From: Halococcus saccharolyticus DSM 5350 | GTDB lineage: Archaea > Halobacteriota > Halobacteria > Halobacteriales > Halococcaceae | Assembly (NCBI RefSeq): GCF_000336915.1 | Contig: NZ_AOMD01000025.1 | Span: 62,001-126,000 of the forward strand | DNA: 64,000 nt | Direction of reading: 5' to 3' | Shown: positions 1-64,000 of the stretch, piece by piece | Layout of the letters: each line of letters opens with the position of its first letter | Position numbering within the stretch: position 1 is the stretch's first letter | Position numbers and translations under genes: made by a program | The notes under the pieces: generated by a model | The model's database searches: none | What the model was told of the DNA's origin: nothing | Seen by the model: the letters and a program-made list of their open reading frames with translations, nothing else

Positions 1-2
1 AG

Positions 3-1292
3 GTCATCAAGTGGAGTCTCCCCGTCCTCATGCGGTTCATCGGCGAAGCACGCTCGTTCTCGCTCGAAACGCTGGCCGAGGAGTTCGACAAGACGATCCA
101 CGAGGAGATCGACTACAGCCGGGAGGCACGGATGCTTCAGGAGATCCGGGAGAACTTCGCAGGCGACGACACGATCCGCATCCCGAACGTGATCGAGAGT
201 CACTCCACCCCCCGGGTCCTCACGATGGAGTACGTTCCCGGGACCAAGATCACCGCGGTCGACGAGCTCGATAGGATGGGGATCGACCGCACCAAGCTAT
301 CGGAGCGACTCGAACGGGTCTACCTCCAGATGATCGTCGACGACGGCGTGTTCCACGCCGATCCCCACCCTGGAAACCTCGCGGTCGAACCCGACGGCAC
401 GCTGGTATTCTACGACTTCGGGATGAGCGGCCGGGTCGACGAGTACATTCAGAGCAAGATCGTGGAGTTCTACATCGGGATCGCGAACCAGGATATCGAC
501 GCGATCCTCGACGCACTGGTCGAGATGGGCACTCTCAGCCCGACCGCCGATCGCGAGACGATGGGGAACGTGATGGAGCTCGCGATTCAGGACATCCGGG
601 GCGAAGAGGTCGACCAGTACCGGGTCCAAGAGGTCGTCGGCCAGGTCGAGGACACCATCTACGAGTTCCCGCTCCGACTGCCCGCGAACCTCGCTTTAGT
701 CCTCCGTGTGGCGACCGTGGTCGAGGGAGTCTGTGTCACGCTCGATCAGGACTTCGACTTCGTCTCGGTCGCGACCGACTACCTCGTCGAAGAGGGGTAT
801 CGCGAGGAGGGGATCAAGCAGTTCCTCGAGAGCCGTGGCGAGGAGTTCACCGACCTCGCCGAGGCCACGGTGCGAACCCCACCAAAGCTCGAACGCGCCC
901 TCGACGGGCTCAACCGGGGCAATCTCACTGTTCACGCCGACCTCGACGACACCGACGGCCTGTTCGAATCGCTCGCGAATCGCCTCGTCTTCGGGCTCCT
1001 ACTGACGGCGGGCGTACTTTCGGTGGCGATACTCTACGCGTTCGCGACGCCATTTGCGACTGGGGTCGCCGCTGCGTTTTCGGTAGGGATGGCACTCTTG
1101 TTGTACCGGTCGTTCCGCAGCCGCCGTCGACTCCAGGCCACGCCGGAGTTCACCCGCCAGAGCCTGCGTCAGCGTCGCGGACAGGACACGGAGTCGATGA
1201 GCGAGGCCGATGCCATGACCGAGCCCGAGACAGAAGAGGAAGGACCGATCGGCACGCCGATCGACGTCGAGCGAGAGACCGACGACCAATAG
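3..1292 (+). CDS. ABC1/AarF/UbiB family protein kinase-like protein (5' end outside window)
   Basis: This is an atypical kinase-like protein of the ABC1/UbiB family, linked in other organisms to quinone biosynthesis and membrane lipid homeostasis. The reading frame is open to the left edge, so the N-terminal part with the family's KxGQ motif is missing. Counting from the Met at position 30, the catalytic loop HADPHPGN lies near residues 109-116 and the metal-binding DFG near 129-131; the EEIDYSREA segment precedes them. Two hydrophobic C-terminal segments (about residues 320-360) suggest a membrane anchor, followed by a polar acidic tail. The next feature is a tRNA on the opposite strand. Family assignment is firm; the substrate is unknown. 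Confidence 0.9.
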   Translation, partial: VIKWSLPVLMRFIGEARSFSLETLAEEFDKTIHEEIDYSREARMLQEIRENFAGDDTIRIPNVIESHSTPRVLTMEYVPGTKITAVDELDRMGIDRTKLSERLERVYLQMIVDDGVFHADPHPGNLAVEPDGTLVFYDFGMSGRVDEYIQSKIVEFYIGIANQDIDAILDALVEMGTLSPTADRETMGNVMELAIQDIRGEEVDQYRVQEVVGQVEDTIYEFPLRLPANLALVLRVATVVEGVCVTLDQDFDFVSVATDYLVEEGYREEGIKQFLESRGEEFTDLAEATVRTPPKLERALDGLNRGNLTVHADLDDTDGLFESLANRLVFGLLLTAGVLSVAILYAFATPFATGVAAAFSVGMALLLYRSFRSRRRLQATPEFTRQSLRQRRGQDTESMSEADAMTEPETEEEGPIGTPIDVERETDDQ

Positions 1293-1314
1293 TCGGTAGT
1301 CGGACGTGGAGAAG

Positions 1315-1387
1315 TGCGTCAGCCGCGATTTGAACGCGGGTCATCAGCATGGGAAGCTGAGGTGATACCAGGCTACACCACTGACGC
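1315..1387 (-). tRNA. tRNA-Gly (anticodon CCC)
   Basis: On the minus strand a full cloverleaf can be folded. The acceptor stem GCGTCAG (1387-1381) pairs with CTGACGC (1322-1316), with discriminator A. The anticodon stem TCAGC/GCTGA encloses the loop TTCCCAT, giving anticodon CCC. The T-arm is CCGCG/CGCGG around TTCAAAT. There is no intron and CCA is not encoded. It lies between two genes read towards each other. Confidence 0.95.
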
Positions 1388-1461
1388 GCATCCGGGAGGA
1401 CGTGCTTCGACGACATAAATCACCCGAACTCGTGCGCTGTGGCGAGAAAGGTGCGGCGAAA

Positions 1462-2283
1462 TCAGAGTTCTACGCGTTCGACCAGCTGTTCGTCGGCACG
1501 GTGGTTCGTGACGGCGACGATTCGGATGTGATCTTCGAGGCCGGAGTCGTCGAGCTTGGCCTTCAGGAGCGTGTCGACCTGGTAGACCCCGGCAGCGTCG
1601 GTCATCTCGATCTCGACGAGGACGGGAGCACCGTCGCCGGATTCGAGCGAGACCTGCTGGATGGCCTGACTCGACACGGTGTTGATCCCCCGCCCGCCCT
1701 GTTCGTAGGGTTTGCGCGAGCGGCCGTGTTCCATGTCGAGCGCGTCGGCGACGCGGACGACGCCGGCTTCGAGCGTCAGCGGCGTCTCCGGAGTGTGATG
1801 ACAGAGGATCGCGTGGAGCACTTCGCCCTTGACACGGACGCGGGCCTCGGTGTCGTAGAACCCGAACTCGGGGAGGACCCGATCGAGCACGTCGGCGGCG
1901 AGCGGGATCGAGTAGTACGGGTGATCGGAGCGATGGACGACGTGGCCGATGTCGTGAAGCGTGGCGGCGAGCGCGATGATCACGGGCTCGTCGGCTTCGT
2001 CGAGTCCTTGGTCACCTGCGCCGTTGAACTGAACGCCACCGGCCTTGAGCAGGTCGTAGAGGCAGAGCGCACGGTTGCGCACGATCGAGATGTGTTTCGC
2101 CCCGTGGTCGTTGTAGCGTTTGCGCGCGACCGGGTTGACGTTCTGGGCGTCGAGATACGCCTGGATCTCGGGATCGCTCTCGACGAGGTCGAGCACCTCG
2201 TTGACTCGTTCGTCGGGGAACGCGTGGTCGTCTTCGGGGGCATAGACACGACCGCTGCTCGCGGCGTCGACGCTATCACTCAT
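1462..2283 (-). CDS. HD-domain metal-dependent phosphohydrolase
   Basis: A 273-residue protein of the HD superfamily. His64 (in GAKH), the His110-Asp111 doublet in TLHDIGH and a later HAILCHH segment give the usual divalent-metal ligands, so it is likely a phosphohydrolase acting on a nucleotide or similar phosphoester; the substrate cannot be read from sequence. The frame runs upstream of 2283, but that extension is Arg/Pro-rich and looks like non-coding sequence, so the ATG at 2283 (MSDSVDAAS) is preferred. It is convergent with the upstream UbiB gene across the tRNA-Gly and divergent from tatA. Confidence 0.85.
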   Translation of the reverse strand: MSDSVDAASSGRVYAPEDDHAFPDERVNEVLDLVESDPEIQAYLDAQNVNPVARKRYNDHGAKHISIVRNRALCLYDLLKAGGVQFNGAGDQGLDEADEPVIIALAATLHDIGHVVHRSDHPYYSIPLAADVLDRVLPEFGFYDTEARVRVKGEVLHAILCHHTPETPLTLEAGVVRVADALDMEHGRSRKPYEQGGRGINTVSSQAIQQVSLESGDGAPVLVEIEMTDAAGVYQVDTLLKAKLDDSGLEDHIRIVAVTNHRADEQLVERVEL

Positions 2284-2500
2284 GAGACAGCGTTCGGTGG
2301 CTGGAAGGAAAACTGATGGGGTCGATGGGTGTCGGTAGACAGTCGAGGCGGTACAGCGCCGCACCGGTCGACGAGGGCGAACGGCTCGACGCGGTCGCCG
2401 TTCGCGAGCGGGGCACCGAATTCGGGGCCGTGTCGCCGACATCGACCACGAGCCGCAAGAGCCGGGACGGCCGCAAAGCACGTCCTACCCGAGCAAAAAG

Positions 2501-2508
2501 CCTATAAC
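2501..2508 (+). promoter_or_regulatory. TATA-like box of tatA
   Basis: CCTATAAC lies about 17-24 nt upstream of the tatA ATG, close to the position expected for a haloarchaeal promoter giving a nearly leaderless mRNA. Based on position and A/T content only. Confidence 0.4.
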
Positions 2509-2524
2509 TGACACATCGTAAGCT

Positions 2525-2848
2525 ATGGCCACGATGCTCGGAGCCATACTCCAGATACCAGGCGTCCCCGGCGGGCCGGAGGTGTTGATCATCCTCGTGA
2601 TCATCGTCTTCCTGTTCGGGGCGAACAAGATCCCCGAACTCGCCGGCGCGCTCGGCGAAGCTCGTGGCGAGTTCGAGCAAGGGCGAGCAGAAGTCGAGGA
2701 CGAACTTCAGGACATGCAGGACGTCGCCCAGGGCGACGCCACTTCGGAGACGGCAAACGCCGCAAACGAAGCCAGTTCGGGGGGCGATACGGTCGATCAC
2801 AACCCACCGGAAGTCAACGAGAAGAACACCGAAGTCGAGAGCAACTAA
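2525..2848 (+). CDS. tatA: Sec-independent translocase subunit TatA/B-type
   Basis: A 107-residue protein with the TatA layout: a short N-terminus, one transmembrane helix (about residues 17-36, ending in VFLFGANKIPEL), an amphipathic helix, and an acidic disordered tail. FGANKIPEL is the hinge typical of the family. It would form the pore-lining oligomer of the twin-arginine pathway, which haloarchaea use for most secreted proteins; at least one Tat lipoprotein is encoded in this window. No tatC is adjacent. An in-frame Met at codon 4 is an alternative start. Confidence 0.88.
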   Translation: MATMLGAILQIPGVPGGPEVLIILVIIVFLFGANKIPELAGALGEARGEFEQGRAEVEDELQDMQDVAQGDATSETANAANEASSGGDTVDHNPPEVNEKNTEVESN

Positions 2849-2888
2849 CAACACAACGGTTTTTCCTACCCGCCACCTCCCCCTGCCG

Positions 2889-2961
2889 GGGCGTGTGGCC
2901 TAGCGGATAGGGCGAGAGGTTCCTAACCTCTCGATCGCGGGTTCGAATCCCGCCACGCCCG
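2889..2961 (+). tRNA. tRNA-Arg (anticodon CCT)
   Basis: The acceptor stem GGGCGTG (2889-2895) pairs with CACGCCC (2954-2960), followed by discriminator G. The anticodon stem AGAGG/CCTCT holds the loop TTCCTAA, giving anticodon CCT. The T-arm is GCGGG/CCCGC around TTCGAAT. No intron and no encoded CCA. A degenerate copy of its 3' end lies 129 nt downstream. Confidence 0.95.
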
Positions 2962-2977
2962 CTGTCGTGTTGCGAAC

Positions 2978-3090
2978 GGACGTGAGCAACCGACAGCGTA
3001 CCGTGCGGGATTCGAAGCAGGGAGAGCGCAGTCTCGCGACCGACGGGAGCGAGGAAGCGATCGACCAGGGTTCGAATCCCGTCACGTCCG
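2978..3090 (+). pseudogene. degenerate tRNA-Arg-like copy or integration scar
   Basis: Positions 3068-3090 match the last 23 nt of tRNA-Arg(CCT) (2939-2961) at 21 of 23 positions. The two changes turn the acceptor 3' strand CACGCCC into CACGTCC, and a matching 5' strand GGACGTG is present at 2978-2984, so the acceptor pairing is retained. The T-stem has lost two of five pairs and no plausible D-arm or anticodon arm lies between. It could be a decayed tRNA duplication or the attachment site left by an integrated element. Hairpin repeat copy 1 begins immediately after it. Confidence 0.45.
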
Positions 3091-3370
3091 AACCTTTTAC
3101 TTCGTCGGGTGCGCGAGCGCACCGCTCCTCGCAAAAACGTTCATGAAAAACACCCGCTCGCTCAGCCTTCGGCCTCGCTGGCGGTGAACCGCGCTCGCTT
3201 CGCTCGCGCGGACAGCACTCACCCACATCCACACCGCAACCGCACAGCACCGCCCGAGCCCTCAGACGCTCGTTTCACTCGCGTCCTCGCCCTCGATCCA
3301 CCAGGAGAGCGACGCTCTCCTGAGCCCTGCGATCGCGGAGCGATCGCAGGACGCCAGGACCGCACCGCTG
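3091..3370 (-). repeat. hairpin-rich intergenic repeat, copy 1
   Basis: First of four related non-coding repeats in the window, reading on the minus strand. Shared boxes (given on the minus strand) are GGATCGAGGGCGAG, GAGCGAGCGGGTG, TTTTTGCGAGGAG and CACCCGACG. Between them lie hairpins, including CCTGCGATCGC/GCGATCGCAGG (3 nt loop) and CAGGAGAG/CTCTCCTG. A GCGGTG-rich tail continues to about 3425. It occupies the gap between the tRNA-Arg region and the MFS gene, both on the plus strand. Short open frames across it share an LALxPPG-like peptide with the other copies but lack other coding character. Confidence 0.75.
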
Positions 3371-3520
3371 CCGCAACCGCACTACCACCCCACAGCCGCA
3401 TCCCGCACCGCCGCAGCCGCTGCCACACAAACAACCCATGCTTAGTGCTAGCGTGCCAGAACCCTTCGAACATCCCCGGAACAGCCGAATTTTTCAGTCT
3501 CCATCGCGGTTTTCATAGTA

Positions 3521-4810
3521 GTGTCAGGAACTGAGGGCGGCTCGCTCAGCCTCTTCAGAAATCGGGAGTTCGTCGCGCTCGCGAGCACCGCGTTCGCGCG
3601 CTCGCAGGCGTACTCCACCATCCTGATCGCGCTCGCGCTGTACGCCGACCAGTTCGGCACCACCGGGACTGTGGAGGGGCTTTTCGGGACGGCGTTCGCC
3701 CTCGTCCAGCTCCTGATCGTCCTCCCGCTCGGGCGGCTGATCGACACCCACAACGCCAAGCGCTTCCTGCTCGGTGGGCTCGTCCTGAACGTCCTCGTCT
3801 TCGTCGGGTTCTCGCAGGTCGGCAACGTCAGCGGTGTCATCCTGATGCGCGTGCTCCAGGGCTTCGGCGCGAGCGTCCTCTGGATCACCGGTTCGGCGGT
3901 CGTCGGCGAACTCAGCCCGAACGAGGAGCGCGGGAAGTGGCTCGGGACCTACAACCAAGTCGGTGCGTTTTCGAGCCTCGCGGGCGATCTCGTCGGTGGC
4001 CTCCTCCTCTACGTCTACGGGTTCACGCTGACGTACGCCGTCCTGAGCGTGGTCACCATCGGTGCGACGGTCGCGGTCTTCCTCTTCCTCCGGGACAACC
4101 CCGGCGGGCGGACCGACCCCGAGGCGGCCACCGGAGTCGAGACGCTCCGCCGACTGCTCGATCGGACCGCGATCCGCGCGCTCGTCGTGCTCCGGCTCGG
4201 GCTGAGCTTCGGCAAGATGGCAGTCATCATCTTCCTCCCGATCTACGCCCGGACCGAGTTCGGAATGAACCCCTTCCTCGTCGGGATCGTGCTCGCGGGC
4301 GGCAAACTCACCAAATCGCTGCTCCAGGGACGAGTCGGGAGTTACACCGATCGAGTGGGCCACAAACACCAGTTCGTGATCGCGGGCGCGCTGGTGTACG
4401 CACTCGGCGCGGCGATCATCCCGCTCGCCGAATACGCCGATAGGGTGTTTCCCGCGCTCTCGACGAGCGCGTTCGGCGGGGTCACGCTCGCGCCCGCGTT
4501 TTTCGTGCTGTTCAGTGCGTTCGCGGTCATCGGCGTCGCCGACAGCCTCCGGCTCCCCGCGAGCATGGCGTTGTTCGTCGAGGAGGGCGAGCACTTCGAC
4601 GCGGTGGCGGCGAGCCTCTCGCTGCGCTCGATCGGCTGGAAAGTCGGCCAAGTCGCCGGTCCCTTCACCGTGGGCGCGATCTGGGATGCGACGGGCGTGT
4701 TCGTCGCCTTCCTGACGGCCTCGGGGTTCATCGTGGTTGCCACAGGGGTGTTCGCCACGCTCTACAGCCTCGATCCTGCACCGAGCGCGACGCCCACACC
4801 GGGCGACTGA
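3521..4810 (+). CDS. MFS transporter
   Basis: A 429-residue polytopic membrane protein with about 12 hydrophobic segments in two halves separated by a polar loop near residues 195-215. The loop after TM2 contains the MFS-type GRLIDTHN sequence, and a GxLxDR-like loop recurs in the second half (GSYTDRVGHK). The substrate is not evident. GTG at 3521 is chosen because the protein then starts with a short polar stretch before TM1; no better start lies nearby. Repeat copy 1 occupies the upstream gap, and an ABC exporter follows 79 nt downstream. Confidence 0.85.
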   Translation: MSGTEGGSLSLFRNREFVALASTAFARSQAYSTILIALALYADQFGTTGTVEGLFGTAFALVQLLIVLPLGRLIDTHNAKRFLLGGLVLNVLVFVGFSQVGNVSGVILMRVLQGFGASVLWITGSAVVGELSPNEERGKWLGTYNQVGAFSSLAGDLVGGLLLYVYGFTLTYAVLSVVTIGATVAVFLFLRDNPGGRTDPEAATGVETLRRLLDRTAIRALVVLRLGLSFGKMAVIIFLPIYARTEFGMNPFLVGIVLAGGKLTKSLLQGRVGSYTDRVGHKHQFVIAGALVYALGAAIIPLAEYADRVFPALSTSAFGGVTLAPAFFVLFSAFAVIGVADSLRLPASMALFVEEGEHFDAVAASLSLRSIGWKVGQVAGPFTVGAIWDATGVFVAFLTASGFIVVATGVFATLYSLDPAPSATPTPGD

Positions 4811-4889
4811 CCTACCGGGACCACACCAGCGAGGACTTCGCCCGGGTGAAGCCAACACGCTTAATCGCCCGCCGACCCACTGTCCGGTA

Positions 4890-5870
4890 GTGTCGCTCGC
4901 GATTTCTACGACGGATCTCAAGAAAAGCTACGGCGACGTGCAGGCGCTCGACGGCCTCTCGCTGTCGGTCGAGCGGGGCGAGTTCTTCGGCCTCCTCGGC
5001 CCGAACGGCGCGGGCAAGACGACGTTCATCAACGTCCTCGTCGGCCTCGTCCGGAAATCCGGCGGCGAGGCGAGCGTGTTCGGCCACGACGTCGAGGACG
5101 AGTACCGCGAGGCCCGCGACCGGATCGGCCTCGCACCCCAGGAGTTCAACGTCGATCGATTCTTCCCGATCCGCGAGGTCCTGATCCACAAGGCAGGCTA
5201 TCACGGGATTTCGACCGAGGAAGCTGGCGAGCGCGCCGACGAGGCACTCCAGACGGTGGGGATCTACGACAAGCGCGAGACCCGCTTCGACTGGCTTTCC
5301 GGCGGGATGAAACGCCGGTTCATGCTCGCCCGTGCGCTGGTTTCGGATCCTGACCTCTTGATCCTCGACGAACCCACTGCCGGGGTCGACGTCGAACTCC
5401 GCCGGGACCTCTGGGAGATCATCACCGAACTCAACGACGACGGCACCACGATCCTCCTCACCACCCACTACATCGAGGAAGCAGAACGCCTCTGTGACGA
5501 GGTCGCGATCATGGACTCGGGTCGGAAGGTCACGGTCGCGAGCCCCGACGAGCTGATGGCCCGCGGCAACGACACCATCAGGCTCCAGCTCCGCGAATCG
5601 CCCGCACGAGTCCCCGCGATCGACAACGAACGGGTCGAGAGCCTTGACCTCGACGGCGACACCCTCGTGGTCACGGCTCCGCAGGGCGGCGAGGTCTCGC
5701 CCGACCTCATCCGCCAGCTCGACCGCCAGGGTCACACCGTGGTCGACATCGACATCTCGCGGACCTCGCTCGAAGAGGTGTTCGTCGAGCTGACCAGGCG
5801 CGACGAAACTGGCGAAACCAATCAAGCCGATCCGGCCGACGAAACGGAATCGCCGGAGGCCTCGATATGA
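4890..5870 (+). CDS. ABC-2 type transporter ATP-binding protein
   Basis: A 326-residue ATPase of the DrrA/CcmA-like class. It has Walker A GPNGAGKT (residues 37-44), the signature LSGGM and Walker B LLILDEP, followed by the H-loop in LLTTHYIEEA. The extra C-terminal domain is typical of ATPases that drive ABC-2 exporters. The GTG at 4890 is preferred over the longer frame because homology begins just after it and an A/T-rich CTTAAT box sits about 27 nt upstream. It overlaps the next gene by 4 nt (ATGA), so the two are probably co-translated as an exporter of unknown substrate. Confidence 0.9.
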   Translation: MSLAISTTDLKKSYGDVQALDGLSLSVERGEFFGLLGPNGAGKTTFINVLVGLVRKSGGEASVFGHDVEDEYREARDRIGLAPQEFNVDRFFPIREVLIHKAGYHGISTEEAGERADEALQTVGIYDKRETRFDWLSGGMKRRFMLARALVSDPDLLILDEPTAGVDVELRRDLWEIITELNDDGTTILLTTHYIEEAERLCDEVAIMDSGRKVTVASPDELMARGNDTIRLQLRESPARVPAIDNERVESLDLDGDTLVVTAPQGGEVSPDLIRQLDRQGHTVVDIDISRTSLEEVFVELTRRDETGETNQADPADETESPEASI

Positions 5871-6652
5871 GCGTCGTCTCGACCGGGCTGCGAACCCTCG
5901 TCCACCGCGAGATCCTCCGGTTCGTCCGCCGGCCCCGGAACACCTTCCTGCCGCCGCTGATCACCAACGTGCTCTACTTCTCGGTGTTCGGGGTGATCCT
6001 CGGCGCGCGAGTCGGGGCGATCGAGGGGGTCGACTACATCCTCTATATCCTCCCGGGGCTGATCGTGCTCGGCGTGATCGCGAACGCCTTCGAGAACGCC
6101 TCCTTCTCGATCTTCCACGGCCGCTGGAACGAGTACATCCACGAGATCCAGACCTCGCCGCTCTCGTACACCGAGATGGTCGGTGCGTACGTGAGCGCGA
6201 GCGCGCTCCGTGGCGTGATCATCGGCGTCCTCATCGGGATCGTCGGCGCGATCATGATCCCGCTGACCATCGGGACCGGCGTCGGGCTCGCGAACCCGGT
6301 CTACGCGCTCGCGTTCGTGCTCGTGATCGCCGTGCTCTTTGCGGGCTTCGGCGTGATGGGCGGGCTGTGGGCGCGCGACTTCGATTACCTCACGGTGTTG
6401 AACCAGTTTATCATCCGTCCACTCGTGTTCTTCGGTGCGGTGTTCTACCCGCTCGACGCGCTGCCACCCGTGTGGCGAACGGTCTCGCTGGTGAACCCGA
6501 TGGTCTACATGGTCGACGGGGTTCGATACGGCTTCCTCGGGATCGCATCGATCGAACCGAACGTCTCACTGGCCGTGCTCGCTGGCGCGGCCACAGCCGT
6601 CGTGGCGATCGATGTCTGGCTGTTCCAGCGCGGCTACGGGCTGACCGAGTAG
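5867..6652 (+). CDS. ABC-2 type transporter permease
   Basis: A 261-residue integral membrane protein with about six hydrophobic segments and the ABC-2 layout, including the conserved region around PLVFFGAVFYPLDALP before the last pair of helices. It starts inside the stop of the ATPase gene, so the pair forms one transport unit. The substrate is unknown; DrrAB- and NodIJ-like systems export drugs, lipids or polysaccharides. Confidence 0.88.
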   Translation: MSVVSTGLRTLVHREILRFVRRPRNTFLPPLITNVLYFSVFGVILGARVGAIEGVDYILYILPGLIVLGVIANAFENASFSIFHGRWNEYIHEIQTSPLSYTEMVGAYVSASALRGVIIGVLIGIVGAIMIPLTIGTGVGLANPVYALAFVLVIAVLFAGFGVMGGLWARDFDYLTVLNQFIIRPLVFFGAVFYPLDALPPVWRTVSLVNPMVYMVDGVRYGFLGIASIEPNVSLAVLAGAATAVVAIDVWLFQRGYGLTE

Positions 6653-6756
6653 GCCGTTCGTCCCGTCCCACAACAGCCGTCCCGACGACCGATCCGGCCA
6701 CCGACGGCCGACCGGCCGTCCCGCACGTTTTTGCGGGTTCGGACGGTTGCCGGCGC

Positions 6757-7764
6757 ATGAACACGAGTCTCGAACGCGCCATCACGGTAGGACGGGCGAT
6801 CGTTCACGAACTCCGGATCGAGAAGGTGACGTTCGTGGCGGGCAGCATCGCCTATCACGCGTTCGTCTCGTTGCTCCCCTTCCTCCTCCTCGTGATCGCG
6901 GTGCTCTCGGCCGTCGGCAACCCACCCGAGGAGGCGATCGTTTCGCTCGCCGGCGCGGTGCTCACGGAGAACGCTGGCGACGCGCTGGTGCGGGAACTCG
7001 AATCCGCCGGCGCGTCGACCGGCGTCTCGGCTCTCGGCGGCGTGGTTCTGCTCTGGGGCGCGCTCCGCATCTTCCGGGGGCTCGACACGGCGTTCTCCGC
7101 GATCTACGAGACCGAGGCGCACAACACCATCGCCGACCAGTTCGCCGACGCGGTCGTGGTCTTTCTCACCGTCGGCCTCGCGATCGCCGTGGCGTGGGGT
7201 GTCGATGCGGTGCTCGCCACCGACGGTCCGGGTCTCGGGGCGTGGCTGCTCGAACGCCTGGTGCTCGTCTGTGGGTTGGGGCTCGTTCTCTTCCCGATGT
7301 ACTACGTCTTCCCCGACGCCGATGTCTCGGTCCGCGAGGTGATTCCCGGAGTCGCCATCGCCGCCGTCGGACTCGTGGCGTTCGTTTCGGTCTTCCAGTT
7401 CTACGCCGCGCTCAGGACCGGCGAGGACGGCAGCGTCATCGTCGGTATCCTCGTGCTCCTCACGTGGCTGTACGTCAGCGGGCTCATCGTGCTGATCGGC
7501 GCGGTGGTCAACGCCGTGCTCTCGAATCGCAGTCAAGACATCGACATCGATCCGGTGATCGGGGATCACGCCACCGACGGCACGCGAGCCTTGGACCGCG
7601 AACACCTCGCTGCTGACCTCCGAAACGTGACTGCGAACGTCGAGGAGGGTGACGACCTGCGGATCGTGGTCGGCGCTACGGAGGTGCGCCTGCCGTCGCC
7701 GCGCCACGCAATGGCAGAAACAGACGACGAGACGCTCGTCCTCGAATTCGAGTGGCCGCCGTAA
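6757..7764 (+). CDS. YihY/BrkB family membrane protein (UPF0761)
   Basis: A 335-residue membrane protein with about six transmembrane segments and a hydrophilic acidic C-terminal tail of about 75 residues. The N-terminal segment AGSIAYHAFVSLLPFLLL is the hallmark of the YihY/BrkB family, whose function is poorly defined. The ATG at 6757 is chosen because the longer upstream frame is Arg-rich and overlaps the end of the permease gene. It is preceded by a 104-nt gap and followed by a tRNA on the other strand. Confidence 0.87.
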   Translation: MNTSLERAITVGRAIVHELRIEKVTFVAGSIAYHAFVSLLPFLLLVIAVLSAVGNPPEEAIVSLAGAVLTENAGDALVRELESAGASTGVSALGGVVLLWGALRIFRGLDTAFSAIYETEAHNTIADQFADAVVVFLTVGLAIAVAWGVDAVLATDGPGLGAWLLERLVLVCGLGLVLFPMYYVFPDADVSVREVIPGVAIAAVGLVAFVSVFQFYAALRTGEDGSVIVGILVLLTWLYVSGLIVLIGAVVNAVLSNRSQDIDIDPVIGDHATDGTRALDREHLAADLRNVTANVEEGDDLRIVVGATEVRLPSPRHAMAETDDETLVLEFEWPP

Positions 7765-7846
7765 GACACCCAATGAATGTTATCGAATGGGTATCGAACA
7801 GCCACACACTGACATCATGTACCGGTAGAAGAAAACAAACGGGGAT

Positions 7847-7947
7847 TGCACCAGCCGAGAATCGAACTCGGATCATGGGCTGTCTTCACGCGAACGGGGA
7901 CCGTCCGCATTTGGAAGGCCCAGGTCTTGCCATTAGACCACTGGTGC
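7847..7947 (-). tRNA. tRNA-Gly (anticodon TCC) with a 30-nt intron
   Basis: The acceptor stem GCACCAG (7947-7941) pairs with CTGGTGC (7854-7848), discriminator A. The anticodon stem TGGGC/GCCCA encloses CTTCCA, a 30-nt intron (7911-7882) and A, so the mature loop is CTTCCAA with anticodon TCC. Splice sites form a good bulge-helix-bulge: 4-bp helix CTTC/GAAG flanked by 3-nt bulges CAA and ACA, with inner helix ATGC/GCGT. The intron is at the canonical 37/38 position. The T-arm is CCGAG/CTCGG around TTCGATT. Confidence 0.93.
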
Positions 7948-7988
7948 TCACTCGAGTTTCTCTCGGCGTCGACTAAGGACCTTTCCCT

Positions 7989-8654
7989 TTAGCCGCACAC
8001 CACGGCGTAGCAGTTTCCCGTTTCCTCGAAGACCCGTTCGAGCCCGAGAGCACTCGCTGAGACGTCTCGTTCGAACTCTGCAGGATCGTAGATGTGATAG
8101 TATCGCGGAACGGTCTCGCCGCCGGGCAGCGTCCAGTCGACGGTCGTATCGAACCCCTCCTCCCGATCGAACGTCTCGTGGGACGTACTCCACGCGCTCA
8201 CGAGAGCACGCCCGCCCGATGCGAGCACGCGCGAGAGTTCGTCGAGACTCGCGACACGTGCGTCACGGGTCGGGAGGTGGTGGACCGTGGCAATGTAGAC
8301 CCCGAGGGCCACGCTGTCGCTGGCGAGCGGGAGATGGGTTGCGTCGGCTTGGCAGAGTTCGATCGCGCCACCCGCTTTCTTCCCCCGGATTCGTTCGCGG
8401 GCGGTGTCGAGCACCGTGCGGCTCGCGTCGATCCCCACGACCTGCTCCGCGCGGTCGGCCAGCAGGGCGGCATGGCGGGCGTTGCCACAGCCGAGATCGA
8501 GGCCCCACTCGATCGCGTCGGTCGTTGGGGACGCACGCTCGACGAACCGCTCGACCGCCGGCCACGGGTGCGCGCGCGTCTCGGCGAAGTGGCTCCCAAT
8601 CCGGTCGTAGGTTTCTCTGACGCCGCGGCGCGTGGGGTGGCCGTTCTCGTCCAT
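7989..8654 (-). CDS. class I SAM-dependent methyltransferase (Trm9/UbiE-like)
   Basis: A 221-residue methyltransferase. Motif I is GLDLGCGNARHA near residue 55, followed by the acidic residue of motif II (VVGID), ADATHLPL, and an HHLPT segment after strand 4. The N-terminal YDRIGSHFAETRAHPWP resembles Trm9-type tRNA wobble-uridine methyltransferases, which modify anticodon position 34. That substrate is an inference; a small-molecule substrate is possible. The longer frame would overlap the divergent gene, so the ATG at 8654 is preferred. It ends about 40 nt from tRNA-Gly(TCC). Confidence 0.8.
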   Translation of the reverse strand: MDENGHPTRRGVRETYDRIGSHFAETRAHPWPAVERFVERASPTTDAIEWGLDLGCGNARHAALLADRAEQVVGIDASRTVLDTARERIRGKKAGGAIELCQADATHLPLASDSVALGVYIATVHHLPTRDARVASLDELSRVLASGGRALVSAWSTSHETFDREEGFDTTVDWTLPGGETVPRYYHIYDPAEFERDVSASALGLERVFEETGNCYAVVCG

Positions 8655-8799
8655 CGTGTCCTCGTCGGTGGTTCGACCCACGACTACCTCAACCGTTCGT
8701 CCTTCGGCTCCGCGATCGGCCGATCCGAACGGATTCCCGACGGATCGGAACACCGGCGTTACGTTCATGACGCCAGGCGTCGTAGGCGAACCATATCGA

Positions 8800-9258
8800 A
8801 TGAGGCGCGAGTACTTCGACCTCCACGTCAGCAACACCGACTGGGTGGCGGTGGACGGCCAGCCGGCGAAACCCACCCTCACCATCGACTTCGACGGGCC
8901 GAGCGAGGTGCTCGAGAAGCGACTCGCGGGAGCCGACGACGGCCTCGTCGATGCCGACGAAACCGACGTCAACTACCGCCTCCACGCCGACGACGGTGAC
9001 GGCGTACTCAGTATCACCAACCGCATCACCGGCGACTTCGTGCTCGAACTCAACGCCGATGCGGACGGCGTACTCGGGTTCATCCGGGCAGCGCGCGCCT
9101 ACGGCGAGGCGACCGACAACGAGGGACGCTACCGAGTGATCGTCCGCTTCGAGGGCCGTGACGTGCTCACCCAGGACAAAACGACCTTTCTCGTTTACAA
9201 TAGCGAGGGGAACCTCGTGCGTCAGCACTCCCTGATCCCCGGCGGCGTCGAACTCTGA
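8800..9258 (+). CDS. conserved haloarchaeal protein of unknown function (DUF5793-like, tentative)
   Basis: A 152-residue acidic soluble protein beginning MRREYFDL. It looks like a small alpha/beta protein of a family seen in haloarchaea; the family name is from memory and tentative. No catalytic motif, membrane segment or metal site is visible. The upstream frame extends to 8632 but covers the divergent methyltransferase promoter, and ATG 8800 fits the conserved beginning. It lies 57 nt upstream of the phosphohexomutase gene on the same strand. Confidence 0.7.
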   Translation: MRREYFDLHVSNTDWVAVDGQPAKPTLTIDFDGPSEVLEKRLAGADDGLVDADETDVNYRLHADDGDGVLSITNRITGDFVLELNADADGVLGFIRAARAYGEATDNEGRYRVIVRFEGRDVLTQDKTTFLVYNSEGNLVRQHSLIPGGVEL

Positions 9259-9286
9259 GACGGAGCCGTCGGTGGAAACCATCCGC

Positions 9287-9294
9287 CATAAATA
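9287..9294 (+). promoter_or_regulatory. TATA-like box of the phosphohexomutase gene
   Basis: CATAAATA lies 22-29 nt upstream of the ATG at 9316 in otherwise G+C-rich sequence, consistent with a promoter for a leaderless transcript. Confidence 0.5.
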
Positions 9295-9315
9295 CCACCC
9301 GTCCGATCCTCGACC

Positions 9316-10716
9316 ATGACTCTCTTCGGTACCGCGGGCATCCGTGGTGATGTCCGTGAGCGCCTCACGCCCGAGCTCGCGCTCGCGGTCGGCCGGGCCG
9401 CGGGAACCGACGCCGTCGATCGCGAGGATGCGTCGGCCGACATCGAGTTCGTGATCGCCCGCGACGGCCGCGAGACCGGCCCGGCGCTCGCGGCGGCGCT
9501 CGAAGCCGGCCTCGAAAGCGCGGGTACGACGGTTCGACGGGCAGGGGTACTCCCGACGCCGGCGCTCGCGTTCGCCTCGCGCGGCCGCCGCGGGGTGATG
9601 GTCACGGCGAGTCACAACCCACCGACCGACAACGGGCTGAAGCTGTTCGCCGACGGCGAGGAGTACGGCGACGACGCCGAAGCCAGGATCGAGAGCCGCG
9701 TCGAGGAGGACGGTTCGCCAGCGGCGTGGCACGATTGGGGCAACGCGGAACGGATCGACCCGCTTGCGGGTTACCGTGACCGCATCGCCGACTACGCCGA
9801 GGGTCACGGGGCGGCGCTCGACGGGATCGAGATCGTCGTCGACTGCGGCAACGGGATGGCGAGCCGCGCGACCCCGCAGGTGCTCCGCGCGCTCGGGGCC
9901 GACGTGGTGGCACTGAACGCGAACGTCGACGGCCACTTCCCCGCCCGTGGGAGCAAGCCCACGCCCGAGACGCTCGGCGATCTTCAGGCGTTTCTCGGCG
10001 ACGACGATGGAGACACGGCCGACCGGACCGATGGACCGACGCTCGGGATCGCCCACGACGGCGACGCCGACCGAGTGGTGTTCCTCGATGAGACTGGTGA
10101 GATCGTCCATGAAGACACCATCGTGGCGATCCTCGCCGAACACTACACTCGCGCGAGCGACGCCGCCGACCCGGTGGTGGTGACCACGCCGAACGCCTCC
10201 TCCCGGATCGACGAACGGGTCGCGGCGGCCGGCGGTCGGGTGGAGCGCGTTCGTCTCGGCGCGCTCCACGTCGGGATCGCGGCAGTGCGCGAGGCAGGCG
10301 ACATCGACACGTCGGTGGTCTTTGCGGCCGAACCGTGGAAACACATCCACTCCGACCTCGGACCGTGGATCGACGGCGTGGCGAGCGCCGCGGTGTTCTC
10401 ACGGCTGGTCGCCGAGCAGGGACTCGCCGCGCTCCGCGAGCCGATCGCCGAGCGCCCTTACCGGAAGGTGAGCGTCGACTGCCCCGACGATCGAAAGGAC
10501 GCGGTGATGAGGCAGCTCGCGACGACGCTCCCCGAGGCGTTCCCGGACGCCGACATCGAGACCGAACACGGCGTCCGACTCGACCTCAACGAAGGTTGGG
10601 TACTCGTCAGACCGAGCGGTACCGAACCCAAAGTCCGAGTGTACGCCGAGAGCGAACAGGTCGACGAACTCCGCGAACAAGCGGTCACGACGGTCGAGGC
10701 GGCCGTCGAAGACTGA
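9316..10716 (+). CDS. phosphoglucosamine/phosphomannomutase family protein
   Basis: A 466-residue alpha-D-phosphohexomutase. The phosphoserine loop TASHNP is at residues 97-102 with Ser99 as the catalytic phosphoserine. The metal loop HDGDADR, the sugar-binding segment around AAEPWKH and the C-terminal phosphate-binding loop PSGTEPKVRV are all present, so the four-domain enzyme is complete. It interconverts hexose or hexosamine 1- and 6-phosphates for sugar nucleotide synthesis used in S-layer glycosylation. GlmM and ManB activities cannot be separated by sequence alone. The start is supported by the preceding A/T box. Confidence 0.9.
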   Translation: MTLFGTAGIRGDVRERLTPELALAVGRAAGTDAVDREDASADIEFVIARDGRETGPALAAALEAGLESAGTTVRRAGVLPTPALAFASRGRRGVMVTASHNPPTDNGLKLFADGEEYGDDAEARIESRVEEDGSPAAWHDWGNAERIDPLAGYRDRIADYAEGHGAALDGIEIVVDCGNGMASRATPQVLRALGADVVALNANVDGHFPARGSKPTPETLGDLQAFLGDDDGDTADRTDGPTLGIAHDGDADRVVFLDETGEIVHEDTIVAILAEHYTRASDAADPVVVTTPNASSRIDERVAAAGGRVERVRLGALHVGIAAVREAGDIDTSVVFAAEPWKHIHSDLGPWIDGVASAAVFSRLVAEQGLAALREPIAERPYRKVSVDCPDDRKDAVMRQLATTLPEAFPDADIETEHGVRLDLNEGWVLVRPSGTEPKVRVYAESEQVDELREQAVTTVEAAVED

Positions 10717-10924
10717 ACGTCGAATCCGCGAACATCGGTTTGGGAGTGGTCCTACGACGCGACCGCACCAACAACAGCCGGTGTTCCGATCGCCGTCGCG
10801 TTCTCACTGCCGTCCGCCGCGTCCGAGCTGATTCCGCTTGCGCCAAGCGGTCGTCGCTTGTCGACTTTTCGGAGACGTCAGTCGTCGGATGAGCGGCGAT
10901 GGACGAGAGTCATACCTGTCCATC

Positions 10925-10954
10925 AATGTTGGTATTCGAACATCGTCAACATCG
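10925..10954 (+). promoter_or_regulatory. repeated AACAT half-sites upstream of the BMP operon (possible operator)
   Basis: AATGTT at 10925-10930 and AACAT at 10939-10943 form an inverted repeat, and AACATCG is repeated directly at 10939-10945 and 10948-10954. They lie just upstream of the promoter-like box of the nucleoside transporter operon, so a regulator may bind here. This is inference from position and symmetry. Confidence 0.3.
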
Positions 10955-10972
10955 CTGGCTGTCCCGAATGAA

Positions 10973-10983
10973 CGATACACTTA
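10973..10983 (+). promoter_or_regulatory. promoter-like box of the BMP lipoprotein operon
   Basis: CGATACACTTA ends 26 nt before the ATG at 11009, the usual distance for a haloarchaeal TATA element on a leaderless mRNA. The identical 11-mer occurs at 38889-38899 at almost the same distance from another start codon. Confidence 0.5.
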
Positions 10984-11008
10984 TTCCACTACGACAGTGG
11001 TTCATGGC

Positions 11009-12184
11009 ATGCGCACGAGTCCGGACAGACGACGATTCCTGCAGATCGCTGGAGCAGCCGGTATCGCCGGTCTTGCGGGCTGTACGAGCGGCGGTGGTGG
11101 AAGCGGTTCGGGCAACGACTCCGGCGGGTCGAACGGATCCGCGGGATCGAACGGTTCCGGTGGCAACGGCTCGAACGCGACCGGGAACGCGAGCGGCGGG
11201 TCGGGGAGTGGCTCCGACATGAACGTCGGGATGGTGTACGCGAAGGGCGGTCTCGGCGACAAGTCGTTCAACGACTCGGCCAACCGCGGTGTCAAGCGGG
11301 CCGCCGATGAACTCGGCGTGAGTTTCAACAACGCCCAGCCCGAGCAGAACTCGGACTTTCCGACGTTCCAGCGCCGATTCGCCCAGCAGACCAATCCGGC
11401 CTACGACCTGATCTGTTGTATCGGGTTCGCGCAGGTGAGTGGGCTCCAGGACGTCGCCCCCAATTTCTCCGACCAGAACTTCATGCTCGTCGACGGTGTG
11501 GTCGAGGAGCCGAACGTCGCGAGCTACACGTTCAAAGAACACGTGGGATCGTTCCAGATCGGCCACCTCGCGGGCCTGCTCACGACCCGCGAGATGAGCG
11601 CGGGTGCGGGCGAAACCAACCCCGAAAACGCGACGCTCGGATTCGTCGGCGGCGAGGAGGTCCCGTTGATCAAGAAGTTCCAGGCCGGGTTCGAGGCGGG
11701 TGCGAAACACGCGAACGAGGAGGCGAACGTGCGGGTCGCGTACACCGGTTCGTTCTCCGATCCCGGTGCAGGCAAGGAGGCTGCGGTCTCGATGTACGAC
11801 AACGGCGCGGACATCGTCTACCACGCCGCCGGCGGAAGCGGTATCGGCGTGTTTCAGGCCGCCCAGGGACAGGGTCGGTACGCCATCGGTGTCGACTCCG
11901 ACCAGTCGGTAAGCTCGCCGAAGTTCTCCGACGTGATCCTCGCGAGCATGGTCAAAAAGGTCAACAACGCCGTGTTCCGGTCGATCGAGAACGTCGCTAA
12001 CGACAGCTTCAACGGCGGTAGTGTGACGACTCTCGGTCTCGAAGGGAACGGCGTCGAGGCGGTCTACGGCCAGGAACTCGGCCCAGAGATCCCCGAGGAG
12101 GTCAAACAGTCCCTGGAAGAGTCCCAGGAGAAGATCATCGCGGGCGACATCTCGGTGCCACAAGAGCCCGGCCAGGTCGAGTGA
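11009..12184 (+). CDS. BMP-family (PnrA/TmpC-like) substrate-binding lipoprotein
   Basis: A 391-residue extracellular binding protein with a twin-arginine signal (DRRRFLQ, residues 6-12) and a lipobox LAGC with Cys25, so it is probably exported by Tat and lipid-anchored. A long Gly/Ser/Asn-rich linker (about residues 26-72) is followed by the BMP domain, which starts MNVGMVYAKGGLGDKSFND and includes an EHVGSFQIGHLAG segment. BMP proteins bind nucleosides or related compounds, and the next three genes encode the matching ABC transporter. Cytidine deaminase and uridine phosphorylase genes nearby support a nucleoside ligand. Confidence 0.88.
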   Translation: MRTSPDRRRFLQIAGAAGIAGLAGCTSGGGGSGSGNDSGGSNGSAGSNGSGGNGSNATGNASGGSGSGSDMNVGMVYAKGGLGDKSFNDSANRGVKRAADELGVSFNNAQPEQNSDFPTFQRRFAQQTNPAYDLICCIGFAQVSGLQDVAPNFSDQNFMLVDGVVEEPNVASYTFKEHVGSFQIGHLAGLLTTREMSAGAGETNPENATLGFVGGEEVPLIKKFQAGFEAGAKHANEEANVRVAYTGSFSDPGAGKEAAVSMYDNGADIVYHAAGGSGIGVFQAAQGQGRYAIGVDSDQSVSSPKFSDVILASMVKKVNNAVFRSIENVANDSFNGGSVTTLGLEGNGVEAVYGQELGPEIPEEVKQSLEESQEKIIAGDISVPQEPGQVE

Positions 12185-12228
12185 GTGGCCGACGAACGAT
12201 TCATGCCACGGACGACGTGGGAGGTCCG

Positions 12229-13830
12229 ATGACGAACGCAGTCGAACTCCGAGAGATCACCAAGCGCTTCCCGGGAGTGATCGCTAACGACGACGTCTCG
12301 CTCGCGGTCGAATCCGGTACTGTCCACGCGCTGCTCGGCGAGAACGGCGCAGGCAAGTCGACGTTGATGAACGTGCTCTACGGGCTCTACGAGCCCGATG
12401 CGGGCACCATCGAGCTCGACGGACAGTCCAGAACGTTCGACTCTCCACGGGACGCCATCGACGCCGGGATCGGGATGATCCATCAGCACTTCATGCTCGT
12501 CCCGCCGATGTCGGTGGCCGAAAACGTCGTACTTGGCCACGAACCCACGAAATGGGGCGGTCTCGCGACCGATCGCGGGCAGGCACGCGACGCGGTCCGG
12601 GAGCTCGCCGAACGCTACGGGTTCGCGGCCGACCCCGATGCGATGGTCGAGGACATCAGTGTCGGCGAACAACAGCGCGTCGAGATCCTGAAGGCGCTGT
12701 ACCGGGGTGCTGACGTACTGATCCTCGACGAGCCCACGGGAGTGCTCACTCCCCAGGAGGTCGAGGAGCTGTTTGCCGTGTTCGAGGAGCTGACGGCGGA
12801 GGGGAAGACACTGATCTTCATCACCCACAAGCTCGGCGAGGCGATGGAGGCCGCCGACGATATCACGGTGCTCAGAGACGGCGTGAACGTCGGGACCGTG
12901 GATGCGGACGCCACCACCCGCGAGGAGCTCGCGGAGATGATGGTCGGCCGTGAAGTCGTGCTCGACGTCGACGCCGGCCCCGCCGATCCCGGCGATAGCG
13001 TCCTCTCGGTCGACGGTCTCTCGGTTCATGGCGAGCACGGCGGCAAGCACGTCACGGATACGGGATTCACGGTACGGGAGGGCGAAATCTTCGGCATCGC
13101 GGGCGTCGACGGCAACGGCCAGTCCGAACTCATCGAGGCGATCACCGGGCTCCGGGTACCCGACGCCGGCACCGTCAATCTCGGCGACGAGGAAATCACC
13201 CGAGTCTCGCGAAGCGGCCACATCGACCGCGGGATGGCCTACGTCCCGGAGGACCGCCAGGAACGCGGTCTCGTGATGGAGTTCGACCTCACCGAGAACG
13301 GCGTGCTGGGGAGCCAGCACACGCCACCGATCGGCGGTGGCCGGATCGACTGGAACGGCGCGCGCGGCCACGCCACGGACATCATCGAGGAGTACGACGT
13401 CCGACCGCCGGAACCGGCGGCGGAGGCCCACTCGCTCTCGGGTGGTAACCAGCAGAAGTTCCTGGTCGGCCGCGAGTTCGAGCGCGATCCCGACGTCGTG
13501 GTGGCGACCCACCCCACGCGCGGAGTGGACGTCGGCTCGACCGAGTTCATCCACGACCGTTTGCTCGAACTCCGTGACGCTGGTGTCGCAGTCCTGCTGG
13601 TATCGGCGAACCTCACGGAGGTTCGGGGACTGTCGGATCGGCTTGCGGTGATGCACGACGGTCGGTTCGTCGATGTCGTCGATCCCGATACGGTCACCGA
13701 GGAGGACCTCGGCCTCCTGATGGCGGGCGAACAGCCTACGGAGCGCGAGTCAGCCGACGTGACCGCAGACGGCGGTCAACAGGACGACGAAACCGGTTCG
13801 GAGCACCGCTCGACCGGAGGTGAGCGATGA
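12229..13830 (+). CDS. nucleoside ABC transporter ATP-binding protein (two ATPase domains)
   Basis: A 533-residue protein with two tandem ABC domains, as in RbsA/YufO-type ATPases. The first has Walker A GENGAGKST (near residue 42), a SVGEQQRVEI signature and Walker B LILDEPTGVL. The second has a degenerate P-loop GVDGNGQSE and the signature LSGGNQQK. ATG 12229 is preferred because GGAGGT lies just upstream; the longer frame begins at a GTG overlapping the previous stop. It overlaps the permease gene by 4 nt (ATGA), so this is an operon with the BMP gene. Confidence 0.92.
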   Translation: MTNAVELREITKRFPGVIANDDVSLAVESGTVHALLGENGAGKSTLMNVLYGLYEPDAGTIELDGQSRTFDSPRDAIDAGIGMIHQHFMLVPPMSVAENVVLGHEPTKWGGLATDRGQARDAVRELAERYGFAADPDAMVEDISVGEQQRVEILKALYRGADVLILDEPTGVLTPQEVEELFAVFEELTAEGKTLIFITHKLGEAMEAADDITVLRDGVNVGTVDADATTREELAEMMVGREVVLDVDAGPADPGDSVLSVDGLSVHGEHGGKHVTDTGFTVREGEIFGIAGVDGNGQSELIEAITGLRVPDAGTVNLGDEEITRVSRSGHIDRGMAYVPEDRQERGLVMEFDLTENGVLGSQHTPPIGGGRIDWNGARGHATDIIEEYDVRPPEPAAEAHSLSGGNQQKFLVGREFERDPDVVVATHPTRGVDVGSTEFIHDRLLELRDAGVAVLLVSANLTEVRGLSDRLAVMHDGRFVDVVDPDTVTEEDLGLLMAGEQPTERESADVTADGGQQDDETGSEHRSTGGER

Positions 13831-15107
13831 GCCGCCGGGAGGACATCGAAGCCGGACTCGCGCGGCTGGTGGCGGCGTCGTGGGTCGAACGGCTGCTGTT
13901 GAGCCTCGCGGCGCTCGCGGCCTCGATCGTCGTTGGGGGCGTCATCGTGGTGATATCGGGGATGGCGGCGACGTGCGAGGAGCCGGCCTTCGCCTTCTTC
14001 GGGCCGACGTCGTGTTACGATCCAGTCGGCGTGTACGTCCAGCTGTTCCAGGGCGCGATCGGGAACGTCCTCGCCGATCCCTTCAACTTCCAGATCGCAC
14101 TCACACTGAAGGAGACCTCGCTGCTCGTCTTCACCGGCCTCTCGGTCGCGGTCGCGTTCCGCGCCGGGCTGTTCAACATCGGCTCACAGGGCCAGCTCGT
14201 GGCCGGGGCGCTCGCGACCGCACTCACCGTGCTGTCCGTCGCTCCGTTCGTGCCCGCCGGACTCGGCGCGATCGTGCTGGTGCCGCTCGGCGTGATCGCG
14301 GGTGCAGTCGTCGGGGGACTCTACGGGGCGATTCCGGGGGCACTCAAGGCGTACGCCGACGCGAACGAGGTCATCACGACGATCATGCTCAACTTCGTCG
14401 CGGCCCAGATCGCCTTCTTCCTCGTCTCGTCGTACTTCAGTGCGCCGGAGAGCCAGTCGGTCGAGACGCGCACGGTTCCGGGAGCGGCGGTGCTCGAATC
14501 CACGCTGTTCGGGTCGGGTAGCAACTTCTCGGTGTTCGTGTTCGTCTTCGGGCTCGCGCTGGTCGCAGGGTTGTACTACCTGATTGAGCGAACCGCGTTC
14601 GGGTACGATCTCCGAACGAGCGGGCTCCAGCCCGAAGCCGCCGAGTACGGTGGCGTCGACGCCGATCGCACGATCGTGACGAGTATGGCGCTCTCGGGAG
14701 CGTTCGCGGGCATCGGCGGCGCGGTCTGGGTGCTGATGGTCACGGGACGATTCACGGCCTCGGTCCCCGCGCTCGGGTTCGACGGTATCACGGTATCGAT
14801 CCTCGCGGGCAACAACCCTCTCGGCGTGGTGCCCGCGGCGTTGCTGTTCGGCGTGCTCAAAAGCGGGTCACTCGCGCTCCAGCTCTCGGCCGAGTCGCCC
14901 CCGAAACAGCTCGTGGGCGTGCTCCGTGGACTGATCATCCTGTTCGTGGCGATGCCGGAGTTCTTCCGGTTCATCGGTCAGCGCTTCGTCACCACCGGCC
15001 GCGATCCCGTCGCGACCGACGGCGGTAAGCGCGTCGAAGGTGCGCGAGCCTCGACGGGCGAGCGAAGCGATTCTAACGGCGACGAGCTGAAGGAGGGTGA
15101 ACCATGA
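13827..15107 (+). CDS. nucleoside ABC transporter permease (YufP-like)
   Basis: A 426-residue membrane protein of the branched-chain amino acid/ribose permease family. The segment LFNIGSQGQLVAGA is the conserved cytoplasmic motif of this family; about ten hydrophobic segments follow an N-terminal polar stretch. The C-terminal 45 residues are hydrophilic. It is translationally coupled to the ATPase before it and the permease after it. It pairs with the next gene to form the heterodimeric channel. Confidence 0.9.
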   Translation: MSRREDIEAGLARLVAASWVERLLLSLAALAASIVVGGVIVVISGMAATCEEPAFAFFGPTSCYDPVGVYVQLFQGAIGNVLADPFNFQIALTLKETSLLVFTGLSVAVAFRAGLFNIGSQGQLVAGALATALTVLSVAPFVPAGLGAIVLVPLGVIAGAVVGGLYGAIPGALKAYADANEVITTIMLNFVAAQIAFFLVSSYFSAPESQSVETRTVPGAAVLESTLFGSGSNFSVFVFVFGLALVAGLYYLIERTAFGYDLRTSGLQPEAAEYGGVDADRTIVTSMALSGAFAGIGGAVWVLMVTGRFTASVPALGFDGITVSILAGNNPLGVVPAALLFGVLKSGSLALQLSAESPPKQLVGVLRGLIILFVAMPEFFRFIGQRFVTTGRDPVATDGGKRVEGARASTGERSDSNGDELKEGEP

Positions 15108-16192
15108 GTACCGCTCGACTCCAGAACACCGTCGCGGAGTACGGGCTCCGGCGGCTACTCGCCTACGGTGCTGGTGTGCTCCTCGCGATCGCAGTGGCCT
15201 ACGGTGCAATCTTCCCGAATACGGCCGCCGGCGATCTCCTTCGTGTCGCGCTGAGCGAGAGCACGCTGGGGGCCGCCCTCCGGCTCGCAGTGCCGATCGT
15301 GTGTGCCGCTCTCGGCGGAATCTTCGCAGAGAAATCCGGTGTGATCAACATCGGGCTCGAAGGACTCCTGATCATCTCGGCGTTCACGGGCGTCTACGTC
15401 GCCGATGCAGTCGGCTCGCTGGCGTTCCTGCCCGGGATCTGGGTCGGCTTTTTCGCCGGCGTACTCGCGAGCACGCTGCTGTCGCTGCTGTTCGCGGTAG
15501 TCTGTCTGGAGTACCGCGCCGACCAGATCATCGCCGGACTCGCGGTGTGGCTGATCGCGCTCGGGCTGGCTCCGTTCGTCTCACAGGTCGCCTACGGTAG
15601 CGTCAACACCGACAGCGTCGGCACGCTCGGGACGTGGACGATCCCCGTGCTCTCGGAACTCCCGTTCGTGGGATCCGTGCTGTTCGATGCGAGCCCGGTG
15701 GTGTACATCATGCTGTTCGCGGTGGCCGGCTCGTGGTACGTCCTGAACCGCACGTCGTTCGGTCGGCACGTCCGCGCGAGCGGCGAGAACCCGAAGGCGC
15801 TCGATACCGCCGGTGTGAACGTCACCCGGACAAGGTACGTGGCCGTCGCTCTCTCGGGCGTACTCTCGGGGATCGGTGGGGCTGGCCTCTCGCTCGGCCA
15901 GGTCGGACTGTTCATCGGGAACGGTCAGACGATGGTCAACGGCCGCGGGTTCATCGCGATCGTCGCCTACCTCTTCGGCAACTACAACCCGCTGGGGGCG
16001 TTCGGGGCCGGTGTGCTCTTTGCTGGGCTCGACGCGCTCCAGCTCCGTCTCCAGCAGATTCCGGCCTACGCGGTGCCGAGTTCGCTCGTCCAGACGATCC
16101 CCTACATCACGGTGATCATCGTGCTCGCACTCGTCGGCCGAACCCGGATCCCGTCCGCAGCCGGCGAACACTACGAATCCGGTGAGGATTGA
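15104..16192 (+). CDS. nucleoside ABC transporter permease (YufQ-like)
   Basis: A 362-residue permease, second half of the transport channel. The motif EKSGVINIGLEGLLI near residue 74 is diagnostic for this subfamily (compare NIGSQGQ in the previous gene). About nine or ten hydrophobic segments are visible. It starts within the stop of the preceding gene and ends the operon; the next gene is convergent and only 3 nt away. Confidence 0.9.
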   Translation: MSTARLQNTVAEYGLRRLLAYGAGVLLAIAVAYGAIFPNTAAGDLLRVALSESTLGAALRLAVPIVCAALGGIFAEKSGVINIGLEGLLIISAFTGVYVADAVGSLAFLPGIWVGFFAGVLASTLLSLLFAVVCLEYRADQIIAGLAVWLIALGLAPFVSQVAYGSVNTDSVGTLGTWTIPVLSELPFVGSVLFDASPVVYIMLFAVAGSWYVLNRTSFGRHVRASGENPKALDTAGVNVTRTRYVAVALSGVLSGIGGAGLSLGQVGLFIGNGQTMVNGRGFIAIVAYLFGNYNPLGAFGAGVLFAGLDALQLRLQQIPAYAVPSSLVQTIPYITVIIVLALVGRTRIPSAAGEHYESGED

Positions 16193-16195
16193 GGG

Positions 16196-17401
16196 TTACA
16201 GCCCGAACCCGCCGATCCGGTTCGCGCCGATCGCGGCCGCTGGCACGATCAGCGAAAAAACCAGTACTCCGATTCCGACACGCCAGCCGGCGAGCGTCGC
16301 CGCCCCACCGACGACGGCTCCGTTGAGCGCCGCAAACCCGATGTACACCGTCCGAACCAGCCCGAACCCGACACCACGCTCGTCCTCACCGAGGGCGTCC
16401 ATGAACCGGGATTGCACGGGCGGCCCCCAGCCCATTCCGAGGCCGATCAGCCCAACGGCCACGGCGACCGCCGGAAGGGCGTTGCCGAGCAGGAGGCCGA
16501 GGTAGCCGACGACGCCGAGGAGGAGCGCCACGGCGGTGACGGGATCGCGCCCGAAGCGATCGGAGAGCCAGCCGGCGACCGGCTGCGTCGCCGTGAGGAT
16601 CACGAAATACAGGGTGAAGAGTGTCCCGGCGAGTCCGATCGAAAGTCGATGGTACTCACGGAGGATCAGCGGCAGAAACGAAAACGCCGCCGTGTCGGCG
16701 AACTGAGCGAAGCCCGCGACGACCGTCGTGAACGCGATGCGGGGCCGTGAGAGGAGGGCGACGAGCGTGGACGGCTGGATCTGTTCGCGGAGCGACGTGT
16801 CGGGGCACGCAGGCGGGCGAGATCGAACGACGAACGCGAACCCGGCGAGAACGGGGACCGTGATGGCCGCGCCGAGGAGGAGTACGACACGCCAACTGTA
16901 CCGAGCGCCGACGACCGCGACGATCGGTGCGGTGAACCCGACGGCCTGCGCGCCGAGCCGGTGGATCCCGATCGCCCGACCGGTGTCGTCGAACGCATCG
17001 GTCAGCAGCGACGTCGCCGGGCTGTAGTACGCCCCGCTCACCGCACCGACGAGTCCCATACCGAGAACGACGAACAGCCCGGAGGACGACGTAGCGAGAA
17101 GGACGCTGGCGAGCCCCGTCAGCCCCACCGAAGCGAGGACGACGGTTCGTTCCCCGAAGCGGTCGCCGAGCGCCCCGCTTGGAAGCTGTGCGAGCGCGTA
17201 GGTGATCGTGCTGACCGTGACCGCGAGCCCGATGGTGAACGATGAGATACCGAGAGCAGTCTTGATGTCCGGAAACACCACACTGAGTGCGAACTCGACG
17301 AAGCGAACGCCGAAGTACGCGAGCACACACAGCACGAGCACGCTCGTTCGGTGACGCCACTCCCACGGCACCCACTCGGGGATCGCTCCGATGTCGCTCA
17401 C
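16196..17401 (-). CDS. MFS transporter
   Basis: A 401-residue, 12-segment major facilitator protein. The TM2-TM3 loop GALGDRFGERTV and the TM8-TM9 loop GWLSDRFGRDPV are the two MFS signature loops. The substrate is unknown. It begins with a GTG overlapping the stop of a truncated LysE-type gene (GTGA), so it is probably translated from the same mRNA. The nucleoside setting may be coincidental. Confidence 0.88.
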   Translation of the reverse strand: MSDIGAIPEWVPWEWRHRTSVLVLCVLAYFGVRFVEFALSVVFPDIKTALGISSFTIGLAVTVSTITYALAQLPSGALGDRFGERTVVLASVGLTGLASVLLATSSSGLFVVLGMGLVGAVSGAYYSPATSLLTDAFDDTGRAIGIHRLGAQAVGFTAPIVAVVGARYSWRVVLLLGAAITVPVLAGFAFVVRSRPPACPDTSLREQIQPSTLVALLSRPRIAFTTVVAGFAQFADTAAFSFLPLILREYHRLSIGLAGTLFTLYFVILTATQPVAGWLSDRFGRDPVTAVALLLGVVGYLGLLLGNALPAVAVAVGLIGLGMGWGPPVQSRFMDALGEDERGVGFGLVRTVYIGFAALNGAVVGGAATLAGWRVGIGVLVFSLIVPAAAIGANRIGGFGL

Positions 17402-17724
17402 GACAGGAAGTCCCGCTCAACCGCGAGGACGAGACCGAAGCCAACGAGAGCGTTTCCCGTGCCATAGCGCAGCCAGTCGTCGATGCCTGCGCACGAACGC
17501 AGCGCCGTCCGGATCGTCCCCGAGAGCACGGCGACGCTGGCGAGATACAGTAGTGTCAGTCCAGCGTACAGGCAGCCGAGGACGAAGAGTTGCAGCGACG
17601 CGTTCGACGCGGTTGCGAAGACGAGCGGCGGGAAAAAGGCGAGACAGAAGAGTGTGACCTTCGGGTCGAGGACATTCACCAGCAGGCCGTGATCGAACAC
17701 CAACACCGTCTCGATCGAGATCAT
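17398..17724 (-). pseudogene. truncated LysE/RhtB-type amino acid exporter
   Basis: An open frame of 108 residues matches only the C-terminal half of LysE/RhtB exporters, which are normally about 200 residues. The family motif LLVNVLDPKVTLF occurs at its very beginning, followed by three hydrophobic segments. No N-terminal half is visible in any frame of the 170 nt upstream (to 17891). It is probably a remnant after a 5' deletion, although the frame stays open and it overlaps the MFS start by 4 nt, so it may persist as a leader for that gene. Confidence 0.65.
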
Positions 17725-17891
17725 CGGTCGTCACCCCCATCGAATCGGCTGGTTGTAATGGTACTCATCACTCGCGATCTGTCGAGGTACTCGACCCAGC
17801 CTCGTGAGCCATCTGTGTGGCGCATCATCGTGTGGGGTCTTCGCCCCGTCGTTCCCGGTGGCTATTTCACGCTGCACGGGTGACGACGAAC

Positions 17892-18287
17892 ATGGACGAC
17901 GCAGACCTCGTCGCGGCCGCCCGCGAGGCCACGGCGAACGCCCACGTCCCGTACTCGGAGTATCGCGTCGGCGCGGCGCTCGAAACCGCCGACGGAACGG
18001 TGTTCACAGGCTGCAACATCGAGAACGCGAACTACTCGAACAGCCTCCACGCCGAGGAAGTGGCGATCGCCGAGGCCATCAAAAACGGTCACGACGCGTT
18101 CGCACAGGTTGCGGTGACGTCGAGCGAGCGCGACGGCGTGCTCCCCTGCGGGATGTGCCGTCAGACCTTCACCGAGTTCTGCGACGACGACTTTCGCGTG
18201 CTCTGTGACGAGGAGAGCGAACTCGCCGAGTATCGCCTCGGCGACCTCCTTCCGGACGCGATCACCGCCGAGACTCTGGGACGATGA
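17892..18287 (+). CDS. cdd: cytidine deaminase
   Basis: A 131-residue tetrameric-type cytidine deaminase that converts cytidine or deoxycytidine to uridine or deoxyuridine. The zinc and catalytic motifs are His53-Ala54-Glu55 and the Pro85-Cys86-Gly-Met-Cys89 pair. The substrate-binding region TGCNIENANYS (residues 39-49) is intact. Length is normal. ATG 17892 is preferred over the GTG at 17817 because homology starts there. It overlaps the uridine phosphorylase gene by 4 nt, so uridine produced here can pass directly to that enzyme. Confidence 0.95.
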   Translation: MDDADLVAAAREATANAHVPYSEYRVGAALETADGTVFTGCNIENANYSNSLHAEEVAIAEAIKNGHDAFAQVAVTSSERDGVLPCGMCRQTFTEFCDDDFRVLCDEESELAEYRLGDLLPDAITAETLGR

Positions 18288-19111
18288 CCGGCGACAGCGA
18301 GGACCCAAACGACGAGGTCCAGTACCACCTCGGCGTCGGCGAGGGCGATGTCGCAGACACCGTACTCCTGCCTGGCGACCCCGAGCGCATCCCGAAGATC
18401 ACCGGCGTGTGGGACGACGCGGAGACCGTGGCCGAACACCGCGAGTATCGCACTGCGACCGGCGAGCACCGGGGAACGCCGATCAGCACTACCTCGACGG
18501 GAATCGGCAGCCCCTCGGCGGCGATCGCGGTCGAGGAGCTCGCCCGCGTCGGCGTTGACACCTTTCTCCGAGTGGGCTCCTGTGGCGCGATCCAGCCCGG
18601 AATGGATGTGGGCGATCTCGTCATCACCTCGGGAGCCGTTCGCCAGGAGGGAACCAGCGAGGAGTACGTTCGCGAGGACTACCCCGCGGCGGCGGACGAC
18701 CGCGTAGTGGCGGCGCTGGTCGCGGCGGCCGAGCGCCTCGATTACGACTACCACGTCGGCGTGACCGCGAGCACCGACAGCTTTTATGCGGGGCAGGGCC
18801 GGCCGGGCTTCGAGGGATTCGAGGCCGCCGGCAGCGACGAACTCGTCGAGAATCTTCGGGAGGCCAACGTCCTCAATATCGAGATGGAGGCGAGCACGAT
18901 CTGCACCCTCGCGAACCTCTACGGCCTCCGCGCCGGCGCGGTCTGTACGGTCTACGCCAACCGCGTCACCGGCGAGTTCCGGACCGAGGGTGAGACCCGT
19001 GCCGCCGAAACCGCGAGTCTCGCCACCGCGCTGCTCGCCAAGATGGACGAGCGGGCGCGCGAGGCCGGAGCCGATCGGTGGTATCCCGGGCTGGGTATCG
19101 AGGCGGAGTAA
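18284..19111 (+). CDS. udp: uridine phosphorylase-type nucleoside phosphorylase
   Basis: A 275-residue NP-I family enzyme that cleaves a nucleoside with phosphate to base and ribose 1-phosphate. Visible features are LLPGDPERI near the N-terminus, RVGSCGAIQ (phosphate loop), and NIEMEAS, whose Met-Glu contacts the ribose. Coupling to cytidine deaminase by an ATGA overlap and the nearby nucleoside transporter support uridine as substrate, though purine nucleosides are possible. Confidence 0.88.
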   Translation: MTGDSEDPNDEVQYHLGVGEGDVADTVLLPGDPERIPKITGVWDDAETVAEHREYRTATGEHRGTPISTTSTGIGSPSAAIAVEELARVGVDTFLRVGSCGAIQPGMDVGDLVITSGAVRQEGTSEEYVREDYPAAADDRVVAALVAAAERLDYDYHVGVTASTDSFYAGQGRPGFEGFEAAGSDELVENLREANVLNIEMEASTICTLANLYGLRAGAVCTVYANRVTGEFRTEGETRAAETASLATALLAKMDERAREAGADRWYPGLGIEAE

Positions 19112-19215
19112 CTGTACGACCAACACCGTCGTCGAGAGGGGTCAGAAGACGGATCCGCGATGACGGCGCTTTCCCGATTGAGAACCCTTTTCGATCCCGA
19201 GCCCCTCCTTTCGAT

Positions 19216-19860
19216 GTGGCGTCCCCGTTCGATGTCCTCCGAGTCGATCCCGAGGCAAGCGAGGAGGCGATCGAGCAGGCCTATCGCGAGCGCGTAATCG
19301 AGGCCCACCCGGACCACGGCGGCTCCCCCGAGGAGTTTCAGCGAGTCCGGACGGCGTACAAGCAGCTCCAGGCGGGCTACGAGCCCGAGGTCGATACCGA
19401 GCCAGAACTCGAAGACGAGGAGAGCTACGAGCAGGCTGGCTCGCGGGTCGAGTATCTCAACTACGCGGTGCTCGACGATCACGGCTGGGACCTCGACGAC
19501 GACGATCTGTTCGGCAAGGCCGCAGCGGGCGATCTCGATCACGAGGACTACGGCGAGTTCCTCGTCGAACCCCACGAATCACTGCTCGAAGCCGCCGAGA
19601 ATCGAGGATTCATGTGGCCCTTCGCCTGCCGTGGCGGTGCGTGTGCGAACTGTGCGGTCATCGTCAAGGAGGGCGAGCTCTCGATGCCGGTCAACAACAT
19701 CCTCCCGCCGGAGATGATCGATCAGGACATCCGGCTGTCGTGTAACGGTATCCCGGTCACCGACGAGATGCAGGTGCTCTACAACGTCAAACACCTCCCC
19801 GAACTCGAAGAGCTCCGACTGCCGCCGCGGCCGTTCGAGCAGGCGTATCCGGGCGACTGA
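19216..19860 (+). CDS. J-domain and 2Fe-2S ferredoxin fusion protein
   Basis: A 214-residue two-domain protein. Residues 1-52 form a J-domain with His31-Pro32-Asp33, the motif that stimulates DnaK ATPase. After an acidic linker, residues 78-205 match haloarchaeal plant-type ferredoxins, with cluster ligands Cys138, Cys143, Cys146 and Cys176. The halophile-specific acidic insertion (WDLDDDDLFG) is present. GTG 19216 is chosen because the J-domain begins directly after it. It may link the chaperone system to electron transfer or Fe-S assembly; this is inference. Confidence 0.85.
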   Translation: MASPFDVLRVDPEASEEAIEQAYRERVIEAHPDHGGSPEEFQRVRTAYKQLQAGYEPEVDTEPELEDEESYEQAGSRVEYLNYAVLDDHGWDLDDDDLFGKAAAGDLDHEDYGEFLVEPHESLLEAAENRGFMWPFACRGGACANCAVIVKEGELSMPVNNILPPEMIDQDIRLSCNGIPVTDEMQVLYNVKHLPELEELRLPPRPFEQAYPGD

Positions 19861-20000
19861 AACGCGTTCGACCGACGAAACACCGGCACCGTCAGAGCGT
19901 CTTTCGGTCGTTCATGAAGTCGTTTACTGAGCGGTTGGCTGTCCGATGGACTCGAACGCTACGTCGGTGTGAAGAAAAAGTTCGGGACGGTTCGTGGACG

Positions 20001-20879
20001 TTACTCGCGCCGTCGGCCTGCGAGCAACGCGGCCGCGAGCAGTGCGATGACGGCAACCACGGGACCGAACCCGGGCCCGAACGCACCGCTACTGCCCGAA
20101 TCGCCGGAACCGTTCGTGTCGTTCGCGGCCGCTCCGTCCGCCGCATCGGTCGCTTCGGCGGCGTCGTCAGCGGCCGTCTCCTCGGCAGCTGTCTCTTCGG
20201 CTGTCGTTTCCTCGGCACTCGTCTCGTCGGCAGTCGTTTCCTCGGCACTCGTCTCGTCGGCAGTCGTCATCCCATCGGCAGTCGTTTCGTCGGTCGTGGC
20301 GTTTGCAGCCTCGTCGTCGGAGGGCGCTGTGGTCGTGTTCGACCCGTCGGCAGCGCTGTCGTTCGTGCCGGCAGCGTTCTCGACGGTGACCTGAGCGATG
20401 TCGACGATTCGTCGATCGCCTTCGGGTGTGAGCGCCGTGTCCTCCTGACCATCCGATGAGACGTAGTCGAACTCGCCGTTCTCGTTGGTATCAGCGTGCA
20501 CGACCGCAGTCAGCGACGCCGAGCTGTCGAGGGATTCGTCGAGTGCGATCCGGATGTTGTCGGACGTGCCAGGTTCGAGCAGGTACGACGCACCGATGAC
20601 CTGATCCGTTTGATTACCCGACTGGCTGCTGTCGTAGATGGCGACGAAGCCCTGTCGGGGAAGGGTCGCCGACGCGACGAGGAGCGACTCGCCGCTACTT
20701 TCTTGATCATCGAACGTGACGCTCGGGCTCCCGTCGGTTGCCGCGTCGCCACCGCCCGTCGTGGTGTTCGTCGGTGATTCCTGTGGCTGGAGACCGTTCG
20801 TGGTGAGCGCACCCGCCATACCGGCACTTGCCACCAGCAGCGCCGATAGGAGGGCAACAGTGAGTGTGCTCGTTCGCAT
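20001..20879 (-). CDS. PGF-CTERM-anchored surface protein
   Basis: A 292-residue secreted protein. It has an N-terminal Sec-type signal (MRTSTLTVALLSALLVASAG) and a beta-rich domain (about residues 45-165, with an FVAIYDSSQSG segment as in haloarchaeal DUF7282-type domains). A Thr/Glu/Asp-rich stalk with DETSAEETTA-type repeats follows. The C-terminus has PGF (in GAFGPGFGP), a hydrophobic helix and an Arg-rich end, which is the PGF-CTERM signal processed by archaeosortase ArtA. The stalk is probably O-glycosylated. ATG 20879 gives a proper signal peptide; the frame extends nine codons further. Confidence 0.82.
   Translation of the reverse strand: MRTSTLTVALLSALLVASAGMAGALTTNGLQPQESPTNTTTGGGDAATDGSPSVTFDDQESSGESLLVASATLPRQGFVAIYDSSQSGNQTDQVIGASYLLEPGTSDNIRIALDESLDSSASLTAVVHADTNENGEFDYVSSDGQEDTALTPEGDRRIVDIAQVTVENAAGTNDSAADGSNTTTAPSDDEAANATTDETTADGMTTADETSAEETTADETSAEETTAEETAAEETAADDAAEATDAADGAAANDTNGSGDSGSSGAFGPGFGPVVAVIALLAAALLAGRRRE
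20211..20270 (-). repeat. 30-nt tandem repeat in the surface protein stalk
   Basis: Two adjacent 30-nt units (20211-20240 and 20241-20270) agree at 27 of 30 positions and encode 10-residue blocks of the TADETSAEET type. Diverged further units lie on both sides. The stalk length could change by slippage. Confidence 0.7.
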
Positions 20880-20996
20880 ACGAGCCACCGTACAGAGTCG
20901 GGGCACATAAATGTGGAGATCGATCCGACGGACCGGCAGCCGTAATTAGGTTTCCCGATCAGGGGTTACACTGCCCGCAATCCGCCACACCCGCGG

Positions 20997-21004
20997 GTTT
21001 ATTC
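20997..21004 (+). promoter_or_regulatory. TATA-like box of the E1-like gene
   Basis: GTTTATTC lies 22-29 nt upstream of the ATG at 21026, the position expected for a leaderless haloarchaeal transcript. Confidence 0.45.
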
Positions 21005-21025
21005 GGTTCGCCGCCAACATCCCGT

Positions 21026-21841
21026 ATGAACGGTCCCGGCCTCGATCCCACGCAGCTCGACCGGTACTCCCGCCACGTCATCATGGACGAGATCGGTCCG
21101 GCGGGTCAAGCGGCGTTGCTCGACGCCCGTGTGCTCGTGGTCGGTGCGGGCGGCCTCGGCTCGCCCGCGATCCAGTACCTCGCCGCCGCGGGCGTCGGCG
21201 AACTCGGGATCGCCGACGACGACGTGGTGGAGCGATCGAACCTCCAGCGTCAGGTCGTCCACGGCGACAGCGACGTCGGCCGGAAGAAAGTCGACAGCGC
21301 CGCCGACTTCGTCGAGCGGCTGAATCCCGATATCGAGATCACGACTCACGACCTGCGCGTCGGCTCCGAAACGGTCGCGGATCTCGTTGCCGATTACGAC
21401 TTCGTGGTCGACGGATCGGACAACTTCCGCACCAGGTATCTCGTGAACGACGCCTGCACGCTCGCCGGCGTTCCCTTCAGCCACGGCGCGATCTATCGCT
21501 TCGAAGGACAGGTCACGACCTTCACCCAAGGATCGCCATGCTATCGGTGTCTGTTCCCCGAAGCGCCACCCGAGGGCACGGTTCCCGACTGTGCGACCGT
21601 CGGCGTGCTCGGCGCGCTCCCCGGGGTGGTGGGATCGATCCAGGCGACCGAGGCCGCGAAACACCTGATCGACGTGGGTGAAACCCTCGACGGTCGGCTG
21701 CTGGTCTACGACGCGATGGACATGAACTTCGAGGAGGTGCCGATCGCACCGAACCCCGACTGTCCGGTGTGTGGCGAGGGAGGGATCGAGTCAGTCGGCG
21801 AAGTCGAGTACACCGACTCCTGTGCGATCGCGTCGACCTGA
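21026..21841 (+). CDS. ubaA: E1-like ubiquitin-activating enzyme (UbaA/MoeB/ThiF family)
   Basis: A 271-residue adenylyltransferase. The nucleotide-binding GAGGLGS is at residues 40-46, zinc ligands are Cys172-x2-Cys175 and a C-terminal CPVCG pair, and Cys189 (in PDCATVGV) is the likely catalytic cysteine. In Haloferax the single enzyme UbaA activates the small archaeal modifier proteins for protein conjugation, for tRNA thiolation and for molybdopterin synthesis; the same role is inferred here. The upstream frame to 20864 crosses the divergent surface protein's promoter, so ATG 21026 is preferred. Confidence 0.9.
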   Translation: MNGPGLDPTQLDRYSRHVIMDEIGPAGQAALLDARVLVVGAGGLGSPAIQYLAAAGVGELGIADDDVVERSNLQRQVVHGDSDVGRKKVDSAADFVERLNPDIEITTHDLRVGSETVADLVADYDFVVDGSDNFRTRYLVNDACTLAGVPFSHGAIYRFEGQVTTFTQGSPCYRCLFPEAPPEGTVPDCATVGVLGALPGVVGSIQATEAAKHLIDVGETLDGRLLVYDAMDMNFEEVPIAPNPDCPVCGEGGIESVGEVEYTDSCAIAST

Positions 21842-21861
21842 GTCGGACGCCGCGTCCGACG

Positions 21862-22791
21862 TCAGAGTTCGACCGTGGGCTCGCCCCGGAGCGTCCGGAG
21901 CGGGCGGGCAGCCTCGGCGGGTGGCGAATCGAACAGGTCGGGATGGACGAGCCCCGCGAGGTGTTCGAGCGAGTCGACGAGCCGGGGCCCTGGCCGGTTC
22001 ATGAACTGGTGGCCGTCGAGCGCGTACGCTCGGCCCTCGAGCACTGCGGTGAGATCGTCCCAGCCCTCGCGGTCGGTCAGATCCGCGAGGTTTTCGGCGG
22101 TCTGGTCGAGGTCGAACCCGCAAGGCGCGACTACGAGCACTTCGGGGTCGTACTCGCGGATCGCGTCCCACTCGCGGGGTCGGGAGGCGTCGCCTGGCTC
22201 CGCGAGACCGTACGAACCACCAGCCAGTTCGACCATTTCGGGCACCCAGTGGCCGGCGGTCATCACGGGATCGGTCCAGTCGAGGACTGCCACGCGCGGG
22301 CGTTCGTCGGCCTTCTCGACGGTGGCTGCGACGGTATCGACGCGCGCTTCGAGGTCGGCGACGAGTTCGTCGGCCCGTTCCCGAGTCCCGGTCGCGTCGC
22401 CGATCCGTCGGATGTCAGCGAAGACGTCACCCAGACTGTGAGGATCGGTCGTCAGCACCTCACAGTCGAGGGCCAACTTCTCGACCGCCTCTCGGACGAG
22501 CACCGAATCCACCGCGCAGACGTCACAGATCCCCTGTGAGATAACGAGGTCGGGATCGAGTCGGTCGAGTGTATCGAGATCGATGTCGTACACCCCGTCA
22601 CCATCCTCGGCTTCGAGGACTTGGCTGTCGATCTCGGCGCTCGACGCTTCGGCGTCGACTCGCGAGCGGTTGACCGCGGGCTTCGTGGCGGCGTCGGGCG
22701 GGTAGTCGCACTCGTGAGAGGTCCCGACGGGTTCGAGCCCCAGCGCGTAGACGATCTCGGTCGCCGAGGGCAGCAGCGTGACGATGCGCAT
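21862..22791 (-). CDS. BtuF-like cobalamin-binding protein without a signal peptide
   Basis: A 309-residue type III periplasmic-binding-protein fold. It begins MRIVTLLPSATEIVYALGL, the usual start of BtuF/FepB-like domains, and has DLVISQGICDVCAV and a DWTDPVMTAGHWVPEM segment as in cobalamin-binding members. No signal peptide or lipobox precedes the domain, even in the extended frame to 22878, so it appears cytoplasmic. No BtuCD genes are adjacent. It may be a cobalamin-binding or sensing protein rather than an uptake component. Confidence 0.8.
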   Translation of the reverse strand: MRIVTLLPSATEIVYALGLEPVGTSHECDYPPDAATKPAVNRSRVDAEASSAEIDSQVLEAEDGDGVYDIDLDTLDRLDPDLVISQGICDVCAVDSVLVREAVEKLALDCEVLTTDPHSLGDVFADIRRIGDATGTRERADELVADLEARVDTVAATVEKADERPRVAVLDWTDPVMTAGHWVPEMVELAGGSYGLAEPGDASRPREWDAIREYDPEVLVVAPCGFDLDQTAENLADLTDREGWDDLTAVLEGRAYALDGHQFMNRPGPRLVDSLEHLAGLVHPDLFDSPPAEAARPLRTLRGEPTVEL

Positions 22792-22855
22792 GCACTCGTT
22801 ACGGACGGGAGACTCAAAGCCGTTCAGGTGACAGGGATTTACCCGCGGCGAAGCG

Positions 22856-23455
22856 ATGACGGGTATGCAGCCGACCACGGCCGGGACCTACCGCGTGCTC
22901 GACAGCACCCGTGGTCCCGACGAGTTGCTTCTGCTCGACGTCGAGAGCCAGGACCCGACCTACGTCACGACCGTAGGCTACGAGGGCGACCTCGGCGAAG
23001 CGGTCGCGGAGCTGGAACCCGGAAATCGGATCGACGCGACGCTGTCGTGGGACGACGGCGCGCCACGGTTCGCCGACCTCGCGATCGATACCCGGACTAC
23101 GATCGAGTTCGCCGACGGCGCGACCGATATCTTCGAGGTCGCGCGCGAGACGTGGAACGAAGCGCGGCGCGAGGGTGCGGCGATGAACTCTCGAGTGACC
23201 CAGGACACCGACGGCGAGGAAAACGGTGTTGTCTACACGTTCGCGGAGCAGGCAGGCCAGCGCGACCTTTACGGTGAGTTCCGGGATGGGGTCACGCCGC
23301 TCGAACCCTTGATCGACCGGCTCGGCGAGGGTTCAGAGCCACCGTACGCGGCCTTCGTCATCCGGCCAGCCGAGCACCCGTTCGTACTCGTCGCGCTCGC
23401 GCTCGACCGCGACGCCCTGTTCGCGGAGACGATCCGCGATACGTACTTTTCCTGA
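22856..23455 (+). CDS. conserved hypothetical haloarchaeal protein
   Basis: A 199-residue acidic soluble protein of no recognised function. It starts MTGMQPTTAGTYRVLDSTR; a second Met at codon 4 is possible. Residues 1-75 look like an OB-type beta domain (DELLLLDVE, TTVGYEGDLGEAV). The C-terminal part contains AAFVIRPAEHPFVLVALAL, a likely hydrophobic core strand pair. It is divergent from the BtuF-like gene with a 64-nt gap and is followed by another small unknown gene. Confidence 0.65.
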   Translation: MTGMQPTTAGTYRVLDSTRGPDELLLLDVESQDPTYVTTVGYEGDLGEAVAELEPGNRIDATLSWDDGAPRFADLAIDTRTTIEFADGATDIFEVARETWNEARREGAAMNSRVTQDTDGEENGVVYTFAEQAGQRDLYGEFRDGVTPLEPLIDRLGEGSEPPYAAFVIRPAEHPFVLVALALDRDALFAETIRDTYFS

Positions 23456-23475
23456 GCCCGCGGTCACGACGGTCC

Positions 23476-23483
23476 GTTTATAC
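23476..23483 (+). promoter_or_regulatory. TATA-like box of the 97-residue gene
   Basis: GTTTATAC lies 24-31 nt before the ATG at 23507, a strong match in composition and spacing to haloarchaeal promoters with leaderless mRNA. It supports a separate transcript for the small gene. Confidence 0.55.
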
Positions 23484-23506
23484 TCCGGAGCGCACAACCC
23501 AACCCC

Positions 23507-23800
23507 ATGCTCGACGAGGCAGATCGCGAGGACTTGGAGAACATTCGGCTGCGGCTGCGCGTTCTCAGTGGGATGCACAAGCTCGATGCCATCGAGAATC
23601 AAGAGGACTGGACCGACCGCGAGGCCGGCGAAGCCGAGGGCAAGAGTGTCGCGTACGGGAAAGCGGCCGATCACGTCGCCGCCGTGCTCGATGAGGAGTA
23701 CGAACAGACGGGCGTCAACGAACTCGTCGCCGAACTCCCCGAGGAGTGGAGCCTGAATCTCCTCCGGTACGCCGCCTACAGCGATCGGTCCGACGAGTAG
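23507..23800 (+). CDS. small conserved hypothetical protein (97 aa)
   Basis: An acidic, mostly helical 97-residue protein (MLDEADREDLENIRLRLRVL...). It lacks membrane segments, cysteines and known motifs. A well-placed promoter box and normal haloarchaeal amino acid composition support it as a real gene. The function is unknown. Confidence 0.7.
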   Translation: MLDEADREDLENIRLRLRVLSGMHKLDAIENQEDWTDREAGEAEGKSVAYGKAADHVAAVLDEEYEQTGVNELVAELPEEWSLNLLRYAAYSDRSDE

Positions 23801-23834
23801 CGGTTTCGTCCCGTTCTCGCACAGAGAATGTGCC

Positions 23835-24023
23835 TTAGCGTCGCTTGTTCGGTTCCTGATCCTCGGCAACTTCTCTGATGCGTTCGACATCGGCTGCTAT
23901 CTGACGGGTGTTCTTCCAAATACTCCAGAGGAAGTAGAACGCGACAAGAGGTAGAATAACTGGGAGGAGTCCATACACTACACCGAGGCCCGGTTGAAGT
24001 GGGACGAGAGCTAGTGCGATCAT
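23835..24023 (-). CDS. small membrane protein (62 aa)
   Basis: A 62-residue protein with one or two closely spaced hydrophobic segments (residues 1-33) followed by a charged cytoplasmic helix ending EDQEPNKRR. It is not recognised. Base composition is less G+C-rich than the neighbouring genes. Repeat copy 2 fills the gap between this gene and the upstream aconitase gene on the same strand. Confidence 0.55.
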   Translation of the reverse strand: MIALALVPLQPGLGVVYGLLPVILPLVAFYFLWSIWKNTRQIAADVERIREVAEDQEPNKRR

Positions 24024-24159
24024 GTGCCATCGAAGTTGATTTCGGCGGCTAAAGCTTTGATGATTTGACCTAACGTATCGTGAATCGGTAGTGCAATGCA
24101 GAGCGTTCTGACAGTAGTCTGCCGTACTGTTCGTCCTTCTGAACGGCTGTGACCGCTGG

Positions 24160-24493
24160 GCGGTGCGGTTTCAGTCCTGGCGTCCTGCGTTCGCAGCGCG
24201 AACGCAGGGTTCAGGAGAGTTTGCTCTCCTGGTGGATGAAGGGCGAGTGAACGGAGCGAGCGAGGGTTTCGCGGTGCTATTGCGGTGGCGGGGCGGTCGC
24301 GGAAAGCGCCAGTAATCCTACCGCGAACGAGCGCGGAGCGCGAGTGAGCGGGTATTTTAGTCGAGGTTTTTGCGAGGAGTGGTGCCCGCAGCGCGCCGCA
24401 GGCGCGCGAGGACACCCGACGTGGTTCGAAAGGCGCGAAGCGCCTTTCGTCATGCCGAGACGGCTTCGCCGTCTCGTAGCAAAGTAAAAAAGT
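24160..24493 (+). repeat. hairpin-rich intergenic repeat, copy 2
   Basis: Second copy. Boxes in order are GGTGGATGAAGGGCGAG, GAGTGAGCGGGT, TTTTTGCGAGGAGTGGTGC and CACCCGACGTGGTTCGAA. Hairpins include CCTGCGTTCGC/GCGAACGCAGG, CAGGAGAG/CTCTCCTG, GCGCGCC/GGCGCGC, AAAGGCGC-GAA-GCGCCTTT and GAGACGGC-TTC-GCCGTCTC. It ends in an A-rich run 2 nt from the aconitase stop codon, so the aconitase mRNA would carry a T-tract and then these hairpins as its 3' end. Positions 24413-24493 match copy 3 except for one inverted 3-nt loop. The rest of the 472-nt gap (24024-24159) shows nothing recognisable. Confidence 0.85.
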
Positions 24494-24495
24494 CG

Positions 24496-26469
24496 CTAGT
24501 CGTCCGCGGGGGCCGCGCCCGAGCTATCGTCCTGCTGGGCCTTCGTGTGCGGGAGCTTGCCGCCGTCGGCGAGGATCTCGCGCTCGCGGGCGGAGGCGTC
24601 GAGCTGGCCGGTGGCCTCCCAGTCGTCGTTCACGCGGATCGTGAACTCGTCCTGGCCCGAGCGCACGGCCTCCTCGACATCGTCGACGATCTCGATGTCG
24701 TCGCCCTGTTCGATGTCCGCGTAGGTGTCCTCGTCGATTTCGAGGGGCAGCAGCCCGAAGTTGAAGAGGTTCGCCTTGTGGATGCGGGCGAAGCTCTGGG
24801 CGAGGACGCCCTCGACGCCGAGGTACATCGGACAGAGCGCGGCGTGCTCGCGCGAACTCCCCTGGCCGTAGTTCTCGCCAGCGACGAGGAAGCCGCCGTC
24901 GGCGTCGAGCGCGCGCTGGGCGAAGTCGTCGTCGACTCGCGAGAGGGTGAACTCCGAGAGCTTGGGGATGTTCGACCGGTACATCAGGATGTCCTGGGTG
25001 GCCGGAATGATGTGGTCGGTCGTGATGTTGTCGTCCATCTTGAGCAGCGCCGATCCCTGAAGGTGGGCGTCGAGCGGGTCCTTCAGCGGGACGTCGCCGA
25101 TGTTCGGCCCCTTCACGAGCCCGTCGTCGACGGCCTCGTCGGGCGCGATGAGGTCCGCGGTCGAGCCGTCGTATTTGTCGGCCATCTCGAAGCCAGGGTC
25201 CTCGAGGTCGCCGAGCTCGTCGGCGAGGTCGCGCGGATCGACGATCTCGCCGGCCAACGCGGAGGCGGTGGCGACCTCCGGCGAGCAGAGGTACACCGAG
25301 TCGTCCTCGATGCCCGACCGGCCCTCGAAGTTGCGGTTGAACGTTCTGAGCGAGACCGAGTCGGAGGCGGGCACGTGGCCGATACCGATGCACGCGCCAC
25401 AGGTGGCCTCGGAGAAGTTGACACCGGCGGCCATCATTTCGGCAGTCCAGCCCTCGCGCGCGAGGAGCTCGGAGGCCTGCTTCGAGCCGGGCGCGACGAT
25501 CATCTCGGTGCGCTTGTCGACCTCACGGCCTTCGAGCATCTTCGCGCCAGGCAGGATGTCCTCGTAGGCCCCGTTGGTGCACGAGCCGATGATGACCTGA
25601 TCGACGTCCTCGCCGGCGACCTCGCGCACGGGAACGACGTTGTCGGGCATCGACGGCGTGGCGATGAGCGGTTCGAGATCGCTGAGGTCGACCTCGATCA
25701 CGTCGTCGTACTCGGCGTCGTCGTCCGGTCCGATCTCGACGTGCTCGTCGCCGCGGCCGAGCCGGTCGAGGAACTCCTGGGTGTGGTCGTCGGTCGGGAA
25801 GATCGAGGTCGTCGCCCCGAGCTCGGTCCCCATGTTGGTGATGGTGGTCCGTTCGGGCACCGAGAGGTTCTCGACGCCAGGTCCGGTGTATTCGAGCACC
25901 TTGCCGACGCCACCCTTGACCGAGAGTTCGCCGAGCAGGTGGAGGATGACGTCCTTCGCGGTGGCCCAGTCGGGAAGCTCGCCTTCGAGCCGGACGTTCA
26001 CGACCTCGGGCATCTCGATGTAGTACTGGCCGCCACCCATCGCGACGGCCACGTCGAGACCGCCGGAACCGATCGCGAGCTCGCCCATCCCACCCGGGGT
26101 CGGGGTGTGCGAGTCGCTGCCGAGCATCGTCTTGCCTGGCGCGGCGAAGCGCTCCTTGTGGACCTGATGGCAGATTCCGTTACCCGGCCGGGAGAAGTGC
26201 GCGCCGAACGTGCCTGCTGCCGACCGGAGGAAACGGTGGTCGTCGGAGTTCTTGAAGTCGAACTGGTATGTCTGGTGGTCGCAGTACTGGGCCGCGAGTT
26301 CGGTCTGGACCTCGTCGAGGCCGAGCGCCTCGAACTGGAGCCAGACCAGCGTGCCAGTAGTGTCCTGGGTGAGCACCTGGTCGATGTCGATCCCGATCTC
26401 CTCACCGGTTTCGAGTTCGCCCTCGACGAGATGGTCATCGAGGATCTTCTCGGTCAGCGTTTGTCCCAT
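24496..26469 (-). CDS. acn: aconitate hydratase
   Basis: A 657-residue aconitase that interconverts citrate and isocitrate in the TCA cycle. Two of the 4Fe-4S ligand regions are visible: GSCTNG and CGACIG. The substrate-loop segment DSHTPTPGGMG and the C-terminal swivel domain with GENYGQGSSREHAAL are present. The length fits the shorter mitochondrial-like archaeal class. The frame extends 636 nt upstream but that part is antisense to the divergent DCD-family gene, so ATG 26469 is chosen. Repeat copy 2 follows the stop directly. Confidence 0.95.
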   Translation of the reverse strand: MGQTLTEKILDDHLVEGELETGEEIGIDIDQVLTQDTTGTLVWLQFEALGLDEVQTELAAQYCDHQTYQFDFKNSDDHRFLRSAAGTFGAHFSRPGNGICHQVHKERFAAPGKTMLGSDSHTPTPGGMGELAIGSGGLDVAVAMGGGQYYIEMPEVVNVRLEGELPDWATAKDVILHLLGELSVKGGVGKVLEYTGPGVENLSVPERTTITNMGTELGATTSIFPTDDHTQEFLDRLGRGDEHVEIGPDDDAEYDDVIEVDLSDLEPLIATPSMPDNVVPVREVAGEDVDQVIIGSCTNGAYEDILPGAKMLEGREVDKRTEMIVAPGSKQASELLAREGWTAEMMAAGVNFSEATCGACIGIGHVPASDSVSLRTFNRNFEGRSGIEDDSVYLCSPEVATASALAGEIVDPRDLADELGDLEDPGFEMADKYDGSTADLIAPDEAVDDGLVKGPNIGDVPLKDPLDAHLQGSALLKMDDNITTDHIIPATQDILMYRSNIPKLSEFTLSRVDDDFAQRALDADGGFLVAGENYGQGSSREHAALCPMYLGVEGVLAQSFARIHKANLFNFGLLPLEIDEDTYADIEQGDDIEIVDDVEEAVRSGQDEFTIRVNDDWEATGQLDASAREREILADGGKLPHTKAQQDDSSGAAPADD

Positions 26470-26634
26470 AGCACCGAATACTCCGCCGGCCACCGGTATA
26501 AATCCCGTGCGTTTCGCACGAAAGACCGCCACACACCGCAAGTATTGCCGTACGGAGCGACAGCGCCAGCCGTGGTCGTGGTGGCGACAGAATCCCTCCG
26601 ATAGCTCTTTGCTCCCCCTCGAAAAAGCGGGCGT

Positions 26635-27150
26635 ATGTTCGAGAGCGGGCGGTTCGTCGCCGAACACGTCACGCCGGTCACGGACGAACAGATCCAACCG
26701 AACGGTGTCGACTTGACACTCGAAGCGGTGTTCGAACAGCACGAGCCGGGCCATATTGGCGTCGACGGCAAGGAGATCGGCGATCGCCACCGACGCCGCG
26801 AACACGTCACCGAAGGACCAGGAGCCGACGACATCGATTTCGGGACCGATACCGCGACCGACCCGTACTATCTCCCACCGGGTGGGTACGTCGTCCGGTA
26901 CGCCGAAACCGTCCGGATCCCCGACGGTCACATCGGGTTCATCCACCCACGGTCGTCGCTCATGCGCAACTCGTGCATGCTCAACACCGCAGTCTGGGAC
27001 GCAGGGTACGAGGGGCGTGGCGAGGGGCTTCTCCAGGTGCACCACGACATCGAGATCGAGCGCAGCGCGCGCATCGCCCAGCTCGTGCTCGCCGAGGCCG
27101 ACCACGACGGTGTGTACGACGGAAGCTACCAGGGCGAGAACGTCGACTGA
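26635..27150 (+). CDS. dCTP deaminase/dUTPase family protein
   Basis: A 171-residue protein of the DCD/dUTPase superfamily. It contains IQPNGVDLTLEAVF near the N-terminus and HPRSSLMRN, the nucleotide-binding serine motif, plus a C-terminal QLVLAEAD strand. Such enzymes hydrolyse dUTP or deaminate dCTP, keeping uracil out of DNA. Which reaction applies is not decidable by eye; haloarchaeal relatives are usually called dUTPases. It is divergent from aconitase and convergent with the next gene. Confidence 0.82.
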   Translation: MFESGRFVAEHVTPVTDEQIQPNGVDLTLEAVFEQHEPGHIGVDGKEIGDRHRRREHVTEGPGADDIDFGTDTATDPYYLPPGGYVVRYAETVRIPDGHIGFIHPRSSLMRNSCMLNTAVWDAGYEGRGEGLLQVHHDIEIERSARIAQLVLAEADHDGVYDGSYQGENVD

Positions 27151-27176
27151 TCGACGTCAGACCGTCGGACGGAGCG

Positions 27177-28223
27177 TCACTCGTCCCACGCGATGTCCTC
27201 GGTCCGGGCGGACTCGCGCAGGATGAACGGTCCGATCGAGAGGGTTCGTTTCGCGACCGTGGCGATCCGGAGGATGAAAGAGAGCAGTAGCATGAACGGG
27301 ATCAGTGCGATCGTCGACGCGGCGCTTGCGACCCAAACGAGGTTCTCGACGCCGAACGTGGTTCCGGTAATCGAGCCGGGATTGGCGACGTACAGCATCA
27401 TCGAGAGGACCACGACCAACGCCGGCACGGCCGAGTAGAGCATCGCACGCGAGAGGTTGATGAGTTCCCACTCGAAGTACAGCGTCTTGAAATGCTCGCG
27501 TGCCGGGCCGAAGAACTTGAGTACCTCGATGAGACTCTCGAAGGCGTCGTCGGTCTCGTCGGTCACCGCGTCCTCGTGTTCGTTGCGGAGGCGGCGCGCC
27601 TCGTAGATCTTCCACGAGTAGTTGTAATCGAGCGCGGCGAACAGGAGATCGAACGTGCCGAATTGGGCGTCTTCGAGCTGGTTACCGACCGTTTCGGCGT
27701 TTACGGTGAGGCTGTCGACGTAGTCCTCGGTGCGTTCTTTGAACTGCTCGTCTCGACTCTCCGAGACGGCCTCTTCGAGCGCGTTTGCGCGCGTCTGCGT
27801 CACGTCAATGATCGCTCGGAGGAAACTCGATGGCTCCGGAGGACTGATCGGGGCCTCGATCGCGGTCTCGACGTCCTCGCGGAAGTCCATTGCGCCCGCC
27901 ATCCGTTCGCGCTGGTCGTCGACCGCACCGAGCTCCTGGGAGAGTACGAGCTGGTTGATCGTGACCACGAGGGTGACGCCGGTGATGATGGCGGTCAGAA
28001 AGCCCTGGAAAACGGTTTCGAGGGGATCACCCGAGACGAGCGCTCGCGAGATCGGTGCGGGATCGAGCACGCCGAGCACGACGAGCGAAATGAACACCAG
28101 TCCGAGCGGGATCGTTGCGATCACCCGCCGGTCGGCGTCCAGCAACAGCCACAGCTTCGTCCGACTCTCGCCGACCCGCTCGCGCATCGTATCGCTCGGC
28201 TGGTCGGCGTCCGACTCGGCCAT
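27177..28223 (-). CDS. haloarchaeal four-helix membrane protein of unknown function
   Basis: A 348-residue protein with two hydrophobic segments near residues 35-90, a long polar and partly coiled domain (about 95-255), and two more segments near the C-terminus. The topology resembles a cytoplasmic domain held between two helical hairpins. No known motif is visible. The start is uncertain: in-frame ATGs at 28223, 28232 and 28250 are all possible. It follows the PspA gene on the same strand by about 85 nt, so a role in envelope stress is conceivable but unproven. Confidence 0.65.
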   Translation of the reverse strand: MAESDADQPSDTMRERVGESRTKLWLLLDADRRVIATIPLGLVFISLVVLGVLDPAPISRALVSGDPLETVFQGFLTAIITGVTLVVTINQLVLSQELGAVDDQRERMAGAMDFREDVETAIEAPISPPEPSSFLRAIIDVTQTRANALEEAVSESRDEQFKERTEDYVDSLTVNAETVGNQLEDAQFGTFDLLFAALDYNYSWKIYEARRLRNEHEDAVTDETDDAFESLIEVLKFFGPAREHFKTLYFEWELINLSRAMLYSAVPALVVVLSMMLYVANPGSITGTTFGVENLVWVASAASTIALIPFMLLLSFILRIATVAKRTLSIGPFILRESARTEDIAWDE

Positions 28224-28307
28224 ACTCACCATCCCATCGCTGTCGGGCAAAAGGTTGTGGTTGCGGCCGCTCGGAACGGAACCCGCTACCGACGGGGGCT
28301 CGTTCGG

Positions 28308-29168
28308 TTACGTGTCCTCGTCGTTCTGGAGCTCTTCGAGCTCGGCCTCGACCGCGGGATCGGCCGACTCGTCACTGCCACCGTTGGCTCCGTTGCTCGT
28401 GGCGTCGACCTCGGTGGTCGCCGATTCGACCTCCTCGCTTGCCGACTCGCTCGCCGTCTCGGAACCACCGTCGGCCCCCATCTCGGCCTGAAGCGTTTCG
28501 AGTTCGGCGTCGACCTCTCTGTCGGAACTGAGCGATTCGAGTTCGCGATCTAGCTGGTCTTTATCCGAGAGAGCGTCCTCGAACGCACCCGACTCTTCGA
28601 GTTCGTCCATCGCCGCCGCGCGGGCTTCCATGTCCTCGGTCCGCTCGTTCGCGCGCTCGATCGACCGGCTCACGTCCTCCATCTCGTCGCCTGCACCAGT
28701 CATCGCTTCGGACACTCTCGTACTCGCTTCGGCAGCCTCGTAGCGCGCTTTCATGCTCTCCTTTTTCGTGCGGAACTCTTCGATCCGACCCTGGAGGGTG
28801 TTTTTCTTCTCGACGAGCTGATCCTGGGTGTTCTGGAGTTCGGCGATCTGGCTCTCGAGGTCCTCGATCTGGGTCATCTTCTGCTTTTTCTTTTCGAGGG
28901 CCTGGCGCGCGAGATCCTCGCGGTCCTGACGGACGGCCTCGCGGGCCTGGTCGTTGTGCTTCTCGACGTTTTCCTCCAGCCGGCGCTTCTGAATCTCGAG
29001 GCGTTTCTTCTGGGTGGTGAGGTCCGCGATCCCGCCCTTGACGTCCTGGAGCTGGTCGCGGAGCTGTTCGTAGGAGTAATCGAGCTGCTCGCTCGGGTCC
29101 TCGGCGCTGTTGAGGACCGCGTTCAGCTTCGACCGCACGACGTACGACGCGCGCGAGAGGATACCCAT
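28308..29168 (-). CDS. pspA: PspA/IM30 (ESCRT-III-like) membrane stress protein
   Basis: A 286-residue, highly charged coiled-coil protein. It begins MGILSRASYVVRSKLNAVLN, the amphipathic helix typical of PspA/Vipp1, followed by helices spanning about residues 25-220 with LRDQLQDVKGGIADLTTQKK. The acidic Ser/Thr-rich C-terminal tail is a haloarchaeal addition. PspA proteins polymerise on membranes and protect the proton gradient. The gene is divergent from an alpha/beta hydrolase gene with a 54-nt gap. Confidence 0.88.
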   Translation of the reverse strand: MGILSRASYVVRSKLNAVLNSAEDPSEQLDYSYEQLRDQLQDVKGGIADLTTQKKRLEIQKRRLEENVEKHNDQAREAVRQDREDLARQALEKKKQKMTQIEDLESQIAELQNTQDQLVEKKNTLQGRIEEFRTKKESMKARYEAAEASTRVSEAMTGAGDEMEDVSRSIERANERTEDMEARAAAMDELEESGAFEDALSDKDQLDRELESLSSDREVDAELETLQAEMGADGGSETASESASEEVESATTEVDATSNGANGGSDESADPAVEAELEELQNDEDT

Positions 29169-29222
29169 GCCGCCCGTTGGAGTCCCGTCATCTTAAAACA
29201 CCTCCTACGCGAACCCCGGACG

Positions 29223-31536
<2,314 letters not shown>

Positions 31537-31537
<1 letters not shown>

Positions 31538-32454
31538 TGGTCGACACCGAACTCTTCATCGAGGAGGCCGTCGAGGAAATCGAGAACGAGGTCGGCGACG
31601 CGAACGCGGTGATCGCGCTCTCCGGTGGTGTCGACTCGTCGGTGGCGGCCGCGCTGGCCTACGAGGCGCTCGGCGACCGTCTTACTCCTGTGTACGTCGA
31701 CACCGGTCTGATGCGCAAGGGTGAGACCGAGCAGGTCGCGGAGACGTTCTCGTACATGGACAGCCTGCGGATCGTCGATGCCCACGAGCGGTTCCTCGAC
31801 GCACTCTCCGGCGTCACGGACCCCGAGGAGAAACGTCATATCGTCGGCGAGGGGTTCATCCGTGAGTTCGAGCGCGAGGCCCGCGATGCCGAGGCCGACT
31901 ACCTCGTTCAGGGGACGATCTACCCCGACCGGATCGAGTCGGAGGGGAACATCAAATCCCACCACAACGTCGGCGGACTGCCCGACATCGTGGACTTCGA
32001 GGGGATCGTCGAACCCGTCCGGGAGCTCTACAAGGACGAGGTCCGCGAGGTCGCGCGCGCGCTCGGCCTCGACGAACTGGTGGCCGAGCGGATGCCGTTC
32101 CCCGGGCCGGGCCTCGCCGTCAGAGTTCTCGGTGAAGTCACCGAGGAGAAACTCGACGTCGCCCGCGAGGCGACCCACGCGGTCGAGGAGGAACTCGAAG
32201 CGTACGACCCGTGGCAGGCGCTCGCTGCGGTGATCGGCAAGGCCACGGGCGTGAAGGGCGACAATCGAGTTCACGGCTGGGTGGTTTCGGTCCGGGCGGT
32301 CGAGAGCCGTGACGGGATGACCGCCCGTGCCCTCGAACTCGACTGGGAGACCCTCCAGCGCCTCCAGAGCCGGATCACCGGCTCTCAGGAGAACGTCGCA
32401 CGCGTGGTCTACGACGTCACCCACAAACCGCCCGCGACCATCGAGTACGAATGA
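31537..32454 (+). CDS. guaAB: GMP synthase subunit B (ATP pyrophosphatase)
   Basis: A 305-residue ATP-PPase subunit that adenylates XMP and transfers ammonia to make GMP. The PP-loop SGGVDS is at residues 29-34, and the dimerisation domain includes [12 protein letters not shown]. Archaeal GMP synthetases are split, and this gene encodes only the synthetase part; the glutaminase subunit is not in the window. It is coupled to pyrG before it and to a small gene after it. Confidence 0.95.
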
Positions 32455-32792
32455 CGATGGAAAACGACGTCGAGACGGCAGTCGTTGCTGGCCCCGATCC
32501 TGAAGGACTCGGCGACGCGCTCGAAGCACACGGATTGTCGGTAGCGCGGATCGACGGCGCGGCGAACCGGCCGGCGTTGGAGGATGGCGGAATCGCTGAG
32601 GCGGACCTGTTCGTGCTGACCGACGTCGGTCACGCGACCTCGATCCCGGTCGCGCTCGATCTCGCGGCCGACCTCCGGGTGGTCGTCTACGCGCGTGAAT
32701 CGCTACCCGAGTTCGCGAAGGGCCAGGCGGATCTGCTCGTCGATCCCGCGCTGCTGGACCCCGATACCGTGGCCGAGGAACTCGCGGGTTAG
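32451..32792 (+). CDS. small Rossmann-like protein downstream of guaAB
   Basis: A 113-residue acidic protein with a beta-alpha-beta pattern ([20 protein letters not shown], then [17 protein letters not shown]), like an isolated nucleotide-binding half domain. It may correspond to a haloarchaeal family next to guaAB (possibly DUF7126; tentative). It overlaps the guaAB stop by 4 nt, and a second ATG lies two codons later. Coupling to pyrG and guaAB suggests a role in nucleotide synthesis or its regulation. Confidence 0.7.
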
Positions 32793-33127
32793 AACGACGC
32801 CGCGAGCTCCGTTGGCGATTCGTCGCCCTCGACGCACCGCTCTTCGTACGCCGTCATGAACTCGCGGGCGACACCGATCGCATCGTCGCGACCGTCGATT
32901 CCTTCGCGGAGGGTTTCGGTTTCGTCGCCACCCTCGCGGATCGAGCGGACGCGCCAGACGTCCTGGTCGGCGTCGGCGACGTTCGGTGACGTGGGCTGGA
33001 CGACGAGTTCGATTTCGTCGGCGTGTTCGTAGCGGAGCGGTCGCTGTGGATCGTACTGTCCGGCTTTTCCTTCGGTGTCGTCGACCTCCGTCCAGCCGCC
33101 AGGAAGTCCATCGTCAGTAGCGCTCAT
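32789..33127 (-). CDS. small conserved hypothetical protein (112 aa)
   Basis: A 112-residue acidic soluble protein (MSATDDGLPGGWTEVDD...). A beta-rich middle (EIELVVQPTSPN, VWRVRSIREG) is followed by an alpha-helical end with AREFMTAYEER. No known motif. Its stop overlaps the convergent small gene by 4 nt. Typical of a short halophile-specific family. Confidence 0.65.
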   Translation of the reverse strand: MSATDDGLPGGWTEVDDTEGKAGQYDPQRPLRYEHADEIELVVQPTSPNVADADQDVWRVRSIREGGDETETLREGIDGRDDAIGVAREFMTAYEERCVEGDESPTELAASF

Positions 33128-33163
33128 CGAAAGCAGGTTCGACGCCGCAGCGTAAAATCCCTC

Positions 33164-33838
33164 CTACCGGAGCGACCGCGCGAGGTCCGCGAGCCGCTGG
33201 TCACCGTCTCGAACGAACGGGACGCCGTGGCCCATTCCGAGGCCGTCGAACACGGGCGCGCACTCGGCGAGCGAGCGGACGCTCGCGGCGGCCTCGCGGG
33301 TGTCGTAGCTCATGGGCCACGCCGAGACGGTGAGCGCGCCAGCACTCTCGAAGACGAGATCGCCGAGAAACCCCGCTGAGCGCTCTTCGCTGACGAACGC
33401 AGTGTGGCCGGGGGTGTGGCCAGGCGTGTGGTAAGCGGTGAACGAGCCGACCGCCTCACCGTCGTCGATCGGCGCGACTGGGAGGTCCGGCGTGCCGACG
33501 AACGGCCCCATGGCTCGCTGGAACGCGCCCTTGTGGTTGCGCCACGGCGGCTTTGCATCCCCGGTGAGCACCCGTGCGTCGGCCGCACCCGCCCGCACGA
33601 CCGCGTCGAGGTCATCGAGTCGGTCGAGTGCGCCGACGTGATCCATGTCGTAGTGGGTCAGGAGAACGCGCTCGATATCCGCGACGGCGTGGCCCGTCTC
33701 CTCGATGCCAGCCGCAATGGCCCTCGCGCCGAGCGGCGTTCCGGCGTCGACCAGTGTGAGGACATCGTCCTCGATCAGGTACGCGTTCACGCCGCGGAGA
33801 TCGAACCACCAGATGCCGTCACCGAGTTGCGTGGCCAT
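33164..33838 (-). CDS. MBL-fold metallo-hydrolase
   Basis: A 224-residue metallo-beta-lactamase-fold protein. The metal motif reads THYDMDHVGAL, in which the first His of the usual HxHxDH is retained and Tyr replaces the residue before Asp-Met-Asp-His. Further ligands are the His of HTPGHTPGHT and the Asp of FLGDLVF, and GMGHG follows. This is the glyoxalase II/lactonase-like type. ATG 33838 is preferred because the extended frame is Arg/Pro-rich. It is divergent from the creatininase-family gene. Confidence 0.85.
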   Translation of the reverse strand: MATQLGDGIWWFDLRGVNAYLIEDDVLTLVDAGTPLGARAIAAGIEETGHAVADIERVLLTHYDMDHVGALDRLDDLDAVVRAGAADARVLTGDAKPPWRNHKGAFQRAMGPFVGTPDLPVAPIDDGEAVGSFTAYHTPGHTPGHTAFVSEERSAGFLGDLVFESAGALTVSAWPMSYDTREAAASVRSLAECAPVFDGLGMGHGVPFVRDGDQRLADLARSLR

Positions 33839-33951
33839 GACGGAGGTACGATCCACGAGGTGAAACCTCCGGCGCTTGCGTCGGAAACCGAAGCACGCCA
33901 CCGCAGTCGGAGCGAACGAACGGACGAGCGGGGCGGCATCGGCGGACGAAC

Positions 33952-33959
33952 GTTTAATA
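33952..33959 (+). promoter_or_regulatory. TATA-like box of the creatininase-family gene
   Basis: The sequence GTTTAATA or a one-base shift of it lies about 30-35 nt upstream of ATG 33988 in the divergent spacer, consistent with a haloarchaeal TATA element. Confidence 0.4.
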
Positions 33960-33987
33960 CTCCCGCCTGTGACGGCGGTAGTTGCCG

Positions 33988-34746
33988 ATGTCTTCTCGCA
34001 CGTCAGTCCGGCTAGCGGAGCACACGTGGCCGGAGATCGAGGCAGCGCTCGACGACGGCACCACGACGGCGGTCGTGGCCGTCGGATCGGTCGAACAGCA
34101 CGGCCCACATCTTCCGGTGATCATGGACACGCTCGCGGGCGACGAACTCTCGCGGCGGATCGCCGACCGCCTTGGCGACGCCCTCGCCGCACCCACGATC
34201 CGACCCGGCTGCTCGGGCCATCACATGGCGTTCCCCGGCACGATCACGATCGCGCCCGAGACGCTGATGGATCTGGTTCGATCGTACTGTGAGTCGCTCG
34301 ACGAGCACGGGTTCGAGCACGTCGTTCTCGTTCCGACCCACGGCGGCAACTTCGCGCCCGTCAACACCGTCGCACCCGAGATCGCCCGCGAGATCGATGC
34401 GAACGTGATCGCGATCGCGGATCTCGACGAGAACATGCGGCTGATGAACGAAGGACTCCGCGAGGCCGGTGTCGAATACGAGGAGCCGGTGATCCACGCG
34501 GGAGCCGCCGAAACCGCGATCGTGCTCGCGGTGAACGAGGGCCTCGTCCGGACGGACGAACTCGCGGTCGGTCACGAAGGCGAGGTGTCGGCATCCAGAC
34601 TGCTCAGCGAAGGGTTCGATGCGATCAGCGAGAACGGGGTTCTCGGCGATCCGCGGGAAGGAACGGCCGAAGCGGGTGAGGCGATTCTCGAACGGATCGC
34701 GACCGCGTACGCCGAGCGGATCGACGCCGAACGCGACGCCACCTGA
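33988..34746 (+). CDS. creatininase family protein (ArfB/MftE-like)
   Basis: A 252-residue amidohydrolase of the creatininase superfamily. Metal-binding motifs are EQHGPHLP near residue 38, a conserved Asp in VIMDTLAGDE, and THGGNFAPV. In archaea one member (ArfB) deformylates an early intermediate of F420 and riboflavin synthesis; others act on creatinine or peptides. The role cannot be fixed here. ATG 33988 is preferred to a TTG two codons earlier. Confidence 0.85.
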   Translation: MSSRTSVRLAEHTWPEIEAALDDGTTTAVVAVGSVEQHGPHLPVIMDTLAGDELSRRIADRLGDALAAPTIRPGCSGHHMAFPGTITIAPETLMDLVRSYCESLDEHGFEHVVLVPTHGGNFAPVNTVAPEIAREIDANVIAIADLDENMRLMNEGLREAGVEYEEPVIHAGAAETAIVLAVNEGLVRTDELAVGHEGEVSASRLLSEGFDAISENGVLGDPREGTAEAGEAILERIATAYAERIDAERDAT

Positions 34747-34779
34747 GAACTACGACGGCGTCCGTCGGTACCGATCTCC

Positions 34780-35598
34780 TCAGAACGGGAGACGCTGACG
34801 GAGGAAGCTCGACGCGGTGCGCGAGAGCGACGGCCGCGCGATCGCGTCCATCTCCGCGTCGGTGAGTTCGAAGTCGAACACCTGGAGGTTGGCTTCGAGG
34901 TGCGCGGGACTCGTGGATTTCGGGATGGTCGAGACGTTCTCCTGCTGGACCAGCCACCGGAGCGCGACCTGGGCGGGCGTCTTGCCGTAGCGCGCGCCGA
35001 CGTCCCGGAGCACGTCGTCGTCGACCGCGCCGCCGTGGGCCAGTGGGCTGTACGCCGTCAGCATGACATCGTTGATCTGGCAGTAATCCAGCAGCGTCGT
35101 CTGATCCCAGAACGGGTGGTACTGGACCTGGTCGGCGAGGATCGGCGCGTCGGCGTGCTCACGTGCGGCGTGGAGCCGCTCGACGCCGAAGTTCGAGACG
35201 CCGATGTGCTCCACCGCCCCGTCGTTGACGAGTTCGTCCATCGCGTCGAGGGTTTCCGAGAGGTCGGCCACCGGGTTCGGCTGGTGGATCAGGAGGAGGT
35301 CCACGTACTCGGTCCGGAGTTTATCGAGACTCTCACGGGCGGAGTCGAGAACCGAGTCACGGTCTCGATTGCCGGCATCGAGCTTGGTGGTGAGGAAGAC
35401 GTCCTCGCGGTCGACGTCGGCAGTGTCGATCGCCGCGCCGACCTCACGCTCGTTGCCGTACGCCTGGGCGGTGTCGATCCGGCGATAGCCGAGATCGAGT
35501 GCGGTCGACACGGCGCGCCGGCAGGTCGGGCCGGTCATCCGCCACGTACCGAGCCCGATGGCCGGGACCGAGACACCCTGGATAGTGACGTGTTCCAT
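34780..35598 (-). CDS. aldo/keto reductase
   Basis: A 272-residue AKR family (alpha/beta)8-barrel NAD(P)H-dependent reductase. The catalytic tetrad is visible: Asp and Tyr in RIDTAQAYGNE, Lys in TTKL, and His in LIHQP. The cofactor segment IPKSTSPAHLEANL is intact. The closest pattern is 2,5-diketo-D-gluconate reductase-like. The extended frame upstream is unlikely coding. It is convergent with the creatininase-family gene. Confidence 0.9.
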   Translation of the reverse strand: MEHVTIQGVSVPAIGLGTWRMTGPTCRRAVSTALDLGYRRIDTAQAYGNEREVGAAIDTADVDREDVFLTTKLDAGNRDRDSVLDSARESLDKLRTEYVDLLLIHQPNPVADLSETLDAMDELVNDGAVEHIGVSNFGVERLHAAREHADAPILADQVQYHPFWDQTTLLDYCQINDVMLTAYSPLAHGGAVDDDVLRDVGARYGKTPAQVALRWLVQQENVSTIPKSTSPAHLEANLQVFDFELTDAEMDAIARPSLSRTASSFLRQRLPF

Positions 35599-35712
35599 AC
35601 TGTGACGGGGAGCGGCGCGCGTAAAACGCTCCCGTCTCATCGCATTTACCGTCCCGTCGCCACCCCCTTGGACGGGCGAAACGGCTACGGCGTTCGCCCT
35701 CGTCGTCGAGAT

Positions 35713-36027
35713 GTGCTCGATCAGTATCCCGACCTCGATCCGGACGAGGGTGAAGTTCTGACCGAAGAACTCCACGTTAGCGACGACGTCCTCGTGAAGG
35801 CGTTCGCGCTCGGTCCCGGCGCGACGGTCGACCCTCACGACCATCCCGATGCGACCAACGTTTTCCACGTGCTCGACGGGACGGTCGTCGTGACTAGGGA
35901 CGACGAGGAAGAGCGGGTGAGCGCGCCCGGCGTCGTCCCCAACGAGCGTGGAGCGGTCCACGGTGCGCACAACGAGACCGACGAACGGACGGTACTCACC
36001 GCGAGTCTGTGTCCGCTGCCGAGTTGA
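35713..36027 (+). CDS. small cupin-domain protein
   Basis: A 104-residue single cupin. The metal motif DPHDHPDATNVFHVLDG gives the two His and Glu/Asn-type pattern of cupin motif 1, and the second motif includes NERGAVHGAHN. Such small cupins bind metals or sugars; function unknown. The upstream frame overlaps the aldo/keto reductase on the other strand, so GTG 35713 is the likely start, though it has no obvious ribosome-binding site. Confidence 0.7.
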   Translation: MLDQYPDLDPDEGEVLTEELHVSDDVLVKAFALGPGATVDPHDHPDATNVFHVLDGTVVVTRDDEEERVSAPGVVPNERGAVHGAHNETDERTVLTASLCPLPS

Positions 36028-36363
36028 GACAACGACCGGTCGATGGACTGTTGAGAGCGACGCTCCCGGTAACAAGTCGTCGTTCGGCCGGAAAAGCGGC
36101 GTGACGGGATCGAGCGACCGACGATGGTGGTGGCGGTGGGTCGGTCGGCTCGAACACCCGCCCGACGTGATTGGCAGTAGCGGTGGCGGTGCCGCATTTC
36201 TGGCGAGGCCGTCAGAACGAATGAATTTCACGGCCGTACTTTCGGCATTCCTCTATAGAGATCTGTGAAAGACGTTGTCGTGAGTAATCGGACGACGAGT
36301 GATCGGTGCTCCGATGAGTCGAGCGACCGCGAAGCGATCCCCACCGCCCCCACTTCGCACTCG
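36028..36363. other. intergenic region without a recognised gene
   Basis: A 336-nt gap between the cupin gene and the end of the kynureninase gene, which converge. It contains GGTGG-type runs near 36125-36195 and an A/T-richer patch at 36220-36275, but no convincing ORF, tRNA or hairpin repeat was seen. It may hold transcription ends of both neighbours. Confidence 0.5.
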
Positions 36364-37659
36364 TCAGGAGACACCCGACCGATCGGCGTCGAACCGTTCG
36401 TGTGCCGCCGTATCGAGGATTTTCCGCCAGCGTTCGACGGCGTCCCACACGTCGGCGTAGCTGGTGTACAGCGGCGACGGACACATCCTGACGACGTTCG
36501 GCGGGCGGAAATCGACAACCACACCGCTCTCAGTCAACGCCTGCGCGATCCGTTCGGCGTCGGGATGTTCGATCGCGACGTGTCCGCCCCGCCGCCCGGG
36601 ATCGCGGGGCGTCCCGATGGTACAGCCGTCCGCGCCGTCGATCTCGTTACCGAGGCGGTCGTCGACGAGAGCGACGAGATACGACGTCAGGTCGAGCGAC
36701 TTCTCGCGGATCGCGTCGATTCCGACCTCGTCGATGAGATCGAGCGCGCCGTCGAGCGGCGCGGCGCTGAATATCGGGATCGTACCGATCTGGTACGCGC
36801 CGGCGTCGGCCGCCGGGGTGAACGTCGGATTCATATCGAACTGGGTCGCCTTCTCGTGACCCCACCAGCCGGCGAGGGCGGGCATCGTGCCGAAGTGGTT
36901 CTGATTGACGTAGAGACCCGCGATCGCGCCCGGCCCGGCGTTGAGGTACTTGTACGAACACCAGACGGCGAAGTCGACCTCCCACTCCGAGAGATCGTGC
37001 GAGACGACACCGATCGAGTGCGCGAGATCGAAGCCGGCGAGCACGTCCCGCTCGTGGGCCGCTCTCGTGAGATACTCGATATCGAGGAGCTGGCCGCTCC
37101 GGTAGAGCACCGACGGCATGAACAGGATGTCCACGTCGTGGTCGTCCATCGCCGCAACGACGCGCTCCTCGTCGATCGTCCGGCCGTCGACGCTCTCGAC
37201 GGCCACGAGATGGTCGTCGGGGTCGAGACCGCGCTGGCGGAACTGCGCCCTGATCGCGTAGTGGTCCGTCGGAAAGTCGAGTTCGTTCACGAGGATTTTC
37301 GACCCATCGTCGAGCCCATCGAGGAACGTGCCGATCAGGGTGTGGATGTTGACTGTCGTGGCGTTCGCCACCACCACCTCGGACTCGCGTGCGCCGACGA
37401 GCGGCGCGAGCCGGTCGCCGAGGCGCTCGCCGTAGCGAAACCACGGCGGGTCGGCGTCGGTCCAGCCCCGGACCCCCAGCTCCCGCCACTCGTCGATCGC
37501 GTCGTCGAGTGCGCGCTCGGCGTCGGCCGACAGCGGTCCGAGCGAGTTCCCGTCGAGATAGATCTCGGCGGGGACCGTGAACCGTTCGGCACACCACGCC
37601 AGCGGATCGTCCCGATCCAGCCGCTCGGCGGACGCCCTGTCGGCGTCGAACTCGTCCAT
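36364..37659 (-). CDS. kynU: kynureninase
   Basis: A 431-residue PLP enzyme that cleaves kynurenine to anthranilate and alanine. The N-terminal IYLDGNSLGPL, the ligand segment GFDLAHS (around residues 209-215) and the PLP lysine Lys237 in CSYKYLNAGPG are typical, as is the late WGHE segment. The length is normal. A same-strand alpha/beta hydrolase gene ends about 90 nt upstream of its start, and this hydrolase could supply kynurenine from N-formylkynurenine. No tryptophan dioxygenase gene is in the window. Confidence 0.93.
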   Translation of the reverse strand: MDEFDADRASAERLDRDDPLAWCAERFTVPAEIYLDGNSLGPLSADAERALDDAIDEWRELGVRGWTDADPPWFRYGERLGDRLAPLVGARESEVVVANATTVNIHTLIGTFLDGLDDGSKILVNELDFPTDHYAIRAQFRQRGLDPDDHLVAVESVDGRTIDEERVVAAMDDHDVDILFMPSVLYRSGQLLDIEYLTRAAHERDVLAGFDLAHSIGVVSHDLSEWEVDFAVWCSYKYLNAGPGAIAGLYVNQNHFGTMPALAGWWGHEKATQFDMNPTFTPAADAGAYQIGTIPIFSAAPLDGALDLIDEVGIDAIREKSLDLTSYLVALVDDRLGNEIDGADGCTIGTPRDPGRRGGHVAIEHPDAERIAQALTESGVVVDFRPPNVVRMCPSPLYTSYADVWDAVERWRKILDTAAHERFDADRSGVS

Positions 37660-37748
37660 ATGCCCAGGCTACTCGTCCGGGGTACAATGTCCTGTCGGCG
37701 TTCGGTTCGACTGTGTGTTCTCTCGCTTCCGCCGACCGTCTAACGAAC

Positions 37749-38702
37749 TCACCCGAGTCGTTCGCGGGCGGCAGCCGCCACGTCGTCGAGCGCCTCGTCC
37801 GCTGCGTCGACCGAGCCCGCGAGGCTGAGGAAACCGTGGGCCATTCGGGGGTAGTGGGCGTGGTCGACGGCGACGCCGGCATCGCGGAGTCGATCGGCGT
37901 AGGCGATGCCTTCCTCGCCGAGCGGATCGAACCCACAGGTGACGACGGTGGCCGGAGCGAGTTTCGAGAGATCGTCCGCGCGGAGCGGCGAGGCGTCGGG
38001 GTCCGCGCCGTCGGCAGGCATCGGGAGGTACTGCTCCCAGAACCAGTCCATGTCCGCGCGTGTGAGGAGCCCTGTGTGGTCGTCACAGGGATCGGCGGCG
38101 GCGGCGTGATCGGTGATCGGGTAGAGGAGGAGCTGGTGGCGGAGGTCGAGATCGGTATCGCGCGCGTGACGTGCGACGACCGCCGCGAGGTTGCCGCCCG
38201 CACTGGTCCCGGCGACGCCGAGGCGGTCGGGATCGCCGCCGAACGTCTCGGCGTTGGCCGCCGTCCACGAGAGCGCGCTCTCGGCGTCCGCGACCGCGGC
38301 CGGGAACGGGTGTTCGGGTGCGAGACGGTAGTCGACCGAAACGACGACACAGCCGGTTCGGCGAGCGAGGCGTCGGCAGATCGAGCCGGCAGAATCGAGC
38401 GTTCCCAGTGTCCATCCACCGCCGTGATAGAAGACGCACACCGGCGCGGGGGCGGTGGTCGTGGGGTGGTAGATGCGGATCGAGATGTCGCCCGCGGGAC
38501 CGGGAATCGATCGATCGCCGATCCGATCGACGGCAGGGGCGTCGGCGGTGAATACGGCGTCCTCGCGGCGACGTGCCCGATCGATCGACATCTCGTGCCA
38601 CGCCGGCAGTCCCTCCTGGCGGCGGATCGCCGCGACGGCGGCTGCCATTGCGGGGTGGAGCGTCGATGGAAGGGAGTCCGTATCGGCTCGTCGTCGGGTC
38701 AC
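37749..38702 (-). CDS. alpha/beta hydrolase, hormone-sensitive lipase type
   Basis: A serine esterase of family IV, about 317 residues. The oxyanion motif HGGGW, nucleophile elbow GTSAGG, the catalytic Asp in GFDPLGEEG and the His in MAHGF are present. The start is uncertain: GTG 38702 retains the LHPAMAAAV region expected near the N-terminus, and the frame is open to an ATG at 38732. Next to kynureninase on the same strand, it could be the kynurenine formamidase, which in animals has this fold; a general esterase is the alternative. Confidence 0.82.
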   Translation of the reverse strand: MTRRRADTDSLPSTLHPAMAAAVAAIRRQEGLPAWHEMSIDRARRREDAVFTADAPAVDRIGDRSIPGPAGDISIRIYHPTTTAPAPVCVFYHGGGWTLGTLDSAGSICRRLARRTGCVVVSVDYRLAPEHPFPAAVADAESALSWTAANAETFGGDPDRLGVAGTSAGGNLAAVVARHARDTDLDLRHQLLLYPITDHAAAADPCDDHTGLLTRADMDWFWEQYLPMPADGADPDASPLRADDLSKLAPATVVTCGFDPLGEEGIAYADRLRDAGVAVDHAHYPRMAHGFLSLAGSVDAADEALDDVAAAARERLG

Positions 38703-38888
38703 TGGTCGGTATGGTGATCCGTTCCGCCGCATCGGCCATCATTGTTCCGACTCGATTGGCCGAGACAACCGGTTCCGTTCTGCTGATCTCGTTCGGCGCT
38801 TCGGAACCCTCGCCTGCGACGACTGCACTAAAATGTGGTGTGAACCTTTTGCACCGACGTATCAGCCACCCATAGAGGTTCGGCTGAG

Positions 38889-38899
38889 CGATACACTTA
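38889..38899 (+). promoter_or_regulatory. promoter-like box of the wHTH gene
   Basis: CGATACACTTA ends 27 nt before ATG 38926. The same 11-mer precedes the BMP lipoprotein gene at 10973-10983 with almost the same spacing. Confidence 0.45.
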
Positions 38900-38925
38900 G
38901 TGTCGTGAGGTCCGAAGACGAATGT

Positions 38926-39273
38926 ATGCCGAATGACGCCATTGAATCCGAACGGGAGCAGATGGCAGCGGACGCCGGGTTCATCGCGGAGTCGGGGGGT
39001 GCGTCGACGGCGTCGGTGAGCACCGCGGAATCGACGCGATCGGCGCGCGCGGTGGTGCTGTTCCGGCTGATAGAGGGGCCGGTGTCCCCACAGGCGATCG
39101 GAACGGACACGCCGATCAGCACCGGCCGCGCGCATCGGGCACTGACCGAGCTTCACAAACGCGACCTCGTCGAGCTGCTCGTCCCCGAAGAGGCGACTGA
39201 CGGACCGATCTTCGGCGTGACTGCCCGCGGTGAGAAGGCAGCGTTCTACATCGAACAACAAGGGAAGACATAG
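38926..39273 (+). CDS. winged-helix DNA-binding protein (MarR/PadR-like)
   Basis: A 115-residue protein. After a polar N-terminus, residues 40-110 form a winged helix: RAVVLFRLIEGPVSP, then ISTGRAHRALTELHKRDLV as the recognition region, then a GVTARGEKAAFYIEQQ helix. No sensor domain is present, so it probably acts as a small one-domain regulator. A GTG seven codons upstream is possible, but the promoter box favours ATG 38926. The target is unknown; an oxidoreductase gene converges 230 nt downstream. Confidence 0.72.
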   Translation: MPNDAIESEREQMAADAGFIAESGGASTASVSTAESTRSARAVVLFRLIEGPVSPQAIGTDTPISTGRAHRALTELHKRDLVELLVPEEATDGPIFGVTARGEKAAFYIEQQGKT

Positions 39274-39502
39274 ACGGTTGGTTCCGGGTCGGCGACGCTG
39301 TCCGCTGATTCGTCGGACTCGTCGACACTGAGGAGACGCCTACGGTGGCTAAATCACCGGCTCCGACACGGCGCTCGAAGGCGACCACCGCTGCGTCCGT
39401 GTCGAATCCAGCATCGCTGACGAGGTGATGAGGCTCCTATATGGATGAACGCGGGAAAGAGCGACGCCAGAGACCGTTGTGGCTGCCGACCGACAGCCGC
39501 CG

Positions 39503-40483
39503 TCATTCAGTGAGTTCGATCGGCTCGCCCCGCTCGGCGCTCTCGGCGAGTGCGTCGATGACCGCCATCGTGCGCTCGGCCTCGCGGGCGTCGGTTCGTG
39601 GCCGACGGTCGTGGCGAACGCAGTCGGCGAAGTGTTCGATCTGGCGGCGGTACTGGTCGACGTGATCGAACGTTTCGGTGACCTCTCGACCGTCGGCAGC
39701 GTATCTGAGCGTAGCTCGATCATCGTCACGGGGAACGAACGCCGGATCGGCTTCGAGCCACCCGTTTTCGGCTTCGACCCGATAGAACTGGGTGTCCTGG
39801 GTGTCGAAGCTACACGACACCTCGGCGGTTGCGCCGTCCGAATATTCGAGAAGTCCGGTCAACTGGGTGTCGACGCCGGCATCGCGCGTGTCGGCCGCGC
39901 TCGCGTACGCGCGCTCGGGCTCGCCGAGGAACAGTCGCGCGGCGGTGACGGCGTAACACCCGACGTCCATCAGGCTCCCACCGGCGAGATCGGGGTCGAG
40001 TCGGACGTCCTCGGCGTCGTGGCCGAGCGGAAACTGGAACGACGACTTCACGAACCGAACGTCGTCGAGTTGTTCGCGCACTACCTCGACCGCACGCTCG
40101 GTTCGGGGGTGGTATCGGTACATGAACGCCTCCATCAGGGTGACGCCGCGCTCGTCGCAGTACGCACCGAGGTCGCGGGCCTCGGCCGCGTCGACGGTCA
40201 GCGGTTTCTCACAGAGCACGTGACAGCCGGCGTCGGCCGCTCGCTTGGTCCACTCGGCGTGGCGGGCGTTCGGCAGCGGGTTGTACACCGCCTCGATGTC
40301 GTCGTCCGCGAGCAACGCCTCGTAGGAGCCGTACGCACGGGGAACGTCACACTCGTCGGCGAAGGCTCGGGCGCGCTCCTCGTCGCGGGAGGCGACCGCG
40401 AGTGCTTCGTGGTCCGTAGCCCGAATAGCTGGAAGTACCGCGATCCGTCCGATGTTCGCCGTGCCGAGAATGCCGAATCGCAT
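39503..40483 (-). CDS. Gfo/Idh/MocA family NAD(P)-dependent oxidoreductase
   Basis: A 326-residue dehydrogenase. The N-terminal Rossmann motif is GILGTANIGR, the catalytic Lys is in CEKPLT, and the second domain has GGSLMDVGCYAV, with the Asp and His region typical of the family. Members oxidise sugars, inositols or sugar acids; the closest general type is the glucose-fructose oxidoreductase/xylose dehydrogenase group. It is divergent from an HpaI-type aldolase gene with a 151-nt spacer, so the two may act in one sugar or sugar-acid pathway. Confidence 0.88.
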   Translation of the reverse strand: MRFGILGTANIGRIAVLPAIRATDHEALAVASRDEERARAFADECDVPRAYGSYEALLADDDIEAVYNPLPNARHAEWTKRAADAGCHVLCEKPLTVDAAEARDLGAYCDERGVTLMEAFMYRYHPRTERAVEVVREQLDDVRFVKSSFQFPLGHDAEDVRLDPDLAGGSLMDVGCYAVTAARLFLGEPERAYASAADTRDAGVDTQLTGLLEYSDGATAEVSCSFDTQDTQFYRVEAENGWLEADPAFVPRDDDRATLRYAADGREVTETFDHVDQYRRQIEHFADCVRHDRRPRTDAREAERTMAVIDALAESAERGEPIELTE

Positions 40484-40634
40484 GGCGTCACTCGAACGCG
40501 CCAGCGAGAAAAGCTATCCGCCGAATGCCCGGCGACCCCAGCCAGAGCGTCGGATCGATCCGAGGGCAAGGTCCGCCTTCGGCGCTCCGGGATCGACGGA
40601 GCGAGTTAAGACCGCCCGGCCCGGGTGGGGAGAC

Positions 40635-41432
40635 ATGGATCCAACGGCGGACATGGCGGCGTTCCGGCAGGCGGTCCGCTCGGGCGAGCCCGTCGTCGGC
40701 GGCTGGGTGTCGATCGGCCACCCGGCGGTCGCCGAGATCACCGGAGCGGCGGGCTACGACTTCGTGACGATCGATACGGAACACGCCGCGAACAGCATCG
40801 AGACGGTCGAAAACCTCGTCCGGGCGGTCGACGCCGCAGGCGACGCGATCCCGATCGTCCGCCCGCCGACCGCCGATCCGGTCGCAATCAAGCGTCTTCT
40901 CGACACGGGTGTCGGGGGAATCATGGTGCCACGGGTGGACTCGGCCGAGACGGCGGCCAGCGTGGTCGAGGCCACCCGGTATCCACCGGCCGGGGTCCGG
41001 GGGACTGCCGCCAGTCGTGCCTCGGGGTACGGTCGAACGTTCCCGACGTACCTCGAATGGGCCGACGACGCGCTGACCCGGATCATCCAGATCGAGACGG
41101 AAGCGGCGGTGGCGGCGGCCGGCGACATCGCCGGCGTCGAGGGGGTCGACGCGCTGTTCGTCGGCCCGACCGACCTCTCCGCCGCGCTCGACGTTCATCT
41201 CGACTTCGAGGCCGACGACTTCCGAGCCGCCGTCGGGACGGTGATCGACGCTGCGGCCGACGAGAACGTACCGGTCGGAGTGTTCGCGACGGACCCCGAC
41301 CGGATCGATGACTGGCTGGCGATGGGGTTCGATTTCGCGATCGTGGGGTTCGATGCGACGTTCCTCGTGGAACGAAACGAGACGATGCGATCGGCCTTCG
41401 AGCGGGCAGCGGCGACGGACGACGGGACGTAG
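40635..41432 (+). CDS. HpcH/HpaI family aldolase
   Basis: A 265-residue class II pyruvate-dependent aldolase. Recognisable segments are [15 protein letters not shown] at the N-terminus, FVTIDTEHA with the metal/active-site acid, IMVPRVDS and [11 protein letters not shown]. These enzymes cleave 4-hydroxy-2-oxoacids or 2-keto-3-deoxy sugar acids to pyruvate and an aldehyde. The divergent dehydrogenase suggests a sugar-acid substrate. ATG 40635 follows a purine-rich GGGGAGAC stretch. Confidence 0.88.
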
Positions 41433-41564
41433 CGCTGACCGACGGGGACGAGATCGCGGAGTCGGCAGCGCCCGCTCCAGCCAGACTCGATCGGGTGCGG
41501 GAGTGCTGGCACGCTTGCCGGCGAATCAAGCCCAGAATCGACGGCGGGAGCCGAAGAGCCGGCC

Positions 41565-42218
41565 CTACCGATCGTCGCGGGTGGCGAGCCCGGCGAGATG
41601 CGGCGCTTCCTCGATCACGATATCCACGCCGAGACGGGCGGCGTCCTCGCTGCCGGGCAGGCAGAACACCGGCACGCCGTTGCCGGCGTCCTCGGTCCCG
41701 CCGCCGCTCGAACTCCGGTCGACGACCCCCGCGGTCGCACGGGTGGCGACGACTCGCGTCCCGATCTCCTCGCGCGAGAGCGCGCGGAACAGTTCGCCGA
41801 ATCCGGGGAGTTCCTTGCCGAACAGCGGCCGGACGGCCTCGATGGTCACGTCGTCGGGTGTGACGCCTGTCCCGCCGGTGGTGACGACGCAGTCGACGTC
41901 CTCGCGCCCGACGAGGGCGTCGACGCTCCCTTGGATGCCGTCGTGGTCGTCGTCGACGAGTTCGCGGGTCGCGACCTCGTGATCGGTGTCCTCGATCGCG
42001 GCCGTGATCGCGTCGCCCGCGGGATCGTCCTCCAGGGTTCGGCTGGTCGAGACCGTCACGACCCCGACCCCGATCGGGCCGAAATCGTGCCCGTGAGCGT
42101 GGACGGCCTCGTCCTCATGGTCGTGGGCAGCATGGTCGCCCCCGTGATCGGCGTGACTGTGTTCGTGATCGTCGTCGCCGTGTGCGTCGTCAGGGTTGCC
42201 GCCGTCGGTGTGTCGCAT
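41565..42218 (-). CDS. moaB: molybdenum cofactor biosynthesis protein MoaB/MogA with His-rich N-terminus
   Basis: A 217-residue protein. The C-terminal domain, from about residue 45, is a MoaB/MogA adenylyltransferase of the molybdopterin cofactor pathway, with [13 protein letters not shown] as the molybdopterin-binding signature and the [10 protein letters not shown] segment. The N-terminal leader is exceptional: 12 His between residues 3 and 44, alternating with Asp, Glu and Gly. It probably binds metal ions or tethers the enzyme; this is inference. ATG 42218 is chosen as the first Met after a poorly coding stretch. Confidence 0.87.
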
Positions 42219-42329
42219 GGTCGAATCTACGCCCGCGCGACCAAAACCCGCCGGGTTTTTGCCCACACAACTCGTGGTTCAGGACATGTGCGGTTCCGAA
42301 CGCCAACCGACAGGGTGTGGGGTGTCGGG

Positions 42330-42623
42330 ATGACCGACGAGTACGTCCACGACCCGGAGGCGTTCGAGGACACCCCGCGGAGCGAGTACGACGAGGCCGC
42401 TGCACGCGGCGAGAATCGCTCGTTCGATTGGCGTGGCTGGGCACTCGTCGGCGTGATTGTTTTTGCCTTCCTGATCGCGCCCGGACTGATTCTCGCGATA
42501 CCGTATGCCGGCGGCACGCTGAGCGCGCTCGGGCTGACGTGGCGCGATACCTTTCTCGTCCTCCCGCTGCTTCCCGCGCTCGCGCTCGGGCTGACGGCGG
42601 TGTGGGCGGCTTCACGGGCGTAG
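42330..42623 (+). CDS. small two-helix membrane protein
   Basis: A 97-residue protein. An acidic cytoplasmic N-terminus (residues 1-34) is followed by two transmembrane segments, WALVGVIVFAFLIAPGLIL and FLVLPLLPALALGLTAVWA, around an extracytoplasmic loop. It looks like a member of a small haloarchaeal membrane family without known function. It is divergent from moaB with a 111-nt gap. Confidence 0.65.
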   Translation: MTDEYVHDPEAFEDTPRSEYDEAAARGENRSFDWRGWALVGVIVFAFLIAPGLILAIPYAGGTLSALGLTWRDTFLVLPLLPALALGLTAVWAASRA

Positions 42624-42865
42624 GGAACGGTCGGTACGAACAGTGCTGATCTGTAGACCGACGACGAGGTTTTGTTCGTACGCGACAACTCCGAGACGTA
42701 CGCCCCGGACGACGCGTCGCGGACGCGGATGACTCCCGAGCCGACAGTCGGTCGTCTCGACGGCCGCTTTCAGCCACCGGGCGAACTGACGACGGGGAGA
42801 GCACAACAGCGACGCATCGCGGAGCGATCGCAGTGCCGTACGATGCGGACACCGGAGCGCAACCA

Positions 42866-43192
42866 ATGTCATCCAACCAAAGCGGGCAGCCATCGAACAC
42901 CGGCGGCGAGACGGGCGAGAAAAAGATCGTCGATGTCGAAGGCACGACGGAGGACACCACGTCCACGAGAGCGCGGTTCTGGCTGACGAACGACATCCTC
43001 GCGATCGTCCTCACCCTCTCGTTCATCGGGTTGTTGGCGATCGCCGGGCGGGGTATCATCGACCTGGGGGCGATCCCGGTCGAGATGCGAGTGGTCTACG
43101 TGAGTCTCGTCGGGGCCGCCGGCGTCTGGGCGTTCGGCGAGATGGCGTTCGAGAGATGGGGAGGCAATCGCAGCAGTGGCGGCGGGAAGTAA
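42866..43192 (+). CDS. small membrane protein, first gene of an unusual cluster
   Basis: A 108-residue protein. A polar disordered N-terminus (Ser/Asn/Gln/Gly-rich, residues 1-45) is followed by two hydrophobic segments (about residues 52-95: ILAIVLTLSFIGLLAIAG, then MRVVYVSLVGAAGVWAFG) and a basic Gly-rich end. Not recognised. It is followed at once by a disordered acidic protein and then a beta-helix protein, all on the same strand. Confidence 0.6.
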   Translation: MSSNQSGQPSNTGGETGEKKIVDVEGTTEDTTSTRARFWLTNDILAIVLTLSFIGLLAIAGRGIIDLGAIPVEMRVVYVSLVGAAGVWAFGEMAFERWGGNRSSGGGK

Positions 43193-43253
43193 CGACCACT
43201 CCGGCTGGAACAGCGATACGACCGACGAGCGAACACCACGGATCCCACACACG

Positions 43254-44042
43254 ATGGAATTCACCGAGAAACTCCTCGGGGACGGGGAGACGACAGCGAA
43301 CCGAGCGACGGACGAGAAAGCAGCGTCCCGAGAACAGACCGGTGGAACCGGTGCAGCCGGGGACGACGCAGCCGAAACGACCGAATCCTCGACGAACGGT
43401 GGCGCGCGCGGTGATACGTTCGCGTTCCGGGACGGCGACGTTGCGGCGGATTCGGCCGAAGCAGCGACGAAGAACGATGGCAAGCAACGAAACGGCGATT
43501 CATCGCCGCGCCACGACGTGGCGGCCGACCTCGGAACGGGGGATAGCGGCCAAGCGAGGCGCGACAAACCGGGCCGTAGTGATGGTGTGCCAGGCCCACA
43601 GGACGATGTCGCCGCGGACCTCGGTATGGACGAAACAGCGGCCACAGGAGCCGATACAACCGCCGACGCACAGCGGACGGACACAACCGACGCGCCAAGC
43701 GATGCAGCCGAGACGGAGGCGAACGATACGTCCGGTGACGGGGCAGGGGCAGATTCGGTGACGGGAGCGGCGACACCGACGAACAACGACTCCAACCCGG
43801 GGTCAAACGGAACCACCTCCGACCGAACCAGAACGGATGCGGGGAGCACGAGCGAGGATGTAGCCGCGCCGATGGACGGGCGTATCCTCCACATCGCGGC
43901 GGCACAGTCGATCACCGTTACCGATGGTCACACCGTCCGCATCGACGGTATCCGCGACGTTTCCCTCGCTGCGGAGCCGGAAACCGACGCCCAGAACGAA
44001 CACGCCACGGAAACGCCAGACACAGTGGGCTCCCGGACGTAG
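43254..44042 (+). CDS. disordered acidic protein with DVAADLG repeats
   Basis: An approximately 262-residue, low-complexity protein rich in Thr, Asp, Ala, Glu and Gly. It repeats a DVAAD-type motif at least three times (GDVAADSAE, HDVAADLGTGD, DDVAADLGMDE) plus a last SEDVAAPMDG. Only the C-terminal 55 residues look folded: RILHIAAAQSITVTDGHTV with alternating hydrophobics. There is no signal peptide. The frame is open from 43176, overlapping the previous gene; the Met at 43254 (MEFTEKLLGDG) is preferred. Codons are richer in A than in neighbouring genes. Function unknown. Confidence 0.6.
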   Translation: MEFTEKLLGDGETTANRATDEKAASREQTGGTGAAGDDAAETTESSTNGGARGDTFAFRDGDVAADSAEAATKNDGKQRNGDSSPRHDVAADLGTGDSGQARRDKPGRSDGVPGPQDDVAADLGMDETAATGADTTADAQRTDTTDAPSDAAETEANDTSGDGAGADSVTGAATPTNNDSNPGSNGTTSDRTRTDAGSTSEDVAAPMDGRILHIAAAQSITVTDGHTVRIDGIRDVSLAAEPETDAQNEHATETPDTVGSRT

Positions 44043-44137
44043 CTCGCGGGAGGACGGATCCGACCCCGGCAGCCGCTGATGAACGGTGGACGGCGTGTGC
44101 GAATCGAACGACGAACGAACTCGATCAGGGACAACAG

Positions 44138-46213
44138 ATGGGACACACGATCACGATCCGCGACGACGGCAACGGCGAAGCAAACAGCTACTGGATCGCG
44201 TTCAGCGGCGACACTCAACCCGAAAAGGAGACCGTCCACGGCGCGACCACGGATGACAGTGATTCGATCACGAAGACTGCGGAGGGGTACCGTGTCGAGG
44301 GCGAAGTCTACGGTGGCCGCGACGCCTATCGATACTACGGAAAGCGCCTCGGGATGGCGTTCGAGCATCCCGAACGCGTTCGGATCAAGATCAACGATCA
44401 GGACTGGCAGCCCCCCAGCGCGTTCGGGGAGACGACATCGTGGTCCGGCGGAAGCGGCGGTAAGGGGAGTGGCGGGGGCAGTAACGACGGTGGCGGAGGA
44501 AACAACAGTAACGCCAGCGACGGTGACGGCAGCAGCGGTGGCGGTGGCAACAGTGGGAACGATGGTAGCGGTAGTACCACTAGCGGGAGCAGTGGTAGCG
44601 GGAACTGCGGCGCAGGATCGCTGCCTGCGAGCGGCGACGGGCCGATCGAGCGCCACGGTATCCGATTCAAAACCGTCCTCCACGCCGTCGACGATCTCGG
44701 GATGGACCCCGGCGGCAACGAACCCATCGACGGGAAACTCAGCGACGCGGCCGCCGACTACACGCTGATCGTCTTTCCGGATGGTGCGTTCGCCAAACAC
44801 GAGAAGACGGTCCACACGGGGCTCCAGAACTTCGGGCTGTGTGGGCAGGACGCGACGCGGTTCGTCGCGCCTGAAGGGTTCAACGGGAAGTTCGTGGTTA
44901 TCGATCGCGGGATGAACACGCTGTTCGAGAACATCGACGTCGATCTCCGAGCGAACAACGCGACCCCTGGTCTCCATCTCGGTGCGCAGGAGGGTCTCGA
45001 TGTCCGTCACGTCCGCTACCGCGGTCAGGGTATCCATCCCGACTCCACGCCCCGCGGGGAGGGATCGGGCAACCCCGACGTGGCGAACGCGCTCAACGCC
45101 CACGTCCGCGCTCCCGACGGCACCGGCCGGATCAAACACGTCATCGCTCACAACGCCGGCCTGATGGGGGCGTACAACGAGGGTGACGGCCGCGTCGGGA
45201 TCTTCACCGGTCAGGCGAATGAGGGCACCCTCACCATCGAGGGCTGTAATTTCGAGGGGTTCCCGAACAATGGGCTCTACACCAGCCGGACCAACGGCGC
45301 GGTCCGGGTCGAGGGTGGCCTGTTCCGGAACAACGACATCTCGCAGGTCCGCCTCGGCAGCAAGGGCAGCTACGTGCAGAACGCGCTGCTCGAAGTCGAT
45401 ATGCGCGATTCGCGCTCGCCGAACCCCGAGGCAGCGCTCAACACCCGTGGCGTCCGCTTCGACGGTCCAAAATCGAAAGTCCACGGGGCCGAAGCCCGCG
45501 ACTGCACGATTCGGATCGCCGACACGCCACATTCGGGCGGTGCAGTGGTCGCGAACCAGGATACGGGCGCGTTCGGTGTCCGCAACGTGCGCATCCGAAT
45601 CGACACCGGCGGCGTCCGTGGCGTGGTCGGAAAACAGCCGTGTGGGATCGGCAATCGAAGTTCGCCGCCGACGCCCCACGCCGCGACGATCGAACAGGTC
45701 GGAATCGTTGGCCGAGGCGGGGCGGCTTCGGCGGTTCGGCTGGTCGATCGGCCGAGCTCGACCATCGACAAACTCTGTGTCTCGTGTGACGGGAACAACC
45801 GGACCGGCGTGCGGTGTACCGGATCGTCCGGCACTACGGTGCGGAACTCGAACGTGAACGTGAGCGGCACGCCAGTCGAGGGAGCCGCGACCGAGGGCCT
45901 CACGACCGACAAACACTGTCCAGGTGACGCCGCAGGTGCTGCGCAAGACGAGCCGTGGGAGCTGGAAATCGAGGCCGCGGCCGGAAAGACCGTCTACGTC
46001 CTTGGAGGCGATGGCGCGGTCGAAAAACGTGGCTCCGGAAACGGCGACAGCAACAAGCCCGTCCTCGGCACGGCGCGCGGCGAACTCGATGAAGCGAAAC
46101 ACCGCTACCGCATCGACGGGGCTTCGCGTGTGTTCGTCGCCGCCGATGGCCCGGTGACGCTCTATCGCAATGGCACCGAGGTAGGCGTGAAAGACCTCCG
46201 AACCGGTGCCTGA
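44138..46213 (+). CDS. right-handed parallel beta-helix protein without a signal peptide
   Basis: A 691-residue modular protein. Residues 1-95 form a small beta domain (MGHTITIRDDGNG...). A Gly/Ser/Asn-rich linker covers about 100-165. Residues 165-590 show the pattern of a pectate-lyase-like beta-helix, with repeats such as TLTIEGCNFEGFPNNGLYT and VRVEGGLFRNNDIS. A C-terminal beta domain ends the protein. No Sec, Tat or lipobox sequence is present, which is odd for a fold usually found outside the cell. It follows the disordered acidic gene by 95 nt and may be part of the same unit. Confidence 0.75.
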   Translation: MGHTITIRDDGNGEANSYWIAFSGDTQPEKETVHGATTDDSDSITKTAEGYRVEGEVYGGRDAYRYYGKRLGMAFEHPERVRIKINDQDWQPPSAFGETTSWSGGSGGKGSGGGSNDGGGGNNSNASDGDGSSGGGGNSGNDGSGSTTSGSSGSGNCGAGSLPASGDGPIERHGIRFKTVLHAVDDLGMDPGGNEPIDGKLSDAAADYTLIVFPDGAFAKHEKTVHTGLQNFGLCGQDATRFVAPEGFNGKFVVIDRGMNTLFENIDVDLRANNATPGLHLGAQEGLDVRHVRYRGQGIHPDSTPRGEGSGNPDVANALNAHVRAPDGTGRIKHVIAHNAGLMGAYNEGDGRVGIFTGQANEGTLTIEGCNFEGFPNNGLYTSRTNGAVRVEGGLFRNNDISQVRLGSKGSYVQNALLEVDMRDSRSPNPEAALNTRGVRFDGPKSKVHGAEARDCTIRIADTPHSGGAVVANQDTGAFGVRNVRIRIDTGGVRGVVGKQPCGIGNRSSPPTPHAATIEQVGIVGRGGAASAVRLVDRPSSTIDKLCVSCDGNNRTGVRCTGSSGTTVRNSNVNVSGTPVEGAATEGLTTDKHCPGDAAGAAQDEPWELEIEAAAGKTVYVLGGDGAVEKRGSGNGDSNKPVLGTARGELDEAKHRYRIDGASRVFVAADGPVTLYRNGTEVGVKDLRTGA

Positions 46214-46398
46214 CTGATACTCGATTTCGGCCTCATCCGCGATCGCTCTCACAACAGTTCGGTAGTTCCAGCGAAGAACGACCGTCATCCGATGGTCGTC
46301 GCTCGGTGACCGTGACGAGTACATTTGGACGGCACGACCGCGTGTCGTCCCTCTGTCACCGATCGATCACCACGGAGAAGTCACCGTTTGCTGCTCGA

Positions 46399-46758
46399 TC
46401 AGTTCTCGCCGGTGACTTCCGGCAGCACCCGAACGACGACGGTCACGAGACACGCCGATTCCTCGCGTTCGGGGACGTCCGCGATGTCAACATCGAAGTA
46501 GTGATACTCTCGATCCACTACGACGTACGTTTCCTCCCCGACGTTCGCGGCCTGACCACCCGTCTCGTCGGGTCCGATCTCACCGAAACGGATCGATTCG
46601 TCGGTCTCCGGGATCGGGAGGCTCGTCCCGTCGGCGGTGGCGAGCAGTTCCCCGGACTCGGCGTGACCGAACACCAGTTTGACCTTCTGGCTGTCGTGTT
46701 CGGTGATCCGTACCGGCGACCCCGTCCCGATCACCGCAGACCTCGCGCTCTCGCTCAT
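46399..46758 (-). CDS. small conserved hypothetical protein (119 aa)
   Basis: A 119-residue beta-rich acidic protein (MSESARSAVIGTGSPVRITE...). It has the alternation of short strands and turns of a small beta-barrel, for example KVKLVFGHAESGELLATADG and TYVVVDREYHYFDVDI. No known motif. The frame continues upstream across the divergent PrpD gene, so ATG 46758 is the likely start. Confidence 0.62.
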   Translation of the reverse strand: MSESARSAVIGTGSPVRITEHDSQKVKLVFGHAESGELLATADGTSLPIPETDESIRFGEIGPDETGGQAANVGEETYVVVDREYHYFDVDIADVPEREESACLVTVVVRVLPEVTGEN

Positions 46759-46869
46759 GGTTCGGCCGTGGTTGACCGTCGATCGGAATAAATCGCCGCG
46801 GTAGTACGGTGCGATGCAGTGTGGAGGTCGGCGGCGAAAGCTTTTGCCGGAGTCAAGAGTATGTGAATC

Positions 46870-48222
46870 ATGGCCACGACCGAGGAGCTCGCGTCGTTCA
46901 CCGAGGCGGTCGCGTTCGAGGAGCTCGACGACGACACGATCGAGGAGCTGAAAAAGCGCGTCCTCGACTCGGTCGGGATCGCGGTGGGCGCACTGGGTGC
47001 GGAGCCGGTCGAGGCCGTCCGCGAGACGGTCGAAGAGACTGCTCCGGGCGACGCCGCCCGGCTGTGGGGATCGGAGACGCGCGCCAGCCCGACGGGAGCG
47101 GCGATGTACAACACCACGCTCACGCGGTATCTGGATTTCATGGACTCGTTTCTTGCGCCCGGCGAAACGCCACATCCGAGCGACAACATCGCGAGTCTGA
47201 TCGCCTGCGGCGAGCACACCGACGCCACCGGCACGGAGCTCGTGGAGGCGATCGGGGTGAGCTACGAGATCCAGGGTGAGCTCGCGTGGAACGCGCCAGT
47301 CCGCGATCGCGGGTTCGATCACGTGACCCACACCGTCATCTCGGCGACCGCCGGCGCGGGGAAGGTGCTCGGACTCGACCACGAAGAACTGCGGAACGCA
47401 GTCGGGATCGCCGGGACCGCCCACAACGCGCTCCGAGTGACTCGCACGGGAGGGATCAACGAGTGGAAAGGGGTCGCGAGCGCGAACGCCGCCCGGAACG
47501 CGGTCTATTCGGCGCTACTCGCTAGCAACGGGATGGACGGTCCGACGAACCTCTTCGAGGGCCAGAAGGGGTGGAAGCAGATCATTGCGGGCGATTTCAC
47601 TGCCGACCTCGATTCCGGCTGTGAGCGCGTGTTCGACACCATGACCAAGCGCTACGTCGCCGAGACCTACGCCCAGTCCGCGGTCGAGGGCGTGATCGAA
47701 CTCGCTGAACACGCCGACATCGATCCCGACCAGGTGAACACGATCCACCTCGACACGTTCCACGGCGCGAAGCTCATCATCGGCGGCGGCGAGGGGTCGC
47801 GATACGAAGTCGAGACGAAAGCCCAGGCCGACCACTCGCTGCCGTACATGCTCGCGGCGGCGTTGATCGACCGCGAACTCACCAACGACGCCTACGATCC
47901 CGAGCGTATTCAGCGAGAGGACGTCCAGAAACTCCTTCGAACTGTGGAAGTCGAGGAAGACGAAGCACTCACCGAGCGCTTCGAGAACGGCGAGATGCCC
48001 GCGGTCGTCGACATCGAGCTCGCCAACGATTCGACACGTCACATCGAGAAGGACGCGTTCAGCGGCCATCCCACCGATCCGATGACGTGGGAGCAGGTCG
48101 AGGCGAAGTTCGAGACGATGACCGAGGAACGCTACGACGAGGATCATAGAGAACGGATCGTCGATGTCGTCAGAAACCTCGAAACCCACGATGTCGCCGA
48201 TCTCGTCACGCTGATGGAGTGA
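46870..48222 (+). CDS. MmgE/PrpD family protein
   Basis: A 450-residue protein of the MmgE/PrpD family, whose members include 2-methylcitrate dehydratase and cis-aconitate decarboxylase. The helical N-terminal domain has DSVGIAVGALG and a YNTTLTRYLDFMDSF region, with HPSDNIA as the usual conserved segment, and the C-terminal lid domain is complete. The length is standard. No methylcitrate synthase or lyase genes are nearby, so the substrate is uncertain. Confidence 0.87.
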   Translation: MATTEELASFTEAVAFEELDDDTIEELKKRVLDSVGIAVGALGAEPVEAVRETVEETAPGDAARLWGSETRASPTGAAMYNTTLTRYLDFMDSFLAPGETPHPSDNIASLIACGEHTDATGTELVEAIGVSYEIQGELAWNAPVRDRGFDHVTHTVISATAGAGKVLGLDHEELRNAVGIAGTAHNALRVTRTGGINEWKGVASANAARNAVYSALLASNGMDGPTNLFEGQKGWKQIIAGDFTADLDSGCERVFDTMTKRYVAETYAQSAVEGVIELAEHADIDPDQVNTIHLDTFHGAKLIIGGGEGSRYEVETKAQADHSLPYMLAAALIDRELTNDAYDPERIQREDVQKLLRTVEVEEDEALTERFENGEMPAVVDIELANDSTRHIEKDAFSGHPTDPMTWEQVEAKFETMTEERYDEDHRERIVDVVRNLETHDVADLVTLME

Positions 48223-48287
48223 TCGGCTGTCCAGCGATCGCCGTCGCCACCAATCCCTAAGTGGTCGGCGATCCTACTGGAACGGGT

Positions 48288-49127
48288 ATGTCCGAGAGAC
48301 CGTTCGACCGGGCGTTCGACTTCCTGCACGTCAACGACCGCCCGGACAAGCCGCGCGAGAAGGGGATCACCGAGATGCGGGGGCCGTACTACGATCCGAT
48401 GGGGCCCCGCGAACTCCGGGACATCCTCGAAACGATGGGATGGTACGTCGATATCTACAAGTTTTCAGGTGGTTCGTTCGCGTTGATGCCCGAGACGGCG
48501 GTCGAGGAGCTCATCGAGGTCTGCCACGAGTTCGACGTGAAGGTCTCGACGGGCGGGTTCATCGAGAACGTCCTCGTGAGGGACAACGACAACGTCGAGG
48601 CGTACGTCGAAGAGTGTGCGGAGTTTGGCTTCGACATCGTGGAAATCTCGTCGGGATTCCTCGCGATAGACACCGACGACATGGTGGCGCTCACGGAGCT
48701 GGTCGCCGAGACCGACGGCGTCGAGCCCAAACCCGAGATCAACGTCCAGTTCGGCGCGGGCGGTGCGTCGAGCCCCGAGGAACTCGAAAGCGAGGTCCAG
48801 CAGGACCCCGAGATGGCGGTCGAAGAAGGCCGACGTCATCTCGACGCCGGCGCGGAGTTCCTGATGGTCGAGGCTGAGGGGATCACCGAGGAGGTCCACG
48901 AGTGGCGCACCGACGTGGTGTACACCATCGCGAACGAGCTCGGGATGGAAAACTGCGTGTTCGAGGCCCCCGGCCCCGAGATGTTCGAGTGGTACATCAA
49001 GAACTTCGGGCCCAACGTGAACCTGTTCGTCGACAACTCCCAGATCGTCGAACTCGAATGCATGCGCTCGGGCCTCTGGGGGAAGACCACGAGCTGGGGC
49101 CGGATCACGTCGTACAGCCGGGAGTAA
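48288..49127 (+). CDS. phosphosulfolactate synthase (ComA) family protein
   Basis: A 279-residue TIM-barrel protein of the ComA family, which adds sulfite to phosphoenolpyruvate to make phosphosulfolactate, the first step of coenzyme M synthesis in methanogens. Features include DFLHVNDRPDKPREKGITEMRG cut here to its parts (HVNDRP, KGITEMRG), DIYKFSGGSF, STGGFIENV and MVEAEGITE. Haloarchaea do not use coenzyme M, so the product may serve a sulfonate pathway or be unrelated. ATG 48288 is preferred over the frame start at 48261. Confidence 0.85.
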   Translation: MSERPFDRAFDFLHVNDRPDKPREKGITEMRGPYYDPMGPRELRDILETMGWYVDIYKFSGGSFALMPETAVEELIEVCHEFDVKVSTGGFIENVLVRDNDNVEAYVEECAEFGFDIVEISSGFLAIDTDDMVALTELVAETDGVEPKPEINVQFGAGGASSPEELESEVQQDPEMAVEEGRRHLDAGAEFLMVEAEGITEEVHEWRTDVVYTIANELGMENCVFEAPGPEMFEWYIKNFGPNVNLFVDNSQIVELECMRSGLWGKTTSWGRITSYSRE

Positions 49128-49206
49128 TGACTGCCATCGACATGGCGGTCACAGCCCACGACTCACCGTTCGATGCGACTGCGACTCCGTCAGTCGTCGA
49201 GAGGCC

Positions 49207-50337
49207 TCAGTCACCGAGAACGGCGTCGGCGAGCGTGTTCCGGTGGAGTTCGTTCGGTCCTCCGGCGATGGTGAGCAGCCGTGCGTCGCGGAGGTATCGT
49301 TCGACGTCGCGCTCGGTCGTATAGCCGATCCCACCGTGGAGCTGGAGTGCCTTGTTCGTGTTCTCGACGGCGGCCTCGGTCGCGTGGATCTTCGCCATAC
49401 TCAACTCGTGACTGATGTCCGCACCACGGTCGGCGCGGGCGGCCGCCCGGAGCGTGAGTAAGCGAGCGGTGTCGACGCGCGTCGCCATCTCGGCGATCCG
49501 CCACCGGATTCCCTGGAACTCGCCGATCCGCCGTCCGAACTGCTCGCGGTCGGTCACGTGGGTTACCGTGTCGTCGAGCGCCGACCGCGCGAGACCGACC
49601 GCGCGAGCGGGGAGGTTGACGCCCGTATCGACCGCGCCGCGCTGGACGTACGCCTCCCCCTCCTCGCCGACCAGCCGTGCCGCCGGAACGCGGACATCGG
49701 ACAGCGAGACGCGGGGGGATTTGACGCTCCGCGCGCCGAGCGTGTCCCAGACGGTGTCGACCTCGAACGCCGCAGTCGGCACCAGGAACGCGCTGACGTT
49801 GTGCGGGGCCTCGTCGTCCGGGCCGGTCTTCGCGTACGTGAGCACCGTGTCGGCGTCGAAGAAGTTCGTCACCCAGCGTTTGTGGCCGTTCAGGACCCAC
49901 TCGTCGCCGTCCCGCTCGGCGTGCGTCTCCATCGCGAGTTTGTCACTACCGGCGTCGTCCTCGCTGAGCCCGAGCGCGCCGACGGTGTCGAACCGCGCCA
50001 TCTCGGGCAGGAACTCTTCCCGGAGCCGTTCGGAACCAAAGTGCTCGACGACGGTCGCCACGCCGAGGTGGAGGGCGAGCGCGCTCGCCACGGGCATCAT
50101 CGCGGCCGAGAGCTCCTCAATCACCACGGCGAGTTCCACGAGTCCCTCGTCGCGACCGCCGTACTTCTCGGGAAGGGTGAGACCGGTAAGCCGTCGGTCG
50201 CCGAGATCGTCGAGGATCGCCGCCGGATACTCCTCGTTTCGATCGAGTGCGGCGGCTCGCGGCGCGATTTCGGTTCGGGCGTACTCCCGGACGTCGTCCC
50301 GCAGGTCGCGCTGTGCGTCCGTCAGTCCGAATCCCAT
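49207..50337 (-). CDS. acyl-CoA dehydrogenase
   Basis: A 376-residue FAD-dependent acyl-CoA dehydrogenase. The three-domain layout is complete: the helical N-terminus (FGLTDAQRDLRDDV), the beta domain with GALGLSEDDAGSD and WVLNGHKRWVTN, and the C-terminal helices with REQFGRRIGEFQGI and the LHGGIGYTTE motif. Chain-length specificity is not evident. It is followed upstream, on the same strand, by an aldehyde dehydrogenase gene 115 nt away. Confidence 0.9.
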   Translation of the reverse strand: MGFGLTDAQRDLRDDVREYARTEIAPRAAALDRNEEYPAAILDDLGDRRLTGLTLPEKYGGRDEGLVELAVVIEELSAAMMPVASALALHLGVATVVEHFGSERLREEFLPEMARFDTVGALGLSEDDAGSDKLAMETHAERDGDEWVLNGHKRWVTNFFDADTVLTYAKTGPDDEAPHNVSAFLVPTAAFEVDTVWDTLGARSVKSPRVSLSDVRVPAARLVGEEGEAYVQRGAVDTGVNLPARAVGLARSALDDTVTHVTDREQFGRRIGEFQGIRWRIAEMATRVDTARLLTLRAAARADRGADISHELSMAKIHATEAAVENTNKALQLHGGIGYTTERDVERYLRDARLLTIAGGPNELHRNTLADAVLGD

Positions 50338-50452
50338 ACCGGCGTATCGATGGCACGACGCTTGACTGTACGGGGCCTTCGACGGTGGAGGTTGGACGGT
50401 CGTCATCGATCGAACGCCAGCAAAAACGAACGTCTTCCGATCAACTTTCAGT

Positions 50453-51829
50453 CTACTCGCCCTCGGGGGACTGGACCCAGATCGTCTTCTTGTTGACGAA
50501 CTCACGGATGCCGTGGCCGGCGAGTTCGCGGCCGTACCCCGAGTCCTTGATCCCGCCGAACGGCACCCGGGGGTCGGATTTCACGAGTTCGTTGACGAAA
50601 CAACACCCTGCCTCGAATCGCCGCGCGACCCGCTCGCCGCGTTCGAGGTCCTCGGTCCAGACCGAGGCACCCAGCCCGAGATCGACGTCGTTCGCGAGTT
50701 CGATCGCCTCTTCGGCGTCACTCACTCGGAACACCGGCGCGACTGGGCCGAACGTCTCCTCGCAGGCCGCCGCCGCATCCTGGGGAACGTCCGTGAGGAC
50801 CGTCGGCGGGTAGTAGTATCCTTCGCGGTCCATCGGCTCACCGCCGAGTTCGAGGCTCGCGCCCTCGTCGAGCGTGCGCTCGACCTGATCGTGGAGGTCT
50901 TCCATCAGGTCCTCGCGGGCCTGGGGGCCGATATCGGTGTCCTCGTCGGTGGGATCGCCAATCGTCAGGGCGTCCATTTCGTCGGTGAATTTATCGAGGA
51001 ACTCGTCGTAGACGTCCTCGTGGACGATGAATCGTTTGGCGGCGATGCAGGACTGTCCGGAGTTCAGGGTGCGTGCGCCCGCGCCGGTCGCGGCGGCGGC
51101 GTCGAGATCGGCGTCGTCGAGCACCACAAACGGGTCGCTCCCGCCGAGTTCAAGCACCGTTTTCTTGAGTTCGTGGCCTGCGGTCTCGGCGACCGCTCGA
51201 CCGGCGTACTCGCTGCCTGTCAGCGTCGCGGCTCTGAGTCGATCGTCTTCGAGGATCGCCTCGACCTGGTCCGAACCGATCAGTAGGGATTGAAAGACGT
51301 CCTCGGGGTAGCCGGCGCGCTCGAAGACATCAGCGATCGCCATCGCGCACTCGGGGACGTTCGAGGCGTGTTTCAGCAGGCCGACGTTGCCCGCGGTGAG
51401 GTGCGGCGCGGCGAACCGGAACACCTGCCAGAACGGGTAGTTCCACGGCATCACTGCGAGGATCGGGCCGAGCGGTTCGTAGGAGACGAATGCACTCGCT
51501 TCCGACGCACTCGAAAGTGCTTCGTCGGCGAGCTGTTCGCCGGCGGTCTCGGCGTAGTAGTCACACACCCACGCACACTTCTCGACCTCCGAGATCGCCC
51601 CCGAGATGGGTTTGCCCATCTCCCGAGTCATGATCTCGGCGTACTCGCGTTTGTTCCCACGGAGGACGTCCGCGGCGTCGGCGAGGAGTTCGCGGCGCTC
51701 GATCATCGATCGGTCGCGCCACGACTCGAACGCCGTGTTCGCGCGTGCGAGCGCGTCGTCGACCTCCTCGTCGGAGTGTCCCTCGACGGGTTCGAGCGTC
51801 TCTCCAGTGGCCGGGTTCACACGGTCCAT
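50453..51829 (-). CDS. aldehyde dehydrogenase (succinate-semialdehyde type)
   Basis: A 458-residue NAD(P)-dependent aldehyde dehydrogenase. The catalytic Cys is in NSGQSCIAAKRF, and the general base Glu in LELGGSDPF; MPWNYPFWQVFR is the cofactor region. The overall pattern is nearest GabD-like succinate-semialdehyde dehydrogenases. The frame extends upstream into repeat copy 3, so ATG 51829 is used. Repeat copy 3 fills the gap to the upstream pdxS gene. Confidence 0.9.
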   Translation of the reverse strand: MDRVNPATGETLEPVEGHSDEEVDDALARANTAFESWRDRSMIERRELLADAADVLRGNKREYAEIMTREMGKPISGAISEVEKCAWVCDYYAETAGEQLADEALSSASEASAFVSYEPLGPILAVMPWNYPFWQVFRFAAPHLTAGNVGLLKHASNVPECAMAIADVFERAGYPEDVFQSLLIGSDQVEAILEDDRLRAATLTGSEYAGRAVAETAGHELKKTVLELGGSDPFVVLDDADLDAAAATGAGARTLNSGQSCIAAKRFIVHEDVYDEFLDKFTDEMDALTIGDPTDEDTDIGPQAREDLMEDLHDQVERTLDEGASLELGGEPMDREGYYYPPTVLTDVPQDAAAACEETFGPVAPVFRVSDAEEAIELANDVDLGLGASVWTEDLERGERVARRFEAGCCFVNELVKSDPRVPFGGIKDSGYGRELAGHGIREFVNKKTIWVQSPEGE

Positions 51830-51929
51830 GCGCCGCGTTGGGACGGGGGCGTAGTTGTAGTTTCGGCCTGCGATTCGTCGGCTGTTCGCATGGTAGTGCG
51901 GGTACAGAGTGGTGCAGCGTGGCTGTGGC

Positions 51930-52203
51930 GTGGTTGCGGGGCGGTCCTGGCGGATGAAGGGCGAGGCCCGCGGAGCGGGCCGAGGGCTTCGGCGGTGTGG
52001 TCGCGGAGCAGTTGCGGTGCGGAGAGTGCCAGCAGCCCCGCCGCAAACGAGGCCGCAGGCCGAGTGAGCGGGTGTTTTTAGTCCAGGTTTTTGCAAGGAG
52101 TGGTGCGCGAGCGTAGCGAGCGCACCCGACGTGGTTCGAAAGGCGCTTCGCGCCTTTCGTCATGCCGAGACGGCTTCGCCGTCTCGTAGCAAAGTAAAAA
52201 AGT
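51930..52203 (+). repeat. hairpin-rich intergenic repeat, copy 3
   Basis: Third copy. It carries GGATGAAGGGCGAG, a perfect hairpin GGCCCGC-GGA-GCGGGCC, GAGGGCTTCGGCGGTG, a GGCC-GCA-GGCC-type hairpin, GAGTGAGCGGGTG, TTTTTGCAAGGAGTGGTGC and CACCCGACGTGGTTCGAA. It then has AAAGGCGC-TTC-GCGCCTTT and GAGACGGC-TTC-GCCGTCTC. It lacks the two outer hairpins of copies 1 and 2. It ends in an A-run 6 nt from the pdxS stop codon. Positions 52123-52203 equal 24413-24493 except the inverted loop. It fills most of the 380-nt gap between pdxS and the aldehyde dehydrogenase gene. Confidence 0.85.
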
Positions 52204-52209
52204 GGGTGA

Positions 52210-53118
52210 CTAGACGCCGCGGCCCTGCAACTTCTCTTCTTCGGGGAGGTCGACGTTCGCGTCGCCTTTCATTCCCTTGCCAGTGTTCGTGGCGATCCGT
52301 GCGAGCGTCTCGGGGTCGTCCCACGAGTTGGTGGCCTCGACGATCGCCTCGCCCATCGCGGCGGGGTTCTCCGCGCCGAAGATGCCCGAGCCGACGAAGA
52401 TGCCGTCACAGCCGTGGTGCATCATCAGCGCGGCGTCGGCGGGCGTTGCGATCCCGCCGGCAGCGAAGTTCACGACTGGCAGGCGGCCGGCGTCTGCGGT
52501 CTCGTGAACGAGGCCGGCGGGGGCCTCGATCTCGCGGGCGTAGGCCTCGCGCTCCTGGTGGCTCATGCCCTCCAGTTTCCGGATCGCACCCTTGATCGTA
52601 CGCTGATGGTGGACCGCCTGATTGACGTCGCCGGTACCGGCCTCGCCCTTGGTTCGGATCATCGCCGCACCCTCGTCGATCCGTCGGAGCGCCTCACCGA
52701 GGTTCCGCGCGCCACAGACGAACGGTGCGGTGAAGTCGCGCTTGTCGATGTGGTACTCGTTGTCCGCCGGCGTCAGCACCTCGCTCTCATCGATCATGTC
52801 GACGCCGACGGCTTCGAGGATCTGGGCCTCCTTGGTGTGGCCGATCCGTGACTTGCCCATCACCGGGATCGAGACTTCCTCGACGATCTCGGTGACGTCG
52901 GCGGGATCGGCCATCCGCGCGACGCCGCCGCGCTTTCTGATGTCGGCGGGGACGGCTTCGAGCGACATCACCGCGACCGCACCGGCGTCCTCCGCGATTC
53001 GCGCCTGCTCCGCGTTCACGACGTCCATGATAACCCCACCCTGTTGCATCCGGGCGAACCCGCGCTTCACGAGGTCGGTACCGCGTTTCAGTTCCTCCAA
53101 GTCGGTCTCGTCGGCCAT
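52210..53118 (-). CDS. pdxS: pyridoxal 5'-phosphate synthase lyase subunit PdxS
   Basis: A 302-residue (alpha/beta)8-barrel synthase that makes PLP from ribose 5-phosphate, glyceraldehyde 3-phosphate and ammonia. The N-terminal [20 protein letters not shown], the lysine of VMGKSRIGH (Lys89) and the [17 protein letters not shown] phosphate site are canonical. The glutaminase partner PdxT is not in the window. The frame extends eight codons upstream, but ATG 53118 fits the family start. Confidence 0.95.
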
Positions 53119-53296
53119 GACCGGAGTTGCCGCCCGACGCACTTAACCCTCCTCTTCGGCCACAGATCGTTCGGCCGCCGAAGGCAGAAGGACCAAACGT
53201 CGGCCGCGCGAATACTGCCTCAGTCGTAACGATGATACCGCTCATGTCCCCCCCGAACCAGGCCGCCGAAGCCAGTCCCGCGCCCCCGCACGACCG

Positions 53297-54277
53297 ATGA
53301 CGACGCATCGAGAGCCACTCGATTCGGTGAACGAGACCATCGGCGAGACCCCGCTGGTTCGCGTCCACGCCGCGCCCGAGTCGGTCCCGGTGTACGCGAA
53401 GCTCGAATCGTTCAATCCCGGCGCGAGCGTCAAGGACCGGATCGGGCAGTACATGCTCGAAGAGATGCTCGACCGCGGCGACCTCGATCCTGGTGGGACC
53501 GTAATCGAACCAACAGCGGGGAACACGGGAATCGGGATCGCGCTCGCCGCTACCCAGTTGGACGTCGAGGCGGTGTTCGTAGTGCCCGAGCGGTTCAGCC
53601 TCGAAAAGCAGCAACTGATGCGATCGCTGGGTGCAGAGATCGTCAACACGCCGACCGACGAGGGGATGGGCGGCGCGATCGATCGCGCCGACGAACTCGC
53701 CGCCGAACACGAGAACGCGGTCGTGCCCCAGCAGTTCGCGAACCCGCTCAACGCCGAGGCGCACTACGCGACTACCGCGCCCGAGATCCACGACGCGCTC
53801 GACGGGCGGGTGGGCGCGGTGGTCGCAGGCTGTGGCACGGCGGGCACGCTCATGGGGATCGCGCGCTACGCCCGCGAGCAGCATCCGGAGACGTTCGTGG
53901 CCGCGGTCGAACCCCAGGGATCACGCTACGCCGAGGTGATGGGCACCGAGGTCGAGGAAGGCGAGTACAAGACCGAAGGGATCGGCACGCACGATCCCTC
54001 GACGAACGAGCTGTTCGATCCCGAACTCGTCGACCAAGTCATCCGAGTCGGTGATCGCACCGCCCAGGACGAGCTCAAACGGCTCGCGAGCGAGGAGGGC
54101 CACCTCGTGGCGGCGAGCGCGGGGATGGCGAGCGTCGCCGCCCGCGACGTGGCCGAACGGATCCGCGACGGCGAAATCGACGCCCCCCACGACACGGTGG
54201 TGACGGTGTTCCCCGACTCCTCGGAGCGCTACCTCTCGAAAGGGATCTACGACGAATTCGAGAGCTGGGAGGGGTAG
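53297..54277 (+). CDS. cysteine synthase/cystathionine beta-synthase-type PLP enzyme
   Basis: A 326-residue fold-type II PLP enzyme. The PLP lysine is Lys46 in GASVKDRIG, and TAGNTGIGIA is the substrate-binding loop. It makes cysteine from O-acetylserine and sulfide, or cystathionine from serine and homocysteine; the two are not distinguishable here. A cystathionine gamma-synthase/lyase gene starts 40 nt downstream, so the pair is likely a cysteine/methionine interconversion operon. Confidence 0.88.
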   Translation: MTTHREPLDSVNETIGETPLVRVHAAPESVPVYAKLESFNPGASVKDRIGQYMLEEMLDRGDLDPGGTVIEPTAGNTGIGIALAATQLDVEAVFVVPERFSLEKQQLMRSLGAEIVNTPTDEGMGGAIDRADELAAEHENAVVPQQFANPLNAEAHYATTAPEIHDALDGRVGAVVAGCGTAGTLMGIARYAREQHPETFVAAVEPQGSRYAEVMGTEVEEGEYKTEGIGTHDPSTNELFDPELVDQVIRVGDRTAQDELKRLASEEGHLVAASAGMASVAARDVAERIRDGEIDAPHDTVVTVFPDSSERYLSKGIYDEFESWEG

Positions 54278-54317
54278 AAACGACAAGAGTCACAGTTCGC
54301 GCCACCCACGTCGACTC

Positions 54318-55505
54318 ATGGCGAACGACGACAGTACGGACCACGACAGCTACGAGGATCACATCGAGACCCGCGCGATCCACGCCGGCCAGGCACCCGA
54401 CGGGGAGACGGGCGCGCTGATGACCCCGATCCACGCGAACTCCACGTACGTTCAGGATTCCCCCGGCAAGGATCGTGGCTACGAGTACTCCCGGACGGGG
54501 AACCCCACCCGCACCGACCTCGAAGCCAACCTCGCCTCCCTCGAAAGTGGCGCACACGGTCGCGCCTTTTCCAGCGGGATGGGATCGATCAACACCGTTC
54601 TGAACCTGCTCGAAGCGGGCGATCACGTGGTGGCGGGCGATGACGTGTACGGGGGCACTCATCGGCTATTCACCCAGGTGTACGAAGACTACGATCTCGA
54701 CTTCGACTTCGTCGACACCACCGACCACGACGCGGTCGCGGCAGCCATGCGCCCCGACACCGAACTCCTCTGGCTCGAAACCCCGACCAACCCCCTCATG
54801 CGGGTGGTCGACATCGCCGCGCTCGCCGATCTTGCCCACGACCACGACGCGCTGTGCGCGGTCGACAACACCTTCGCCACACCGTACCTCCAGCGGCCGC
54901 TGGAAGACGGTGCGGACATCGTCAGCCACTCGCTGACGAAGTATCTGGGAGGCCACTCGGACGTAGTCGGTGGCGCACTCGTTGTCGATGACGACGACCT
55001 CGACGAACGGATCGGGTTCTACCAGAACTCGGTCGGCGCGACGCCCGGTCCCTTCGAGAGCTTCCTCGTTCTTCGGGGGACGAAGACCCTCCCCGTCCGG
55101 ATGGATCGCCATTGCGAGAACACCCGCGCGCTCGCGACGTGGCTCGACGATCATCCCGACGTGAGCGAGGTGTACTACCCCGGGCTCGGCTCGCACCCAC
55201 AGCACGACCTCGCCGCACGGCAGATGGACGACTTCGGCGGGATGTTGAGCTTCGAACTCGACGGTAGCTTGGAGGAGGCGAGTACGGTCGTCGAGAGTAC
55301 GGAGGTGTTCACGCTCGCCGAGTCACTCGGCGGCGTCGAGAGCCTGATCGAGCAGCCCGCCGCGATGACCCACGCCGCGATCCCGCGCGAGGAGCGCCTC
55401 GAAGCGGGACTGACCGACGGTCTGATTCGCGTCTCGGTGGGGATCGAACACCTCGACGATCAGCGTCGTGACCTCGACCGCGCGATCGACGCCGCACTCG
55501 ACTGA
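54318..55505 (+). CDS. cystathionine gamma-synthase/gamma-lyase
   Basis: A 395-residue Cys/Met metabolism PLP enzyme. The PLP lysine is in [11 protein letters not shown]. Other conserved parts are [11 protein letters not shown] near the N-terminus and [13 protein letters not shown] near the C-terminus. It works in transsulfuration between cysteine and homocysteine; the direction is not decidable. It probably shares an mRNA with the preceding synthase gene. Confidence 0.92.
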
Positions 55506-55595
55506 CGGCAGTCGCTGCGGTTCGGCGGTCTCGATCGCACGCCGTCTGCCGATCGGACCGCCATCGTTTTGCCACGGCCACCCTTCGACCACGCA

Positions 55596-56309
55596 ATGGC
55601 CGGAGAACCCGGTGTCGGCCCGCTCGGGCGCGTCCTCGATGGGGAGGTTCCCGACAGCGACGCGCTGCCGTGGTACGTCGCACCGGTGCCGCGTGCGATC
55701 GAGGATCTCGGGTTTCGGCTCGTGTGGCTCGTTGTTACGGTGAACCTCGTCGGCACGGCCTTCGGTTTCTGGTACTATCGGGTCCAGTTCGCCGGAACCC
55801 CGCTGGTGATGTGGCCGTTCGTGCCCGACAGTCCGGCAGCGACGTTGTTCATCGCGCTGTCGCTCGCGGCGTGGAAACTCGGCTACGATCCGGAGCGGCT
55901 GAACGCGCTCGCGTTTTTCGGGTGTCTCAAACTCGGTCTCTGGACGCCGTTCGTCCAGCTGTTCCTCAACGGCCCGAGTGGCATCGCGGCGTGGCTCTAC
56001 TGGTTCCTCATCCTGAGCCATCTCGCGATGGCGCTGCAAGCCTTCGTGATCCATCGCTACGCCGAGTTCCCGGTCGGCGCGGTCGCGATCGCTGTAGTAT
56101 GGTACGGGTTCAACGACGTGGTCGATTACTTCGTCCCGCTCGTCGGCGACTACCACCACACCCTCCTGCGCGCGGAGTTCGTCAACGGCGTGATCGATCA
56201 CTCGCTGCCTGCCCACGACCTCGCCGCGGCCGCGGCGGTGACGCTGACACTGCTCGCGACCTTCCTCGTGCTCGCGACGCGGGTGAAGAAGCTCGAAGCC
56301 GGGCAGTAG
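55596..56309 (+). CDS. DUF1405 family membrane protein
   Basis: A 237-residue integral membrane protein with six hydrophobic segments, from LVWLVVTVNLVGTAFGFW to AAVTLTLLATFLVLATRV. A conserved YWFLILSHLAMALQAF and a YGFNDVVDYF segment match the DUF1405 family found in archaea and Bacillus. The function is unknown. ATG 55596 is preferred over the Pro-rich upstream extension. Confidence 0.85.
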   Translation: MAGEPGVGPLGRVLDGEVPDSDALPWYVAPVPRAIEDLGFRLVWLVVTVNLVGTAFGFWYYRVQFAGTPLVMWPFVPDSPAATLFIALSLAAWKLGYDPERLNALAFFGCLKLGLWTPFVQLFLNGPSGIAAWLYWFLILSHLAMALQAFVIHRYAEFPVGAVAIAVVWYGFNDVVDYFVPLVGDYHHTLLRAEFVNGVIDHSLPAHDLAAAAAVTLTLLATFLVLATRVKKLEAGQ

Positions 56310-56372
56310 GCGGACAGTTGCCGACGAGGACGAACGATGGTCGGCATCGAACGAACCGCCACCCGGAAGAAC

Positions 56373-56391
56373 TGGAAACACGACGGTTCCA
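56373..56391 (+). promoter_or_regulatory. inverted repeat TGGAA-N9-TTCCA upstream of the Orc1/Cdc6 gene
   Basis: Two 5-nt arms TGGAA (56373-56377) and TTCCA (56387-56391) flank 9 nt, directly before a TATA-like TTTATAC. The TGGAAACA part resembles a half of haloarchaeal origin recognition boxes. It may be an autoregulatory site for the Orc1/Cdc6 protein. The similarity is short and the assignment tentative. Confidence 0.3.
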
Positions 56392-56398
56392 TTTATAC
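56392..56398 (+). promoter_or_regulatory. TATA-like box of the Orc1/Cdc6 gene
   Basis: TTTATAC lies 25-31 nt before ATG 56423, at the expected place for a leaderless transcript. Confidence 0.5.
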
Positions 56399-56422
56399 TC
56401 GTTCGGCCGGCACCAACCGGGT

Positions 56423-57427
56423 ATGATCCAGGATGCCCGAATCCTCCAGGACGAGTTCATCCCGAGCGAGGTCGGGCATCGCGACGAGGAGATGGACGCG
56501 CTGACTCACGCGCTCGCTCCGGTGACGCGGGACGAGCCCGCCGAAACCGCCCTGCTGTTTGGCCCCTCGGGGGCCGGCAAGACCTGCCTCTCCCGGTTTG
56601 CTGTCGATCGGCTGCGCGAGAGCGTGATCGATCTCACCCACCAGTACGTCAACTGCTGGCAGGACTACACCAGATTTCGTGCGCTGTATCGCCTCCTCGA
56701 AGCGATCGGGCCGACCTACGACGTTCACCGCCAGTCGACGCCGACCGACGAGCTCCTCGAACGCCTCGAAAGCTACGACGGTCCGCCGTTCGTGGTGATC
56801 CTCGACGAGGTCGACCAGCTCGAAGACGAGAGCGTGCTCTACGATCTCTACCGAATCCCGAGAATCACGATGGTGCTGATCGCCAACCGCGAACCCGAAC
56901 TGTTCGCGCGGCTCGACGAACGGCTCGTCTCGCGGCTCCACGGTGCGACCCGCATCCGATTCGAGAAGTACGCGATCGACGAACTCGTTTCGATTCTCGA
57001 AGACCGAGTTCGGTGGGGGCTCGACGAGGGCGCGATCGACCGCGACGGGCTCGCACGGATCGCCGACGCCGCCGCCGGTGACGCCCGTGTGGCGATCACC
57101 GTCCTCCGAAACGCCGCGCGGCGGGCCGAGCGCGACGGCACTGCAACGATCACGTCCACGATGGTCAAGGAAGCGATTCCGGCGGGCCGGACCGCGGTCC
57201 AGCGGAAACACGTCGATCAGCTCACACCCCACCAGCGCGTGCTCTACGAGATCGTCGACGACCACGGCTCGATCGCGCCGGGCGATCTCTACGAGGCGTA
57301 CGCCGCGCGCGTCGACGACCCCAAAACCGATCGGACGGTGCGCAACCACCTCTCGAAGCTCGCCCACTACAATCTCGTCGTCAAGGAAGGCGACGGCCGC
57401 GGGCGGACCTACCGGCTTCAGGACTGA
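56423..57427 (+). CDS. Orc1/Cdc6 family replication initiator
   Basis: A 334-residue AAA+ ATPase. Walker A is GPSGAGKT (residues 47-54), Walker B is VILDEVDQ, and an arginine finger region lies near RLVSRLHG. The last 90 residues form the winged helix with ELTPHQRVLYE-like (QLTPHQRVLYEIV) and ARVDDPKTDRTVRNHLSKL. The N-terminus is short, as in the accessory Orc paralogues of haloarchaea, so it may be an auxiliary rather than main initiator. No set of origin boxes is visible next to it. Confidence 0.88.
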   Translation: MIQDARILQDEFIPSEVGHRDEEMDALTHALAPVTRDEPAETALLFGPSGAGKTCLSRFAVDRLRESVIDLTHQYVNCWQDYTRFRALYRLLEAIGPTYDVHRQSTPTDELLERLESYDGPPFVVILDEVDQLEDESVLYDLYRIPRITMVLIANREPELFARLDERLVSRLHGATRIRFEKYAIDELVSILEDRVRWGLDEGAIDRDGLARIADAAAGDARVAITVLRNAARRAERDGTATITSTMVKEAIPAGRTAVQRKHVDQLTPHQRVLYEIVDDHGSIAPGDLYEAYAARVDDPKTDRTVRNHLSKLAHYNLVVKEGDGRGRTYRLQD

Positions 57428-57489
57428 TACTGGGCGTTCCGGAAGTCCGGCGCGCGGGTTCAGTATCGTTGGCCAGATAGTCCGACTGC

Positions 57490-57675
57490 ATGGACAGTCT
57501 CGAATCACTCAGCGCCCGCGCTCGCCGTGTAAGGTCGTTCGTTGCTGACGACGGCGACGCTGCACACGGCGAGAACGACGTTTCGCGGGTCTACCGGTAC
57601 CTCCGGCTCGTGAAGTTGACCCTCGTTATCGTCGCGACGGCGCTCACGATCGCCCGGATGCTCGGTTGGTTGTAG
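57490..57675 (+). CDS. small single-span membrane protein (61 aa)
   Basis: A 61-residue protein with a charged helical N-terminus and a C-terminal transmembrane segment LTLVIVATALTIARMLGWL. Tail-anchored topology. Not recognised. It lies between the Orc1/Cdc6 gene and another unknown gene on the same strand. Confidence 0.5.
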   Translation: MDSLESLSARARRVRSFVADDGDAAHGENDVSRVYRYLRLVKLTLVIVATALTIARMLGWL

Positions 57676-57751
57676 TCTCGTCTCAGTGTGGAAGTTCCGG
57701 CACTCCGTCCCGCTCGCTTACACCGGCTTGTCGGTTCCCTCCCGGTGGGGG

Positions 57752-58345
57752 ATGCAGATGATCGGCGCAACCACCTTCTGTCCGAAGACCGGTGCACAGC
57801 TCTCCGAACGACGCCACTACGACGAACACGGCCGTGCGCTCCGCGCACCCGTTGCGGACGGAATCGTCGCTGAGACGGAACTCGATGGCGAACTCACGGC
57901 GGGGTCGATACGGTCATCGCGACGCGCGCTGCTCGCGCACTTTCGCCGCAGTCATCAGTACCACGAAGCGGAAAACGCCGCCCTCTACCGGAAGGTCGCG
58001 CTCTGGCTGCGCCGGCTCAAGCAATCGGCGAGCGGACCGCGGGCACCCGACGCGATCGTCTGGCTCGCGTTGAGCGCACGAGTGCGCCACGCGGATCACG
58101 ACGCCGACTGGATGCTGGCTCACGTCGACGTTCGCTGTCCACGGTGTCACGGCCGGCTCAGCTACGAGCAGATCGGAGCAGGGACGATCTACGCAGCGTG
58201 TGGAACCGACTGCACCGACGACAGCGCGGACCGGTTGACCGAGATCGAAACGCTTGCCTGCGATCTCTACGCTCGGTCGTTCCCGTCGGTCGGCGGTCCG
58301 ACGTTTCCACAAAGCTGGCCACAGACAGCCGCTCCTCGGGATTGA
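57752..58345 (+). CDS. hypothetical protein with a zinc-ribbon-like region
   Basis: A 197-residue protein of unknown role. The N-terminus (MQMIGATTFCPKTGAQLSE) has CPKTG, and a later CPRCHGRLSYE plus AACGTDC give additional paired cysteines, so one or two zinc-binding sites are likely. The middle is helical and Arg/His-rich. The frame is open from 57686; ATG 57752 is the more natural start. It is convergent with the CARF-like regulator gene. Confidence 0.6.
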   Translation: MQMIGATTFCPKTGAQLSERRHYDEHGRALRAPVADGIVAETELDGELTAGSIRSSRRALLAHFRRSHQYHEAENAALYRKVALWLRRLKQSASGPRAPDAIVWLALSARVRHADHDADWMLAHVDVRCPRCHGRLSYEQIGAGTIYAACGTDCTDDSADRLTEIETLACDLYARSFPSVGGPTFPQSWPQTAAPRD

Positions 58346-58453
58346 ACGGCAGCAATCGTGTGCTGGCCAGCGTCAGCCGTTCGGTGGTCCGCCTTCCGTT
58401 CGCACCTCGCCGTCTCGCGGGTCGTACCTCCCCGATCGACCGTTCGGAAATCC

Positions 58454-59353
58454 TCACTCCGTTCGGATTTCCCCGTTCGCGTGAGCACGAACCCACAACT
58501 CACCGATCCGCGAGAGCCGCGTCCGGTGGGACTTGCCGTGAGCGTCCTGTTCGATGTACCCCTTTCCGCCGGGGCCGAGCCGATCGACGTTGTAGATCAC
58601 CTTCGAGCGGAAGCTGTCGGTGTACTCCTCGGAGAGTTCTCGTGCAAGGGCTTGGGCGAGTTCGGAGACACTCTCGAAGGGGCCGTCCTCGCCGAGTTTG
58701 AACAGGATCAGCTCCTCGAACGGTTTGACGTTCGAGAACGAAGCCACCGGAAGTTCGATGATGTGACTGCCGTCGACCGACTTCGCGCCGATGGTGGTGC
58801 CGCGCTCGTCGAACTCCGCGAGCAGGTCGCGCGCGCTCTGGAGGCGTTCGTCGACGCGCTCGTCGTCGATCTCGCCGGCGAGATCTGCGAGCAGGTCGAT
58901 CTGCCGATGAAGTTCCTCGGCGAGTTCGGTTTCGAGGTACTTCTCGGGGATGGTGTAGTAGGTGTGAATCTGCCCGCGGTCCTCGCTGCGCTCGACGCCG
59001 ATCGAGTGGGCGGCGGTAGCGAAGGCAAAGCTCACCGTTCGCGGCATCGCGCTGATGTTGGCCCAGACCTCCCGATCCGCGTCGAGCTCGGTGTTGATCA
59101 TCTCGTAGGCCTGCTCGAACGCCGCGTCGTAGTCGTACACGTCGTCGACCACGAACCGCTCGGTCTCCGCGCCGAGCAGGTTCCGGAAGTCCTGTTCTAA
59201 TTTTGCCGCGAGATTCCGGGAGTACTCGACGTTCGCAGCGCTGCCGACCGCGCCTTCGAGGAGGATCACGTGATCGACATCGAGTTTATCGCGCACCAGC
59301 GGCGCGATGAGCCGGTCGTAGTCGAACCCGACCGGCACGATGTGTGTCTGCAT
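58454..59353 (-). CDS. HFX_2341-type regulator: CARF-like domain plus winged helix
   Basis: A 299-residue protein. The N-terminal half is a Rossmann-like sensor with THIVPVGFDYDRLIAPL, VDHVILLEG and a turn NISAMPRTVSFAFATAA at residues 99-115, which lines up with the N-[IL]-[ST]-G-G-T motif of CARF domains that bind cyclic oligonucleotides or related ligands. The C-terminal third is a winged helix (KPFEELILFKLGEDG, RLSRIGELW). It matches the haloarchaeal HFX_2341 regulator family (DUF6293) from memory. No CRISPR genes are nearby. Confidence 0.75.
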   Translation of the reverse strand: MQTHIVPVGFDYDRLIAPLVRDKLDVDHVILLEGAVGSAANVEYSRNLAAKLEQDFRNLLGAETERFVVDDVYDYDAAFEQAYEMINTELDADREVWANISAMPRTVSFAFATAAHSIGVERSEDRGQIHTYYTIPEKYLETELAEELHRQIDLLADLAGEIDDERVDERLQSARDLLAEFDERGTTIGAKSVDGSHIIELPVASFSNVKPFEELILFKLGEDGPFESVSELAQALARELSEEYTDSFRSKVIYNVDRLGPGGKGYIEQDAHGKSHRTRLSRIGELWVRAHANGEIRTE

Positions 59354-59416
59354 ACGCCTCCTATCGGCGAACGACGAATAAGCGTTGTCGAGCGGACCGA
59401 CCAGCCACGTCCTGCG

Positions 59417-59758
59417 TCAGTACACTCGTGTGCCGTTTTCGACCTCGGATTCGGGCTGAAGGTGGACGACGCCGTCGGCTGCGTCGACGCCAGTCACGAG
59501 ACACTGACTCTCGTAGCCTGCGATCGAGACGGTGCCGAGGTTGACGACCGCGATCACCTGGCGACCGAGGAGTTCCTCGCGGTCGTAGCGCGTCAGCCCG
59601 GCCGCCGACTGGAGGCGTTCGCCGCCGAAGTCGACGTCGAGTTTGTAAACATCCTTTCGCGCCTCGGGGAACTCCTCGACGGCGACGATCTCGCCGACGC
59701 GCATCTCCACGTCGTCGAGGAACGCTTCAGGGTCGATGTCGGGTTCGTCGATGCCCAT
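59417..59758 (-). CDS. tRNA-binding domain protein (CsaA/MetG C-terminus type)
   Basis: A 113-residue OB-fold protein of the tRNA_bind family. The segments EMRVGEIVAVEEFPEARK, YKLDVDFG and GRQVIAVVNLG are the conserved strands. Free-standing members include CsaA, which acts as a secretion chaperone in Bacillus and binds tRNA. It is 58 nt downstream of the CARF-like regulator gene on the same strand and follows repeat copy 4 in the direction of transcription. Confidence 0.85.
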   Translation of the reverse strand: MGIDEPDIDPEAFLDDVEMRVGEIVAVEEFPEARKDVYKLDVDFGGERLQSAAGLTRYDREELLGRQVIAVVNLGTVSIAGYESQCLVTGVDAADGVVHLQPESEVENGTRVY

Positions 59759-59879
59759 GAATCTCGTGTGTCGTCGGGTGTCATGACTGCACCGGAACCC
59801 GCGCGGCGGTCGGTGCGGTCGGTGGCCGCGGTGCGGTAGCGATGGCGGGGGCGGTGCAGCGGCGGTGGCGGGAGCGGTG

Positions 59880-60115
59880 CGACGGCGGTGCGGACCTCGG
59901 TGGATGAAGGGCGAGCGACCGAAGGGAGTGAGGGCTTCGGCGGTGCTGTGCGGTTGCGGAGGCGGAAAACGCTAGCAGTTCTACCGCGAGCGAGGCCGCA
60001 GGCCGAGTGAGCGGGCCGAGGAACCCCCGAGCGACGCGAGGGGGTGACGAGGCTTTTGATCCACATTTTGCCAGCGAGGGAGCGCGTAGCGCGACTGAGC
60101 GCAGCAAAAGGTGGG
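59880..60115 (+). repeat. hairpin-rich intergenic repeat, copy 4
   Basis: Fourth copy. It has GGTGGATGAAGGGCGAG, GAGGGCTTCGGCGGTG, a GGCC-GCA-GGCC hairpin and GAGTGAGCGGG, then an extra hairpin made of CCCCC and GGGGG arms, a diverged TTTTGATCCACATTTTGCCAGCGAG box and GCGC-TAGC-type pairs. A GCGGTG-rich tail precedes it from about 59790. It lacks the two outer hairpins of copies 1 and 2 and the CACCCGAC end of copies 2 and 3. It lies between the Idi-like and CsaA-like genes, both on the minus strand, and accounts for most of the 359-nt gap. Confidence 0.75.
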
Positions 60116-60117
60116 CG

Positions 60118-60690
60118 TTAGAAATCGCGCCGCATCGCGATCTCGAACCAGGGACAGAGTCGGAGCTGTCGGTACCACCGTGGATTCTCGTGGAGATGCT
60201 CGTAGGGTGCCCACAGCAGGCCGGCGACCTCGCTCTCGTCGGGATCGAGGTCGGTGTCCGAGAGGGTGGCCTTCAGCACGGTGCAGACCTCGTGCTCGAC
60301 GCCTTCGTCGTAGTAGTAGCGTTTGTACTCGAAGCGGTCGGTCACCCGGACCTCCTCGTACTGGTCGGCGGTGATGCCGAGTTCGTCGACCAGGCGCTCG
60401 CGGGTAGCCTCGACCTGGGTCTGTCCCTCGACAGGGTGGGAGGCAACGGTGCCGTCCCAGAAGGTGTCCCAGAGGCGCTTTTCCGGGCTACGTTGGGCGA
60501 GCAGGATGCGGCCGTCCTGATCGAAGACCAACACCGTGAACGCGCGGTGGCGAGTCCCGTCGCCGGTGTGGGCGTCGAGGCGGTTGACCGTTCCCGTCGA
60601 CTCGTCGTCGGCGTCGACCGCGATCACGTCCTGGCCGGCGTTCGGGTGGGCCGTCCCGGCGTCCGCACTGGGTGAGTCGGGCGTGCTCAT
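60118..60690 (-). CDS. idi: isopentenyl-diphosphate isomerase-like Nudix protein
   Basis: A 190-residue protein of the type I Idi/Nudix family. Idi makes dimethylallyl diphosphate from isopentenyl diphosphate for archaeal lipids. HRAFTVLVFDQDGRILLAQRS is typical (given here as HRAFTVLVF and ILLAQRS), with His85 in SHP and Glu134 in HEVC, which match catalytic residues of E. coli Idi. The catalytic Cys67 position of E. coli is Ala83 here (TVASHP against SVCGHP). The protein may work differently or be a Nudix hydrolase of another substrate. Confidence 0.78.
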   Translation of the reverse strand: MSTPDSPSADAGTAHPNAGQDVIAVDADDESTGTVNRLDAHTGDGTRHRAFTVLVFDQDGRILLAQRSPEKRLWDTFWDGTVASHPVEGQTQVEATRERLVDELGITADQYEEVRVTDRFEYKRYYYDEGVEHEVCTVLKATLSDTDLDPDESEVAGLLWAPYEHLHENPRWYRQLRLCPWFEIAMRRDF

Positions 60691-60792
60691 GGATGGGTCT
60701 CGCGGAGGGGCCTCAAAGCGGCTTCGACTCCCGGCAGAGTGGATCGTCGCTGGGGCTGTGCGGCCGCCGATCCGAACGCAGATGGACGAGAA

Positions 60793-61776
60793 TCAGTCCA
60801 GCGGTTCCGGGTCGATCTCGTAGCCTTCGCCGACCCGGATCGAGAGCGCCTCGCGCGCCGTCTCGACGTCGAGGTCGCGCGCCGAGAGCATCTCGCCGTC
60901 GAGGCTGAACGTCCCCGGCTCGCCGTCCCGGACCGACACCGAGAGCGAAGTGGTGTCGAGCCGGGTGATGTTCGACGTGTCGGTCCCTAGCAGCCGCCGG
61001 ATGGCGGCCTCGCCGACGAGTTCCCCGGTCGGCCGGTTTTCGATGATGGTGACCTCGAACCGGCCATCCTCCATGTCGGCCTGGGTGTGACCCTCGACGG
61101 GGAACCGACGGCCGTTCCCGATGAGAACGAACGCCGCCTCGCCGCGCCACGACTCCTCGTCCGCGGCGGTCTCGACATCGAGCGTGAGTCCCTCGAACGA
61201 CGCGGCGGTTTGGACGGTGTTCATCACGTACGCGAGCACGCCGAAGCTGTCTTTCATGTCGGCGGTGGTCTCGGAGCTCGCGTCGGCGGTCAGCCCCGCG
61301 ATCGCGGAGTTGACGAACGGTCGGCCGTTCGCGATCCCGAGATCGATCGCCCGGGTGTCACCGGTTTCGAGCACCGCGAAGGCTTCTTCGACGTCGTCGA
61401 CACCGACGTTGCCGGCGAAGTTGTTGCCGGTTCCCGTCGGGACGACCCCGACGGTCGTCGAATCGAGTGCGTCGGCGTCGTAGAGGCCTCGGACCACCTC
61501 GTGGATCGTCCCGTCGCCCCCGGCGGCCGCGACGAGGTCGGCGTCGGCCGCTTCGCGGGCGAAATCGATGGCGTCGCCGGCCTCGTTGGTCTCGCGAACG
61601 GTGAAGTCGTGATCGGCGGCGAGTTCGTGGATCCGCTCGGTGTGATCGGCGCTCCCGCTCACCGGGTTCAAGACGAGAACCCGCGACGCCTCGATCCCGA
61701 CGTCGGTGGCGTGGCCGCCGTCGGCGCGGATGGATCGCCGGCGGGTCGGGGTCGTGAGTGCCGATCGTTCGGTCAT
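60793..61776 (-). CDS. diacylglycerol kinase-family lipid kinase
   Basis: A 327-residue lipid kinase of the DAGK/YegS family. The motif AAGGDGTIHEV is the ATP-binding glycine loop, preceded by VLVLNPVSGSAD; GVVPTGTGNNFA is a second conserved segment. The C-terminal beta-sandwich domain is complete with SLDGEMLSA. It phosphorylates a lipid substrate such as diacylglycerol or an archaeal analogue. The start is the Met at 61776 after a divergent gap; the upstream frame overlaps the PHP gene region. Confidence 0.87.
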   Translation of the reverse strand: MTERSALTTPTRRRSIRADGGHATDVGIEASRVLVLNPVSGSADHTERIHELAADHDFTVRETNEAGDAIDFAREAADADLVAAAGGDGTIHEVVRGLYDADALDSTTVGVVPTGTGNNFAGNVGVDDVEEAFAVLETGDTRAIDLGIANGRPFVNSAIAGLTADASSETTADMKDSFGVLAYVMNTVQTAASFEGLTLDVETAADEESWRGEAAFVLIGNGRRFPVEGHTQADMEDGRFEVTIIENRPTGELVGEAAIRRLLGTDTSNITRLDTTSLSVSVRDGEPGTFSLDGEMLSARDLDVETAREALSIRVGEGYEIDPEPLD

Positions 61777-61829
61777 GGGCCACCGATTGCGGACGGAACA
61801 GCAAAGGGCTGCCGGCTCCACCGTCGGCT

Positions 61830-62537
61830 GTGTACCGGATCGACCTCCACGCACACACGCGATTCTTCCACGGTCATCGGCGGCTCGGCGACGCCTACGA
61901 CCCGCTCGGGGTCCGGTTGCTCGCCGGGACCGCGCGCCTCCGCGGGCTCGACGGGGTCGCCACCACCAACCACGACTACTACCGCTCGTTCGACGACGAA
62001 CTCGCCGGCGTCGCGATCATCCCCGGAATCGAGGTCTCGACGACGAAGGGCCACGTGCTCGTGGTCGGCCCCGATCCACCGTCAGAGACGGTCCGTGGAG
62101 AGCTCACACCCACAGAAGTCGTCGAGATCGCGCACGAGCGGGACTGTGCCGCGATCATCGCTCATCCTTATCGGAACTCGACAGTCAGAGAGGTCGATGC
62201 GTCGTTCGATGCCATCGAAGTCAACGGCAAACATCCCCGGACGCGGGCGTGGGTCGAACGCCTCGCCGACCGCCACGGCCTCCCGATGACCGGCGGCAGC
62301 GACGTCCATTACCCGCCGGAAGTGGGCCGGGCGTACACCGCGGTCGACGTCACCGAACCGACCCCCGAGAACGTGGTCGCAGCCATCAAGGACGGACGGG
62401 TCGAGCCACGAGTCGACGACTGGCTGCCCTACCAGATCATCGGCCGACTCTACCGGTACATCCACGAGGACAGCGACCAGTTCGACCGACCGGAATGGGC
62501 GACGCCCGGTGTCGGCGCACCACCGGAGGACGACTGA
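61830..62537 (+). CDS. PHP-domain metallophosphoesterase
   Basis: A 235-residue PHP-domain protein. The metal-binding motif DLHAHT is at residues 5-10, and further His/Asp ligands occur in TTNHDYY, IAHPYR and GGSDVHY. A protein of this type hydrolyses a phosphoester; the substrate is unknown. The GTG at 61830 puts the motif near the N-terminus as in homologues; the longer frame begins in the divergent promoter region. The next gene starts 60 nt downstream. Confidence 0.85.
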   Translation: MYRIDLHAHTRFFHGHRRLGDAYDPLGVRLLAGTARLRGLDGVATTNHDYYRSFDDELAGVAIIPGIEVSTTKGHVLVVGPDPPSETVRGELTPTEVVEIAHERDCAAIIAHPYRNSTVREVDASFDAIEVNGKHPRTRAWVERLADRHGLPMTGGSDVHYPPEVGRAYTAVDVTEPTPENVVAAIKDGRVEPRVDDWLPYQIIGRLYRYIHEDSDQFDRPEWATPGVGAPPEDD

Positions 62538-62596
62538 CGGCGGTCGTTCGGGATCGAAACACAATCTCTTTGACGAGTTCCAGTGACAGATCGGCC

Positions 62597-63301
62597 ATGC
62601 CGATGTACGCACGGGACGAACCGACCGAGTGCCGCCCCATCGGTCGGTGGGAGAATGGCGTCGGCTGGCTGGCGCATCCCCATGAGAACGGGCAGCGAGC
62701 AAGTCACGCGATCCGCGGCGACGACGGCGTGTGGATCATCGATCCGCTCGACGCGCCGGGCGTTGACGACCTACTCGAAGCAGTCGGCGAGATCGCTGGC
62801 GTGGCGGTTCTCTCCGATTATCATGCCCGGGGTGCAAGCGCCATCGCCGAGCGTCACGGCGTGTCGGTGCACGTGCCACGGTGGCTGGACCGGGCCGCGG
62901 CGCGGATCGATGCACCGGTCGAGCGGTTCGCGTGGTCGCTCGGCGATAGCGGATTCGTGGTCCAGCGGTACGCACCGTTTCCCGGCTGGAACGAGGCCAT
63001 CGCGTACCGCGAGTCGGATCGGACGCTCTACGTGCCGGAGGCGCTCGGGACCGCGCCACTGTTTACCGTCGGTGCGGAGTGGCTCGGAATCTACCTGCTG
63101 TGTCGAGCGCTCCCACCGCGGAATCTGCTCGTTGACCTCGAACCCGAACGAGTCCTCGTCGGCCACGGTGAGGGAATTTTCGACGATGCCGCGGCAGCGC
63201 TGTCGGACGCACTCGACGGTGCGCGCCGGCGGTTTCCACACGCCGTGGTGACCAACGGGAGAGCACAGCTCCGCGCTGGTATCGAGGCGCTTGGGGACTG
63301 A
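62597..63301 (+). CDS. degenerate MBL-fold-like hypothetical protein
   Basis: A 234-residue protein with a strand order like metallo-beta-lactamase-fold proteins (GVWIIDPL, VAVLSDYHARGASAIAE, LYVPEALG, RVLVGHGEGIF). The HxHxDH metal motif is replaced by SDYHARGA, so at most a few ligands remain and catalysis is doubtful. Function unknown. ATG 62597 is the clear start; a second Met follows two codons later. Confidence 0.65.
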   Translation: MPMYARDEPTECRPIGRWENGVGWLAHPHENGQRASHAIRGDDGVWIIDPLDAPGVDDLLEAVGEIAGVAVLSDYHARGASAIAERHGVSVHVPRWLDRAAARIDAPVERFAWSLGDSGFVVQRYAPFPGWNEAIAYRESDRTLYVPEALGTAPLFTVGAEWLGIYLLCRALPPRNLLVDLEPERVLVGHGEGIFDDAAAALSDALDGARRRFPHAVVTNGRAQLRAGIEALGD

Positions 63302-63312
63302 CGACGACTACC

Positions 63313-63726
63313 CTACCCGCGGCGTTCGTCGAGGATCAGCCGGGTCTTGGTACTCACGACGTCATCGAGTTCGCGAGCCTGGGTGATCAGCGCGTTTACC
63401 GCGGTCGTATCGGCTGCATCGACGACGAGCACCACGTCCTCCTCGCCCGAGACCTGCCAGACGAAGTCAACCTCGGGCCACTCGGTCATCCGCTTCGAGA
63501 CCGCCGAGGTGTCGACGTCGACCGCGACGCCGACTTCGATCATCGCTTTGATATTACCGGTTCGGGTGGTCACAGTGAACCGTTCGATGGTTCCGTCGTC
63601 GACGAGTTGCTCGACGCGGTTTCTGACCGTTCCCTCCGAAGTCCCCACCTGCTCGGCGATTTCGGTGTAGGGAGTTCGGGAGTCCCGCCGGAGGACGTTC
63701 AGGATGCGGCGATCGAGGTCGTCCAT
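63313..63726 (-). CDS. lrp: Lrp/AsnC family transcriptional regulator
   Basis: A 137-residue regulator. An N-terminal helix-turn-helix (DDLDRRILNVLRRDSRT, then EIAEQVGTSEGTVRNRV) is followed by the ligand-binding RAM domain with VWQVSGEEDVVLVVD. Such proteins form dimers and octamers and bind amino acids or metabolites. It is divergent from carA with a 98-nt spacer that contains a palindrome, so it may control itself and the carbamoyl-phosphate synthase genes. The start ATG at 63726 matches the family beginning MDDLDRRIL. Confidence 0.92.
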   Translation of the reverse strand: MDDLDRRILNVLRRDSRTPYTEIAEQVGTSEGTVRNRVEQLVDDGTIERFTVTTRTGNIKAMIEVGVAVDVDTSAVSKRMTEWPEVDFVWQVSGEEDVVLVVDAADTTAVNALITQARELDDVVSTKTRLILDERRG

Positions 63727-63758
63727 TCGCGATCGTACCCGTCGCCGGCACTTCACGA

Positions 63759-63773
63759 TTACGAATATCGTAA
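63759..63773. promoter_or_regulatory. palindromic operator TTACGA-N3-TCGTAA between lrp and carA
   Basis: TTACGAATATCGTAA is a perfect inverted repeat with a 3-nt centre. It lies 33-47 nt upstream of the lrp start and 52-66 nt upstream of the carA start. The half ATATCGTAA recurs at 63817-63825, running into the carA ATG. It probably binds the Lrp protein; the A/T-rich ends may also serve as the lrp promoter element. Confidence 0.6.
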
Positions 63774-63816
63774 CCTTGTTTCGAACACAACGGTTATTAC
63801 GGGTGAGTTCGTGCGC

Positions 63817-63825
63817 ATATCGTAA
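63817..63825. promoter_or_regulatory. second half-site ATATCGTAA overlapping the carA start codon
   Basis: ATATCGTAA at 63817-63825 repeats positions 63765-63773 exactly, 52 nt away, about five helical turns. Its last A is the first base of the carA ATG. Binding here would block the start of transcription or translation. Confidence 0.45.
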
Positions 63826-64000
63826 TGACGGATGCCTACGTGGCGATCGAGGGCGGCCACGTCCTGACTGGGCGTGCGCGCGCACCGGGCACGGCCCGTG
63901 GTGAACTGGTTTTCACGACCGCCTACACCGGCTACGAGGAGAGTCTCACCGATCCATCCTACGCCGAACAGGTGCTCACCTTCTCGTACCCGTTGATCGG
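63825..64000 (+). CDS. carA: carbamoyl-phosphate synthase small subunit (3' end outside window)
   Basis: The first 58 codons of CarA, the glutaminase subunit that provides ammonia for carbamoyl phosphate in pyrimidine and arginine synthesis. The segments [36 protein letters not shown] and LTFSYPLIG are the conserved N-terminal region; the family motif is usually VFNTGMTGYQE-like. The remainder, including the glutaminase domain, lies beyond 64000. It is divergent from lrp. Confidence 0.93.

Follow-up and report, generated by a model that had tools for sequence, protein, structure and literature searches.

A recombining accessory cassette in Halococcus encodes a virus-shared membrane protein, an acidic protein and a beta-helix protein without an export signal

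Three consecutive genes on one strand of the Halococcus saccharolyticus DSM 5350 chromosome, here called A, B and C, form a real, conserved and recombining cassette. They lie in the 64,000-nucleotide stretch of DNA analysed in this work (the window, positions 62001-126000 of contig 25; its genome is referred to as G000), at 42866-46213, where a first-pass annotation of the window had placed them (Table 1). The cassette is related to haloviral proteins in gene A and, in the domain order of its largest protein, C, to a proviral protein encoded in the same genome. C is best described as a variant of the spike-like beta-helix proteins, with a function that is predicted. Our preferred reading, which we hold tentatively and at somewhat less than an even chance, is that A-B-C is a virus-related, spike-like, polysaccharide-binding accessory cassette of exchangeable specificity, resident in the chromosome.

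Table 1. Features of the A-B-C locus, in window positions
Feature	Position	Strand	Basis
Gene A, 108 aa, two hydrophobic segments, PHROG_32830	42866..43192	+	profile match, alignment
Gene B, 262 aa, acidic, disordered	43254..44042	+	sequence comparison
Gene C, 691 aa, predicted beta-helix protein without export signal	44138..46213	+	ORF, start comparison, predicted structure
C N-domain, residues 1-100, with domain X at 3-81	44138..44437	+	domain and profile comparison
C Gly/Ser-rich linker, residues ~101-165, length varying between species	44438..44632	+	alignment, model
C right-handed beta-helix (predicted), residues ~166-600	44633..45937	+	tree, AlphaFold, Foldseek
C C-terminal beta-domain, residues ~605-685, degenerate domain X, absent in G003 C	45950..46192	+	alignment, model
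Sharply bounded stretch of divergence between G000 and G003, in which the N-domain is a better-kept island	43300..46400		nucleotide identity

The set is present in two of the nine other Halococcus genomes searched, from two other species of the genus (G002 and G003), at an identical chromosomal site. Direct reading of the loci gives the same order, A-B-C, in all three species, followed in each by an MmgE/PrpD-type gene. The co-occurrence that had been put forward for checking is thus found in three Halococcus species, and the three genes were not found together outside them (in searches that covered 60 relatives for the whole set and, for A, 391 genomes of the class). Among the 60 relatives, A was detected in G002 and G003 only and B, by sequence search, in G002 only, and relatives of C occur in 28 genomes. 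Six other Halococcus genomes have an unrelated gene at that site, beside MmgE (L154, L155, L157, L158, L159 and L160); its product, a thiamine-pyrophosphate-type enzyme, is like most of the neighbours named from its sequence alone. A moaB-type gene and a small membrane-protein gene border the cassette in the window, and genes of both types are recognisable in G006 and G008 on the far side of the thiamine-pyrophosphate-type gene. Given the shared order and a site that is occupied otherwise elsewhere, the chromosomal site is variable and A-B-C is an accessory cassette inserted there. Its neighbours, as called, approximately, with a simple composition-based gene caller, include none that we recognised as a capsid, terminase or integrase gene, and A-B-C is therefore no provirus. 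No att-like or convincing flanking repeats were found around it, and the locus is absent from the proviruses listed for DSM 5350 (PMC13321033).

Overall GC content is ordinary. A base composition richer in A than that of neighbouring genes had been reported for the set; this is overstated, holding mainly for B (z=2.5 against 53 ORFs of the window), with C about 1 SD up. No Pfam family matched A, B or C at E<=1. The segment 5' of A (42640-42865) is 94-96% identical to its counterparts in G002 and G003, a level equal to or above that of the adjacent coding DNA, and may contain a regulatory element or an extended reading frame of A. Far from the locus, Rfam places a 101-nt tRNA on the minus strand at 7847-7947, possibly intron-containing, which is absent from the ARAGORN list.

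The absence of an export signal from C, noticed at the outset, withstands inspection of the start: there is no in-frame ATG, GTG or TTG upstream, and residues 1-170 contain no RR motif. All three species share the start, and the gap between the stop of B and the start of C in G003 is just 27 nt. With no upstream start and a conserved one, a missed signal peptide or a wrongly chosen start was rejected. The description of C as a beta-helix protein with a Gly/Ser linker is likewise borne out by an AlphaFold model, which predicts a right-handed beta-helix over residues 166-595 (pLDDT ~95). The N-domain is predicted to be all-beta (pLDDT 88), and the model of the full-length protein resolves the helix but not the N-domain and linker. 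Neither the fold of the N-domain nor, by sequence, C itself found a significant match in the PDB. Foldseek searches of the PDB with the helix returned the Sf6 and HK620 tailspikes as best matches (E 4e-6 to 1e-3), together with the adhesin PfbA, the mannuronan epimerase AlgE4 and a GH87 glucanase, adhesins and epimerases matching nearly as well as tailspikes; in a viral structure library the matches were phage tail spikes and pectate-lyase-type proteins. The TM-scores are low (0.2-0.4), and the comparison therefore supports a fold class and a polysaccharide ligand without singling out tailspikes. No direct match to C was obtained in phage records or IMG/VR.

The closest relatives of the helix are Halococcaceae proteins with Tat signals, at about 45-52% identity. 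A twin-arginine pattern is found in 50 of the 55 members of the helix family in the genome collection, the remainder comprising three variant twin-arginine starts, one truncated protein and one with an uncertain start. This signal, nearly universal among the helix relatives, is absent from all three C proteins; in C, the N-terminal beta-domain and the Gly/Ser linker take its place. Domain X occurs widely among exported cellular proteins, and the Tat-exported relatives of C contain 84 copies of it, as C-terminal repeats. C shares with these haloarchaeal proteins a homologous helix and the same domain X, but it has no such signal, and its domain X stands at the N-terminus, a single degenerate copy being present at the C-terminal end (residues 608-675 in G000; none in G003 C). 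Several relatives are encoded near polysaccharide-type genes, as far as these can be recognised by sequence reading. Halostella pelagica and Salinibaculum litoreum each have a recorded plasmid of ~100,260 bp, and the beta-helix proteins encoded on the two (L166 and L170) are the same in sequence, which reflects either recent transfer or a mixed culture.

The arrangement of C recurs in a tailed provirus on contig 33 of the same genome, which encodes a signal-less protein of 331 aa with domain X first, then a Gly/Ser linker and then a beta-rich part. The two proteins have in common this domain order and the invariant N-x-x-W and A-[FY]-G motifs before the linker; they differ in that their N-domains are only 30% identical and that the part following the linker is shorter in the proviral protein and unrelated in sequence. 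A terminase gene lies ~3 kb from the gene for this protein, which is outside the recognised tail genes. The C N-domain also matches a 37,096-base IMG/VR record that we equated with this provirus, AOMD01000033:12416-49511, one of those listed for DSM 5350 (PMC13321033). The N-domain is thus common to C and the proviral protein and is a candidate virion-binding domain. A second tailed provirus of this genome, on contig 2, encodes tape-measure and baseplate proteins and also has helix relatives. On its minus strand (L016:7629-9391), the gene for a 183-aa domain-X protein overlaps a separate gene for a signal-less beta-helix protein, as if N-domain and helix had been split apart.

Identity between G000 and G003 is uneven across the locus: 94% for A and 93% for MmgE, 75% for the N-domain of C, 33% for its helix and 34% for B. 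At the nucleotide level it drops sharply at ~43,300 and recovers at ~46,400, and these boundaries are recombination-like. In a phylogenetic tree, the helices of G000 and G002 lie inside a Halococcaceae clade of cellular Tat-exported proteins, and that of G003 groups with proteins of Halomarina and Halogranum (100/98). An AU test rejects a single clade for the three C helices (p=2e-10). Tree and test alike are to be read with caution, since the branch leading to G003 is long and the odd divergence was the reason for choosing the group. An exported paralogue pair from the same two genomes (G000_C30b and G003_C7b) has no such jump, with a tree path of ~0.28. Between G000 and G002, C has a dN of 0.051 and a dS of 0.36 (dN/dS ~0.14) and is under constraint. 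These comparisons show that the C helix has been exchanged between species behind a conserved N-domain.

Gene A had been described as a two-helix membrane protein, in agreement with its hydrophobic segments at residues ~42-62 (hydropathy up to 2.3) and 73-95 (~1.5); it is 93-94% identical in G002 and G003. The profile PHROG_32830 matches it (E=3e-11), and tblastn finds matches to proteins of phiH1, HCTV-5 and HVTV-1, with weak single-sequence scores. The PHROG_32830 proteins phiH1_200, HVTV-1 gp23 and HCTV-5 gp28 resemble A in size, in the two hydrophobic segments and in two motifs that are invariant in the alignment, R-x-W-x-TND and W-x-FG. They differ in having other neighbours in the viruses, with no B or C recognised alongside. 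In phiH1, the invertible tail-fibre segment has phiH1_200 on its downstream side, and the record of this gene names C450_17958 as a homologue. When 391 genomes of the class were searched with a profile, A homologues were found in 15 genomes of 8 genera; no match was found in plasmid records, and a single-sequence scan of genome contigs, a set from which near records may be absent, gave no relative. Some of the homologues are in proviruses, with a major head protein at L137 and a packaging ATPase at L138, where the gene order is SH1-like in our reading. Others are chromosomal, adjoining a KefB-type antiporter. The use of A as a strictly viral marker was therefore rejected: because homologues also occur at ordinary chromosomal loci, A alone is no proof of viral origin, and we regard the family, from its distribution, as virus-shared.

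Two observations were made next to the A homologues. A membrane protein with the pattern PAES-x-PDG...PHH-x-LY adjoins them in SH1-like proviruses as well as at chromosomal KefB-type loci (L138, L139, L144; L134-L136). Near those of genus g20 (L134:9887-10966 and L135:5280-6383) a signal-less protein is encoded in which an acidic disordered stretch precedes a beta domain rich in repeats that may be a propeller.

B has a net charge of -32 and no hydrophobic segment. Of the DVAAD-type repeats ascribed to it, the enrichment is real: DVAA occurs in four copies, a count reached by DVAA in none of 20,000 shuffles and by any 4-mer in 35 of 20,000. The repeat is not conserved, since B of G002 has three copies and that of G003 none. 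The conserved parts are the N-terminus, MEFTEKLLG, and a C-terminal patch at ~200-240; G003 B, strongly diverged at 34% identity to G000, yet keeps MEFTEKLLG. Against PHROG, B gave no more than a weak match (E=0.11) and G003 B none.

In the virus-related reading that we prefer, C would be made in the cytoplasm as a spike-like protein that attaches to a carrier through its N-domain. The Gly/Ser linker would provide reach, and the beta-helix would bind, and possibly cleave or modify, a wall or capsular polysaccharide. With the helix swapped behind a constant N-domain, specificity could change without alteration of the docking part. A would sit in the membrane and B would act as an acidic tether or assembly factor. 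C would be released by lysis or with a particle rather than through Tat or Sec, and would lack an export signal for that reason. Among the nearest known systems are tailspikes of the Sf6/HK620 type, which like C have an N-terminal domain followed by an exchangeable right-handed beta-helix and no signal peptide, and which are its best fold matches; AlphaFold and Foldseek predict the right-handed beta-helix body for C as well. In contrast to C, they have virion genes around them, and C has a long Gly/Ser linker and an N-domain without a significant structural match. Of the four options offered by the first-pass annotation, a virus-derived, tail-fibre-like system fits best, although a role in a working virus is not supported, because no other viral gene, virion structural genes included, was recognised beside the locus. 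The virus-related reading, with its putative viral origin, is favoured by the family of A, the domain order that C shares with the provirus, the missing Tat signal, the tailspike-like predicted fold, the helix exchange and the constraint on C. Against it speak the lack of recognised viral neighbours and of att-like repeats, the chromosomal homologues of A, the place of the G000 and G002 helices in a cellular Tat clade, the presence of domain X in cellular proteins, the low identity to the proviral N-domain, the low TM-scores, the lack of direct matches to C in phage records and IMG/VR, and the position of the proviral gene near the terminase and outside the recognised tail genes.

The main rival is a purely cellular one, in which C is a paralogue from the polysaccharide-associated Tat family that has lost its signal and acts inside the cell, either in the cytoplasm or just beneath the membrane. 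A and B would keep it in place, and nascent wall polysaccharide is one possible substrate. The G000 and G002 helices within the Halococcaceae Tat clade, the cellular repeat that is domain X, the absence of recognised viral neighbours and the relatives near polysaccharide-type genes would all suit it. We nevertheless judge it doubtful, because a provirus of this genome has the signal-less order of N-domain, linker and beta part too, A is a member of a halovirus family, and wholesale helix exchange is typical of receptor-binding proteins and not of internal enzymes. A surface appendage of the ordinary kind, another of the initial options, is weakened because the Tat signal of almost all relatives is lost. 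Another rival makes C a surface adhesin that reaches the outside without a signal, by some pathway not yet recognised, while A and B serve to anchor it in the membrane and to tether it. The fold match to PfbA, the suitable linker and variable helix and the membrane type of A are in keeping with such an adhesin, but it leaves the signal loss unexplained in a protein whose same-helix relatives use Tat, and no secretion genes adjoin the locus; we consider it unlikely.

The exchange of a C-terminal part behind a conserved N-terminus is also what a toxin-like or polymorphic competition module would display. Here, however, the variable part is the entire beta-helix and not a small toxin domain, no toxin domain was found with Pfam, and neither a partner nor an immunity-like gene was recognised among the neighbours or downstream, so that the toxin-like option finds no support and is extremely improbable. 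That the cassette is a functionless, decaying remnant of a provirus would agree with the viral relatives of A and the few genes left. This is already disfavoured, and very improbable in our judgement, given frames that are open in three species and the constraint on C between G000 and G002.

In a bolder reading, A-B-C could be a host-resident store of exchangeable viral-type spikes, arming the particles of resident proviruses or interfering with incoming ones. On two or more occasions, beta-helices of wall-associated secreted proteins would have come to stand behind a spike-type N-domain, minus their Tat signals, and been kept on an archaeal chromosome beside membrane and acidic partners. We offer this as a speculative and rather unlikely proposal.

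In the envelope of Halococcus a highly sulfated polysaccharide takes the place of the S-layer, and no free virus infecting the genus is known (PMC13321033). C, spike-like, without a signal and with a helix exchanged between species, is a specific candidate for binding or cutting the Halococcus wall, and since a provirus of this genome has a related arrangement, it can be tested which part recognises the wall. The cassette may offer a handle on how viruses, or parts derived from them, recognise a sugar wall in a genus without an isolated virus. If the reading is true, it would mean that in archaea domains pass between virus-type spikes and the secreted proteins of cells.
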